Shown piece by piece: positions 1-49,650 of a stretch of DNA of 49,650 nt. This DNA is from Okeania sp. SIO2C9 (lineage in GTDB: Bacteria; Cyanobacteriota; Cyanobacteriia; Cyanobacteriales; Microcoleaceae). Each line of letters opens with the position of its first letter. The stretch's first letter is position 1. The position numbers and the translations under genes are program-made. The stretch lies in contig NZ_JAAHGO010000068.1 in the NCBI RefSeq assembly GCF_010672455.1, forward strand, positions 1 to 49,650. Reading direction: 5' to 3'. A model generated the notes under the pieces. It made no database searches. It saw nothing but the letters and a program-made list of their open reading frames with translations, and was not told the origin of the DNA.

Positions 1-184
1 CTTTCCCCATCTCCCCATCTACCACACTCCCCATCTCCCCACCTCCCCATCTCCCCATCTCCCCTTCTCCCCATCTCCCCATCTCCCCATCTCCCCATCT
101 CCCCACCTCCCCATCCCCCCACCCCCCCATCTCCCCATCTCCCCATCTCCCCATCTCCCCATCTCCCCATCTCCCCATCTCCCT
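1..184. repeat. Octamer tandem repeat (CCCCATCT)
   Basis: About 23 near-perfect head-to-tail copies of an 8-base unit CCCCATCT run from the window edge, with a few point changes (CCCCACCT, CCCCTTCT). The strand is pyrimidine-only apart from the A of each unit. No reading frame of interest is present. The array continues beyond the window. The following 170 bases are AT-rich and show nothing recognisable before the IS630 end. Confidence 0.9.
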
Positions 185-354
185 ACACTTTATCTCCTAT
201 TACTATCACCACCACCTTATTTATTTGTCAAGTTTAGCCGTATATTTTATCTCAACAAAATAAGATTAATTTACTTTTTTCTGCTGACCGTAGATTTTTT
301 TTATTTGCCTTTAAACTGATATAAAATTAATCAAAATCAAAGCCATCTATAAGA

Positions 355-1305
355 TATAGTCATTTAACTTAAGGATGAGACAAAAATAGGGTAAAATACT
401 CAAATAGAATTGAGGAGAGTTTAAAGAATGAGTTATAGTTTAGACTTAAGACAAAAAGTGATAGATTACGTAGAAAGCGGTGGTAAAATCACCAAAGCAG
501 CGAAACTCTTTGGAATAGGAATAACATCCATATATAGATGGTTAGATAGGGAAGAACTTGAAGCCACAAAGGTAAGGAATCGTCAGAGAAAACTAGATAG
601 AAAAGAATTATAAAAAGATATAAAAGAAAATCCAGAAGCAAAACTTAAACTCATAGCAGAAAAATTTGGAGTCAGTACAACAGCAATTTGGGGTGCCCTG
701 AAAAAAATAAAAATAACTATAAAAAAAAAGAACTGCGTTATAGACAAAGGAATAGAAAAGAAAGAATAAAATATTATAGATTCTTGAGATAATTAATAAA
801 AATATCTGGAAGTCCAAGTAAGCGTATATATTGATGAATCAGGATTTGAGGAGGAAAGCAGTTGTATTGATGCTTGGTCAAAAAGAGGTAAGAAAATTTA
901 TGGATACAGACAAGGAAAGGGAGGAAAAAGAGAAAACCTAGTAGCGGGGAGAAGAAAAAGAAAAAAGGACTTAATTGCCCCAATGATATTCACAGGAAGT
1001 TTAAATGCAGAAGGATTTGAAGGCTGGCTATCAAAATATTTATTACCCTCAGCTCGAAATTCCTTCAGTATTGATTATGGATAATGCTCCAATCCATCGC
1101 CAAAATATAATTAGAGAAATGGTAGAATAAACAGAACATCAAGTAATATTCCTCCCCAAATATTCTCCTGATTTAAATAACATTGAACATGATTTTAGTG
1201 CATTAAAGAGAGCCAGAATGTATGCCGATTCACATAAATCTTTAGATGAAATTATTCGTGATTATTGTATAGTTTAATGTCTCATTCTTAAGTTAAATAA
1301 CTATA
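355..1305 (+). mobile_element. Decayed IS630-family insertion sequence with intact ends
   Basis: The left end (355-383, beginning TATAGTCATTTAACTTAAG) and right end (1279-1305, ending CTTAAGTTAAATAACTATA) are imperfect inverted repeats of about 26 bases. The element starts and stops in TA, as expected for IS630/Tc1-mariner insertion at TA. Its length of 951 bp is normal for the family. The transposase inside is broken (see next entry), so the copy is not autonomous, but the ends could still be recognised by a related transposase. Confidence 0.8.
428..1277 (+). pseudogene. IS630-family transposase, broken by stops and frameshifts
   Basis: The first 61 codons (428-613) encode an intact helix-turn-helix DNA-binding start (MSYSLDLRQKVIDYVESGG..., with GIGITSIYRWL as recognition helix). 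After the TAA at 611 the frame resumes with EAKLKLIAEKFGVSTTAIWG, a second HTH. Further on, VYIDESGFEEES (first catalytic D), MDNAPIHR (second D) and FLPKYSPDLNNIEHDF (third acidic residue region) can be read in shifted frames. Order and spacing fit the DDE catalytic domain of IS630 transposases. At least three lesions are needed to join the pieces. The frame ends at TAA 1275-1277, two bases before the right inverted repeat. Confidence 0.85.
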
Positions 1306-1706
1306 GTTCTAGTTGATAATAGTTGTACTTGTGCGGATAAAAAAATCACTTACAATCATCAATACAATCAACTTCATCTATACAAACATAGACTGTAGCT
1401 GAAGAAGGAAGAAGGAAAGACTGAAGTTGGAAAGACCGAAGTTGGAAAAAGTGGATGGGGACTCAAACTCCAACCAATTGTAAACACTATTTAGACCGCA
1501 GGGTATTAAACCCAAAAGAAAAAGATAAAAATCAGCCATAAGATTTAGTTAAATATTGACCAGACCAACTAGAATTGAAAAAGAAAACATTCGCTCAGTT
1601 TTGGACAATTGTTCTCTTAGGCCATCAGAAAAAACAATACGAATAGTACAATTTTAAGAGAAAATTATACTAGCAATCTCAAATATATGATTAAGGACAA
1701 ACAAAA
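1306..1706. other. Intergenic region with a dispersed repeat fragment
   Basis: No gene is visible. Bases ~1395-1490 carry a GAAGAAGGAA-type heptameric run followed by a segment ending in CAATTGTAAACAC. The same segment occurs inverted at about 28860-28930, next to another IS630-type remnant, so it is a dispersed repeat. The lipoprotein promoter should lie in the last 100 bases; no clear -10/-35 pair can be assigned. Confidence 0.5.
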
Positions 1707-2216
1707 ATGATATACAGTCGTAGATTAGCCAAAATTCTAGCCCCAATATTCATCAGCTTATTGTTATTGACATCTGCTTGTGGTGGAGCCAAACAACCAA
1801 GCCGTTTTGACCAAGCCCAAGAACAAAGCAAAACAGAACGTCCTTCCCAAGCTGAACAAGTATCTGGGGGTAGTCTAAACAAATACTTCCCATCATCAAG
1901 TGGCGACTATAAACTCAACTATGCTCAAGAGAAAAAAGGTTTTGCTCAAGCAAGTCTTAAAAAAGGTGGTCAAGAAGTAGCAGTCATGTCTATCAATGAC
2001 ATCTCCGCCTCCCCTGCTGCAGCCAACAAATTCCAAAACAGCAGCAAGAAAATAGGAGGATATCCAGCAGTTGAACAAGGTAAAACTACCACTGCGGTAT
2101 TAGTAGATAATCGTTTCCAGGTAAAAGCTCAATCAAAAGACCCCTCATTTACCCCCAGCGATCGCGAAGCATGGCTACAAAAATTTAATCTAAGTGGCCT
2201 ATCAAGTCTCAAATAA
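1707..2216 (+). CDS. Conserved hypothetical lipoprotein
   Basis: The 169-residue protein has a basic N-terminus, a hydrophobic stretch (about residues 11-22) and a lipobox LLTSAC, so residue 25 is the probable lipidated cysteine. After a Gln/Ser-rich linker (about 28-52) comes a small globular part with alternating beta-type sequence (YKLNYAQEKKGFAQASLKK, GGQEVAVMSINDI, KTTTAVLVDNRFQVKAQS). It ends in a short helix with Trp. No catalytic motif is visible. The sequence is typical of cyanobacterial periplasmic lipoproteins of unknown role, attached to the thylakoid or plasma membrane. It stands alone: the next gene starts 261 bases downstream after a repeat. Confidence 0.75.
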   Translation: MIYSRRLAKILAPIFISLLLLTSACGGAKQPSRFDQAQEQSKTERPSQAEQVSGGSLNKYFPSSSGDYKLNYAQEKKGFAQASLKKGGQEVAVMSINDISASPAAANKFQNSSKKIGGYPAVEQGKTTTAVLVDNRFQVKAQSKDPSFTPSDREAWLQKFNLSGLSSLK

Positions 2217-2253
2217 ACAACTCTCCCCTCAAACTGAAACAATTACTCTTCTG

Positions 2254-2432
2254 TTATAGCAGTGCGCGCTGGTATATTTACTAATTGCAGGAACTACCCA
2301 ATAGCTAAAAGTCTCATAAGATTTTCTACAGAATGCTTGTGCAAACAGTTTTTTATTCCCCCTATTGCCTTTTGCCTTCCGGAGCTGTTGCCTGCGCGTT
2401 TGCGTCAGCATTCCGCACCGAAAGCGCTATAA
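2254..2432. repeat. Possible small MITE between two genes
   Basis: The segment starts TTATAGCAGTGCGCG and ends with the near-inverse CGCACCGAAAGCGCTATAA. It carries modules (CCTTCCGGAGCTGTTGCCT, GCGTCAGCATTCCGCA) that also occur at 13160-13185, 20160-20190 and in other repeats here. The terminal match is short (7 exact bases), so its status as a discrete element is uncertain. Confidence 0.35.
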
Positions 2433-2477
2433 CTTCCAAATTTTCACTTTTTACTTAACCAAAGGAGTCAGACACAA

Positions 2478-3368
2478 ATGAGCAAACCAATTTTTGAATT
2501 AGTAGATGAACTGCCCACTGACAATATTACAATTAAAGCCTTACGCGCCTTAGACTTTGTTGTCCCTGGAGAGTGGGATAACTTGGTGGGATTTGAAAAT
2601 ACCATCCGCACTGTAACAGGGGAAGACGACGAAGACCTAATTCAGCAAATAGGCGATCGCGCCGTAATTCTATTCAATGACAAAGCTCAAGGATATCAAC
2701 GTGCTTTGTGGCTATACCAAACTGTCAGTGGAGCAGGTCGTGCTGTAGGTGCAGCTACCCTAGCTAATATGGTTGGTAATAAAATTCCTCTAGTGGGAGG
2801 TTTGTTAACTAGCCTCACTCCTAAACCAGGAAAAGCCCAAACTATCGATCTATCTCTAAAAGTAGTGGCTGAGTTATTAGGTTTTTGCTCCATCAATGGC
2901 ATTCCCGGAGATAGTATTGGTGACTTTGTAGGGGCTTTGGGTGATTATAGTGGAGAATCTTTGATGCGGTTAGCAGCCTTAGTTTGTTTTGATGGTTTAA
3001 TTCCTCTTGGGCCAGACTTTTTACAAGCAGTTTCAGAATGGATCGAACAACTATCCCCCTCAGACCTAGAAGAAAACGAAGGTTTTAGGGAAATGGAAGA
3101 TGCTATTCCTGGGGATGGTAAAGACAGTAAATTAGGCTTTATCGGGGAAGCCTTCGGTTCCGTTTCTGGTTGGATGGGAGATTTTGTCAGTGATCGAGGC
3201 ATTACTCCCCATAATGTGGCCAATAGTCTGCAAAGTTTTGTAGAATTTAGCGATGATAAATTGGATTATTTGGCTGCATTCTTAGATGTGAGTACCAATT
3301 ATTATGAACATACAGGAGTTCAAACCCTGGCTCGTCGTTTAGTAGAACGAGCTTATGCAGAAATTTAA
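2478..3368 (+). CDS. Conserved cyanobacterial protein of unknown function
   Basis: The 296-residue soluble protein is preceded by a good ribosome binding site (AAAGGAGTCAG). The N-terminal part is acidic and helical. A Gly/Ala-rich stretch (about residues 82-115, AGRAVGAATLANMVGNKIPLV) could be a hairpin that dips into a membrane or a helical packing segment. The middle part is also Gly-rich (NGIPGDSIGDFVGALGDYSG). I recognise no enzyme motif. It lies 14 bases upstream of the DUF2996 gene on the same strand, so the two are probably co-transcribed. Family assignment beyond 'conserved in cyanobacteria' would be a guess. Confidence 0.8.
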   Translation: MSKPIFELVDELPTDNITIKALRALDFVVPGEWDNLVGFENTIRTVTGEDDEDLIQQIGDRAVILFNDKAQGYQRALWLYQTVSGAGRAVGAATLANMVGNKIPLVGGLLTSLTPKPGKAQTIDLSLKVVAELLGFCSINGIPGDSIGDFVGALGDYSGESLMRLAALVCFDGLIPLGPDFLQAVSEWIEQLSPSDLEENEGFREMEDAIPGDGKDSKLGFIGEAFGSVSGWMGDFVSDRGITPHNVANSLQSFVEFSDDKLDYLAAFLDVSTNYYEHTGVQTLARRLVERAYAEI

Positions 3369-3382
3369 TTAAGGAAGCATTT

Positions 3383-3832
3383 ATGGCTGAAGAAAAAGAA
3401 GCTAAAAAATCTGAAACTAAGCCTGCTGGAGGCAAGGTAAAAAAAGAAAAGCCCCCTGCTGTGGAAGATAAACCTTTTGCGGAGTTTATGCAGCAAGATT
3501 ATTTGCCAGCTTTGCAACAAGCTCTAACTCAGCAAGGTATTGACGATCTGGACTTGAACCTAGTTAAACAGAAATTACCTATGGTTGGCCTCAGTTCATC
3601 TGAAGAATGTTGGCAAGTGATGGGTAAGTTTAAACAAGGCCAGCGTCAGTTCAATGTTTATTTTCCGAAAAAAGATATTAAAGGCCCCAGAGCTTTTTCT
3701 TGTGCAGATAATGGTGCAAAACCTGCTACTCTGGAACCTTTTTTAATTGACGAGCGTAAAATTACTCTGGGTTTATTAGTGTTTGGCGTGATTCAACGTC
3801 TGAATGCTCAAAAGTGGCTAAGTTTAAACTAG
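3383..3832 (+). CDS. DUF2996 family protein
   Basis: The 149-residue protein has a Lys/Glu-rich N-terminal tail (about residues 1-32) followed by the block I associate with DUF2996 of cyanobacteria and plastid-containing plants: PPAVEDKPFAEF, LDLNLVKQKLPMVGL, FNVYFPKKDIKGPRAFSCAD and FLIDERKITLGLLVFGVIQRL, ending QKWLSLN. Biochemical function is not known to me. A ribosome binding site (AAGGAAG) lies 9 bases before the ATG. The TAG stop is supplied by the first bases (CTAG) of a MITE that begins at 3829, so the extreme C-terminus may have been altered by that insertion. Confidence 0.8.
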   Translation: MAEEKEAKKSETKPAGGKVKKEKPPAVEDKPFAEFMQQDYLPALQQALTQQGIDDLDLNLVKQKLPMVGLSSSEECWQVMGKFKQGQRQFNVYFPKKDIKGPRAFSCADNGAKPATLEPFLIDERKITLGLLVFGVIQRLNAQKWLSLN

Positions 3833-3960
3833 TGCAAAAAGGTAGAAGGCAGGATAGCTTTAGTTATCTAGGATAGCAGAAGGCAGAAGGGAAGAAAGGT
3901 TATTGTACAAACTTTTGAATCTTTTTTAACTGGTTAGTTATTTCCGCTATCCTGCACTAG
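3829..3960. repeat. MITE family C, copy 1
   Basis: The 132 bp element is bounded by CTAGTGCA and TGCACTAG and has inner repeats GGATAGC and GCTATCC. The right part (TAACTGGTTAGTTATTTCCGCTATCCTGCACTAG in segments) is the inverse of the left end of the copies at 4957, 5353 and 19177. There is no coding content. It abuts the DUF2996 stop codon and may act as a terminator hairpin. Confidence 0.7.
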
Positions 3961-3987
3961 AAAGTTAAGTTGTAGCGATCTTTTATT

Positions 3988-4812
3988 TTATATAGTAGAT
4001 ACTATGTTTCTGTTTCTCTGTGCTTCAACTAACTCGCTGCCCCATCGACCTCGAATAATTTCGTAGAAGTCCACGTCTGTTTCTAGCAAGCAGGCGTGAC
4101 CACTATTTGGCAGAATAACCATTTTAGCTTCAGGCAAGTGCTTGACTAAAAACTTAGCTTGTGATATAGATGGCAATAGTCTGTCGGCTGCACTAGCAAT
4201 AACTAATACAGGTTTTTTTAACTTTTTTAGTTGATTCTTGTCTACCTGGAATGAACGCATTAATTCTAATCGCCAGATTGAGGTCTGTTGAGAAACTGAC
4301 TGCATGGCCTCTAATAAGGCTTGACGTTCTGCCCTTTCTATCCGGCCAAGAGCTGCTAAAAATGGTAAAGTCCCTGTCACCGATAATCGATATAAATGGC
4401 TTGGTAGGTATTGAGTTAGATATGAGCCATATTTGACTAAAGGTTGTTGACTAAATGAGGAGGCTGAGTTGACTAAAATCAGCTTGTTGAATAATTCAGG
4501 AGTAGTAAAAGCAACTTTTAGGGCTAGACATCCACCAAAAGATTCTCCACATAGGTAAACAGGTCTTTTCGGTATTGCCTCTCTTTCTATTTTAATTAAC
4601 TCTACTGTCTTTTCTAATAACTGTTTCCAGCTCGATAGATCGTTGGGTGGAATACTCAGACAGCGAATATCAAAAGCATTTGATAATCTTGACTGTTGCG
4701 ATCGCAACAATTTACCTGTTCCATCCATAGCAGGCAAGAAAATCAATAGAGGTAATTCTGGTCTAGGTTTAGTTGGCCTTAAAAAACTAATTTGGCTATT
4801 TGCCACTTGCAT
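3988..4812 (-). CDS. Alpha/beta-fold hydrolase, phytyl ester synthase hydrolase-domain type
   Basis: A serine hydrolase of about 274 residues. The nucleophile elbow is GESFGG (GxSxG type), the acid lies in ASAADRLLP and the histidine in PNSGHACLLE; an oxyanion segment FLPAMDGTGKLL lies near the N-terminus. No signal peptide is seen. I chose ATG at 4812; an upstream TTG at 4824 would add four residues. The FLPAMDGTGKLL and GESFGGCLALKVA pattern resembles the N-terminal domain of plant phytyl ester synthases, which act on galactolipid acyl chains and chlorophyll phytol. The next gene upstream encodes an acyltransferase, matching the second domain of those plant enzymes. Substrate is inferred, not shown. 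The first 15 codons and the whole upstream region are duplicated in tandem. Confidence 0.75.
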   Translation of the reverse strand: MQVANSQISFLRPTKPRPELPLLIFLPAMDGTGKLLRSQQSRLSNAFDIRCLSIPPNDLSSWKQLLEKTVELIKIEREAIPKRPVYLCGESFGGCLALKVAFTTPELFNKLILVNSASSFSQQPLVKYGSYLTQYLPSHLYRLSVTGTLPFLAALGRIERAERQALLEAMQSVSQQTSIWRLELMRSFQVDKNQLKKLKKPVLVIASAADRLLPSISQAKFLVKHLPEAKMVILPNSGHACLLETDVDFYEIIRGRWGSELVEAQRNRNIVSTI

Positions 4813-4956
4813 GATTGAATACAAATAAAAAGTAATTAATGATTGATAATTTAATGATTAACAGTTAATATTTCTGAGTAATTTATCATTTAGCTTTTAT
4901 ATCTATAGATTAGAATTTTTTTTCTACGAACTACCTAATTATTACTTAAGATTCGC

Positions 4957-5053
4957 CTAGTGCAGGATAGCGGAAACAACTGACCAGTTAAAAAATCCTC
5001 AAACAATTACAAATCAATATTCTTGACTTTTAACTTCCGCGTAGTAGCACTGG
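4957..5053. repeat. MITE family C, copy 2 (in duplication unit 1)
   Basis: The copy runs from CTAGTGCAGGATAGCGGAAA to TTCCGCGTAGTAGCACTGG, a 97 bp element with imperfect terminal inverted repeats (CTAGTGC...GCGGAA). It lies upstream of the hydrolase gene. Confidence 0.65.
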
Positions 5054-5352
5054 TCTGACTTAACTAACAATATAGTAGTTTTGGGGAAAACAAAATTCAA
5101 TTATTTAATTATTAAATTTATTAATGAATAAGAGCAATTTTTTATATTAGTTTCTAGAATAAATTAGTTGGCCTTAAAAAACTAATGTGGCTATTTGCCA
5201 CTTGCATGATTGAATACAAATAAAAAGTAATTAATGATTGATAATTTAATGATTAACAGTTAATATTTCTGAGTAATTTATCATTTAGCTTTTATATCTA
5301 TAAGATTAGAATTTTTTTTCTACGAACTACCTAATTATTACTTAAGATTCGC

Positions 5353-5449
5353 CTAGTGCAGGATGGCGGAAACAACTGACCAGTTAAAAAATCCTCAAAC
5401 AATTACAAATCAATATTCTTGACTTTTAACTTCCGCGTAGTAGCACTGG
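5353..5449. repeat. MITE family C, copy 3 (in duplication unit 2)
   Basis: It matches copy 2 except for A to G in GGATGGCGG, consistent with carry-over by the tandem duplication rather than an independent insertion. Confidence 0.65.
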
Positions 5450-5598
5450 TCTGACTTAACTAACAATATAGTAGTTTTGGGGAAAACAAAATTCAATTAT
5501 TTAATTATTAAATTTATTAATGAATAAGAGCAATTTTTTATATTAGTTTCTAGAATAAAATAGAGAGATAAATCAAGTAAAATCTAAAGGTTTAATCC

Positions 5599-6330
5599 TT
5601 AAATACAACCTTCTATAAGTAAATTAGCAATTTCTTGGCTAACATAATCGGTCAAATTGTTGACTAACTGTTTAGCATACTTTCCATAATATTGCTGACG
5701 GTGGGAAGACTTAACCCAAAACGGGCGACCAAACATGATATTAGAGCGCTGATAAACTATCGCTGGATGCCATCCAGGTTGATTAAATAAAGGTTCTGAA
5801 GGATCAAAAAAACTTAACAACTTCAAAGGTATTCTCGAAGAAATTAACTGCTCATCAGATGAAGCGATCGCCACTGGCAAAACTGCCAAATTAGCAACTG
5901 GCGAGGGCAAGGCCAAATGAGCAAATCCTCTTTGAAAATCACTAATAAAATTAGGTGGAGTATACCGAACCATAGGTGAAGTTCCTTCTGGAAAAACCCC
6001 TACCATTTCTTCAGCTTGTAATAGTTTTGTCGCCTGTCGGAAAAAATCTTGTTGTCTATGAATCGAATTATCTAAAGGAAAACAACCCAAAGCAGTAACC
6101 ATTTCTCGTAGTACAGGTACTTGGCCCATATAGTGATGACAAGCAAATTTAATTTGTCGATTAACGGCCACTGTAAGTAATAAAGGGTCCATAAAACTAC
6201 GATGGTTACTTACAACAATTATGCCTCCTTCTGAAGGAATCCTGTCTGCATGATAAACAAAAGTTCTACTGCCAATAGCAGCTAAGAACAAACGAGAAAT
6301 AAGCAGTAAACTATTTGCTTGGTCTCCCAT
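5599..6330 (-). CDS. PlsC-type lysophospholipid/1-acylglycerol-3-phosphate acyltransferase
   Basis: The 243-residue acyltransferase has the family blocks in order: NHRSFMDP (catalytic His and Asp, HX4D, near residue 43), PFGC-like LGCFPLDN, VGVFPEGTSP (substrate-binding block, about residue 114) and a later VLPVAIASSD. It should transfer fatty acyl groups from acyl-ACP to a lysolipid or related acceptor at the membrane. It is shorter than or similar to other cyanobacterial LPLAT proteins. It is transcribed in the same direction as the downstream hydrolase, with the duplicated region in between. The hydrolase-acyltransferase pair mirrors the two-domain plant phytyl ester synthase, so roles in neutral lipid or phytol ester formation are possible, but standard phosphatidate synthesis is equally compatible. 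Confidence 0.8.
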   Translation of the reverse strand: MGDQANSLLLISRLFLAAIGSRTFVYHADRIPSEGGIIVVSNHRSFMDPLLLTVAVNRQIKFACHHYMGQVPVLREMVTALGCFPLDNSIHRQQDFFRQATKLLQAEEMVGVFPEGTSPMVRYTPPNFISDFQRGFAHLALPSPVANLAVLPVAIASSDEQLISSRIPLKLLSFFDPSEPLFNQPGWHPAIVYQRSNIMFGRPFWVKSSHRQQYYGKYAKQLVNNLTDYVSQEIANLLIEGCI

Positions 6331-6586
6331 CTTGGCTCTGAATAATTATGTATGTCGATTCTAGACTCTCATAAATATTTTCTCAGGATAGTAACGTTAG
6401 GATACCAAAAGTTAAAATTTCTTTGAGAAAGTCCAGGAAAACATAATAACAGCATTACTGTTATGGTAGGGGGCTTTATTGGCTTTTACAGCTCAATTAA
6501 TTAATTATATTGGTTAGGTCAATAAACAATCCAGTTAAACAAAGTATAAATCAAATAGGTCGATACTACTAGACTCGTTGTCAATG

Positions 6587-7016
6587 ACCCAACGCTAAAC
6601 TCCGGTTATAGCGTAGGCTTGTAAGTCTAGTATTTACAAGTCTTGAGTTGACCCGGCTAAGTCTTAATTGACTACGTTAACGGTAGATGCTAAAAGACCT
6701 ACCTGCGAATACTTCAACAGTTCGCTGCTCTAGAATTCAACAGTTAAACATCTTAATTTGGGTATTGGAAGTGCTGTTGGGAATAGCTGACCGTTAACAT
6801 TGCCTAGTTGAGCTTTACCCCAGCAATGGGAGTTTTAACCTTATGCGTACAGGTCGTTCATCACAAGCTCATAATTGTCTGAGCGAAAGACGAATACAAT
6901 AGGTCACTGTCGTATCTTGGAGCCAAGGCGGTAGGGTTTTCAAAGGAGGAAAGTAATTTATTTGCTGGTTGCTTTCCTCCCAGCACTAAATCAAATTATA
7001 GTGCGGGTCTCCAGCA
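6587..7016 (+). ncRNA. Structured RNA, candidate HEARO/omega RNA without its nuclease gene
   Basis: Directly after an ATGA (6583-6586) begins a chain of hairpins: ACGCTA/TAGCGT (6590-6612), CTTGTAA/TTTACAAG (6618-6640), a long-range helix GTTAACGGT (6675-6683) with ACCGTTAAC (6789-6797), GCTCA/TGAGC (6866-6883) and GCACTA/TAGTGC (6982-7002). A strong AAAGGAGGAAAGTA sequence (6941-6954), which would suit a ribosome binding site, is followed by no open frame, but GGAGGAAAG and CTTTCCTCC can pair. HEARO RNAs are known to follow ATGA or GTGA and usually precede an IscB/HNH gene; here no such gene is present. The family assignment is from memory of the architecture, not from a covariance search. 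Confidence 0.5.
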
Positions 7017-7078
7017 ACTATTTTAGATGATTGTACCCAGAATCAATTCAAATCAATAGTATTTCACTCTGATTTTCC

Positions 7079-8683
7079 ATGAAAAACACATATAAAACTC
7101 AGGATACCTTTGCAATTACAACTCCCCTTTACTACGTTAACGCTCTACCACATATAGGCAGTGCTTATACGACTATTGCTGCTGATACGGTAGCTCGTTT
7201 TCAAAGGCTACAAGGTAAATCAGTGCTGATGATTACTGGCACAGATGAGCATGGCCAAAAAATTCAAAGGACAGCTCAGAGCAAAGGCAGATCCCCCCAA
7301 GAACATTGTGATTTAGTGGTATCAGGATTTGAGTCTCTCTGGCAACAACTCAATATTCAATATGACCGTTTTAGTCGTACTACTGCATCTAACCATGAAT
7401 TAATTGTCAAAGAATTTTTCCAAAGAGTTTGGGATCGAGGTGATATCTATTTAAGTCAGCAACAAGGATGGTATTGCGTAGCTTGTGAAGAATTTAAAGA
7501 AGAGCGCGAACTTCTAGAAGATAAATATTGCTCTATTCATACTAACCAAAAAGTAGAATGGCGCGATGAGCAAAATTATTTCTTTCGTCTTTCTAAATAT
7601 CAGGAAAAACTACAAGCTTTTTACCAAGAACAGCCTAATTTTATTCAACCAGAAAGTCGTCGCAATGAAGTCTTAAATTTTGTTAACCAAGGATTACAAG
7701 ACTTTTCAATCTCTAGAGTTAATGTAGATTGGGGTTTTCAATTACCAGTAGATCCAAGCCATACTATTTATGTTTGGTTTGATGCTCTATTAGGTTATGT
7801 AACAGCACTCCTAGATCCTGATAGTGAACCTACCCTAGAGAATGCTTTATCAAAATGGTGGCCGATTAATCTACACCTAATTGGTAAAGATATACTGCGT
7901 TTTCATGCTGTTTATTGGCCAGCAATGCTAATGTCAGCAGATTTACCAATCTCTCATCATGTTTTTGGACATGGATTTTTGACCAAAGATGGGAAGAAAA
8001 TGGGTAAATCTCTGGGTAATACTTTAGATCCATTTGAATTAGTCAAAAAGTATGGCTCCGACGCAGTTCGTTACTATTTTCTCAAAGAAATAGAATTTGG
8101 GGTAGATGGTGATTTTAGTGAAACCCGCTTTATTAATGTCCTAAACGCTGACTTAGCTAATGACTTGGGTAATCTACTAAATCGTACTCTCAAAATGGCT
8201 CATAAATATTTCAAAGGCCAAATTCCAGATATTAATGGTGAGCAAATAGAAGTCACTCATCCACTTAAAGCAATAGGCATGAGTTTGGGCGAACAAGTTA
8301 TTCAAGCTTATACTGATTTAGCTTTTAGTCAAGTTTGTGAAGCCGTATTGGCCTTAATTAGAACTGGCAATAAATATATAGACGAAACTGCTCCTTGGAG
8401 TCTATATAAGCAGGGTCAGTTAGAGACCTTAGCAGAAGTGTTATATTCTGTGTTGGAATCTGTTAGACTCGCGTCTTATCTTTTATCGCCAATAATTCCT
8501 AATATTAGCAATGTTATCTATCAGCAACTAGGTTTCTCAAATGACTTTAACGATAAATCAGTAATTAATAGTTCAGAAATTTTTGTCAAACAAACAAACT
8601 GGGGCGCTTTACCAAAAAATCAAATTCTTGGGCAACCTCAACCGATTTTTCAAAGAATAGAGCTGGCAGAAACTGTTTCTTAA
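7079..8683 (+). CDS. metG: Methionyl-tRNA synthetase
   Basis: The 534-residue class I aminoacyl-tRNA synthetase charges tRNA-Met. It has TTPLYYVNALPHIGSAYTT with the HIGH-type signature HIGS at residues 25-28, the stem region WYCVACEEFKEEREL containing a CxxC pair, the ligand block YVWFDALLGYV, HFHAVYWPAMLM-type sequence (IGKDILRFHAVYWP) and the KMSKS-type loop KMGKSLGN. An anticodon-binding helical domain follows (about 385-520). No C-terminal tRNA-binding appendix is present, as usual for the short bacterial form. The ATG at 7079 precedes the conserved N-terminus by about ten residues. A structured RNA-like segment ends 60 bases upstream. Confidence 0.95.
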   Translation: MKNTYKTQDTFAITTPLYYVNALPHIGSAYTTIAADTVARFQRLQGKSVLMITGTDEHGQKIQRTAQSKGRSPQEHCDLVVSGFESLWQQLNIQYDRFSRTTASNHELIVKEFFQRVWDRGDIYLSQQQGWYCVACEEFKEERELLEDKYCSIHTNQKVEWRDEQNYFFRLSKYQEKLQAFYQEQPNFIQPESRRNEVLNFVNQGLQDFSISRVNVDWGFQLPVDPSHTIYVWFDALLGYVTALLDPDSEPTLENALSKWWPINLHLIGKDILRFHAVYWPAMLMSADLPISHHVFGHGFLTKDGKKMGKSLGNTLDPFELVKKYGSDAVRYYFLKEIEFGVDGDFSETRFINVLNADLANDLGNLLNRTLKMAHKYFKGQIPDINGEQIEVTHPLKAIGMSLGEQVIQAYTDLAFSQVCEAVLALIRTGNKYIDETAPWSLYKQGQLETLAEVLYSVLESVRLASYLLSPIIPNISNVIYQQLGFSNDFNDKSVINSSEIFVKQTNWGALPKNQILGQPQPIFQRIELAETVS

Positions 8684-8802
8684 AAAGCTAATTGTAGTAT
8701 CGTTTTTTTTCAAATTACATCGTCTATTTTGTGTGCTGAAAAATTATATCTGAGTTAAGAATTCCATTTCTTTATTCAATAAAAAAACCGAGGTTAAAAA
8801 TC

Positions 8803-9411
8803 ATGTTGAATCATCAACAAATAGAAATTAATGAGATATTTACTCCCGAACAATTGCTAGAAAATCGTGGCAGAGTAGCAATTTTTATTGATGGATCTAA
8901 TCTATTTTATGCTGCTTTGCAATTAGGAATAGAAATTGATTACACTAAGCTTCTTTGTCGTCTTACTGGTGGTTCTCGCCTTCTACGTTCCTTTTTCTAT
9001 ACAGGAGTAGATCGTACTAATGAAAAACAGCAAGGATTTTTGTTGTGGATGCGTCGTAATGGTTATCGTGTCATTTCTAAAGATTTAGTACAACTACCGG
9101 ATGGTTCTAAAAAAGCTAATCTTGATGTAGAAATAGCAGTTGATATGATGGCTTTAGTCGGTTCTTATGATACTGCTATATTAGTTAGTGGAGATGGAGA
9201 TTTAGCTTATGCTGTAGATGCTGTTAGTTATAGGGGTGTTCGGGTCGAGGTAGTTAGTTTGAGGTCTATGACTAGCGATAGTTTAATTAATGTTTCTGAC
9301 CGTTATGTAGATTTAGAAAACATTAAAGAAGACATCCAAAAAACTTCTAAGTCTCCTGGTTATACCTATCGTCCCCTATCAGCTATAGGTTTAATGGAAG
9401 AACATGATTAA
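8803..9411 (+). CDS. labA: NYN-domain protein, LabA family
   Basis: The 202-residue protein has the NYN/PIN-like nuclease fold. The start of the fold is RVAIFIDGSNLFYAAL (Asp near residue 29), followed by SFFYTGVD, KKANLDVEIAVDMMAL and TAILVSGDGDLAYAVDAV, which supply the acidic residues that bind metal in this family. The pattern matches LabA/DUF88 proteins of cyanobacteria; LabA of Synechococcus acts in the repressive output arm of the KaiC clock. Whether this copy is LabA itself or a paralogue cannot be told here. The gene is monocistronic, with GAGG 13 bases before the ATG and a possible terminator 170 bases downstream. Confidence 0.8.
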   Translation: MLNHQQIEINEIFTPEQLLENRGRVAIFIDGSNLFYAALQLGIEIDYTKLLCRLTGGSRLLRSFFYTGVDRTNEKQQGFLLWMRRNGYRVISKDLVQLPDGSKKANLDVEIAVDMMALVGSYDTAILVSGDGDLAYAVDAVSYRGVRVEVVSLRSMTSDSLINVSDRYVDLENIKEDIQKTSKSPGYTYRPLSAIGLMEEHD

Positions 9412-9579
9412 AAATAATATTTGTTCTAATTTAATTTAGAAAAATGATCAAACTCTAGAACAATAATCAATTTCAAAGTGTTGTTAGTTTTTGTTGATGT
9501 TAGTAGATTAATAACTAGAGAATTATATACTCTACGTTTAATCGGTAAGTTAAAGCAAAAATTGAATATTATTTGCTAC

Positions 9580-9664
9580 AAGGAAAGTTAGAAAATTGAG
9601 CATTATCCTAGTAAAAGCAGGAAACTTTTTGCTCATAATTAAAAACTTTCCTTGAGTTTTTTTA
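9580..9664 (+). terminator. Long hairpin with T-run downstream of the labA-like gene
   Basis: Outer arms AAGGAAAGTT (9580-9589) and AACTTTCCTT (9644-9653) pair perfectly. Inside them TGAGCA (9597-9602) pairs with TGCTCA (9630-9635). GAGTTTTTTTA follows the last arm. This may be a rho-independent terminator or the inverted ends of a small repeat. Confidence 0.45.
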
Positions 9665-10203
9665 CTGATATAATAGCAATTTTATAAATGTTTGTTAAAC
9701 TTTCTTGAGTAGGGGAGTGGGAAAGAAATAAACATAAGAATAATTAACAACAACTGGCGTTCTAATTATCAAAAAAAGTCATTCTGCCTGTGTTAATTAC
9801 TTACAGCGCAATTCATTTAAGTAGACTACAAAATTCTTTGAGGTTAGGGAGTAGGCAGTAGGAGAATGCTTTGACCAAAAAATAAGGTCATTTCTCAAAA
9901 AGTTTTCTACATTTTATTGAGCAGGGGAGTATGGCAGGGCTCATTCATTGTCACTAGAAGAAAAATTGATAGGGAGATGGGGACCCACCCCTCGCCCCTC
10001 CCCCTGCCTTTCAAGGGGATGAAAAAAATAAACTTTAGTATTTTAAGCCTCTGACTTCAGCGGTCAGTACTGATAACTGATAACTGATAACTGAAATGAC
10101 CACTGTAGTCTATCTATTTGAAAACCGCTATAATTCTCAGTCTATATATTCATTAACACTTTCCAGTGCTATATCTATTAACTACTATTCTTGTAGACTT
10201 TTT
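9665..10203. other. Non-coding stretch
   Basis: No gene is visible. The stretch has short direct repeats, including three copies of a nine-base unit ACTGATAAC-type just before 10096, and a G/A-rich segment near 9840-9870. An in-frame ATG at 10096 would extend the next gene by 36 residues, but those residues look non-coding. Confidence 0.5.
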
Positions 10204-11367
10204 ATGATCGAACAAAATAATTCTTTTTCTTATTTCCATAATTCATCAATACCTTTATTCATTTTAGTAACTTTACTTCTAGGAATAACTGCTTGTAATC
10301 AACAAAATCAAGTTCAAGAAAGTATATCGGAACAACCTGTTCCTACTCAAACACCAGAGAGTGACTTGACTTTAAATGATGTTACTTTAGAAGAAGCATC
10401 AGAAGAAGGTCAAATGTTGTGGCGAGTAAAATCTCAACGAGCTTCATATTTGGAAAATCAAGAATTAATAAGAGTTACAAAACCTGAAGGTGAATTATTT
10501 CAAGATGGAAAAGTAACCTATAAAATTACTGCTTTACAAGGAGAAGTATATCAAGATGGAAACAAAATTATATTGATAGATGAAATAGAAGTATATGATA
10601 TTCAAAATAAAGTAGTTATTAGAGGACAACAACTGGAGTGGTTGACAGAACCAGGAATTATTATTGTCACTAATAATATTACGGGTAGTAACGAACAAAT
10701 ACAAGCATCAGCTCAGAAAGCAAAAGTTATTAGTCAAGAAAAAAAAATAGAGTTTTATGGTCAAGTAGTAGCTATGGTCAAAGAACCTGTGCTTAAAATA
10801 CAAACAGAACAACTATTTTGGCAAATAGAGCAAAAAAAATTGGTTACTAATCAACCTATAAAAATCGAACAACTCAAAGATCAAAATGTTATTGGCAGTG
10901 CTTATGGTGACGAATCAGAATATGATTTAGGCAATAAAATAGCTACTCTCAAAAAAAATGTGCAGCTACTCCAAACTGACCCAAAAGTACAAATAAGTAG
11001 CGACTTAGTTACTTGGAATATGTCACAAAATTTGATTACTTCTCCAGGACCTATAACAGTATTAGAACAAGAAGAAAAAGTAGTATTGAAAGCTAATCAA
11101 GGTCAAGGAAATTTTCAAAACAATACCTTCAATTTATTAGGAGATGTTATTGGTGTAGGACAAAATAATCAAGCTCAGTTGAATAGCGATCGCCTAACTT
11201 GGTACTTTGAAAATCAAACTTTTGAAGCAGAAGGAAACGTATTTTATCGTCAAGTTGACCCACCATTTAATGTTAGAGGTCCTCGGGCAGTTGGACAACT
11301 AGAAAATGAAAAAGTTACCATTGAAGGTGGTAGTAGTAATGTAGTCACAGAAATTATTCCTCAATGA
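10204..11367 (+). CDS. LptC-like lipopolysaccharide export protein
   Basis: A lipoprotein of about 387 residues if started at the ATG at 10204, which places a signal peptide (PLFILVTLLLGITAC) with lipobox cysteine directly at the N-terminus; the longer frame from 10096 buries that signal. The rest consists of repeated beta-strand units of the LptC/OstA type, for example VTLEEASEEGQMLWRVKS near the start and later segments with alternating ...NQPIKIEQL, TLKKNVQLLQ, SDLVTWNMSQN and LTWYFENQTFEAEGNVFYRQ. In LptC these form the periplasmic slide that receives LPS from the LptBFG transporter. Cyanobacterial LptC proteins are longer than that of E. coli, consistent with this length. No other lpt gene is nearby. 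Confidence 0.75.
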   Translation: MIEQNNSFSYFHNSSIPLFILVTLLLGITACNQQNQVQESISEQPVPTQTPESDLTLNDVTLEEASEEGQMLWRVKSQRASYLENQELIRVTKPEGELFQDGKVTYKITALQGEVYQDGNKIILIDEIEVYDIQNKVVIRGQQLEWLTEPGIIIVTNNITGSNEQIQASAQKAKVISQEKKIEFYGQVVAMVKEPVLKIQTEQLFWQIEQKKLVTNQPIKIEQLKDQNVIGSAYGDESEYDLGNKIATLKKNVQLLQTDPKVQISSDLVTWNMSQNLITSPGPITVLEQEEKVVLKANQGQGNFQNNTFNLLGDVIGVGQNNQAQLNSDRLTWYFENQTFEAEGNVFYRQVDPPFNVRGPRAVGQLENEKVTIEGGSSNVVTEIIPQ

Positions 11368-11576
11368 AAGAAGAAGGAAGAAGGAAGAAGGAAGAAGGAA
11401 GAAGTTAAGAAGTAAAGAAGGAAAAATCTTACCGAATAATTAATAATTAATAATTAAATAATTTTGGTTTAAAGCCTCCCCTTTTAAGGGGAAAAAAAGA
11501 AATAATATTTCATTATATTCAATCAAGAATGGTTTTAACCAGAGGTAATTATCAATTATCAATTATCCATTAATTA
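11367..11576. repeat. Heptamer run and MITE family D copy 1
   Basis: Bases 11367-11410 hold about five copies of the heptamer GAAGGAA. From 11429 to 11576 lies a short copy of family D: a TTACCGAATAATTAATAATT end, a palindromic CCCCTTTTAAGGGG core and a GGTTTTAACCAGAGGTAATT end followed by TATCAATTATC repeats. The internal module containing AAGCGGTCG that longer copies carry is missing here. The remainder up to 11890 shows nothing coding. Confidence 0.7.
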
Positions 11577-11794
11577 AGTTGTCTAAGTTTTCAGCTTTTG
11601 ATATGTCTGCGACCTTTCCTTCGACTGCTGTATATGCAGTTAATGTTTATCAAAATAATTGGGTCGCGCAACCTTGCATTAAAAGGCAAAATATTTTTGG
11701 AGGGTGGTTCATCCATCTCCGTGAAAAAAATAACTTCTGAGTTCTGATTTTGTTAAACAGTGCTACACCATATTTAATATTTACAAAAGCCTAA

Positions 11795-12967
<1,173 letters not shown>

Positions 12968-12986
12968 TACCAAATTTACAAGACTT

Positions 12987-13505
12987 ATATCATGTCCGCT
13001 TACAGCGGTTTTCCTGCACGGTAGACCACAGTAGAGACGTTTCATGGAACGTCCCTACAAGGTGCGTAATTATGACGATGTGGTTCATCAATATGAAAAG
13101 CGCTGTAATATCATGTCCGGTAGCATCGGTCTTGTATAGCAAAGGTAGGCAATAGCTCCGGAAAGCAACAGCTCCGGAAGGCAGGAATACTACTATAGCA
13201 AGAAAAAAAACTTAAATTTCCTGTAGATATTCACTCTGGGGTTTACACAAATCCTCTTACACAGGGCAAATATCCGTATAATCCCTGCTCCCTGTTTCCT
13301 TCTCCCTCACAGGAGTGCGCGTTCCCTGTCTTAGTCGGCATTCCCATGGCGAGGAGACCGTTCCCTACGGGACGCTTTCCTTGCGGAATGCTATCGCAAA
13401 CGCGTTAACATAGTTGTTCGCTAGCAAACGCCGGGTTCCGACCGCTTGCTACTGTCGTCGTCGCGGGTTCGCACCGCTTATAAGTATTCAAGCGGACATG
13501 ATATG
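12987..13505. repeat. Composite MITE (family E ends) with nested MITE A
   Basis: The segment begins TATATCATGTCCGCTT and ends AAGCGGACATGATATGA, inverted repeats of about 16 bases. Inside, 13108-13250 matches the inverse of the family E element at 19866-20224 (ATCATGTCCGGTAGCATCG, AGCAAAGGTAGGCAA, CTCCGGAAGGCAGG, AACTTAAATTTCCT). MITE A copy 1 sits within the left part. GC-rich modules such as GCGGAATGCTATCGCAAACGC fill 13300-13450. No reading frame survives. Confidence 0.65.
13001..13107 (+). repeat. MITE family A, copy 1
   Basis: The 107 bp element has terminal inverted repeats TACAGCGGTTTTC and GAAAAGCGCTGTA and an inner palindrome GACGTTTCATGGAACGTC. Further copies lie at 18388 and 45259. 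Confidence 0.8.
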
Positions 13506-14086
13506 ATTCAAATTCCCTGTAGGTGTCGTTTCAAACCTCAAATTATTTTGAGTGTGGCATAGTTACCAAAATTATTTATCAGCTAGGTTGATACTTAATT
13601 CTCATCTAGGAAATCAAAAAATATTGGTGTTTCTACGATTTTTTCCTTTTCATAGAAGTTATCATCTTGAACACGAATAAATAATGATAAATTCAGTTCT
13701 ATACCCCCTTAAAAAGTAAAAATATATTTGAAAATAAGAGATGTACGAGGTGAATTTAGGAGACTCTATTATACAACATTTCTCCCGTTTTTAAACCCAA
13801 AATAATTTGTATAATCATATACAGAAATTTTATTCATTTTCAAACAAAAATGAGCGACTTATTATATTAAATTTATAGTATTTTTAAGTTCTCTGATTGC
13901 CTATGATATTTCACTTTTTTCCAGAATATTTTCTACAAAACCTTTCTCAAAACTCCTACAGAAGACCAAAATCATAAAAGGGTTTTAATTTAATCACAAC
14001 AGTGTTAGTCTCAGAAGTTGGAGGAGAACAAAAAATATTTTCTCCTTCATGCAATATGATTAAAAATCATTTCTAATTAATTGGCT
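13506..14086. other. Non-coding upstream region of the PilB-like gene
   Basis: No gene, RNA or repeat was recognised here. The sequence is AT-rich with many short T and A tracts. It probably contains the promoter of the downstream ATPase, which cannot be assigned. Confidence 0.4.
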
Positions 14087-15847
14087 ATGAGTACATCAAC
14101 TTCTGTTCTATCAGCTTGGCAACTCTTAAGAAATCGTGAAATTACTTGCCAACAAGCATTGGAAAATTTAGTAGATAAACGAGGAATAGTAAATCTACAA
14201 CTACTTGATAAAGAAGTAGCATATCGTTTCTTTAGAGAATTTCCAGATCGAAAAGACTTACCACCAGTAATTCCTCTACTGTTATGGCGTAACTGTTATT
14301 ACTTAGCCTCCCCTATAGAAATATGTGCCGATGAGATGAAAAATATGAGCGATCGTACTTTTTCAGACATCAAAATTATTTTTATAGCAGAAAAGAGCTA
14401 TAGCGCCTGGTATCATCGAGAAAAAATAGACCCCAACTCGATTTCTGGAAATCAGTTAATTAATCCTTTAACTGGAGAGCTAGAAGAAGAAGATGTCTGC
14501 GCCACCACAGAATTATATCTTTCTCAAGCAGCAGACCAAATTGGTCGAATAAAAACAATCATTTCCGGCGCTCTGCGTAACCGTGCTAGCGACATTCATC
14601 TTGAACCTACTGGAGATGGTCTACGAGTACGTTACCGTATTGATGGCATCCTCAGAAATATTACCACCTTACCAGCAGATATTGGTCGTCGAGTAGTGGT
14701 TGCTATCAAGGTCATGTGTGATATGGATATCGCTGAAAGTAGATGTCCTCAAGATGGGAGAATTAGCGAACAATATGTAGGAGAGAATGATTCTAATATA
14801 GGAATAGATTTACGAGTCAGTACCCTTCCCTGCGTTGGTGGAGAAAAAGCTGTAATTAGATTACTAACTTCCAAAAATCCTTTTTCTAGTTTGGATAAGT
14901 TGGGATTTTCTGAGCGGAGTTTGAGTGTATACAAAAGTTGGTTGCGCCAACCACAGGGAATGATTATTTTTACAGGACCGACTGGTTCTGGGAAAACAAG
15001 CACCCTATACACCAGTTTGTTATCAGTGGCAACAGAACACGTTAATGTCGTTACTGTTGAAGACCCAGTAGAATATGTATTACCCGGAATTACTCAAACT
15101 CAGGTAAATGAAAGAGCAGGAATGACTTTTGCCGCTGGTCTACGGGCAATTTTGCGTCAAGACCCCGATATTATTATGATGGGAGAAATACGCGATCGCG
15201 AGACTGCAGATACAGCGGTAAGAGCTGCATTGACTGGTCACTTAGTCTTGACTACTCTCCACACTAATGATGCCATAGGCGCAATTCCTCGGTTAAAGGA
15301 TATCGGTCCTGACCCTGCTTTGATGAGTGATGCGCTATTGGGTATTGTTGCACAAAGATTAGTGCGCAAAATTTGCCCCCATTGTGGAGAAGCTTATACT
15401 CCGACAAAGACTGATTTACAAATATTGGGTTTAGAACAGCCACAAATATTGCCTTCTATGAGTTTTGCTGTTAGCAAAAGTCTATCTGCTTATGCTTCTG
15501 CTTTGAATAATGGTAATGGTGGACAAACTATATCTGCTGTTACTCCGAGTATAAAGCATGAAATTCAGGGAAAATGGCGTATTGGTCGCGGTTGCTCTAA
15601 TTGTTTCCATTCTGGTTATTCTGGTAGAGAAGCAATTGTAGAATTATTGGATGTAGATGATCGGGTTCGTGAGTTGATTTATGAAGGTACTATGACTCAA
15701 TTACAGCGTTATTTGAAGCAAAATGGTTTTGTTTCTTTCCAAACTGCTGCTGTTGAAAAGGTAACTCAAGGAATAACTACAGTTGAAGAAGTACAGCGTG
15801 TTTTGCCACGGAGTGCTTTATATACTCAGAATTTTACCAGAGGTTGA
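14087..15847 (+). CDS. PilB/GspE-family type IV pilus assembly ATPase
   Basis: A hexameric secretion ATPase of about 586 residues. N-terminal MSHE/GspE-N-like part (about 1-130), then the N2 domain SGALRNRASDIHLEPTGDGLRVRYRIDG, Walker A GPTGSGKT (about residues 297-304), Asp box with VTVEDPVEY, Walker B ILRQDPDIIMMGEIRD, His box TALTGHLVLTTLHTNDA, and the zinc tetracysteine CPHC ... CSNC of extension ATPases. It powers pilus extension or type II secretion. It is shorter than canonical cyanobacterial PilB (about 670 residues) because the N-terminal region is reduced, so it may be a second PilB paralogue. No pilT or pilC lies next to it. ATG at 14087 was chosen over a TTG two codons upstream. 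Confidence 0.88.
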   Translation: MSTSTSVLSAWQLLRNREITCQQALENLVDKRGIVNLQLLDKEVAYRFFREFPDRKDLPPVIPLLLWRNCYYLASPIEICADEMKNMSDRTFSDIKIIFIAEKSYSAWYHREKIDPNSISGNQLINPLTGELEEEDVCATTELYLSQAADQIGRIKTIISGALRNRASDIHLEPTGDGLRVRYRIDGILRNITTLPADIGRRVVVAIKVMCDMDIAESRCPQDGRISEQYVGENDSNIGIDLRVSTLPCVGGEKAVIRLLTSKNPFSSLDKLGFSERSLSVYKSWLRQPQGMIIFTGPTGSGKTSTLYTSLLSVATEHVNVVTVEDPVEYVLPGITQTQVNERAGMTFAAGLRAILRQDPDIIMMGEIRDRETADTAVRAALTGHLVLTTLHTNDAIGAIPRLKDIGPDPALMSDALLGIVAQRLVRKICPHCGEAYTPTKTDLQILGLEQPQILPSMSFAVSKSLSAYASALNNGNGGQTISAVTPSIKHEIQGKWRIGRGCSNCFHSGYSGREAIVELLDVDDRVRELIYEGTMTQLQRYLKQNGFVSFQTAAVEKVTQGITTVEEVQRVLPRSALYTQNFTRG

Positions 15848-15852
15848 TATTA

Positions 15853-16337
15853 AATAGGGTTTGTTGAAAAAGTCTTATGAGTGAGGGTCGGAGTCAGGAG
15901 TCAGGATTCAGTAGGGGAGGCATGGGTAGGGCGACGTACAAGAGAAAAAAAGAAGGAAGATAAAGAAGAAAGTTTTTTATCATCAGGACTTACGCATACT
16001 ACCACATATAGTAGGGGTTAACGGTCGTTAACCCCTACAAATGGTGTATAATTTTGTCTTTTGCGTAATATCATGTCCGCTTGAATACTTTTGAATACTT
16101 AGGGTTTGCGCTCATAAAGTCTTTTTGCTCTTTGTAGGAGACAGGAGACAGGAGAAATGGGAATGAGCGAAGAGGTAGTAGAAAGAATTGTAAGAATGAT
16201 TTTTCTGCCTAACTATGCGCCTAAAATACGCTCCATGCATGAGCATGAAGAGCTGAAAACCAGGTACTGCAATTCGACCGCAAAAAAGCTAAAGTCTTTA
16301 TATGTCAATGCTTTTAGATTTAATCAGCAAGCCCTAC
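15853..16337 (+). repeat. MITE family H, copy 1, with another repeat inserted
   Basis: The ends AATAGGGTTTGTTGAAAAAGT and TCAGCAAGCCCTA are inverted repeats. The same element at 33391-33663 is 273 bp; this one is 485 bp because a further repeat with ends GGACTTACGCA and TTTTGCGTAA lies inside (about 15984-16069). That inner repeat also has a palindrome GGGGTTAACGGTCGTTAACCCC. An open frame at 16157-16351 is part of the repeat and not a gene. Confidence 0.65.
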
Positions 16338-16916
16338 TTATACTTTGGTGAAAGGAAGACAGAGGGTAGAAGGCAGCTATGCTGAAGAGTTTCTTTTAAT
16401 TGAAACTTAATTCTATACACGCTCCGATGCTATCGGACATGATATAAGTCCGGATCATGGTATTAAGCGATTAAGCGGACATAATATAACTTATCTTCTC
16501 CACAGGCTTAAAATCTGTAGGAACTCCAGCTACTGATACACATAACTTTCCAGGTAGACTCTAATGATGTGTAATATAACTTTTTGGCGTTGGTGATTTG
16601 AGATATGATATCATTTCCGGATCATTAGGGATCAAAAAACTGTCTCCTTCTATTCCTCTTTCTTATTCTTTCTTCCTTCCTGAGTTTTGAGTTCTGACTT
16701 TTAAGTAATTAAGATTAATATCATACACGCGCTTCACCAATGCCAACTTTTTTTAGTATCCTCACCCATTTTTAGGTTTCTCAGTCCAGTTATACTGCGC
16801 TAACAAAGTTTAACACATTATTATATAATTAATTATAGCAGTCTTCACAAAGGTAGGTTACAGAACTTCTGCCCTCAGCATAAGTGCCTTCTGCCTTTAA
16901 CTTCCCGCCAGGGAAG
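16338..16916. other. Repeat debris with ATCATGTCCG motifs
   Basis: No gene is visible. The inverse motif CGGACATGATAT occurs at 16433-16444, CGGACATAATATA at 16477-16489 and ATATCATTTCCGGATCA at 16612-16628. These are end motifs of family E. The rest is unassigned. Confidence 0.45.
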
Positions 16917-17146
16917 TCCCGCGCTCTCCCTAAGGGGAGCGGAGGGATGGGAAAGCCAAGGCCAATAGTCGGATACCTCCACAAATAAAACCTTCCTATA
17001 CCCTTGACAAGCTAGAAGGTATGGATGTTATCATCAAGGTCAACACAGGGGGAGGACATCACCTCACACGAAACAGCGGTCATTTTTTTCATAATGTAAG
17101 AATCCCGTGTTGTCGCGCTATGCGCAACGTCGGGAGTATGTCAAGT
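16917..17146 (+). repeat. IS605-type non-autonomous element (family F), diverged copy
   Basis: It starts with GTCCCGCGCTCTCCC and ends with AAGAATCCCG ... CGGGAGTATGTCAA, a stem-loop of the kind found at the right end of tnpB elements. It corresponds in layout to the fuller copies at 18509 and 36402 but its interior is different. The following 350 bases to the cupin gene show no feature. Confidence 0.5.
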
Positions 17147-17496
17147 AAAAATCTCTGTATTCTATGTTAATGAAAACTGCTACAATATGGTCTATAGGAT
17201 AGATATTTCAAAAATATAGCTGTTTTTTAGACAGTCCTACAACCATAATGGTATAGATTGAACTTGGGACAAATTACCTGATGATGTTAGCTCCGATAAT
17301 AAATAAATAAAGAAGATGTATTTCGCTTTCTTTCCTACTCACAGTTTTTTCCACTCCAGGTCTCCCCTACTTCCGTACTCGCTCTAGCATTACGCGAGCA
17401 CTACTACCGTTTTTTATTTAATGCCGGAGTGGATAAATAACCTCTGTTTTCTACTTTTCTTAGTGAAAACTGATATGAGCGATCGCCTAACTAAAA

Positions 17497-17925
17497 TTAT
17501 TTTGAAGATACTTCTGTATCAGCTTCTGGAAAACGAGTAATATCATCTTCCCCAAGATATTCCCCATTTTGAATTTCAATCATTACTAGAGGAATTGTAC
17601 CAGGATTTTCTACACGATGTGCTGTGTTTGGTGGAACATAAGTTGATTGTTTTTGCAGGAGTAAATGTTCTGTACCATCAAACACAACTTTAGCAGTACC
17701 AGAAACCACAATCCAATGTTCACTACGATGATAGTGCATTTGGGTCGTAATATGATGTTTTGGTTTGACCTCTATACGATTAATTTTGTAACGTGGACCT
17801 TCTTCCAACATTGTGACTGTACCCCAAGGCGGTGTTCTTGTAGGATGTTCATGTTGACTTGAGACCGTAGCTTCAGAATTTACAACTGGGGTCGAAGACT
17901 GTTGATTATTTTGTGTTTCACTCAT
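17497..17925 (-). CDS. Stand-alone cupin domain of the type II mannose-6-phosphate isomerase family
   Basis: The 142-residue protein has a Ser/Thr/Gln-rich N-terminal 30 residues, then the cupin: PPWGTVTMLEEGPRYKINRI, HHITTQMHYHRSEHWIVVSG with metal-binding His and Glu residues, and the second cupin motif YVPPNTAHRVENPG. It ends with IEIQNGEYLGEDDITRF, typical of the C-terminal domain of bifunctional GDP-mannose pyrophosphorylase/phosphomannose isomerase. It is predicted to interconvert mannose-6-phosphate and fructose-6-phosphate, or to act as a related sugar-binding cupin. The nucleotidyltransferase domain of bifunctional forms is absent. It is a monocistronic gene flanked on both sides by repeats. 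Confidence 0.85.
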   Translation of the reverse strand: MSETQNNQQSSTPVVNSEATVSSQHEHPTRTPPWGTVTMLEEGPRYKINRIEVKPKHHITTQMHYHRSEHWIVVSGTAKVVFDGTEHLLLQKQSTYVPPNTAHRVENPGTIPLVMIEIQNGEYLGEDDITRFPEADTEVSSK

Positions 17926-17983
17926 AAATTTTTTTTGGATTACATCAAATAATAATCTACTTTCACATTTTACTACAGAATGC

Positions 17984-18055
17984 CATTGACATCCTCCCGA
18001 TGCTGCTCTAGGAGACAGCCCAAGTCCCGCTCCATTGCTGATAGGGGCTTTCTGC
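17984..18055 (-). repeat. Truncated end of family F element
   Basis: The sequence TTGACATCCTCCCGATGCTGC and following GCTCTAGGAGACAGC, then GATAGGGGCTTTCTGCT, matches the right-end half of family F in inverse orientation. It breaks off at about 18055. Confidence 0.6.
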
Positions 18056-18106
18056 TAAATAACATCAAGTTTTTCGTTTTAATCTTGCTTTTAGGATGTC
18101 TTATAT

Positions 18107-18336
18107 TAGAGTTGTTGGGAAATAAAAATTCAGGTAGTCCTGTATAGTAATGGTGAATGGTGGCTGAAATGCTTGCTATACCGTTACCGAAAAAATTACA
18201 ATGCACCACTACCAAAATTCAAAAGCCTCAAAAGCTTACTATATAAGATTTTCAGGATTGGAGGTTTGAAAAACACTATAAACGTTGACTAATAAGGGTT
18301 TTAGCCATTTTTTTAGCTTAATTCCCAACAACTCTA
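18107..18336. repeat. MITE family G
   Basis: The 230 bp element has terminal inverted repeats TAGAGTTGTTGGGAAAT and AATTCCCAACAACTCTA (one mismatch in 17). The interior is AT-rich and non-coding. Only one copy was noticed in the window. Confidence 0.65.
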
Positions 18337-18387
18337 TTATGTCCGGTTGAATAGTTATTGTATAGTTGGAGCTGGGGATTAGGGGAT

Positions 18388-18492
18388 TACAGCGGTTTTC
18401 ATTTGGGTAAACCACAGTAGAGACGTTCCATGGAACGTCCCTACAAGATTTTGCTTGTGAAGATGTGGTTCATCAATTTGAAAAGCGCTGTA
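18388..18492 (+). repeat. MITE family A, copy 2
   Basis: The 105 bp copy has ends TACAGCGGTTTTC and GAAAAGCGCTGTA and a perfect inner palindrome GACGTTCCATGGAACGTC. It lies 17 bases before the next element. Confidence 0.8.
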
Positions 18493-18508
18493 AGGAATGA
18501 CAAAAGTG

Positions 18509-18822
18509 GTTTTATCTCAACGTTGGTTGAAGACCCGCGCTCTCCCGTAGGGGAGCTAGGGCATGTTTGCGCAGCATTCCGCAGGAAAAACCAATCAATA
18601 AGAGCGGTTCTTACAATAGTATGCTATACTCAAATAAAATAAGGCTGCTGGACGAGCAGTGTCAGTCTGTGGAGCGACCGTAAGACCGAAAAGAGGTTCG
18701 GCCTCGGAGGCAGGTGCTATGTTAGCGCAGCTCCTCTGTCAAGAGGAAGCAGAAAGCCCCTATCAGTGATGTTAGGGAATCCCGCGCTGTCACGCAAGTG
18801 CAGCGTCGGGAGGATGTCAATA
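18509..18822 (+). repeat. Family F element, copy 2, with TnpB omega-RNA-like right half
   Basis: The 314 bp element starts TTTATCTCAACGTTGGTTGAAG and ends in GGGAATCCCGCGCTGTC ... CAGCGTCGGGAGGATGTCAA. There is no reading frame. The right 180 bases (18643-18822) are conserved with the inverted copy at 36402-36685 and can fold: AAGAGGTTCGGCCTC, CTCCTCTGTCAAGAGGAAGC and the terminal CCCGCGCTG/CAGCG stem. The layout is that of a non-autonomous IS200/IS605 derivative that keeps the end and guide-RNA region of a tnpB element. Confidence 0.6.
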
Positions 18823-18838
18823 GTTCTTTCTCTTTCTT

Positions 18839-19014
18839 ATTTCCAACTAATCCGCATTAACCCAAGCGGTGGGGAATAAAATGTTTAGGGGAATAGTCTA
18901 TAACCCTGGTGTTTCCAACTAATCCGCATTAACCCAAGTGGTGGGTTCCCTTATTTTTAAGAGAAATGGCTAAAAAAGTTTCCAACTAATCCCTATTAAC
19001 CCAAGGGGTGGGGA
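18839..19014 (+). CRISPR. Degenerate CRISPR-like array, three repeats and two spacers
   Basis: Three copies of a ~35-36 base repeat (consensus GTTTCCAACTAATCC then GCATTAACCCAAGCGGTGGGG) start at 18839, 18911 and 18978. The spacers are 36 bases (18875-18910) and 32 bases (18946-18977) and unrelated to each other. Each repeat can form the same hairpin around ATTAACCCAA: CCGC/GCGG, CCGC/GTGG and CCCT/GGGG, so the changes keep pairing, counting G-U pairs. No adjacent cas operon is intact, but CRISPR-associated pseudogenes lie at 21.9-22.9 kb. Confidence 0.6.
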
Positions 19015-19038
19015 GCAATGATATTCTGAGATAACACA

Positions 19039-19864
19039 GATGAATTGTCTTTATTGCCAAAGCCATAAAGTAATCAAAAATGGTCATCGTTAGGGAAAAC
19101 AGAGTTACTTGTGTCGTGACTGTGGCCGTCAATTGCCTCCTAACGGAGGAGCTACGCTTTCGAGAAAACCCATGTCCTAGTGCAGAATGGCGGAAATAAC
19201 TGACCAGTTACACAATCCTAAAAGCCTTACCAATCAATACTTCTGACTTCTGACTTCTGACTTGGTGACTTCCGCGTAGCGGCACTAGAGGTTATAGTTC
19301 TGATGTGAAAATGTCCCTGAATGGTATGGGATTCCGAGATATTGAGAGAGTCACTGGTATTTCCCACAACACAATACTTAACTGGGTGAGACTGGCAGAA
19401 GCCCAGATTCATCAGGAAAACTATGAAATTCCTGAAACAGCTAAAATTGACAAGCTTTAGACTTTTGTGGGCTCAAAAAAAACAAAATTTGGGTCTGGAC
19501 AGTTGTGAATACTAAAATGCCGGGAATTCTGAAGTTTGTGATCGGCGATCGCTCATTGCTAACTTTCACCACATTATGACAGATGATTCAGGGTTGGGCT
19601 TGTTTCTTATATGTTACAGATGGATACAAAATTTATCTTTGTTTAATTGAGAATTGCGTTCGCGTAGCGGTGCGGAGCACTATCATCTACTCAGCAAAAC
19701 CGCTAGCTCCGAGAGTAGAAGGAGAAAACTGCTGTCTGAGGCACTATTTAGCCTGGCTAAATCGTAAAACTTTGTATTATTCCAAGTCCACTGAGATGTT
19801 GTACAACTCAATTCGCTTGCTTATCTATTATTGGAAACATGGACAACTCCCTAAATTTTCCTAA
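19039..19864 (+). pseudogene. IS1-family transposase remnant
   Basis: The start MNCLYCQSHKVIKNGHR, then a stop and GKQSYLCRDCGRQLPPNGG, is the zinc-finger InsA-type N-terminus. After an inserted MITE, RGYSSDVKMSLNGMGFRDIE and RVTGISHNTILNWVRLAEAQ (HTH) follow, then TFVGSKKNKIWVWTVVNTKM and GILKFVIGDRS in another frame. An open part (19583-19864) then reads MIQGWACFLYVTDGYKIYLC and, further on, RVEGENCCLRHYLAWLNRKT. Lesions: an in-frame TAG at GHR*, one stop at DKL*, frameshifts, the MITE at 19177-19288 and a small insertion near 19655-19700 with repeat-like sequence GCGTTCGCGTAGCGGTGCGG. Confidence 0.85.
19177..19288 (+). repeat. MITE family C, copy 4, inserted in the IS1 transposase
   Basis: The 112 bp copy is bounded by CTAGTGCAGAATGGCGGAAAT and the inverse ACTTCCGCGTAGCGGCACTAG; these 21-base ends match at 15-16 positions. 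It interrupts the transposase between ...RKPMS and RGYSSDV, so it inserted after the IS1 copy was in place. Three copies of ACTTCTG lie within. Confidence 0.75.
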
Positions 19865-19865
19865 T

Positions 19866-20224
19866 TATATCATGTCCGAAGGCAATCGTTTGTGTAAAAG
19901 TTAGCGTGGATATCTATAAGGAAATTTAAGTTTTTTTTCTTGCTCTTATACCAAATCCAAAAAAGGTAGTTACATCTTAATTTGTGATTTATTGCTACAA
20001 TTAAAAATTTTATATATCAATCAAATGTCAAAATTAAGAATTTTTTCCTCTTTTTTATCTAGTTTTTCTTTCCCTGTTGTCTGTTCCCTGTTGTCTGTTC
20101 CCTGTTGCCTGTTGCCCGTCTCGAGACTGTAGCAATATTTTATGAAATTGGCATTAAGCCTTCCTGCCTTCCGGAGCTGTTGCCTACCTTTGCTATACAA
20201 CAACGATGCTACCGGACACGATAT
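19866..20224. repeat. MITE family E
   Basis: The ends TATATCATGTCCGAAGGCAATCG and CGATGCTACCGGACACGATATT are inverted repeats. Inner parts (AACTTAAATTTCC on the inverse strand, CCTGCCTTCCGGAGCTGTTGCC) are shared with 13108-13250. The middle has a CCTGTTGTCTGTT tandem run and an AT-rich insertion of about 170 bases not seen in the other copy. Confidence 0.65.
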
Positions 20225-20330
20225 TATTCGTCACTGTGCAATGCCAAAAGGTTTATTTATTTTCCGCAGATGTTTAATGTAGAAGCTCTAGTTCCTGAAT
20301 TCAGAATTATGGTTCCTGACTGACTCCTAA

Positions 20331-20928
20331 CTAACAATCTAACTCACAAACAACCCGCTCTAATTCTGTCTTCAAGAAATTAGAAGCACCTTGTTGATAA
20401 ATCTCCAGCAAACTGCGATAAAACCATAACGAACCCTCTTTTCCCCCCCTTAAACTTCTGCCAAACTGTATCGCCTTCTCTATAAAAGTCAGCTAGAGTA
20501 GAACGAGCATTATGTAATTTGTCCGCCATTGATACCCGCAGCACAGAAGTCGAAGCACAACGCATTTTTTCTAAATACCGTAACTTGCGTTCGCGCCACG
20601 GTGGTTTAGGTATTGTCAAAGATTCCGTGCAACTATCAACAATACTTAGAACCCTCTCTCCAAACTGTTGCCTAATTAATTCACGAGTCTTTTCTCCTCC
20701 TTGATCTTCCACAGCATCATGCAAAACAGCAGCGATCGCTTCATCTTCATCCCCACCATCTTCCAACACCAACACTGCCACACTAAGCAAATGACTAATG
20801 TAGGGAATATCACTACCTTTTCTCACCTGATGAGCATGAAGTTGAGTTGCTAATACTAAACCCGTATTTCTCACAAACTGATTTAAGAAGCCGATTAACA
20901 AATTGAAACTTGTGGTTTTTCCCAACAA
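20331..20928 (-). pseudogene. HD-domain phosphohydrolase (RelA/SpoT/Mesh1-like), frameshifted near the C-terminus
   Basis: The protein is a small HD hydrolase: ATQLHAHQVRKGSDIPYISHL (first His), VLEDGGDEDEAIAAVLHDAVED (HD motif) and VSMADKLHNARSTLADF (last Asp) are all present, so the active site is complete. Relatives remove phosphates from (p)ppGpp or similar nucleotides. At seven consecutive G (complement of C 20443-20449) the frame shifts. With six G the protein would continue EGSLWFYRSLLEIYQQGAS and LKTELERVVCELDC to a stop at 20331; as read, it ends at 20380 with an unrelated tail. The N-terminus is uncertain (TTG at 20928 or GTG at 20874) because repeat DNA lies directly upstream. Confidence 0.7.
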
Positions 20929-20954
20929 GAGAAATATGGTCGGACAGCTCCGAG

Positions 20955-21188
20955 ACCTCGCTATCCCATCCTACGGAATGCTGCGCAAACGACCGCTGTC
21001 TTGGTCGATTGGATATGGCTCTGGGACTAGCTCTTGACAGAGCCGCTCCGAAGATCGCCATCCCATCCTAAGGTCATGCTGCGCAAACGACCGCTTTTTT
21101 TCCCCGATCAAGGGGAGGCTTCAAGGCGCGAATTATTTAATTATTAATTATTAATTATTAATTATTAATTATTAATTATTCGGTAATT
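20955..21188 (-). repeat. MITE family D, copy 2
   Basis: In inverse orientation it carries the D end (ATTAATTATTCGGTAATTA), the AAGCGGTCG-type module (CGACCGCTTTTTTTCCCCG) and CTTGGTCGATTGGATATGG. The module GCTGCGCAAACGACCGCT occurs twice (20991-21000 region and 21080-21096). The other D end is missing or changed. It has cut into an IS1380 remnant on its right. Confidence 0.6.
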
Positions 21189-21280
21189 ATCCCTCCAGAG
21201 AAATTAGCGATAACTTCTTTTGCTTTAACTCTACCAAAATTGAATTTTTGAAAGATGTACTGACTAGAACTTGGAGTCAT
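21182..21280 (-). pseudogene. N-terminal fragment of an IS1380-family transposase
   Basis: Starting at ATG 21280, the minus strand reads MTPSSSQYIFQKFNFGRVKA then KEVIANFSGGIIT. The FSGGxIT motif shortly after an MTPSSSQ start is typical of IS1380 transposases. The frame is cut at 21182 by the TTACCGAA end of MITE D copy 2. No remainder of the gene was found in the window. Confidence 0.55.
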
Positions 21281-21853
21281 AAACTGAGTAGAATTTGACT
21301 AATTTTTGGGGATTTATTATAGCAAGTTTTGTGATTGTATTCAACTCTTGATTGAGGAACAAATTAATTAATTTTTCTTGAAAAAATCGCGGTTAATTTC
21401 TACTTTTTCCACAGTCTAATCAATTGGGTTCTAAACTCTAGAAAGAACAACACACTGTGGTTTTCTCTAATTGGCGATCGCTGTGTTAAAACCATTGTCC
21501 CGTAAATCTTCTGGGGTTGGAGACCGCATTCTTTGTGAGAAATGCGGGTAAAGCTTGTTCAAAACGATTTGAAAGTTTCATATTTTCTGATTAGATGTCT
21601 TTATTTGATAGTATAAAGTAGTGGTGAAAAAGGGGGTTGGAGTAAGATTTTTTTTAAACAAGCTTTGAAGGAGAATTCATAAGCTAGAATTCAATAGTTA
21701 GGAGAGAAAGACATTTTTATCAGATAAATAATGTCATTTTTTTTTGTAGGTAGTTTTGGGGGTAACTGTACAATCTGATTTTATATCAGTAGGAAATTCT
21801 AACTCTAGGCTCAATAACTACTGAATTATATTACTATTATAAAATTTCCAAGT
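21281..21853. other. Unassigned stretch
   Basis: No intact gene. On the minus strand a short readable piece (about 21570-21470, FEQALPAFLTKNAVSNPRRF) may be a remnant of a coding region I cannot name. The rest is AT-rich. Confidence 0.35.
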
Positions 21854-22540
21854 TTATTGAATATTTTTAGTTATAGTTTGACGCAAATTCCAAGGAGATA
21901 ATACTTCGACTTTTGCTCCCCAAGCCCTCAAACGCATAATTATGTTGTAATGATCTTTACGGTAGTTAACTCGACAATAAATATCATCGGGAGAACGAAC
22001 TTTTAAGATTTTTAATAGCTCCCGTTTATGTTCTAATTTACCCTCCGAACTATTAATCAAACTTTGAGCTTGTTTATAAGAAATTTTTGTGAATAAATTT
22101 TCTATTTCCGTACCTTTAATATACAGATTATTAAAGTATTTATCGAACCTAATTAGTAGAACATCTTTAGGTTTATAAAAATCAAAACCCCAAGCTTCAT
22201 TTCTCTTTATTTCTATTTCCGGTGGTTTTTTTGATTGACATATTTTGAGAGAAAAATTAGGCAGATTAACTCTATGCCAATCTAACCTCCAAACTTTTTA
22301 TTCTGTCAAGACGATAATCATACCAATCTATTCTCGTGCCACTATAATCCTTTAGAGTTTGACCATAAGCAAATAGATAAGGTGCGCGCTGAGAATAGTA
22401 AAGACAAACAGGATAGACTATATAATCTTCCTCATCATCTTGACGATCTTGAAAATTTCTAGCACTAACATAAGTAATTTTTATAGGTGGAATAGGCTGA
22501 GAATGCCAAATCTCTTTGAGTTTTTCCCGGAAAGAAAGTA
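21854..22540 (-). pseudogene. Remnant of a CRISPR-associated WYL-type protein (TIGR03985-like)
   Basis: Upstream part (about 22520-22275): IPPIKITYVSARNFQDRQDD, YIVYPVCLYYSQRAPYLFAY and IDWYDYRLDRIKSLEVR, followed by stops. After a frameshift: EAWGFDFYKPKDVLLIRFDK, LYIKGTEIENLFTKISYKQA and, in the last open frame (22060-21854), RSPDDIYCRVNYRKDHYNII and MRLRAWGAKVEVLSPWNLRQ. This order is what I recall for the cyanobacterial protein family TIGR03985, found with CRISPR-Cas loci and containing a WYL-like ligand-binding region. The N-terminal half is absent and at least one frameshift is present, so it is dead. Confidence 0.6.
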
Positions 22541-22604
22541 TTTATTGTTAATGATAACTGGTGATGTACAATAGATAACTTCCTACAGTATCCGCTGAGA
22601 AAAA

Positions 22605-22920
22605 GATACTCTCAAAGTAGACTTTGCTAGGACTCCTTTTAGTTAAGCTATTCAAGTTTATGGAGACCAAATTGTCAAAGATGTAGCAAAAAAGCTAGAT
22701 CAAATGATTTCTGGGGGATAACTTAAAGAAGGGAAACTGCTGAAAATAAAAGGACCTATTTCCGTATTAGCAAGTTATACTTTTGCCCATCAACTGGGAC
22801 ATTTATATGGAGCGATCGCCGTTTCAGACACTCGTTTAAATGCTTATGTTGTTGTTATTAGCACCACTCCCGACTATCCTCTAGGAACTCGCATTGACTT
22901 GGAAACTGGTAATTATACAA
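22605..22920 (+). pseudogene. csx3: csx3 pseudogene (CRISPR-associated ring nuclease)
   Basis: One frame reads DTLKVDFARTPFS, stop, AIQVYGDQIVKDVAKKLDQM ISGG, stop, then LKEGKLLKIKGPISVLASYT, FAHQLGHLYGAIAVSDTRLN and YVVVISTTPDYPLGTRID. The block HxLxHLYGAxAVxDxRLxxYVVxIS is the signature region of Csx3, which degrades cyclic oligoadenylate in type III CRISPR systems. Two TAA codons interrupt it (after TPFS and after ISGG) without shifting the frame. The frame runs on into a repeat at 22980, where a fused ATPase domain, if any, would have been lost. It is divergent from the CRISPR-associated remnant on its left. Confidence 0.65.
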
Positions 22921-22979
22921 GTACCTCCTTTACCTTCGTTGGAACCATCATTTTTAATCTATTGGGAACGATGATATTT

Positions 22980-23120
22980 TCAGGACTTACGCAGAGACTC
23001 TACATATAGGGAGGGGGCCATTCGGAGCTTTGCGGAACGCAAATACCATTCGCCCCTACAAACCGACGCTCCCACAGACCTGAGAGCGCGGGTCTCCAAC
23101 CAACGTTGAGATAAGAATTT
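22980..23120 (-). repeat. Repeat mosaic: GGACTTACGCA end and family F end
   Basis: AGGACTTACGCAGAGACTC at 22982 shares its first part with the repeat nested at 15984. At 23080-23115, GAGAGCGCGGGTCTCCAACC followed by AACGTTGAGATAA is the left end of family F in inverse orientation. No gene; it sits between the csx3 remnant and tRNA-Thr. Confidence 0.5.
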
Positions 23121-23134
23121 GAATTGATAAAAAA

Positions 23135-23207
23135 AGCCGGTGAGGAGACTCGAACTCCTGACCGTTCGATTACAAGTCGAGTGCTCTACCAACTGAGCTA
23201 CACCGGC
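23135..23207 (-). tRNA. trnT: tRNA-Thr (anticodon TGT)
   Basis: Acceptor stem GCCGGTG pairs with CACCGGC, D arm AGCTCAGTTGGTAGAGC, anticodon loop CTTGTAA giving anticodon TGT, and T arm AGGAGTTCGAGTCTCCT. The 73-base length is normal, with a T discriminator and no encoded CCA. The top pair of the anticodon stem (C/A) is mismatched. It lies downstream of the cytM-like gene on the same strand. Confidence 0.95.
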
Positions 23208-23265
23208 AACGTTCTTAATAATAGCAAAGCTGCAACTATTTATGCAACCCCTTTTTACTTTTAAA

Positions 23266-23646
23266 TCACATTTGTTTTAAATAGCTTAATAAATCGGCCA
23301 TTTCCCGATCGGTGGGCTGAAATTGGGGCATAGGTGGTGTTTGGCCACTAACTACTTGCTTAATAATTGCCACATCTGACTTGCGTTGGGAAATTCCTTC
23401 TAAATATGGTCCTATCTGACTTTCTAACACCCACTCGTGACAACCTGCACAGTTCATTTGAAAAATTGCATGGCCTTGAACTGGGTCTCCATCGATAGAC
23501 AATACTCTCTTTGTATAAGGATCGGAAACCTGAAACTGCCTAAATCCTAAAAACATAAATAGGATTGCCAACAGAACAGCCAGACCAACTAAGGCGCTCC
23601 ACTTCAGTAAGACTTCTTTTTTGGTATCAGCAAGCTGGTTATCCAA
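23266..23646 (-). CDS. cytM: Membrane-anchored c-type cytochrome, CytM-like
   Basis: The 126-residue protein has one N-terminal membrane segment (about residues 15-35, WSALVGLAVLLAILFMFLGF) that is uncleaved in appearance, then a class I cytochrome c domain: the heme motif CAGCH within HAIFQMNCAGCHEW and a methionine ligand in TPPMPQFQPTDREM, ending in an amphipathic helix ADLLSYLKQM. The sequence DPVQGHAIFQ...CAGCH and SGQTPPMPQFQ resembles cytochrome cM, which is conserved in cyanobacteria and acts in electron transfer under stress. The likely start is TTG at 23646, as no ATG or GTG suits. petG is the next gene upstream of it, on the opposite strand. Confidence 0.75.
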   Translation of the reverse strand: MDNQLADTKKEVLLKWSALVGLAVLLAILFMFLGFRQFQVSDPYTKRVLSIDGDPVQGHAIFQMNCAGCHEWVLESQIGPYLEGISQRKSDVAIIKQVVSGQTPPMPQFQPTDREMADLLSYLKQM

Positions 23647-24171
23647 AATCTTTAATATCTCAAAAAGTATCTACAAGAAAGTTTAATATCAATTAACATA
23701 CCTTAACAGCATTGCTCTTTTTAGGGTAATACTTTTATGTCAAGTACAAAGATTTAATATTAATCAATACTTTGAGGAACTATATTATTTATATTTGTAT
23801 ACAGAACCAATTTGGTATCTTGACCTTGATGACATTTTTGAGCCATGGAGTCTCGGTGGGATAGAGGCCAATACTAGAAAAATATTCTCATACTCCTCCA
23901 TGATGAATATTCGTATCTTCTCACTCTCTTTTTGGTATATTTACCCGCGTAAAAATTTGAGAGGCAAGTCATACATGGATTAAAGCAATACTTGAAAATA
24001 CTTTAATACGTCCCATCTGCCCATCTGCTCCTATATTTTTAAATAAATCCCATAAGGGTTTTATATATTGGCCTGGGATTTCTTTACTGGCACTTCCTCC
24101 CCAGACTCAAAAGAAATAGTAATATTGATCGATAAACAAATAAAAATTTCAACTATTAAGGAGTTGGCTTC
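23647..24171. other. Intergenic region between cytM-like gene and petG
   Basis: This divergent region should hold promoters for both genes. It is AT-rich; an open frame at 23795-23983 has no family likeness and is not called. No repeats of the families above are seen. Confidence 0.5.
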
Positions 24172-24288
24172 GTGGTAGAACCATTACTTTCTGGAATCGT
24201 ACTAGGTCTGATACTCGTGACATTGGCAGGACTATTTTTTGCAGCCTACCAACAATATCGACGGGGCAACCAATTAAACATCGACTAG
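24172..24288 (+). CDS. petG: Cytochrome b6f complex subunit 5 (PetG)
   Basis: A 38-residue membrane peptide from a GTG start: [20 protein letters not shown], then [17 protein letters not shown]. This is the invariant PetG pattern: short acidic N-terminus, one transmembrane helix and the YxQYRRG basic end. PetG is needed for assembly and stability of cytochrome b6f between the photosystems. A ribosome binding site AAGGAG lies 10 bases before the GTG. Its last 15 bases overlap the 3' end of rsmD, which runs the other way. The gene is easily missed because of its length and GTG start. Confidence 0.95.
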
Positions 24289-24849
24289 ATTAGTCAATCT
24301 CTCCTCTTGTTGGGGACGAAAGAAAGTCAAAGCTGTATTGCCATAAACTTTCTGCCGACAAATTTCTAAGGTGGACACTGATTTAACAGACAATCCTTCG
24401 GGACTATGTTCCACTGCTAACTCGCTGGTTGGTGCTAGAAGTTGATATTGGGCGATCGCCTCCAATACTGGTTGATATAAATCACTAGCATAAGGTGGGT
24501 CAAAATAAATCAAGTCAAACTTTTGCCCTACCAGCACTTTTAAACGTTTTAATACATCTCCTCGTAACACCTGAAATTCCTGGGATGACCTGGCCACAAG
24601 TTGCCAATTTTGATGAATTACAGTACAAGCAGGGCCATACTTTTCAATAGCGATCGCTAAGGATGCTCCTCGACATAAAGCTTCAGCACCCATGGAACCC
24701 ACACCTGCACATATATCCAACCATCTACAACCAACTATATTAGTTTGCCAAATATTAAAGACTGCTTCTCGCACTTTGGCTAAAGTTGGGCGAGTGGTCA
24801 TTCCTGGTAAAGTTTTTAACGGACGATTTCCATATATCCTTAAATTCAT
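24274..24849 (-). CDS. rsmD: 16S rRNA (guanine(966)-N(2))-methyltransferase
   Basis: The 191-residue Rossmann-fold methyltransferase modifies G966 of 16S rRNA in the 30S particle. It shows the family start [33 protein letters not shown], the SAM-binding [19 protein letters not shown] and the catalytic YFDPPYAS motif (DPPY, about residues 117-120). ATG at 24849 starts 7 bases after the hisH stop, so the two genes form one transcription unit. The 3' ends of rsmD and petG overlap. The cytM-petG-rsmD-hisH neighbourhood is, to my knowledge, common in cyanobacteria. Confidence 0.93.
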
Positions 24850-24856
24850 GGTTGTT

Positions 24857-27800
24857 CTAACCAGCTAAGGCCAAATTTTCAGATATAACTTTACTAACAA
24901 AATTTGACAAAATTTGTAGTCCAAGAGTAGAAGATTTTTCTGGGTGAAATTGTACTGCCATTAAATTGTTTTGACCTACTGCTGCTGTAACTGTTTGATG
25001 GCCGTGAGTGACTGTTGCTGCTGTAACTTGAGAGTCAGTGGGGTCAACATAGTAGGAATGAACAAAATATACCCAAGGTTGAGAAGTTATGTCACTCCAC
25101 AAAGGATGGTCTGGTTGAGTAAATTGTAGTTGGTTCCAACCCATTTGGGGAATTGTCAGACCAGGTTCAGATTTAAACCGACGTACTTTTCCAGCAAGTA
25201 TTCCTAAACCTGGTTCCTGACCTTCTTCGCTACTTTCAAATAATATTTGCAAACCTAAACATATACCTAAAAAAGGTTTACCTGAAGCAATGACTTGTTT
25301 TATGGGTGTTTCTAAGTGGCGTGAGCGCAAATGTTGCACTGCCGGGTCGAAAGACCCTACTCCTGGTAAAATTACTGCATCAGCTTGTTCTATTTCTATG
25401 GTCGAATCTGTAATTTTTGGGGTTGCACCAGTTTTTTCTAAACCTTTACAGACAGAATGTAAATTGTTAAACTAAGCAAGCTCATTTCCAGATTATTCTT
25501 TTATAGAACCTGCTCGTCTTCAGAACCGGACGTGAGACTTTCACCTCATCACGGCTCCTCTCTTAAACGTCCCTTTTCATGGGTACACCCCTGCCTTAAT
25601 ATCAACATATCGTCAACCCATAAATAATCTTCAGGTAAATCCTGTAACTTTGGTTTTGCGTATGTCTTTTTATCTAAGGCAGTTTTAGTATCGTGGCAAT
25701 GTCGGTGCAACAGTTGTTTATTCTCATAAGTGTTGTCACCGCCTTCAGACTTTGGTTTTATATGGTCTACTTCTAATAGGTCATTTGGTCTAAAGGTTAG
25801 TCCACAAAATGCGCATTTATTCTTTTGTCGCTTTAATAGCGTTGTGACTTCTTTCCTTACGCCTGGATGTTTTCCGATTCTGCTACTCCAATAAGTCCAG
25901 TCACCGTCATAGGGTGATTTATTACCTTTTACCTTGATGTGGCTTATAATAGGAACATCTGAGTGTTGGTTAAGTATATATTCGCCGTCATTAAGTATCC
26001 AATCTCTGGTTTCTTTGTAGCGAGGGAAATACTTATCTTTAACCCATTTGGCTGGCTTATTTGGATGCCTTCTACTTGCCCATCGCCATAGTCTTTTCCA
26101 TAGGAGAAAATCAAGTTTTTGAAATATCTCTTTACTGATCGCGGCTGAGTAGTAGTTAGCCCATCCTCTAATTACCGGGTTTAACTTGCTTATTAAAGCC
26201 TCTGTTGGAGCGGTTTTGTGTGAGTTACATATATCCGCCAGTTTTCGGTAGTGGGTTTTTATACTTTTGGAGGATGGTTTAATCAGCGTTTTGAATTCTT
26301 TTTTGGTTGTCTTAATGTTCCATTGCCTGATAGTGAAACCAAGAAAGTCAAATCCAGGTTTGTTTCCTTCATGTTCTTCCAAGGTGTGGGCAATCTTAGT
26401 TTTCTCTGGTTTTAGTTCTAATCCTACTTGGTTTAACCATTCCTGTATTACGGCTTTTGCTTTTAAAACTACTTTGATGTCTTCGTGTAGGATTACAAAG
26501 TCATCAGCATAGCGTATTAGGGAAAGACTTTTCATTTTGTCTCTCTGACCTATTTGCCTTCCTCTGTTATCTTTAATATCAAGAGTTTTGGCAAATTCCA
26601 TTAGCCTTTCTTCCATACCGTGTAGGGCGATGTTTGCTAGTAAGGGCGATATTACCCCTCCCTGTGGCGTTCCTTCCATAGTGCTTGAGAATTGATTATT
26701 GTCAAATACACCAGCTCTTAACCATTGTTTGATTAATTGCCTGTAGGGTGTCTGACCTAATTTTCTCAACAGTGCATCATGGTTAATTCGGTCAAAACAT
26801 TTTGATATATCAGCATCAAGTACATATTTTGACTTTTTGTTAATGCTGAGATAGATTGCTTCAATAGCATCATGCGTTGACCGTCCTGGTCTAAAACCAT
26901 AGCTATTAGGCTCAAAGCGTGCTTCCCACTCTGGTTCCATACCTAATTTTACCAAGGCTTGTAATGCACGGTCGTACATTGTAGGGATTCCAAGAGGTCT
27001 CTTTTCATCCCTCCCTGGTTTTGGTATATATACTCTGCGGGTCGGGCTTGCCTTGAGGTGTCGTGATGCTAGTAGGTTCACCAAGTTAAGTCTTTGTATG
27101 GGTGGCAGGTTTTTAATACCATCTATCCCCGCAGTTTTCTTCCCCTGGTTATCCTGTGTCACGCGCCTAACAGCTAGCAACCTAGCGTAATAGCTTTTTA
27201 AAAGAAGTTTTTGGTATCTGTGCATCTTGCGGAGTTCGCCACGGCTGGATGCTTTGTAAATCAATTTTTGTAATTTGAATACAGATTTCTCCACTCGTTT
27301 CCAATTTATATCCTTCCATTTAAGGACCGGATTGATTGAAATTTGTGAAGGTATATCGCCTGTATCCCTTGCTACGCTTAAAAATGGCTTAGGATTCCCT
27401 AACTTTCTTTTTAGTGTCTGAGCTTTATTCATTACTATTCGTTGCCTTACATTACGTCTAACAGTGGGTAAGTCTGCAAATAAAGCTTTTTACCCAATCC
27501 TACTCCCCCTAAGACCTACGACTAAAGTGCGTAGATTGACCTTGAATGGCTTCCTAAGTTCTCGACCTATATTCTTAGGTGTCAAAGAGAGGTTTCCTCG
27601 TTCCCTTATTCCTTTTTACGGCTGATTTAGTGGGGTAAAATCTCCCGGAGGGTTCAGTATGGTTGTTGATAATATCACGCACATAAGATTATCCAATGAC
27701 CCTCTGACTTTCGTCCTACATTCCATAGCTACCTTTGGAGTGGTTCTACGTAACGAGAGTTTAATCACCTTCCTATTCGTCCACTTGTCAGCCTTTGCTT

Positions 27801-28062
27801 GCGGTATCGTTCCTCGGTAACTGGTATTTTCCCGCTTTTAGACCAGCTTCACAGATTGATGTTCAGTCGCTACCATGTGGCCTATGCTGTCAACCCAACA
27901 ACAGGGCGGGTGGAATTTCACCACCAAGGTAATAAGAGTTATTCACAAGTCGAGGTTATCCTCATGTGTTGACTTGGAACGGCCATTTATACCTAGTTTC
28001 CTAGTTTAGTGGCCAACGAGTCGCACACCCATATCGTAGTCTATGACTGCAATAGTTGGCAT
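24857..28062 (-). CDS. hisH: Imidazole glycerol phosphate synthase subunit HisH, split by a group II intron
   Basis: HisH is the glutaminase subunit of IGP synthase in histidine synthesis. Exon 1 (28062-28027) encodes MPTIAVIDYDMG and is preceded by AAGGAG. Exon 2 (25465-24857) resumes in frame with NLHSVCKGLEKTG and continues ILPGVGSFDPAV, the nucleophile region GKPFLGICLGLQ, MGWNQL and VQFHPEKS with the catalytic His and Glu. Joining the exons gives 214 residues, a normal length with an uninterrupted core. An apparent start at 25339 (MQHLRS) would lack the first 54 residues, including part of the active site, and is not the true gene start. The gene works only if the intron is spliced. rsmD follows 7 bases downstream. 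Confidence 0.93.
25523..25557 (-). ncRNA. Group II intron domain V
   Basis: The catalytic hairpin reads GAGCCGTGATGAGG, TGAAAGTC, TCACGTCCGGTTC. The lower stem GAGCCG/CGGTTC and the upper GAG/CTC with a GTGAAAGT loop follow the invariant domain V form with the AGC triad. The stop codon of the intron-encoded protein (25549-25551) lies inside it. Confidence 0.92.
25549..27432 (-). CDS. ltrA: Group II intron-encoded reverse transcriptase/maturase with HNH endonuclease
   Basis: The 627-residue protein promotes splicing and retrohoming of its intron. Reverse transcriptase blocks run in order: RRVYIPKPGRDEKRPLGIPT, EPNSYGFRPGRSTHDAI, YVLDADISKCFDRINHD, GTPQGGVISPLLANIAL and SLIRYADDFVIL with the catalytic YADD at residues 308-311. 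FDFLGFTI opens the thumb/maturase X domain (about 362-470, with SKLNPVIRGWANYY). The C-terminus is an HNH nuclease: CAFCG (540-544), LLEVDHIKPKSEGGDNTYEN and LLHRHCH. All catalytic residues are present, so it is likely active. The start ATG at 27432 is unambiguous. The last codons (EEP, stop) overlap domain V. Confidence 0.95.
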   Translation of the reverse strand: MNKAQTLKRKLGNPKPFLSVARDTGDIPSQISINPVLKWKDINWKRVEKSVFKLQKLIYKASSRGELRKMHRYQKLLLKSYYARLLAVRRVTQDNQGKKTAGIDGIKNLPPIQRLNLVNLLASRHLKASPTRRVYIPKPGRDEKRPLGIPTMYDRALQALVKLGMEPEWEARFEPNSYGFRPGRSTHDAIEAIYLSINKKSKYVLDADISKCFDRINHDALLRKLGQTPYRQLIKQWLRAGVFDNNQFSSTMEGTPQGGVISPLLANIALHGMEERLMEFAKTLDIKDNRGRQIGQRDKMKSLSLIRYADDFVILHEDIKVVLKAKAVIQEWLNQVGLELKPEKTKIAHTLEEHEGNKPGFDFLGFTIRQWNIKTTKKEFKTLIKPSSKSIKTHYRKLADICNSHKTAPTEALISKLNPVIRGWANYYSAAISKEIFQKLDFLLWKRLWRWASRRHPNKPAKWVKDKYFPRYKETRDWILNDGEYILNQHSDVPIISHIKVKGNKSPYDGDWTYWSSRIGKHPGVRKEVTTLLKRQKNKCAFCGLTFRPNDLLEVDHIKPKSEGGDNTYENKQLLHRHCHDTKTALDKKTYAKPKLQDLPEDYLWVDDMLILRQGCTHEKGRLREEP

Positions 28063-28164
28063 TAATTTTTCTCCTTATTTTGTGATTGGCAATTTTATTA
28101 TAGTCAAGAAGTTAGTATGATTTAAAGAATTTACACATTTTTTTATTTTGTCTTTGTTTGAAGA

Positions 28165-28671
28165 ATGAAAATCAAAGTTTTACTGACATCATTTGATATA
28201 TGGAAACCTCACCATAAATCTAATTCTTCTGATGATTTACTTAGTTTAATATTTGTTCAAAATTTAACTAATTATTCGTTAAGTTTTTTAAGAAAGTTAC
28301 CTGTTGATACACAGATAGCTACAGAGATTGTTATTGATAAAATAGAAGAAATTAAGCCTGATGTGATTGTTTGTTGTGGTATGGCAGAAAAAAGAAAAAT
28401 TCTCACAATAGAATCTCAAGCTAGTTGTGGAGAAGTTGTGATGAAAACTTCTATTGATTTAGCAGAGTTAGTTTTAGGATTGGATGTAACTGAGATTAGT
28501 AATGATGCAGGAAAATTTGTTTGTGAATACTTGTATTATTCAGTTTTAAAATATCTCGATATGCGTTGTTATCAAAGTAAATGTATATTTGTTCATGTGC
28601 CTGTTTTAACAGAAAATAATCGGGATAAAATTGTAGGAGATTTTATGAAAATATTATTATCTATCGTTTAA
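28165..28671 (+). CDS. Pyroglutamyl-peptidase I-like protein (peptidase C15)
   Basis: The 168-residue cysteine peptidase-like protein starts VLLTSFDIWKPHHKSNSSDD, comparable to the LVTGFEPF...NPS start of the family. LRKLPVDT, CCGMAEKRKILTIESQA (putative catalytic Glu), ISNDAGKFVCEYLYYSVL (nucleophile Cys) and CIFVHVPVL (catalytic His) follow. The whole Glu-Cys-His triad is therefore present. The family removes N-terminal pyroglutamate from peptides. The protein is shorter than the usual 200-215 residues because the segment between Glu and Cys is reduced, so substrate range may differ. It is divergent from hisH, with about 100 bases between starts. Confidence 0.8.
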   Translation: MKIKVLLTSFDIWKPHHKSNSSDDLLSLIFVQNLTNYSLSFLRKLPVDTQIATEIVIDKIEEIKPDVIVCCGMAEKRKILTIESQASCGEVVMKTSIDLAELVLGLDVTEISNDAGKFVCEYLYYSVLKYLDMRCYQSKCIFVHVPVLTENNRDKIVGDFMKILLSIV

Positions 28672-29570
28672 TAATTGATATAGACCCCATTTTATCCAAA
28701 CAATTCTATGCTTATTCAAGGCTTCAGTTATTAAATAATAAGTCAAGCATAGCTATGTTTTTAATGATTATAGACATAAAGTGAATATATATTATTCATA
28801 ATTGACTATCTTCCTACTCTCTATTATCTTATTAACTAAGATGTAGCAAAACTTTGCCGTCTACACAGTGTTTACAATTGCTTGGGATTTTAGCACCCAT
28901 CTACTTTTTCCTTCTTTCTTCTTCCTTATTCAAGGCTGGTATGAATTGAAGCTTGATCTATAACTACAGAACAAGAGTTTAGCTAAATCTTTACTAAACT
29001 TATCTCAAAAATTAATGACTATTTCACTGTCAATTACTCCCTAATGTATTTCGTAATTTAGTTGATTTTTACATTCCATTAATCCCAGAACATGATTTTT
29101 TTTTACTTTGGCAACTCTTGAAGGTTATTATTTCTGATTGTTCTTACCATCCGTCAGGAATATCTGCCTTCAAAGAAAATCTACTTTCATCTAAATATCT
29201 TAAGTCTATTTCTCCTGTAAAAAAATCTCAGGATATATAAAAACTCTGAAACTTTTACCTCTATTCTATGTTCCCTTTTCCCTAAATTAAAAGATATTTT
29301 TACCCGCAACTGAAATAAAATTGTTATAGCTCTGTCTCTCACTTGAGGAAATTGACTTTGCAAACTATTCTTTCTCAAAGTTTTTTCGTCTCCGTATTTA
29401 ATTCTCTAATAAACCCGAGCTAAATCACCATTTTGCTTCCTTTAATCTCAGAATATATTTTGAGGACAAAAATCGGCAATTAATTTTGTGTGCCTGCTTA
29501 GTAGCAGTTTTCTATTTATCAGAAAACATTGGTCTTTAATCATTAGTTTTAAAAACATTAAAATAGTTGC
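28672..29570 (-). pseudogene. Decayed IS630-like transposase fragments in a non-coding region
   Basis: On the minus strand, about 29225-29150 reads EIDLRYLDESRFSLKADIPDGW, which resembles the first catalytic Asp block of IS630 transposases. Further down, about 29065-28950 reads VIDSEIVINF, LDKFSKDLAKLL and VVIDQASIHTS in interrupted frames, resembling the second Asp block. Many stops and frameshifts are present. A repeat ending in CAATTGTAAACAC on this strand (28930-28860) also occurs at 1395-1490. The remainder of this 900-base stretch has no gene. Confidence 0.45.
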
Positions 29571-29807
29571 TTACCGAATAATTAATAATTAATAATTAAT
29601 AATTAATAATTAAATAATTCGCGCCTTGAAGCCTCCCCTTGATCGGGGAAAAAAAGCGGTCGTTTGCGCAGCATTCCGTAGGATGGGATTGCGAGGTCTC
29701 CTCGCCATATCCAATCGACCAAGAAAAGAAATAATATCTCCTGATATTCAATCAAGGACGGTTTTAACCAGAGGTAATTATCAATTATCCATTATCAATT
29801 AATGAAT
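29571..29807 (+). repeat. MITE family D, copy 3 (long form)
   Basis: The 237 bp copy holds all modules: TTACCGAATAATTAATAATT, CGCGCCTTGAAGCCTCCCC, AAGCGGTCGTTTGCGCAGC, CGAGGTCTCCTCGCCATATC, CAATCGACCAAG, GGTTTTAACCAGAGGTAATT and a TATCAATTATCCATTATC tail. It is useful as the reference copy of the family. Confidence 0.75.
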
Positions 29808-30598
29808 GGGGTATTTTGAAAAGTATTATTTCCTGAATTTTAGAATATAAAAAAAATGAGGAATAGATTTTAAATTTCAATTATCTTCATTGACAGTATA
29901 TTTTTTTTGTGATAAATTACAAATATGGTCTAAAAATGTATTTATTAGGGAACAACTATCTCTATAATTACCTGTAGCTAAACTGACCCTGGATTGAATC
30001 AATGTACAAATAATCTAGGAGTTATAACAAGAGTAACTCCTCCTAATCAAGGCTTAAATATAGAAAGAACTGATTTAAAGAATATTCTTAATAGTACCGA
30101 AAAATACTCCACTGAAGTGATGATACTAAAAACTATTAGTATTTTATCTGTCATTCTCATATTTTAAAAAATTTTATCTTTGTAATTCTGTACTATAGCT
30201 ATCAGCCTTGAGTCAGTTAATTAATTAAGTATACGGCAAGATGCTCAACCTACTTTAGGGAGTATAAAAAAAATTAGACTGATATATCTAATTGTATTTG
30301 CTGCTATGAATAATTGTATATGGGTGTTAGCTCGAACAAGGTGTTTTTGAGAAAGTATTCCAGTAAATAAAGAAGTCTGCTTTTCACAGTATCACCACCT
30401 ATAAGTTCAGAAGATACGTCAAGTTATTGAAAATAATCATAAAAATATTTTGAGCAATCATGTTCAAATTTTTTTAAAATAAATCATCCAGTTGAAAATG
30501 AAAATATCTATCATATCGAAGAAAAAAGTGTAAAAATAAACGCTATAATTTACCCAGTTAGCAAAAATAAAATTATCTTAATTACTAATAATATTCAA
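29808..30598 (+). pseudogene. Degenerate coding remnants upstream of the GGDEF-EAL gene
   Basis: A short open piece at about 29998-30167 reads NLGVITRVTPPNQGLNIERT and ends MILKTISILSVILIF, a possible extracytoplasmic segment followed by a membrane helix. A second, at about 30440-30598, is in frame with the next gene after a frameshift: INHPVENENIYHIEEKSVKI then NAIIYPVSKNKIILITNNIQ, which looks like the end of a sensory domain. I read this as the decayed N-terminal sensor of an originally longer GGDEF-EAL protein. Function cannot be named. Confidence 0.45.
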
Positions 30599-33082
30599 GT
30601 GATTAACTCCAATAGTAAATTACAAAAAAAACACTCTATAGTTACAGAAACAGATGAACAATTACAAACACTTTTAGAAGCAATACCAGGATTAGTTTCT
30701 TGGATTAGCTCAGATTTATATTATCTAGGAGTAAATAGACATTTAGCTGAAATTTACAAATTATCTCCAGAAGAATTTATTGGTAAAAAGATTGGTTTTC
30801 TGAGTGGAGATGATGCAGAATTTCCCAAATTTGTACGTGATTTTTTTGATAGTAACTCCACCGTTACTGTACAAGAAATGAAATCATCTGTAGGCCAATA
30901 TCTCATAGTTGCTCAAAAATACAATCAGGGTCAAGCAGCGTGTACTGTTGGACTTGATATTACTGAACTACGGCAAACAGAAACAGCTCTAGCATTGACA
31001 GGTAAAGCAGTAGAAAGTAGCAGTGAAGCGATTAGTATGACCGATGCTAGTGGTAATCACATCTATCAAAATTCAGCATTTACTCAACTTTTTAATTACG
31101 CAACAGTAGAAGAATTAAATGCTAATGGTGGGTTACTAAGTTTAATAACAGATGAGAGAGCAGCTCAACAAATATCTGACACTATGAAAAATGGAAAATC
31201 ATGGAATGGAGAAGTCTCCTGTCGTAGTCGTGACGATCGCCTAATCCAGATTTTTATCCGGATAGATGCGATCGAAGATGCAAAAGAGCAAGTAATAGGA
31301 TTTGTTGCTGTTAGTGCAGATATTACCGAACGAAAGCAAGCAGAGAAACAAATGCGGGAAAATGAACAAAGATTCCGAGCGCTAATTGAAAATAGCACAG
31401 ATATTATCCAAATTTTAGACAAGAATGGCATTTATCAATACCTTAGTCCCTCCCAAGAACGAATTTTAGGTTACACTTCTCAAGAATTAATAGGTAAATC
31501 TGCATTGGAGTTAATTCACCCCAACGATCAGTGGTGGATGAAACAGGTAATAGAAGGAGTAAAACAACATCCAAAAACACGCCGGGGGTTAGATGAATAT
31601 CAAGTCCGCCATAAAAATGGTAGTTGGTGTGTATTTGATGCAGTAGTAATGAATTTACTTGATGATCGATCAGTTCGGGGAATTGTCATCAACTGCCACG
31701 ACGTAACAGAAAGAAAATCAGCAGAGGATAAACTACTGCATCAATCTTTGTATGATAGTCTCACAGATTTGCCAAATAGAGCTTTATTAATGGATCGACT
31801 ACAGCAAGCATTGGCACGTACCCGCAGAACCCCCAATTATCTATTTGCTGTACTCACTATTGACTTAGATAGATTTAAGATAATTAATGAAAGTCACGGT
31901 CACTCTATGGGAGACAGACTCTTAGTCGAAATTACCAAAAGAATCCAAATTTGTTTGCGACCAATAGATACGGTAGCACGAATAGGTAGTGATGAGTTTG
32001 TTATTCTTCTAGAGACAGTTCACGACCAAGAAGATGCTATAGGGTTAGCAACTCTGATACAAACAGCGATCGCTCAACCTATAGAATTATATACTCAGAG
32101 ACTCTTGATTACTGCGAGTATCGGTATTGTCATCAGTTCAAACGATTATCAATGGGCAGGGGATCTGCTACGAGATGCTAATATTGCTATGGATCAAGCT
32201 AAAGCTCAAAATCCGGGGAGTTATTTAGTATTCACCATATCCATGCACAACAACGTTACAGAAAAGATGCAATTAGAGCATGACCTGCGTCACGCTTTAG
32301 AGATGTTAGAAGATTTAGCTTCCCCAGTTACCAATAATTTTTTTCTCAACTACCAACCAATTATTTCTCTATGTACAGGTAAATTATTAGGGTTTGAAGC
32401 TTTAGTACGCTGGCGACATCCTGAACGCGGTATTATTTCTCCAGTAAAATTTATCCCCCTGGCAGAAGAAACAGGTTTGATTCTTCCTCTCGGTCAATGG
32501 GTATTGTGGGAAGCTTGTCGTCAACTCCAAGAATGGCAGGAAATCTACTCTCAAACTGACCTGACTGTAGCTGTAAATATTTCTGGTAAACAGTTTTCTC
32601 AACCTAACTTAATTTTACATATTCAAGGTATTTTGCAACAGACAGGTACAAATCCTCAAAGGTTGAAAATAGAGATTACAGAAAGCGTGGTCATGGATAA
32701 TGCTGAGTCTGCTATTACTGTTTTATCTCAACTGCAAGAGTTAGGAATACAGTTAAGTGTTGATGATTTTGGTACAGGATATTCATCTCTGAGTTATTTG
32801 CATCGTTTTCCTATTAATACTCTGAAAGTAGATAAATCTTTTGTGACAAATATGGGAATTAATGGCGAAAATTGTGAAATTGTGCGGGCAGTTATTACAT
32901 TAGCTCATAGTCTGGGATTAGATGTGGTAGCAGAGGGGATAGAAACAGATCAACAGTTGAGTCAACTTAAGAATTTAGGATGTGAATATGGTCAAGGATA
33001 CTTATTTTCTAAACCTGTAGATGCGGAAAGAGCAACAGCATTATTAGATACTAATTTTTTGGAGTCAGGAGACAGGAGTTGA
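30599..33082 (+). CDS. PAS-PAS-PAS-GGDEF-EAL cyclic-di-GMP signalling protein
   Basis: The 827-residue cytoplasmic protein has three PAS domains (about 20-125, 130-250 and 255-375, the last two each ending in an S/HDITERK or CHDVTERK PAC signature). A GGDEF domain follows (about 378-545, active loop RIGSDEF at 461-467) and an EAL domain (about 565-815, EALVRW at 600-605, DDFGTGYSSLSYLHRFP, and VVAEGIET). EAL residues needed for cyclic-di-GMP hydrolysis look intact, whereas GSDEF deviates from GGDEF at the second Gly, so cyclase activity may be weak or lost. The start is GTG at 30599, but the frame extends upstream into a degraded sensor, so this gene may be a truncated survivor. MITE D overlaps its last bases. 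Confidence 0.9.
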   Translation: MINSNSKLQKKHSIVTETDEQLQTLLEAIPGLVSWISSDLYYLGVNRHLAEIYKLSPEEFIGKKIGFLSGDDAEFPKFVRDFFDSNSTVTVQEMKSSVGQYLIVAQKYNQGQAACTVGLDITELRQTETALALTGKAVESSSEAISMTDASGNHIYQNSAFTQLFNYATVEELNANGGLLSLITDERAAQQISDTMKNGKSWNGEVSCRSRDDRLIQIFIRIDAIEDAKEQVIGFVAVSADITERKQAEKQMRENEQRFRALIENSTDIIQILDKNGIYQYLSPSQERILGYTSQELIGKSALELIHPNDQWWMKQVIEGVKQHPKTRRGLDEYQVRHKNGSWCVFDAVVMNLLDDRSVRGIVINCHDVTERKSAEDKLLHQSLYDSLTDLPNRALLMDRLQQALARTRRTPNYLFAVLTIDLDRFKIINESHGHSMGDRLLVEITKRIQICLRPIDTVARIGSDEFVILLETVHDQEDAIGLATLIQTAIAQPIELYTQRLLITASIGIVISSNDYQWAGDLLRDANIAMDQAKAQNPGSYLVFTISMHNNVTEKMQLEHDLRHALEMLEDLASPVTNNFFLNYQPIISLCTGKLLGFEALVRWRHPERGIISPVKFIPLAEETGLILPLGQWVLWEACRQLQEWQEIYSQTDLTVAVNISGKQFSQPNLILHIQGILQQTGTNPQRLKIEITESVVMDNAESAITVLSQLQELGIQLSVDDFGTGYSSLSYLHRFPINTLKVDKSFVTNMGINGENCEIVRAVITLAHSLGLDVVAEGIETDQQLSQLKNLGCEYGQGYLFSKPVDAERATALLDTNFLESGDRS

Positions 33083-33296
33083 TTAATTGATAATTGATAA
33101 TTGATAATTGATAATGGATAATTGATAATTACCTCTGGTTAAAACCGCTCTTGGTTGAATATAAGGAAATATTATTTCTTCTCTTGGTTGATTGGATATG
33201 GTTAGGAAACCTATCCATCCCTCAACCGCTTTTTTCCCCTTAAAAAGGGAGGCTTCAAGGCGCGAATTATTTAATTATTAATTATTAATCGGTAAG
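33081..33296 (-). repeat. MITE family D, copy 4
   Basis: The copy is in inverse orientation, from GATTAATTGATAATTGATAA through AATTACCTCTGGTTAAAACC, CTTGGTTGATTGGATATGG and CCGCTTTTTTCCCC to AATTATTAATCGGTAA. It begins within the stop codon of the GGDEF-EAL gene. Confidence 0.75.
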
Positions 33297-33390
33297 AGGG
33301 AAGATGTGGGGAGAAATAGTACAAAAAATTCAATACACCAGAGCAGGTGTTTCCTCACTCATTGATGCGCTAAAAGACTTGACTACTATA

Positions 33391-33663
33391 ATTAGGGTTT
33401 GCTGAAAAAGTCTTATGGGTGAGGGTAGGAGACAGGAGACAACCCATCCCTAACCCCTCCGGTGGAGGATAAGATAGGATAAATCTGTACTTAGAGGAGA
33501 TAGGAGTAAGAATTGTAAGAATAATTTTTATGCCCAACTATTAGCCTAAAATACACTCCTTTTTCAGGGTTTTCTACGTGATACCAGGCACTTTTTAAAG
33601 GTTCCAAAAAGGCACTTAACCTTTCTCTGTAAATACTTTTAGATTTAATCAGCAAACCCTAAT
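33391..33663 (+). repeat. MITE family H, copy 2
   Basis: The 273 bp element has matching ends ATTAGGGTTTGCTGA and TCAGCAAACCCTAAT (15 of 15 bases inverted). The interior shares AAAGTCTTATGGGTGAGGG and AGAATTGTAAGAATAATTTT with copy 1 at 15853. Confidence 0.8.
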
Positions 33664-33724
33664 TATATAGAACTCAATATATTACAGCACTTTTTAGGAT
33701 AGTGAGGTACAGTTTGAAAATTAA

Positions 33725-33965
33725 TATTTTTTTCCCTACTCCCTACTCCCTACTCCCTACTCCCTAAAGTCCTAAAATTTTGTACCTCATCAACTCCAAA
33801 ACTGCTGTAATATTAGACATCTCCAGAAAATAAATCTTTTAATTAGAGCAGGCTAAGGATACGAAAAATTCACCCTAAAAAATCTTTTTTCGTGCCTTTG
33901 CGCGTAAAAATATCTTACCTGTTACCTGTTGCCTGTTGCCTGTTGCCTGTTGCCTGTTGCCTACT
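33725..33965 (+). repeat. Two heptamer tandem repeats
   Basis: CCCTACT is repeated about five times at 33733-33767, and CTGTTGC about six times at 33920-33961. Such short tandemly repeated repeats are typical of filamentous cyanobacteria. They lie downstream of the ABC ATPase gene. Confidence 0.85.
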
Positions 33966-33998
33966 CTTGCAAAAAACCTATATCTTTTTCGGAGATTT

Positions 33999-35066
33999 CT
34001 ATTGAAGTAAACGATCGCCAGACTCCACATCAAACCAATGAATCTGTTTAGCAGGTAATTCTAAAGTTACTAATTCACCCCAAGTTTGGTCATAAGGAAC
34101 TAAAGCACGGATATTTTGTTCGGAATTTTCTACCCGAACAATTAACAGTTTTTCCTTACCTAAATTCTCTACCAAAAATACCTTACCTTTAATAGCAACC
34201 TCAGAATTTTCAGCCAAAACAAAACGTACATCTTCCGGACGAATACCCATAACAATTTGTTTTGGAATTGTGGGAAAATCAGGTAGAGGAATTTTAAAAT
34301 CACCCAAAATAGCATAATTTTCTTCACATTTAAGAGTCAGTAAATTCATTTGCGGACTACCGACAAAACCAGCTACAAATTTATTAGCAGGACGACTATA
34401 AATTTTATGAGGTGCATCAAGTTGTTGTAAGTAACCATCATATAAAATTGCTACTTTACTTGATAAAGTCATTGCTTCCGTTTGGTCGTGAGTCACATAA
34501 ACTACAGGTTTTTGTTGAGAATTAAATAACTGTTTCAACTCTGCTCGTACTTGTTCGCGCAATAGTGCATCTAAATTACTGAGAGGTTCATCTAACAAAA
34601 ATACTTCAGGGTTGCGTACCAGCGATCGAGCTAATGCCACCCTTTGTCTTTGTCCACCAGACATCTCCCGGGGTTTGCGGTCTAGCAATTGTCCTAATTC
34701 GAGTTTCTGAGCAACATTATTAACTCGTTGCTGAATTTCATCTTGAGGTATTTTGCGGAGTTTCAAAGAGGCAGCAATATTTTCAAAGACCGTCATGTGC
34801 GGGTAAAGGGCGTAACTTTGAAACACCATTGCAATATTACGACCGCCCGGTGGTACGTTTGTTACATCGCGATCGCCTATCACGACTTTACCCTGAGTGG
34901 GTGTTTCTAACCCAGCAATAAGTCTTAGTAGGGTTGATTTTCCACAACCAGAAGGTCCCAGTAAAGTTAAAAATTCCCCATCTTCAACTTCAATATTCAT
35001 ATCTTTAACGGGAATGACATTTTTAGTAAATTGTTTTCTGAGATTTATTAATTGCAGTTTTGCCAT
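33999..35066 (-). CDS. Sugar-type ABC transporter ATP-binding protein (MalK/UgpC/MsmX family)
   Basis: The 355-residue ATPase has Walker A GPSGCGKST (37-45), Q-loop MVFQSYALYPHMTVFENIA, signature MSGGQRQRVALARSL, Walker B VFLLDEPLSNLDA and the switch VTHDQTEAMTLS. The C-terminal third is the TOBE/MOP regulatory part (PQMNLLTLKCEENY, MGIRPEDVRF) found in ATPases for di- and oligosaccharide or glycerol-3-phosphate importers. No permease or binding-protein gene adjoins it, so it probably serves distant or several permeases, as MsmX does. The ATG at 35066 is placed right before the conserved start. Confidence 0.92.
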   Translation of the reverse strand: MAKLQLINLRKQFTKNVIPVKDMNIEVEDGEFLTLLGPSGCGKSTLLRLIAGLETPTQGKVVIGDRDVTNVPPGGRNIAMVFQSYALYPHMTVFENIAASLKLRKIPQDEIQQRVNNVAQKLELGQLLDRKPREMSGGQRQRVALARSLVRNPEVFLLDEPLSNLDALLREQVRAELKQLFNSQQKPVVYVTHDQTEAMTLSSKVAILYDGYLQQLDAPHKIYSRPANKFVAGFVGSPQMNLLTLKCEENYAILGDFKIPLPDFPTIPKQIVMGIRPEDVRFVLAENSEVAIKGKVFLVENLGKEKLLIVRVENSEQNIRALVPYDQTWGELVTLELPAKQIHWFDVESGDRLLQ

Positions 35067-35207
35067 GATATTTGATTATTTTTTACCTTTTGATTTTCAC
35101 TTACAGCAGGTTTTAATTTCGGTTAACATCTGGCCTGCTATAGCAACCGCCAGGTTGATGTTTGACAATTAGTGCGAGCATCTTGCTCGCCTCATAAATC
35201 ATCATAA

Positions 35208-35448
35208 TTACCGAATAATTAAGATTTAAAGCCTCTCCTTGGCTTCGCCGCGAGCTGCCTACAAGGAGAAACAAGCGGTCGTTAGCGCAGCTTCCCGAAG
35301 GGTGGGATGACGCAATTCGGAGCGACTCTGATAAGAGCGGGTCTCCTCGCCATATCCAATCGACCAAGAGAGAAAAATTTTTCATGATTAGTCAATCCTA
35401 TCCGTTTTCAAGGAGAGGTAATTATTAATTATTAATTATTAATTGTTG
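35208..35448 (+). repeat. MITE family D, copy 5 (variant)
   Basis: It starts TTACCGAATAATTAAGATTTAAAGCC and carries AAGCGGTCGTTAGCGCAGC, GCGGGTCTCCTCGCCATATC and CAATCGACCAAGAGAG. The right half differs from other copies: TTTTTCATGATTAGTCAATCC then CAAGGAGAGGTAATTATTAATT. The same right half occurs inverted at 41621. Just upstream, GCGAGCATCTTGCTCGC (35174-35190) is a separate palindrome. Confidence 0.7.
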
Positions 35449-35477
35449 AACCGATGCCCTAACTATAGTGGCGACTG

Positions 35478-35597
35478 CTATATTTTAACTGGACTCACCA
35501 AGACTTTCTTGCGTCTGTTGGGAATCCAAACTAAATGGACATGGGCTAAACCTATAGAATGGTTGCCATGACGATATATTTTTTGCTGGTTTCTCAT
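35478..35597 (-). pseudogene. tnpA: IS200/IS605 tnpA fragment
   Basis: The minus strand reads MRNQQKIYRHGNHSIGLAHV HLVWIPNRRKKVLV before ending. The pattern GLAxVHLVWxPxRRK is the conserved N-terminus of the Y1 single-strand transposase TnpA. Only about 39 residues remain; the catalytic HUH and Tyr regions are absent. Confidence 0.7.
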
Positions 35598-35993
35598 GTT
35601 GATGGGTTGATATTTATGGACAACTTGATGATAATGGAGACATGAGCAAAAAAACAAAAAACATGGGATGCCAGTAAGTTCTACTGCATCCCGATAAAAA
35701 TCTATCAGCCATCCTAGAATATTTGTGCGGTGAAGCAAACAAAGTGTTTAACTGTTCTGTTTATTACGCCCGACAAGTTTTTCTTAAGGAAAATAGATTT
35801 GTCACTCAAGGTGAGCTTTGCGGGCAAATGAAATGGAACAGACATTTTAACGCGATGTATGCTTCTAGTGCTCAACAAATATGCAACGGCATTGTTGAAT
35901 CTTTCAAAAGTTTTAAACAACTGTCGAAACTGTTTGGAAGCGGTGAATTGGTTAACAAGCACAAACCACCTAACTATCGAAAACCCGGTTTAT

Positions 35994-36208
35994 TTACCGA
36001 ATTATTAATTATTAATTATTAATTATTAAATAATTATGGTTTAAAGCCTCCCCTTTTAAGGGGAAAAAAGCGGTCGAGGGATGGCGAGGTCTCCTCGCCA
36101 TATCCAATCGACCAAGAGAAGAAATAATATCTCCTTATATTCAATTCCGTAACGGTTAAAACCCGAGGTAATTATCAATTATCCATTATCCATTATCAAT
36201 TAATGAAT
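35994..36208 (+). repeat. MITE family D, copy 6, inserted in tnpB
   Basis: The copy interrupts codons for GLFT and VSYPKRW. Left end TTACCGAATTATTAATTATT, right end TATCCATTATCAATTAATGAA. Because the tnpB frame on both sides is known, this copy defines the element limits to within a few bases. Confidence 0.8.
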
Positions 36209-36401
36209 GTTTCTTATCCTAAAAGATGGTTGAAACTGACCGATAAAGGAATTAGAGTTCCATGATTGACGCAAGGTTAAAGCATGGTTTGGATTAGAGA
36301 ATTTCTATATCCCAATGGCTAGTAACCTAGACTGGAACTCAATTAAAGAGATTAGGATTTTACCTCATCACGGCTGTTTTTATGTCGAGTTTGTCTATGA
36401 A

Positions 36402-36685
36402 TTGACATCCTCCCGACGCTGCTCTAGGAGACAGCGCGGGATTCCTAACCATCGCGCTCTTAGGCCTTTCTGCTGCCTCTTGCAGAGGAGCTGCGCTAAC
36501 AATGCACCAGCCTCCAAGGTCGAGCCTCTTTTCGGTCTTAAAGTCGCTCCACAGACTGACACTGCTAGCCCAGCAGCCAGACTCTAAGTTTAACATACTA
36601 TTGACAAAACCGCAAAATTGATTGGTTCTCCCATGCGACGCTCCCCTTCGGGAGAGCGCGGGTCTTCAACCAACGTTGAAATAAA
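36402..36685 (-). repeat. Family F element, copy 3, inserted in tnpB
   Basis: The 284 bp element runs (plus strand) from TTGACATCCTCCCGACGCTG to GGGTCTTCAACCAACGTTGA and AATAAAAATT. It lies between tnpB codons for FVYE and IQLVKLD. Its interior (inverse strand) shares GGAGCGACTTTAAGACCGAA, AGAGGCTCGACCTTGGAGGC and AGCTCCTCTGCAAGAGGCAGC with copy 2, with changes that keep the stems. Confidence 0.7.
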
Positions 36686-37410
36686 AATTCAATTAGTCAA
36701 GTTAGACAAAACCCATGCTCTTTCTATTGACCACGGTTTAGACAACTGGTTGACTTGTGTGGATACTCTAGGACACAGCTTTATTGTCGATGGCAAACAT
36801 CTGAAATCGAAAAACCAGTGGTACAACAAACAAATAGCTGCTCTCAAGGAAAATCAACCACAAGGTTTTTGGTCTAAAAGATTAGCTCGCATCACTGAAA
36901 AGCGTGATTGCTTCGTTCCTCGCAACCAGATGCGGGATGCTGTTAACATGCGCAGCGCGATTAATCATCAACCATGGCCTTAAACATGGAATTGGTACAA
37001 TCGTTTTTGGTTGGAATAAAGGTCAAAAACAATCAATTGAACTAGGGACTAAAACTAACCAAAAGTTGGTACAAATTCCTACTGCAAGACTCAAAGAACG
37101 AATCAAGGAACTTTGTAGCTTATATGGGTTACAATTTGTAGAAACCGAAGAGTCTTATACCTAGAAAGCTAGCTTTTTAGATCATGATGTTCTCCCAACC
37201 AGGGCGTGAAAAACCCGACAACTGGGAACCATCAGGAAAGCGCGTTAAACGAGGTTTATATCGTTCTGCTGCGGGCTATTTAATTAATGCTGATTGCAAT
37301 GGTGCAGCCAACATCCTTAGAAAAGTAGCTGGAAGGTTCAATCTTAATTTGGACCAACTAGGTAGAGGCGCATTGACAACGCCTTTAAGAGTTCGATTTT
37401 GGATTGCTTA

Positions 37411-37443
37411 AGAATCCCCGTCTATGCGCGAGCGGGGAGTGTC
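37411..37443 (+). other. Right-end hairpin of the IS605 element
   Basis: GAATCCCCGTC, TATGCGCGAG and CGGGGAGTGTCAAG form a stem CCCCG/CGGGG right after the tnpB stop codon, as at the right end of tnpB elements. Similar ends occur in family F. The following 270 bases to the glycosyltransferase gene show no further feature. Confidence 0.65.
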
Positions 37444-37710
37444 AAGAAATATTCTCCTTGTGTAGATTAAGTGAGGTAAAAAACAAAAAACAATGTACTT
37501 CACCACACTGAGAAATGCTATTTTACTCCAAACAATCAATCAAAATATTGTCATTTTTATCGATAAAATTTATAGTATTTTCAGCCTGTATGCCATAATA
37601 AAAATTATGGGATGTTTTCCTGATTAACATGAACTATGGGGAATAATGAACTACATCTCTTAATTACTTAAAACTTTAATTCTGGTAAATTAGTAAACTC
37701 AAACCCATTT

Positions 37711-38676
37711 ATGCTCCAATTTACAATAGCTATATGCACTTATAATGGAGAAACTCGTTTAGGTGAAGTTCTAGAAAAACTCAGTCATCAATTAAATCAG
37801 CATAATATTTCTTGGGAAGTTTTGGTTGTTGATAATAATAGTCAAGATAAAACTGCTGAATGTGTGTGTAAGTACCAAACTCTTTGGGCAGGAAAAATTG
37901 AATTAAGATACACTTTTGAATCAAAACAAGGATTAGCTTTTGCTCGACAAACTGCTATTGAAAAAGCACGAGGTAAATTAGTCGGATTTATTGATGATGA
38001 TAATTTTCCTCAAAAAGATTGGTTAGAGTCAGCTTGTTTTTTTGCTGAAAGTCATCCTCAAGTAGGAGCATTTGGTAGTCAAGTTGAGGGTTATTTTGAA
38101 AAAGAACTACCAAAAGATTTTGATAAAATAGCTAGTTTTTTAGCAGTAATTGACCGTGGAGAACAAGCTTTTATTTATCAACCAGAAAAACGAATTCTCC
38201 CTCCTGGAGCGGGACTAGTTGTTCTTCGTCAAGCTTGGTTAGACTGTGTTCCGAAAAAATTATTTCTCACAGGTAGAATTGGTAACTCTATGTTAGCCAG
38301 TGAAGATTTAGAAGCTTTATCCTATATCCAACGTGGCGGTTGGGAAATTTGGCATAATCCTCAGATGGTAATTACACATAAAATACCTCCAAAGCGCTTA
38401 GAAAAAGAATACTTACTTTCTCTGGTAAGGGGTGTTGGTTTAGCAAGACATCATATCAGAATGATTCGTATAAGTAGTTGGCAAAGACCCTTGGCTGTTC
38501 CTATTTATATTGCAAATGATTTGAGGAAAATATTATTGTATTATTTACAGCATGGAAAACATTGTCAAACAGAACTTAGTTTAGCTTGTAAGATGGAATT
38601 TTTATGGAGTAGTTTATTAAGCCCTTTTTATCTTTGGAGAAAAAAGTTATCTGACTATATTAATACATTCAAATAA
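37711..38676 (+). CDS. Family 2 glycosyltransferase, HpsE-like
   Basis: The 321-residue GT-A enzyme starts FTIAICTYNGETRLGEVLEK, then WEVLVVDNNSQDKT (nucleotide-sugar binding), GKLVGFIDDDNFPQKDWLES with the DDD metal site, and an acceptor-region block SEDLEALSYIQRGGWEIWHN with the ED catalytic pair. It should transfer a sugar to a growing polysaccharide at the cytoplasmic face; a weak hydrophobic helix lies near the C-terminus. The sequence is reminiscent of HpsE of hormogonium polysaccharide loci in filamentous cyanobacteria. It lies 15 bases upstream of a pyruvyl transferase gene, probably in one operon. Confidence 0.85.
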   Translation: MLQFTIAICTYNGETRLGEVLEKLSHQLNQHNISWEVLVVDNNSQDKTAECVCKYQTLWAGKIELRYTFESKQGLAFARQTAIEKARGKLVGFIDDDNFPQKDWLESACFFAESHPQVGAFGSQVEGYFEKELPKDFDKIASFLAVIDRGEQAFIYQPEKRILPPGAGLVVLRQAWLDCVPKKLFLTGRIGNSMLASEDLEALSYIQRGGWEIWHNPQMVITHKIPPKRLEKEYLLSLVRGVGLARHHIRMIRISSWQRPLAVPIYIANDLRKILLYYLQHGKHCQTELSLACKMEFLWSSLLSPFYLWRKKLSDYINTFK

Positions 38677-38691
38677 AATATAAATAATACT

Positions 38692-39762
38692 ATGACAAAC
38701 CCTGAAACTATTAAAGAAAAATTGCATCATTCTCTAGCTAATCTAGAAAAATATGAAAAATGTGCCTTACTAGATTATCCTGATTATTTGAATTTAGGAG
38801 ACCATCTAATTTGGTTAGGTTCTGTTCTTTATCTAACTAAAGTTAATCACACAAAAATTGAGTATTCTGCTAGTGTGAAAAATTTTTCTGCTAGAGAAAT
38901 GGAAGAAAAAATTGGTCAAGCTCCTATCTTTCTTAATGGTGGTGGAAATTTAGGAGATTTGTGGGGAGAATGTCAAAGATTTCGAGAGAAAATTATTACT
39001 CAATATCAAGACCGTCCTATAGTAATTTTACCCCAAAGTATTTACTTTAAAAATTTAGAGAATCTCAAAAATACAGCAAATATTTTTAATAGTCACCCAG
39101 ATTTAACAATTTTTGTTAGAGATAGTCTAAGTTATGAACTGGCTAGTGAATATTTTACTAAATGCCAAATTTTTATGGCTCCTGATATGGCTTTTCAAAT
39201 GATTAATAGTCTGAACAGAGAGCAACAAAAAAATCACAACAATTCTATACTGTATCTATGTCGAGATGACCGTGAATTGAATCAAACTTTTGCTCCTACT
39301 CAGCTCGGATTATCTAATTTAGTTATTGAGGATTGGGTTTCCTACAAATGGGTGTTAGGAGTCGAAAAAACTAAGTTTATGAGATTGGTAGCAACTCTAT
39401 TTAGAGAAGGATGGCAAAGAGGTTTAGCTACTCCCCAAGAATGGTTTACCAGGCAACAATGGCTAGCTTCTCATCCCTATACACCCAAGTTTCAGAATTT
39501 ACAATACTCTAATTTACACAGTCGGTCGTGGCACTTTATTCATAGTGCAATCTATCAATTGCAACCCCATAAATTAGTAATTACCAATCGTTTACATGGT
39601 CATATTTTATGTATTTTACTCAATAAACCTCACATATTTTTGCCCAATGCTTATCACAAAAATGAATTATTTTATCAAACCTGGACATGGGAAATTCCCT
39701 TTTGTAAATTTGTCAAAGATTTAGATGAAATTCCTACCTCAGTATCTGAATTACTGAGTTAA
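38692..39762 (+). CDS. Polysaccharide pyruvyl transferase family protein
   Basis: The 356-residue protein shows the family pattern: NLGDHLIWLG near the start, IFLNGGGNLGDLWGECQRFR, RPIVILPQSIYFKNLEN, TIFVRDSLSYELAS, MAPDMAF and, near the C-terminus, KLVITNRLHGHILCILLNKP with the conserved Arg-Leu-His-Gly. Members transfer pyruvate from phosphoenolpyruvate to sugar hydroxyls, or act as related GT-B enzymes. Position between a GT2 gene and an asparagine-synthetase-like gene suggests work on the same glycan. Confidence 0.88.
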   Translation: MTNPETIKEKLHHSLANLEKYEKCALLDYPDYLNLGDHLIWLGSVLYLTKVNHTKIEYSASVKNFSAREMEEKIGQAPIFLNGGGNLGDLWGECQRFREKIITQYQDRPIVILPQSIYFKNLENLKNTANIFNSHPDLTIFVRDSLSYELASEYFTKCQIFMAPDMAFQMINSLNREQQKNHNNSILYLCRDDRELNQTFAPTQLGLSNLVIEDWVSYKWVLGVEKTKFMRLVATLFREGWQRGLATPQEWFTRQQWLASHPYTPKFQNLQYSNLHSRSWHFIHSAIYQLQPHKLVITNRLHGHILCILLNKPHIFLPNAYHKNELFYQTWTWEIPFCKFVKDLDEIPTSVSELLS

Positions 39763-39814
39763 TTAGAATTAGTTCCATAATTAAATATAAAAATAGGAAA
39801 AAAATCAATAAATT

Positions 39815-41608
39815 ATGACTAATCTAATAATTATTGTCGATCAAAATCCAGAACGTAGAACAAATTTTATCAACAAAGTTAGACCATTATTACCACCCTT
39901 CACAGGATTAGTAACTAACTCTTGTATGACAGGATATTTTGCTAGTATTTGGGCAGCTAATTCTCAAGCTCCTATCACTCATTGTACCAATAATAATGGT
40001 GCTGCTGTAGTTTGGGGAAATGCCATAACTCATGATTCAACCGAGCAGATTAATGCAGATTCTTTACAACAAAAATGGAATCCTTTCAACAATAATAATA
40101 CTTTTCCTAGCTTTGATGGTTTTTACGCTGCTGTAGTTTACAATCCCGAACATGGACTGATAGTTGGAACCGATTTATTAGGCTTTTTTCCTCTTTATTA
40201 TTATACTGATGAAAATGTTGTTCTCATTGGCTCAAGTCCAGAACTTTTTAGATATCATCCTAACTTTAATACTAAATTTAATCCACAAGGTTTAGTAGGA
40301 TTATTATTACTGCGGGTTTTAGTTAACGGAGAAACACTTTGGTCAAATGCCAAACGTTTAGGTGCAGGAAATATCCTGCAATGGCACCCTGAAACTGGTG
40401 CTAAAGAGTTAGAACATTATCGTCTTCCTTGCTCCAGCGAGTATGCTCCCTATTCCCATCTTTCATTTTCAGAACATTTAGATATTCTAGATGAAGCAAT
40501 AGACCAGGCGATCGCTCGCCAAACTTCCACAAGCAAAAAACATAACTTTTTGTTGTCAGGAGGGTTAGACTCGCGGATGTTAGCCGGATTTCTCCAGCGT
40601 CAAGGAATTGAGCCAGTGGCCTTTACTCTAGGGAAAAAGGGCGATATAGAGCTAGAATGTGCCACTGCTGTAGCTCGTCATTTTGGTTGGGAACACAAAG
40701 TTGTTTCAACTCCGATGAGCCAGTATCCTTTTTATGCTAACTTTGTCGTCAATTGGGAACACTTGGCTGGAGGTTTTGGTGGCACAACTGGGATGTTTTC
40801 CGATGCTCACTCCTATCTAAGAGATTCACCAGGCACAATTATTAATGGTTTAGCTATAGATCCAACTATTGGTTGGAAATATTACAATATCCATACTTCT
40901 TTCCAAGAGACATTTTTAAAGTGTAAAGTCTTTTCACCTAAGATATTAAGTCAATTACTCAACCAAGATATATTTGCTAATTTAGTCTCGGATACAATGG
41001 ACACTCTTCAAAAGACTTATGATGCATATTCAGGTTTAGAGTATCAAAAAGAATTTTACTTCAGGCTTTACCATCTTCATCGATTGAAGCTGGGTATATT
41101 AGCTTGGGAAAGTTCCTTTGGTGCATGGCCGATACTACCAATATTAGATAGAAAACTGTTAGAAAGTATAGTTGTATTACCAGCTTCAACAATGAAGAGC
41201 AGACTGGCGCAAAAAGAACTTGTCTGTACGCGATTTCCACATTTAGCACAATTACCATTAGACCGCAATTCTTGGGATATGCAGCCCCTAAAACCTAGTC
41301 CAACTCGTCAACAGTTAAGTTTATTATTCAAATTGCAACAAAAATGGCGAAGGCTAAAACTTGAATTTGGTTATGACCAACGTTATTACTATAGAATTTT
41401 TGATATTAACAATGTAGGATATCAAGCAGTACGAAGAGAAGCAGAACCTTATCGATCTAAAGTCGAGCATTTATTTAATATGGATGTTTTGAATGAATTG
41501 CTACCTCCTCCTGATGTTAAGTTAAAATATAAGTCAGATTCTATTCTAGAAGCCTCTGGGCTTAAAGTTTTATTAGGACTGTTACTCTGGTCAAAAAATA
41601 ATTTGTAA
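39815..41608 (+). CDS. Asparagine-synthetase-like ATP-dependent amide-forming protein
   Basis: The 597-residue protein has an N-terminal Ntn-hydrolase-like part (about 1-200; FDGFYAAVVYNPEHGLIVGT, NPQGLVGLLLLRVLVNGETL). The nucleophile Cys2 of AsnB is absent: the start is MTNLII, so it should not hydrolyse glutamine in the usual way. The synthetase part has the PP-loop LSGGLDSRMLAGFL (SGGLDS at 248-253), GFGGTTGMFSDAHS and DRNSWDMQPL. Related proteins activate a carboxylate as an acyl-adenylate for amide formation. Its location after the glycosyltransferase and pyruvyl transferase points to modification of a glycan or attached acid; the substrate is unknown. The spacing of 52 bases is compatible with co-transcription. 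Confidence 0.85.
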   Translation: MTNLIIIVDQNPERRTNFINKVRPLLPPFTGLVTNSCMTGYFASIWAANSQAPITHCTNNNGAAVVWGNAITHDSTEQINADSLQQKWNPFNNNNTFPSFDGFYAAVVYNPEHGLIVGTDLLGFFPLYYYTDENVVLIGSSPELFRYHPNFNTKFNPQGLVGLLLLRVLVNGETLWSNAKRLGAGNILQWHPETGAKELEHYRLPCSSEYAPYSHLSFSEHLDILDEAIDQAIARQTSTSKKHNFLLSGGLDSRMLAGFLQRQGIEPVAFTLGKKGDIELECATAVARHFGWEHKVVSTPMSQYPFYANFVVNWEHLAGGFGGTTGMFSDAHSYLRDSPGTIINGLAIDPTIGWKYYNIHTSFQETFLKCKVFSPKILSQLLNQDIFANLVSDTMDTLQKTYDAYSGLEYQKEFYFRLYHLHRLKLGILAWESSFGAWPILPILDRKLLESIVVLPASTMKSRLAQKELVCTRFPHLAQLPLDRNSWDMQPLKPSPTRQQLSLLFKLQQKWRRLKLEFGYDQRYYYRIFDINNVGYQAVRREAEPYRSKVEHLFNMDVLNELLPPPDVKLKYKSDSILEASGLKVLLGLLLWSKNNL

Positions 41609-41620
41609 TTCATCTTTCAA

Positions 41621-41742
41621 CAATTAATAATTAATAATTAATAATTACCTCTCCTTGAAAAGAAGAGGATTGACTAATCATGAAAAATTTTCTTTTTATC
41701 CCCTTTTAAGGGGAGGCTTTAAACCACAATTTTTCGGTAATT
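41621..41742 (-). repeat. MITE family D, copy 7 (variant)
   Basis: Inverse orientation: CAATTAATAATTAATAATTA, AATTACCTCTCCTTG, GGATTGACTAATCATGAAAA, CCCCTTTTAAGGGG, ending TTTTTCGGTAATT. It shares the GATTAGTCAATCC half with copy 5 and lies directly before the QueC-like pseudogene. Confidence 0.7.
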
Positions 41743-41745
41743 TGT

Positions 41746-42570
41746 ATGTCTAAAGCTCATCTCTGGCAAGAATAAATAGTTGAAGCTGATGGTTTTATTA
41801 CTATTAGCGTAACTATTGAAAATCCTCAACAAAATCGACAGCAATTATGGTATCGCATACCCAAAAATTATCGTTCTATCTTAACGTCAAGCTGCGACCC
41901 TTTTCTCATTGTTGTCATCTTTTTGGCAATGAATCAAAACACAGATTTAATGGTACATGGAGAAATTTCTCCCTCTCTACTGAAAAATTTAGAATAGTTT
42001 CAAATAATTTGGTCTGCTTGGAAACCAGAGCAATATAAAATCATCCAAATTAATGTTGAAACTGAACGAGAGCAAGAAACAATTTTAGAAACAGAAAAAG
42101 CCATTAGTGCTTTTTCTGGAGGAGTTGATAGTTGTTTTACAGCCTTTCGTCATCATCGAGGAGATTGTGGCAGACAAAAACGTAATCTAAAAGCAGGTTT
42201 GATGGTGCATGGTTTTGATATTCCCATAGAGCAAAAAGAAATATTTCCTAGTGCTGCTCAAAAGTCTCAAATCATGTTATCAAATTTAGGTATGGAATTA
42301 ATTCCGATGGCAACTAACTTTCGGAAAGTAATTAAACTTGATTGGGAAGATGTTTTTGGCACAGCGATCACTTCTTGTTTGTCTTTAGTTCAGAAAGGTT
42401 ATAATATAGGCTTAATTCCTGCTTATTATGCTTATCGAGACATTTCTCTACCCTATTACTCAAATCCATTAACCGTTCCTTTACTATCCAGTCAATCTTT
42501 TGCGGTCGTACATGATGGGGGTAAATTAGGTCGTTTAGAGAAAATAAAAGAGATTCATAATTGGGATTAA
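41746..42570 (+). pseudogene. QueC-like PP-loop protein, pseudogene with two in-frame stops and no C-terminus
   Basis: From ATG 41746 one continuous frame reads MSKAHLWQE, TAA (41773), IVEADGFITISVTIENPQQN, LWYRIPKNYRS, MVHGEISPSLLKNLE, TAG (41995), then KAISAFSGGVDSCFTAFRHH, AGLMVHGFDIPIEQKEIF, MATNFRKVIKLDWEDVF and VVHDGGKLGRLEKIKEIHNWD before a stop. It is a close paralogue of the gene at 43759-44955 on the opposite strand. The PP-loop SGGVDS is intact, but the zinc cysteine block (CxxCxxC) and everything after it are missing. Frame preservation over 270 codons with two stops suggests recent inactivation. Confidence 0.85.
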
Positions 42571-42694
42571 GCTTTGGTGATTTTTTTACTGAATAAACAA
42601 AAAAAGAACTAGAATTTATTAATTTTCAAAAGGTTTTATTTGATTGAGTAAAGCATTTTTCCGTTCTCTATTTGAGTCAATAATTATGATAAAG

Positions 42695-43777
42695 TTAGCC
42701 ATAATTTTTGAGATTTTTCATCTTGTTGTTAATTAATTTATATAGTTGTTTTATATTGTCTTGATTACTTTCTGCGGGTAAAGAAAAATGTTCTTGAATT
42801 AGATCGATACCCATTTGAGAATTAGCAATTACACCAGTTACTAAATCAATTTCAATTCCCAAACCAGAAAGAACAGATTTTGCTCCCTGAATACCACATA
42901 AATCAGAAGCACTCAGAATATGAATATCTATCATTTGGTGCTGTTTCAAATATTTAAGAATATCCAAAACATGATAACTGCCAATTAAACCATCACCAAA
43001 CTCTAAAACAATTAAGTCTGGCTGGTTTGCCTGGAAATGATTAATAATATTTAAACTAGAGGAAATTATATTATTAATATCATTACCACAGGTAGAAGGA
43101 AAGCCCATATCAACAAAATCTAAAACAGATTGAGCGCCTGCATTCTGAAATAATATCAATTCTTCAAGAAAGGCAAAACCTGTTAGCTTCCCAGCAACAA
43201 CTTTTTTCCCTGTTTCAGAAAAAGCTCGAATAATATTACAAGCCATTGTTGTTTTTCCTGTTTCCATTCCTGTGCCAATTAAAGCAATAGTTGCTGCTGG
43301 GTTGGATTGAATAGGAATTTTTGGTAGAGTAAAGTCAAAAAGATTAAGTATTTTTCCATCATTATTAGTAATAATTCCTAAAACTTTGATTGGCATAGGA
43401 TTACCCCATTCAGGAAAAATACCTGTTACTTTTCCCGCAACACCAGCAGAACCTAGTAAATACAAGATATCGTCAGAACTAATACTATCAGTTACAACAC
43501 CAGCAAATTCTAGAGTAGCTTTTCGATAACCCAATACCACAGGCAGAATATCTCCCTCTGTTGCTACACTAATATCTCCGTTAATAGACTCAATGTAAGC
43601 CCTTTTGTTTTCAGTTTCTAATACTTCAACAACTACACAATCTCCCTCTTTAACCTTCACTTGATTAAGAGCATTAATTTCTACAGAAACTGCTGAACTA
43701 AAATCAACATTTTTGAATATAGATGGAATTTTATCAAAATCTTTTTTGTTGTTTAAAATCATAATTTTTGCTTCCAT
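42695..43777 (-). CDS. P-loop NTPase, dethiobiotin synthetase/DUF1611-like
   Basis: The 360-residue protein has an N-terminal all-beta part (about 1-155, Val/Glu-rich, with GDCVVVEVLETENKRAYIES and LGYRKATLEFAGVVTDSISS). A nucleotide-binding domain follows: IALIGTGMETGKTTMA (Walker A GTGMETGKTT, 168-177), KVVAGKLTGFAFLEEL, DFVDMGFPSTCG and DLIVLEFGDGLIGSYHVLD. GTGMETGKT and the Asp/Glu-Gly patterns recall dethiobiotin synthetase and DUF1611/DgcN proteins, which use ATP to activate or acylate small molecules. The exact reaction is unknown. Its start overlaps the preceding QueC-like gene by 19 bases (or 4 if the second Met at 43762 is used), indicating translational coupling. The pairing with a PP-loop enzyme is unusual. 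Confidence 0.75.
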   Translation of the reverse strand: MEAKIMILNNKKDFDKIPSIFKNVDFSSAVSVEINALNQVKVKEGDCVVVEVLETENKRAYIESINGDISVATEGDILPVVLGYRKATLEFAGVVTDSISSDDILYLLGSAGVAGKVTGIFPEWGNPMPIKVLGIITNNDGKILNLFDFTLPKIPIQSNPAATIALIGTGMETGKTTMACNIIRAFSETGKKVVAGKLTGFAFLEELILFQNAGAQSVLDFVDMGFPSTCGNDINNIISSSLNIINHFQANQPDLIVLEFGDGLIGSYHVLDILKYLKQHQMIDIHILSASDLCGIQGAKSVLSGLGIEIDLVTGVIANSQMGIDLIQEHFSLPAESNQDNIKQLYKLINNKMKNLKNYG

Positions 43778-44955
43778 GCATTTTTAATTTTTTTGAGATT
43801 ATTTTTGATTTCTAAAGGAGTATTTTTTTTGATATATTCTAAAATTCGATTGCGTTTAATTGACTTTTGTAGGGCTTTTACCCAAGATTGGGATAACAAA
43901 CTTTTATCTCTTGCTTGAATTTGATTGATGAGACTTTCCATCACACCAATTTCCAAACCTCTAAGCTTGAGATTTAAAATTTGTTGGTCTGTAACATCTT
44001 TTTCAAAACAACAAGGCAGTCCATAATTTAAAGCACGAAAAGTCAGAATAGTACGAATACACTTCTCACATTTTCCACAGTTTTGATCTTTATTTTCTCC
44101 TTGCCAGCAAACTCGTAGATTTTCTGTAATTTCTTGCCAATTTAGAATTTTCTCAGTTTTTTGTAATCGAGTAAAAGCAGATCCATCATTAATAATTTCT
44201 AAAGACTTACTTGATAAAAATGAATCTGTAATCGGGTCGAAAGCAGAAGGCAAAACCATTTTGGTGTAGTAAGTAGAAGCAGGAATAATTCCTTGAGTAT
44301 AACCTTTACTGAAAAAATGTAAACAAGAAGCTACGGTTGTATTAAAAACATCTTCCCAATCAAGTTTAATGACTTGACGAAAATTAGTAGCCATCTCAAT
44401 TAACTCTATTCCTAAACTGTTCGTTATAATTATAGATTTTTTCAACGCTCTAGTAAATACATCTTCTTGTGAAATAGGAATATCTAAACCATGTACCATT
44501 AAACCAGCTAATAAATTATATTTTTTTCTTCTATGAACATCTTTACTATGACGAAAAGCAGTAAAACAACTATCTAAACCACCTGAAAATGCTGAAATAG
44601 CTTTTGGTTGACCTAATGGCTTTTCTAATTCTTTTTCTGTGTCTGCTTGAACCATAATTTTTGTATATTTTTGCAATGGATAGCAGCACCATGCATCTTG
44701 AAATTCATCTAAATTATCCAGTAAAGAAGGAGAGACTTGACCATGGACAATTAGATCACAACCTTGACTCATTGCTAATAAAATTGTCGCAATCACAAAA
44801 GAATCACAGGTAGTGTTTATCTCTTCTTGATATTTAAGAGAAAAACGATACCAAAGATTAACTTGAGATTGATTTGACATTTCTATAGTGGTACTGACAT
44901 GAACTAAATTATTGATTATTTTAGTTTCTTCTTGCCAAAGATGTATTTTTGCCAT
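43759..44955 (-). CDS. QueC-like PP-loop ATPase, paralogue C
   Basis: The 398-residue protein has an N-terminal part of about 118 residues unlike QueC (HLWQEETKIINNLVHVSTTI, LIVHGQVSPSLLDNL). The N-type ATP-pyrophosphatase core follows: SAFSGGLDSCFTAF (SGGLDS 124-129), GLMVHGLDIPI, MATNFRQVIKLDWEDVF and EIINDGSAFTRLQKTEKI. The zinc site is C283-x9-C293-G-K-C296-E-K-C299, the same layout as QueC. QueC turns carboxydeazaguanine into preQ0 with ATP and ammonia. This protein is longer, clustered with paralogues and not with queD/E/F, so it more likely adenylates another carboxylate. A basic C-terminal tail (about 345-398) is also unusual. It is translationally coupled to the P-loop NTPase downstream. 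Confidence 0.8.
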   Translation of the reverse strand: MAKIHLWQEETKIINNLVHVSTTIEMSNQSQVNLWYRFSLKYQEEINTTCDSFVIATILLAMSQGCDLIVHGQVSPSLLDNLDEFQDAWCCYPLQKYTKIMVQADTEKELEKPLGQPKAISAFSGGLDSCFTAFRHSKDVHRRKKYNLLAGLMVHGLDIPISQEDVFTRALKKSIIITNSLGIELIEMATNFRQVIKLDWEDVFNTTVASCLHFFSKGYTQGIIPASTYYTKMVLPSAFDPITDSFLSSKSLEIINDGSAFTRLQKTEKILNWQEITENLRVCWQGENKDQNCGKCEKCIRTILTFRALNYGLPCCFEKDVTDQQILNLKLRGLEIGVMESLINQIQARDKSLLSQSWVKALQKSIKRNRILEYIKKNTPLEIKNNLKKIKNAWKQKL

Positions 44956-44995
44956 TACTATATTATAATTTGCTTTAGGAATAGGAAGATTTGAG

Positions 44996-45232
44996 ATTAA
45001 CAGTCAAGTCTTTGAGGAACAAAAAATTTTGTTAGACAATACAATAATAAAATTTACTATGTTTGAGCAAATTTATCAAGATTATGTCTGCCATTCAATA
45101 TTTATGTTTTATTATTGAGGGTTTTAATGCAGTATTATAAATTTTTTCATTCTCTTTAACAGACTGCCACAAATTAATCATTGGTTGTGGATAATCAACA
45201 CCAATTTTTACACCAAACTTCTTTTGTTCAAC
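44996..45232 (-). repeat. Duplicated 3' end of the CRY-DASH gene plus flanking DNA
   Basis: This segment matches 47945-48182. It contains the last ~45 codons of the photolyase (VEQKKFGVKIGVDYPQPMIN, LWQSVKENEKIYN, stop at 45095) with several substitutions, followed by the shared spacer TTTGAGGAACAAAAAATTTT, TAGACAATACAATAATAAA. It lies 41 bases before gene C; the source segment lies 61 bases before gene A. It is a scar of tandem duplication, not a gene. Confidence 0.9.
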
Positions 45233-45258
45233 TCGGTGTAATGAGGTACACCTTATTT

Positions 45259-45364
45259 TACAGCGCTTTTCGCTCTTGATGAACCACATCTTCACAAGCA
45301 AAACTTTGTAGGGACGTTCCATGGAACGTCCCTACTGTGGTCTACCCAAATGAAAACCGCTGTA
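45259..45364 (-). repeat. MITE family A, copy 3
   Basis: The 106 bp copy starts TACAGCGCTTTTCGC and ends GAAAACCGCTGTA, with inner palindrome GGGACGTTCCATGGAACGTCCC. It borders the photolyase scar. ATCATGTCCG (a family E end) is found 60 bases further at 45422. Confidence 0.8.
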
Positions 45365-45486
45365 AGGCAGAAGTCAGAAGTCAAAAACCAAGAAGATTGG
45401 ACTGTACCTAATATCAAAGGAAACCGCTGTATCATGTCCGTTGTAAGAATTGTATAGTGCTTAAAATTATTGGCAAAATTATCAAG

Positions 45487-46671
45487 TTAGGTAAACGAAA
45501 AATTCAATTTTTTGAGATACTGCTTAATTTTAAATTTAAGTATTTTGAACTTAATTGCTTTCACTAAATCTTGCCTACCAATATTTTCTAGAGGATCAAT
45601 CAATGAGGAAAGAAAATTGGCTTTTACTTCTGTTGAAACAGGTATATTATTAATCATTTTTGGAGTTACATCATTTTCTACAAATGCCTCTGATTCAGCA
45701 AGTTTGCTAAGAATCAGTAATCCTAACATTGTTCGGACACATTTTTCACAATAGCCACAGTTAATTTTTTCTTTGGGCAAGACTTTAATTTGATGACAAG
45801 GTTGCATTAAATTCAAACCAGGTTGCCACTGTGCCAAAATCTTTAATTTTTGAATACGAGTTAAACCATACTCTTCCACTTGAATTTGAATACCAGCACT
45901 GGAAAAATTATTAATCAATAGAGGATTTCCACCCGTTATCAATTCTTCTAATCCTACTCCATCGGAAGCGAACAAAATCTTAGAAAAACGATGATTAAAA
46001 GCATGGGCGACCGCAATATTTGCTGCACTAAAACCTATTGAAGTAAAACACTCATAACTTGGACAAAGTGAACGAGCATTAACATGAATAGGTATTAATT
46101 GAAAATTCTCAGTTTTCCCTAAATTAGTTAATCTTTCTGTGACTATCTCAAAAGCAGATAAACGCTCTGGTACAGGAGTCGATCCATTGAAATCATACTC
46201 ATTAACTCCAAAGAATAGTAAGCATTCACGAATAGATTCTGGATGTTCTAAGGGATAATTGAGACGATTGTTGCGTAATGTGGTTAAACCATCAACTCCC
46301 CCTGAAAGAAAACAACCCGTGTAAGGAGTTGTTCTAGGATATGATGGTATCAATCCATCTTGAGGTTCAATGGTTAAAGGCTGACAATGATCGTACCAGA
46401 GTTGATAAATTGCCATTGCTGCATCTAAACCAGAGTATAATCGAGGACAAATAGAACCTTGAACAAAAATCCGTTTTTCTCCCAACCAGACAGCAAAAGG
46501 TAAACTAGCTAAAACGAAAGCATTAGCACTAGGTTGTAAATCTTCTGCAAAAGGGTAAGGGGCCTCAAAATACAAGACTTGTGCTGATGTTTTGGCAGTT
46601 TCCCAAATTATATCGGCAGCAACTCGTCTTCTTTCTCCTAATTCTTCGGTGCGTAAGTTTTCTATTCTCAT
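45487..46671 (-). CDS. QueC-like PP-loop protein, paralogue B (altered PP-loop)
   Basis: The 394-residue protein has the same layout as its neighbours: about 118 N-terminal residues (AYPFAEDLQPSANAF-like, KRIFVQGSICPRLYSGLDAA), the PP-loop TGCFLSGGVDGLTTL with SGGVDG at 123-128, SFEC-type middle part (SLCPSYECFTSIGFSAANIA), ILFASDGVGLEELITGGNPL and the zinc site C292-x12-C305-GYC308-EKC311. The last Ser of the SGG(L/V)DS motif is Gly, and the Cys spacing is three residues longer than in paralogues A and C. It therefore may be catalytically altered or act as a partner subunit. 46 bases separate it from paralogue A upstream, so the two are likely one operon. Confidence 0.8.
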   Translation of the reverse strand: MRIENLRTEELGERRRVAADIIWETAKTSAQVLYFEAPYPFAEDLQPSANAFVLASLPFAVWLGEKRIFVQGSICPRLYSGLDAAMAIYQLWYDHCQPLTIEPQDGLIPSYPRTTPYTGCFLSGGVDGLTTLRNNRLNYPLEHPESIRECLLFFGVNEYDFNGSTPVPERLSAFEIVTERLTNLGKTENFQLIPIHVNARSLCPSYECFTSIGFSAANIAVAHAFNHRFSKILFASDGVGLEELITGGNPLLINNFSSAGIQIQVEEYGLTRIQKLKILAQWQPGLNLMQPCHQIKVLPKEKINCGYCEKCVRTMLGLLILSKLAESEAFVENDVTPKMINNIPVSTEVKANFLSSLIDPLENIGRQDLVKAIKFKILKFKIKQYLKKLNFSFT

Positions 46672-46717
46672 TATTTCTACTCCATTAAACTTTTGATAAA
46701 CTCAAAAAAACAGATTT

Positions 46718-47884
46718 TCATTTTGGTAAATTTAAAATATTTCTAGCATTATTGATTGATTTTTTTGCCCATTGTTTTAGCATTTTGTTAGTCTTGATCA
46801 AATAATTTTTACGTTTTAATGCTTTCTGCATAGCTTCTAGCAATTCTGGATCATCTCCTCGTTGTTCAAGAATAGCGATCGCCTGTAAAATCCGAAAACG
46901 ATTATCTAAATTATCTATTACTTGCTGACTAAATGCTTCTAAATCAAGAGATTCAGGAAAAGTTTTAGCTTCAGATAAAGAATGGCAGGTACGCAAAAAA
47001 GCCATTGTCCACAAACATTTACGACATTGACCACAATTATATCTAGTTTCTTTTACTTGCCAACAAACACGCAAATGTTCTAAAGCTAAATCCCAAGTAG
47101 AAATATCTTTAATTTTGTCAAAGCGACTAGCTTCACACCCATCATGTATTAATTCAAGAGATGGAATACTCCACAGTGGATCGAGTCCAGGATGAGAGCC
47201 ATGAGGAAATAAAAAGGCATAATAATACGATGAGGGTATATAAATTTTATGAAAAATTGATCCTAAAAAATGGGCTACTGCCGCTATAGCTGCACCATGA
47301 TAGTCATCCCAATAAACATAGCGATCGCTATACTGACGGATATTAGTTTGTACTTCAATAAACTCAAGATTTAATTTTTCTGCAATTTGTCTTAATCTTG
47401 GGCTTACTATTTCACAAAATTTGGAGTTATTGACAGGAATATCAAAACCATGAACAAAAATGAGATGAGTAATTTCTTCTCTATGTTTTTTGAGTGTATA
47501 AAAAGAATCTACTCCACCAGAAAAAAATAATCCTACTCCTTTCTTTGAGTTAGAATATGTTGAATAATCTAAGTTTTTTTGTTGTTCAAATTCAATCATA
47601 TTCCAAGATGAATCCCAATTATGTTTTACCAGTTGAACTTTTTGAGCAGAAGCCAATATCTGGTCGGAAACTGGAGTTTGCAGCCATACATTTAAACCTT
47701 TTTTCATAGCACATAAAAGTACAGTAGGAATAAAAGGATCGGCAGATTGGTTAATTTCTAAATTCTGATTATTTGTCTTAAACCAAACTTCAATAGCTTC
47801 GTGAGAATCAGAAATTACAGAAGATAATTGAGTATAATTATTTTCTATTGATAAATTTAGTTTTTCAAGTTCTATCTTATTCAT
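46718..47884 (-). CDS. QueC-like PP-loop ATPase, paralogue A
   Basis: The 388-residue protein has an N-terminal segment of about 115 residues, then GVGLFFSGGVDSFYTLKKH (SGGVDS 122-127), LIFVHGFDIPV, the YWDDYHGAAIAAVAHFLG helix, IYIPSSYYY, DPLWSIPSLELIHDGCEASR and the zinc site C274-x9-C284-GQC287-RKC290. All residues expected for ATP binding and zinc are present. A Lys-rich helix ends the protein. It is the first gene of the minus-strand cluster; CRY-DASH ends about 160 bases upstream. The intervening DNA is the source of the copy found before paralogue C. Confidence 0.82.
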   Translation of the reverse strand: MNKIELEKLNLSIENNYTQLSSVISDSHEAIEVWFKTNNQNLEINQSADPFIPTVLLCAMKKGLNVWLQTPVSDQILASAQKVQLVKHNWDSSWNMIEFEQQKNLDYSTYSNSKKGVGLFFSGGVDSFYTLKKHREEITHLIFVHGFDIPVNNSKFCEIVSPRLRQIAEKLNLEFIEVQTNIRQYSDRYVYWDDYHGAAIAAVAHFLGSIFHKIYIPSSYYYAFLFPHGSHPGLDPLWSIPSLELIHDGCEASRFDKIKDISTWDLALEHLRVCWQVKETRYNCGQCRKCLWTMAFLRTCHSLSEAKTFPESLDLEAFSQQVIDNLDNRFRILQAIAILEQRGDDPELLEAMQKALKRKNYLIKTNKMLKQWAKKSINNARNILNLPK

Positions 47885-47944
47885 AGTTTAGGTATCTAAA
47901 TCCTTTGATGAAGTATAAATATATAGATACAAGGAATCTTTGAT

Positions 47945-48182
47945 ATTAACAGTCAAGCCTTTGAGGAACAAAAAATTTTGTTAGACAATACAATAATAAA
48001 TTTTACTATATTTGATCGAATTTATCAATTATATATGTCTGCCATTCAATATTTCTGCTTCCTTATTGAGGGTTTTAATGCAGCATTATAAATTTTTTCA
48101 TTCTCCTTAACAGACTGCCACAAATCAATCATTGGCTGTGGATAATCAACACCAATTTTTACACCAAACCTCTCTTGTTCAA
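47945..48182 (-). repeat. Source segment of the photolyase-end duplication
   Basis: This segment includes the true 3' end of the CRY-DASH gene and the spacer to paralogue A. Its partner at 44996-45232 differs by about 10 percent by eye. Confidence 0.9.
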
Positions 48183-49530
48183 CAGGTGATAATTTCCCTG
48201 GTTCATGTATTTTAGCAGCAGGTATTCCTTTTAATTCTGGCAACCAATGTTTAACATATTTTCCTTGGGAGTCGTAATCTTTTGCCTGTTTAGGAATATT
48301 AAAATAACGAAAACCCCGTGCATCATTTCCTACTCCAGCAGTATAATTCCAATTTCCCCAGTTACTACAAACATCATAATCTATCAGTAAAGACTCAAAC
48401 CATTCAGCACCTATTTGCCAATTAATTCCTAAATTTTTAGTCAGAAAACTAGCAACATTTTGTCTACCACGATTTGACATAAAACCTGTCATTAAAAGTT
48501 CGCGCATATTAGCATCTACTAGGGGAAATCCTGTTTGACCTTCTTGCCATTTTCTAAATTTTTCCCAATCTTCTTGCCAAGGAATAGCTACTCCTTGTAA
48601 ACCAGACTTATAAAATACTTTATTTCCATGTTTTTGACAAATAAACCGGAAATAATCTCGCCATAATAATTCAAATATCAACCAATAAGTAGAATTATTT
48701 TTTACCCTCAGCTCTTCATATTCTAGCACCTGTTCATAAATATAACGAGGTGATAAACATCCTAAAGCTAACCAAGGAGAAAATTTAGAGGAATAATTTG
48801 CCCCGAGCATTCCATTTCTTGTTTCTTTATAAACTTTTAGACAGTCTTGCTGCCAAAAGTAATTTTTTACTCTTTCTTTTCCAGCAATTTCTCCGCCTCT
48901 AAATGCTAAAACTGCTCGTGAATCTTGTGGTGGTAATTCTAGATTTAGTTTGGATAAAGTAGGTAACTCTCCCAGCTCAACTTCTGGCAAAAATGGTAAT
49001 TTTTTAGGAGTTGAAAATGTAGGATTTATACTGGATTTTTTTTCTATCTCTTTCCGAAAACTGGTAAATACTTCTGGTAATTGTTTAATTTCAAAAGGTA
49101 AATCATCAGGATGGTAAAGTGTGTGACCCCAAAATGATTGAAACTTAACCCCAATTTTTTTTAATGCTTGATGAAGTGCTGTTTCTACTTTAATTTCTTC
49201 TGCTGTAACTTCTTGATGAAAAAATACAGATTTAACCTTCAATTCTTGAGCAAGTTGAGGAATTGCTATTTCTGGTTTTTGTTGACGAATTATTAAATTG
49301 CTACCTAATTTTTGCAGAGTATTACGCAAGTCAGCAATACTTTCAATTAAAAAATTTGCCCGAAAAGCACCTGTTTTAGGAAAGCCAAAATTAGTCTTAC
49401 CAAATTGTCTTGAATCGAAGCAATAAACAGGAATAATTTGAGCCTTAGTTTTTAGTGCTTTATCGAGCGGTTCATGGTCATGGACGCGTAAGTCGTTACG
49501 ATACCATAATATAATTCTGTCTTGATTCAT
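48046..49530 (-). CDS. cry: Cryptochrome DASH / deoxyribodipyrimidine photolyase
   Basis: The 494-residue FAD protein repairs cyclobutane pyrimidine dimers (in single-stranded DNA for DASH types) using blue light. N-terminal antenna domain: ILWYRNDLRVHDHEPLDKA, VYCFDSRQFG, FPKTGAFRANFLIESIADLR. FAD domain: RNGMLGANYSSKFSPWLALG, ELLWRDYFRFICQKHGNKVF, GFPLVDANMRELLMTGFMSN, RGRQNVASFLTKNLGINWQI and SNWGNWNYTAGVGNDARGFR. GMLGANYSSKFSPWLA and NVASFLTKNLGI are DASH hallmarks. ATG at 49530 is clear. The C-terminus (ERFGVKIGVDYPQPMIDLW) is the source of the duplicated scar near 45.1 kb. Confidence 0.95.
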   Translation of the reverse strand: MNQDRIILWYRNDLRVHDHEPLDKALKTKAQIIPVYCFDSRQFGKTNFGFPKTGAFRANFLIESIADLRNTLQKLGSNLIIRQQKPEIAIPQLAQELKVKSVFFHQEVTAEEIKVETALHQALKKIGVKFQSFWGHTLYHPDDLPFEIKQLPEVFTSFRKEIEKKSSINPTFSTPKKLPFLPEVELGELPTLSKLNLELPPQDSRAVLAFRGGEIAGKERVKNYFWQQDCLKVYKETRNGMLGANYSSKFSPWLALGCLSPRYIYEQVLEYEELRVKNNSTYWLIFELLWRDYFRFICQKHGNKVFYKSGLQGVAIPWQEDWEKFRKWQEGQTGFPLVDANMRELLMTGFMSNRGRQNVASFLTKNLGINWQIGAEWFESLLIDYDVCSNWGNWNYTAGVGNDARGFRYFNIPKQAKDYDSQGKYVKHWLPELKGIPAAKIHEPGKLSPVEQERFGVKIGVDYPQPMIDLWQSVKENEKIYNAALKPSIRKQKY

Positions 49531-49583
49531 AAGCTTTTATATCAATTTGATAAATGTTTGCTACAAATAACTTTCTAGGTTTT

Positions 49584-49632
49584 AGGTGGTCGGTGGTCGG
49601 TGGTCGGTGGTCGGTGGTCGGTGGTCGGTGGT
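49584..49632. repeat. Heptamer tandem repeat (GGTGGTC)
   Basis: About seven head-to-tail copies of GGTGGTC follow TTTTA at 49580 and end in GGTAGGGG. It is a short tandemly repeated repeat of the cyanobacterial type, upstream of CRY-DASH. Confidence 0.9.
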
Positions 49633-49650
49633 AGGGGTTAAGTATTAGGA

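Follow-up and report, generated by a model that had tools for sequence, protein, structure and literature searches.

A group II intron encoding a maturase-type protein interrupts hisH after codon 12 in Okeania sp. SIO2C9

Described relatives of the hisH intron

Group II introns have been reported in protein-coding genes of Trichodesmium erythraeum, where 17 are said to splice in vivo, and a twintron has been described at Tery_4732 in the same organism (Pfreundt and Hess 2015; accessible text of PMC4649490). As far as that text goes, the T. erythraeum introns resemble the hisH intron described here in that they belong to a related marine cyanobacterium, lie in conserved protein-coding hosts and occur with or without open reading frames (ORFs). 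Compared with Tery_4732, the hisH intron is found in another genus and another host gene, is a single ORF-bearing intron rather than a twintron, and is known here from its sequence. Cyanobacterial introns of the chloroplast-like (CL) class, like the hisH intron, carry a reverse transcriptase (RT)/maturase protein in a IIB-type ribozyme (available portion of PMC4424553).

Bacterial group II introns are said to usually avoid housekeeping genes (accessible parts of PMC4424553 and PMC6003770), and polyploidy, with ~100 copies in T. erythraeum, has been proposed to permit group II introns in essential genes (available text of PMC8919778). Imperfect splicing in housekeeping genes would be costly, yet the present intron occupies the only hisH found in its genome, where sibling introns also sit in several further conserved genes. 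Introns in cyanobacterial protein-coding genes have already been described; hisH as a group II intron host was not met in the literature searched, a body of text with most subscription journals outside its coverage. The gene is not named as a host in the available portion of the CL review (PMC4424553), and in the accessible text of PMC7938551, which deals with group II introns, hisH figures as a transposon mutant and not as an intron host. The available sections of PMC9950141, retrieved by a literature search for Okeania and introns, do not describe the Okeania hisH intron.

Interruption of hisH and its predicted expression

The window (the whole stretch of DNA that was analysed, 49,650 nt) was originally predicted to contain a group II intron interrupting hisH after codon 12, and this was confirmed by the joined reading frame, by empty sites in congeners and by Rfam models of intron domains 5 and 6 (D5/D6). 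The intron is complete, spans 25466-28026 on the minus strand (2,561 nt), and is inserted in phase 0. Exon 1 (28027-28062, minus strand; MPTIAVIDYDMG) consists of the ATG and 11 further codons, matching the codons 1-12 that had been assigned to it, and its 36 nt are identical in the window genome and in the four other genomes of the genus used for comparison. Exon 2 (24857-25465, minus strand) provides codons 13-214 and the stop codon, and matches the HisH equivalog TIGR01855 with 203.7 bits (cut-off 105.4) from profile position 10 on. Excision of the intron brings ...GATATGGGT directly up to AATTTACAT..., and restores HisH as proposed: the joined frame is open over 214 codons, contains no internal stop, and reads DYDMGNLHSVCKG across the junction.

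The intron begins with GTGCGACTCG and ends with TTTAAC. The ends of group II introns follow the consensus 5′ GTGYG and 3′ AY, and those of the hisH intron, GTGCG at the 5′ end and AC at the 3′ end as originally read, fit this consensus. Comparison with intron-free relatives, which had been suggested as a check, showed both splice junctions to be correct to the base: three of the four other congeners (G002, G003 and G004) carry hisH in one piece, the alignment breaks at the predicted junction, and the subject bases on either side of the break are consecutive. The fourth, G001, which we take to be Okeania sp. SIO3B5, has the intron too, at the identical position. The junction is unable to slide, because exon 1 ends in T and the intron in C, and the intron starts with G and exon 2 with A.

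Translation of the unspliced sequence from the hisH ATG proceeds through six intron codons (GTG CGA CTC GTT GGC CAC) and then meets TAA. An internal GTG at 25339 opens an ORF of 160 aa from which the first 54 of the 214 residues are missing, LPGVGSF among them. In annotations, hisH and other genes of the Okeania lineage may appear truncated.

A second intact hisH, named in the original prediction as something that would speak against it, was sought with TIGR01855 in the whole window genome (10.88 Mb, 317 contigs, 99.98% complete), and none over the cut-off was found. The only other match, of 29.6 bits against the cut-off of 105.4 and located in a 562-aa frame, was rejected as a second hisH. 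HisH is the subunit that supplies HisF with ammonia; one hisF over the cut-off is present in the same genome, on another contig. With hisF present and one hisH over the cut-off, the histidine pathway is not obviously lost. Among the 59 genomes sampled, the window genome included, 58 contain hisH over the cut-off; in G023, a genome of the same family with 99% completeness, no hisH passes it. Among the matches listed, that of hisH starts at profile position 9 only in the window genome and G001, and at position 1 in the others. Next to hisH and divergent from it lies a 168-aa neighbour (28165-28671, plus strand) with a 54.2-bit match to pyroglutamyl peptidase (Peptidase_C15).

It is very likely that hisH, in the only copy found, holds a mobile, protein-coding group II intron, and that its pre-mRNA is spliced with the help of the maturase to make HisH. 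The hisH pre-mRNA would be transcribed with the intron inside, and the maturase, translated from this intron-containing RNA, would assist excision. The intron would leave as a lariat once a bulged A at 25473 had attacked the 5′ splice site, and joining of the exons would give the mRNA for full HisH. We infer that splicing occurs and is needed for histidine synthesis, since the HisH frame and the maturase frame are both intact and dN/dS between the window genome and G001 is low in both (~0.09 for hisH, 0.11 for the intron-encoded protein (IEP)).

Splicing would be non-essential if some chromosome copies held an intron-free hisH and the assembly displayed the interrupted allele, and polyploidy has indeed been proposed as a tolerance factor for introns in essential genes (available text of PMC8919778). 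However, the same insertion is present in two assemblies with one hisH over the cut-off in each, and the low dN/dS extends to both the exons and the IEP, so we regard such masking as highly improbable. Still harder to credit is that hisH is a pseudogene, or is expressed as a truncated product from the GTG at 25339, with histidine imported or made otherwise. Numerous pseudogenes have been attributed to the T. erythraeum genome (accessible text of PMC4649490), and the 160-aa ORF does exist, but it lacks the first 54 residues, LPGVGSF included, exon 1 is identical in all five compared genomes, dN/dS is low and hisF is present.

The ribozyme, its protein and exon recognition

A covariance search, also suggested at the outset, gave two Rfam group II models over their gathering scores: RF00029 (group II intron D5/D6) at 25466-25559 (47.8 bits, gathering score 40, E 2.1e-6) and RF04357 (D5) at 25519-25560 (53.8 bits, gathering score 53). 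The last 100 nt of the intron fold at -31.7 kcal/mol (z -4.07), and 7 of the 26 D5/D6 pairs show changes on both sides in a consensus fold of 18 related introns. On the basis of these models and folds, domain 5 was placed at 25523-25560 and domain 6 at 25466-25522, both on the minus strand. At 57 nt, domain 6 is among the longer forms found in related introns. The branch point of group II introns is a bulged A located 7-8 nt from the 3′ splice site; in domain 6 the bulged A at 25473 is the eighth nucleotide from the intron 3′ end.

The IEP (25549-27432, minus strand, 627 aa) is encoded by an open frame with the Pfam domains RVT_N, RVT_1, GIIM and HNH, of which RVT_1, GIIM (maturase) and HNH score over the Pfam cut-off. 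A YADD motif is found at residue 308, within RVT_1, and the match to TIGR04416 reaches 359.7 bits (cut-off 300). The closest solved relative by sequence is PDB 6me0 ('Maturase reverse transcriptase'; E 2e-114 over IEP residues 24-582), which belongs to a different intron and host, with residues 1-23 and 583-627 of the IEP lying outside the match. We take 6me0 to be the maturase of the Thermosynechococcus T.el4h intron. Judging from its intact RT, maturase and endonuclease domains, the hisH intron is a mobile element.

The EBS elements of the intron were placed by alignment of the family; a search for EBS1 by pairing within the hisH intron alone gave only G-U-rich sites outside the position later assigned, and these were rejected. 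A 5′-end motif was searched for in 98 loci, of which 20 lie in the window genome and 78 in named genomes, and gave 95 candidate intron starts. Both EBS regions could be read in 71 of these introns, 24 being dropped, and 67 remained after removal of duplicates. In this set 94% of positions pair between EBS1 and the six bases at the end of the exon (mean 44% and maximum 51% in 2,000 shuffles), and EBS2, in the best register among those tried, pairs with exon positions -13 to -9 at 93% of positions (mean 41% and maximum 49%, again in 2,000 shuffles); one of the 67 rows is out of register and was kept in the count, which lowers the observed pairing. For EBS3, the variable columns were tested in the 49 distinct introns for which both ends were available. 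One column is Watson-Crick complementary to exon 2 position +1 in 92% of these introns (shuffled mean 46%, z 8.8), and the next best column tested has a z of 2.6.

In the hisH intron, EBS2 is predicted to be CGTAG at intron positions 277-281 (27746-27750, minus strand), which pairs at five of five positions with the IBS2 CTACG at -13 to -9 of exon 1, and EBS3 to be the T at intron position 387 (27640, minus strand), which pairs with the A at +1 of exon 2 (IBS3). EBS1, GTGCGT at intron positions 345-350 (27677-27682, minus strand), pairs weakly with the IBS1 ATGGGT at -6 to -1, through two Watson-Crick and three G-U pairs with one G-G mismatch (5/6 paired). The EBS1 of the G001 hisH intron forms three Watson-Crick and two G-U pairs. 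All six EBS1 positions pair in 49 of the 67 introns, and two or fewer Watson-Crick pairs are found in only three, one of them out of register. The weak EBS1 pairing of the hisH intron could reflect less efficient splicing, or an insertion that tolerated a poor target. The predicted EBS3 element places the hisH intron in group IIB, and it is probably of the bacterial CL class, an assignment that we presume and with which the HNH domain and a cyanobacterial host agree.

Sibling introns and the history of the hisH insertion

Searching the window genome with the intron gave 44 matches, many of them partial, and 13 distinct intron starts besides that in hisH. Four starts without a clear coding frame were left out of the family search; exon pieces, searched separately (E 1e-5), matched a family for 8 of the 13. 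The hosts are rpiA (recognised on both sides), moaC, a HIT-type phosphoramidase gene, yqeK, a peroxiredoxin gene, an amino-acid transporter gene, a kinase-like gene and a cytosine methylase gene. Several of the pieces score below the full-length cut-off, as expected of pieces, and the downstream frame of the HIT gene did not fit. The peroxiredoxin-like gene (contig C57 of the window genome, 42462-50552) apparently contains two tandem related introns separated by a middle exon of ~24 codons; the 50-aa piece downstream of the second site gave no family match, and this second site is also occupied in Okeania hirsuta.

Named genomes were scanned with the IEP, and the best 80 of 106 matching stretches, which may exclude the window genome, gave 78 loci; within these, the hisH-site locus recognised by its exon end was that of SIO3B5. 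An rpiA intron is found at the same site in the window genome, SIO3B5, SIO3I5 and Trichodesmium MAG_R03. Ten recognisable exon pieces were chosen, rather than sampled at random, from other genomes of the clade, and all ten matched a family, over the cut-off for dnaG, rpsB, recF, dnaN, thyX, maf and ndhJ and below it for ndk, ROK glucokinase and cruF. The ndhJ intron sits at the very end of its gene.

The insertion phase was counted at those distinct sites, 45 in all, where the upstream reading frame is clear; hisH is left out because its exon 1 is too short. Phase 0 accounts for 36 of these sites, and the other phases for 5 and 4 (chi-square p 3e-10). Where both ends were available, the longest frames on the two sides are compatible at 25 of 33 sites and incompatible at 8. 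Since A at positions +1 and +2 of exon 2 and a purine at -15 are preferred in the phase-0 sites and in the rest alike, target-site preference, acting via codon structure, could explain part of the phase-0 excess. The bias towards codon boundaries perhaps also reflects an advantage of translation stopping just inside the intron, which would favour folding and splicing.

The hisH intron of G001 has 2,560 nt, is 97.4% identical to that of the window and encodes an open 627-aa protein. A tree was built from 59 introns; in it, the eight sites occupied in at least two genomes (hisH, rpiA, cruF, recF, thyX, ROK, permease and peroxiredoxin) each form a cluster of their own copies with support of 1.0, and the rpiA site is represented by four genomes, one of them Trichodesmium. 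Between the window genome and G001, the dS of the hisH IEP is 0.086, compared to 0.182 for hisH (Fisher p 0.010), 0.188 for rsmD (p 0.008) and 0.122 for a cytochrome-like neighbour (p 0.38, not significant); the pooled comparison gives p 0.003, and that for pooled fourfold sites 0.019. The rpiA intron protein, in contrast, has a dS of 0.227 against 0.208 for rpiA (p 0.73), and the permease intron protein 0.239 against 0.223 for the permease (p 0.86; partial protein, exon 1 only), both between the window genome and SIO3B5. In synonymous divergence the hisH IEP differs from the rpiA intron protein with p 3e-6.

The two hisH introns show 67 differences from each other, which are clustered: one stretch of 941 nt has none, against a largest gap of 488 nt in 5,000 random placements. 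This tract includes ~195 synonymous sites with zero changes, and it is not simply constrained, because the nearest other fetched intron is only 86.6% identical over it. Counted from the junction, exon 2 shows one difference in the first 60 nt, then 5/60 (60-120) and 7/60 (120-180). When donors of the conversion patches were sought among the fetched siblings, the best matches lay between 91% and 100%, with 100% only for a 26-nt piece, and no clear single donor emerged.

The halving of synonymous divergence relative to hisH and the 941-nt identical tract, set against rpiA introns that diverge at the rate of rpiA, suggest that the intron moved laterally in recent times and underwent gene conversion. 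We think it probable that the intron entered hisH after the lineages split, in at least one of them, by homing or recombination, and that parts of it were later overwritten from siblings. By hisH-rsmD distance the two hosts are not nearest kin (0.053, third largest among ten pairs); the tree of the five hosts has low support (0.55, 0.75). The window genome assembly, in 317 contigs, is a caveat for the lateral reading, and SIO3B5 is a metagenome assembly, so the patches in its intron may have arisen through chimeric assembly of repeated introns. Alternatively, both carriers could have inherited the intron from their common ancestor; the other three lineages would then have lost it precisely, and subsequent interspecies recombination would account for its low divergence. 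The rpiA and permease introns, which look vertical at shared sites in the same genomes, would be in keeping with such descent, and the clustered differences suggest that recombination does occur. However, exact losses would be required in three sampled genomes (on a weak host tree), and the ~195 unchanged synonymous sites would have to be explained next to an exon 2 that differs at 5/60 and 7/60 positions, and we consider vertical descent unlikely.

With an apparently interspecies-moved intron in hisH and gene-following introns in rpiA and the permease gene, the two congeneric genomes form a natural contrast, through which the settling of selfish introns in essential bacterial genes becomes testable in living relatives. 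We tentatively suggest a wider picture, in which a selfish intron might circulate between Okeania species by homing to a fixed hisH site, leaving the histidine synthesis of its recipients newly dependent on the maturase, and in which the rpiA and permease introns would be domesticated and inherited with their hosts, within a family biased to codon boundaries.

Elsewhere in the window, a HEARO RNA (RF02033, 114.4 bits) is found at 6580-6818 on the plus strand. This copy seems to lack a protein gene of its own, as no ORF of ≥120 aa lies between it and the ORF at 7079. In Trichodesmium sp. MAG_R04, thyX carries a related intron near the gene start, and a like site is found in MAG_R03. The same MAG_R04 exon also matches, less strongly, models for helicase and RtcB in which inteins are included, and this thyX may possibly hold an intron plus an intein in one gene.
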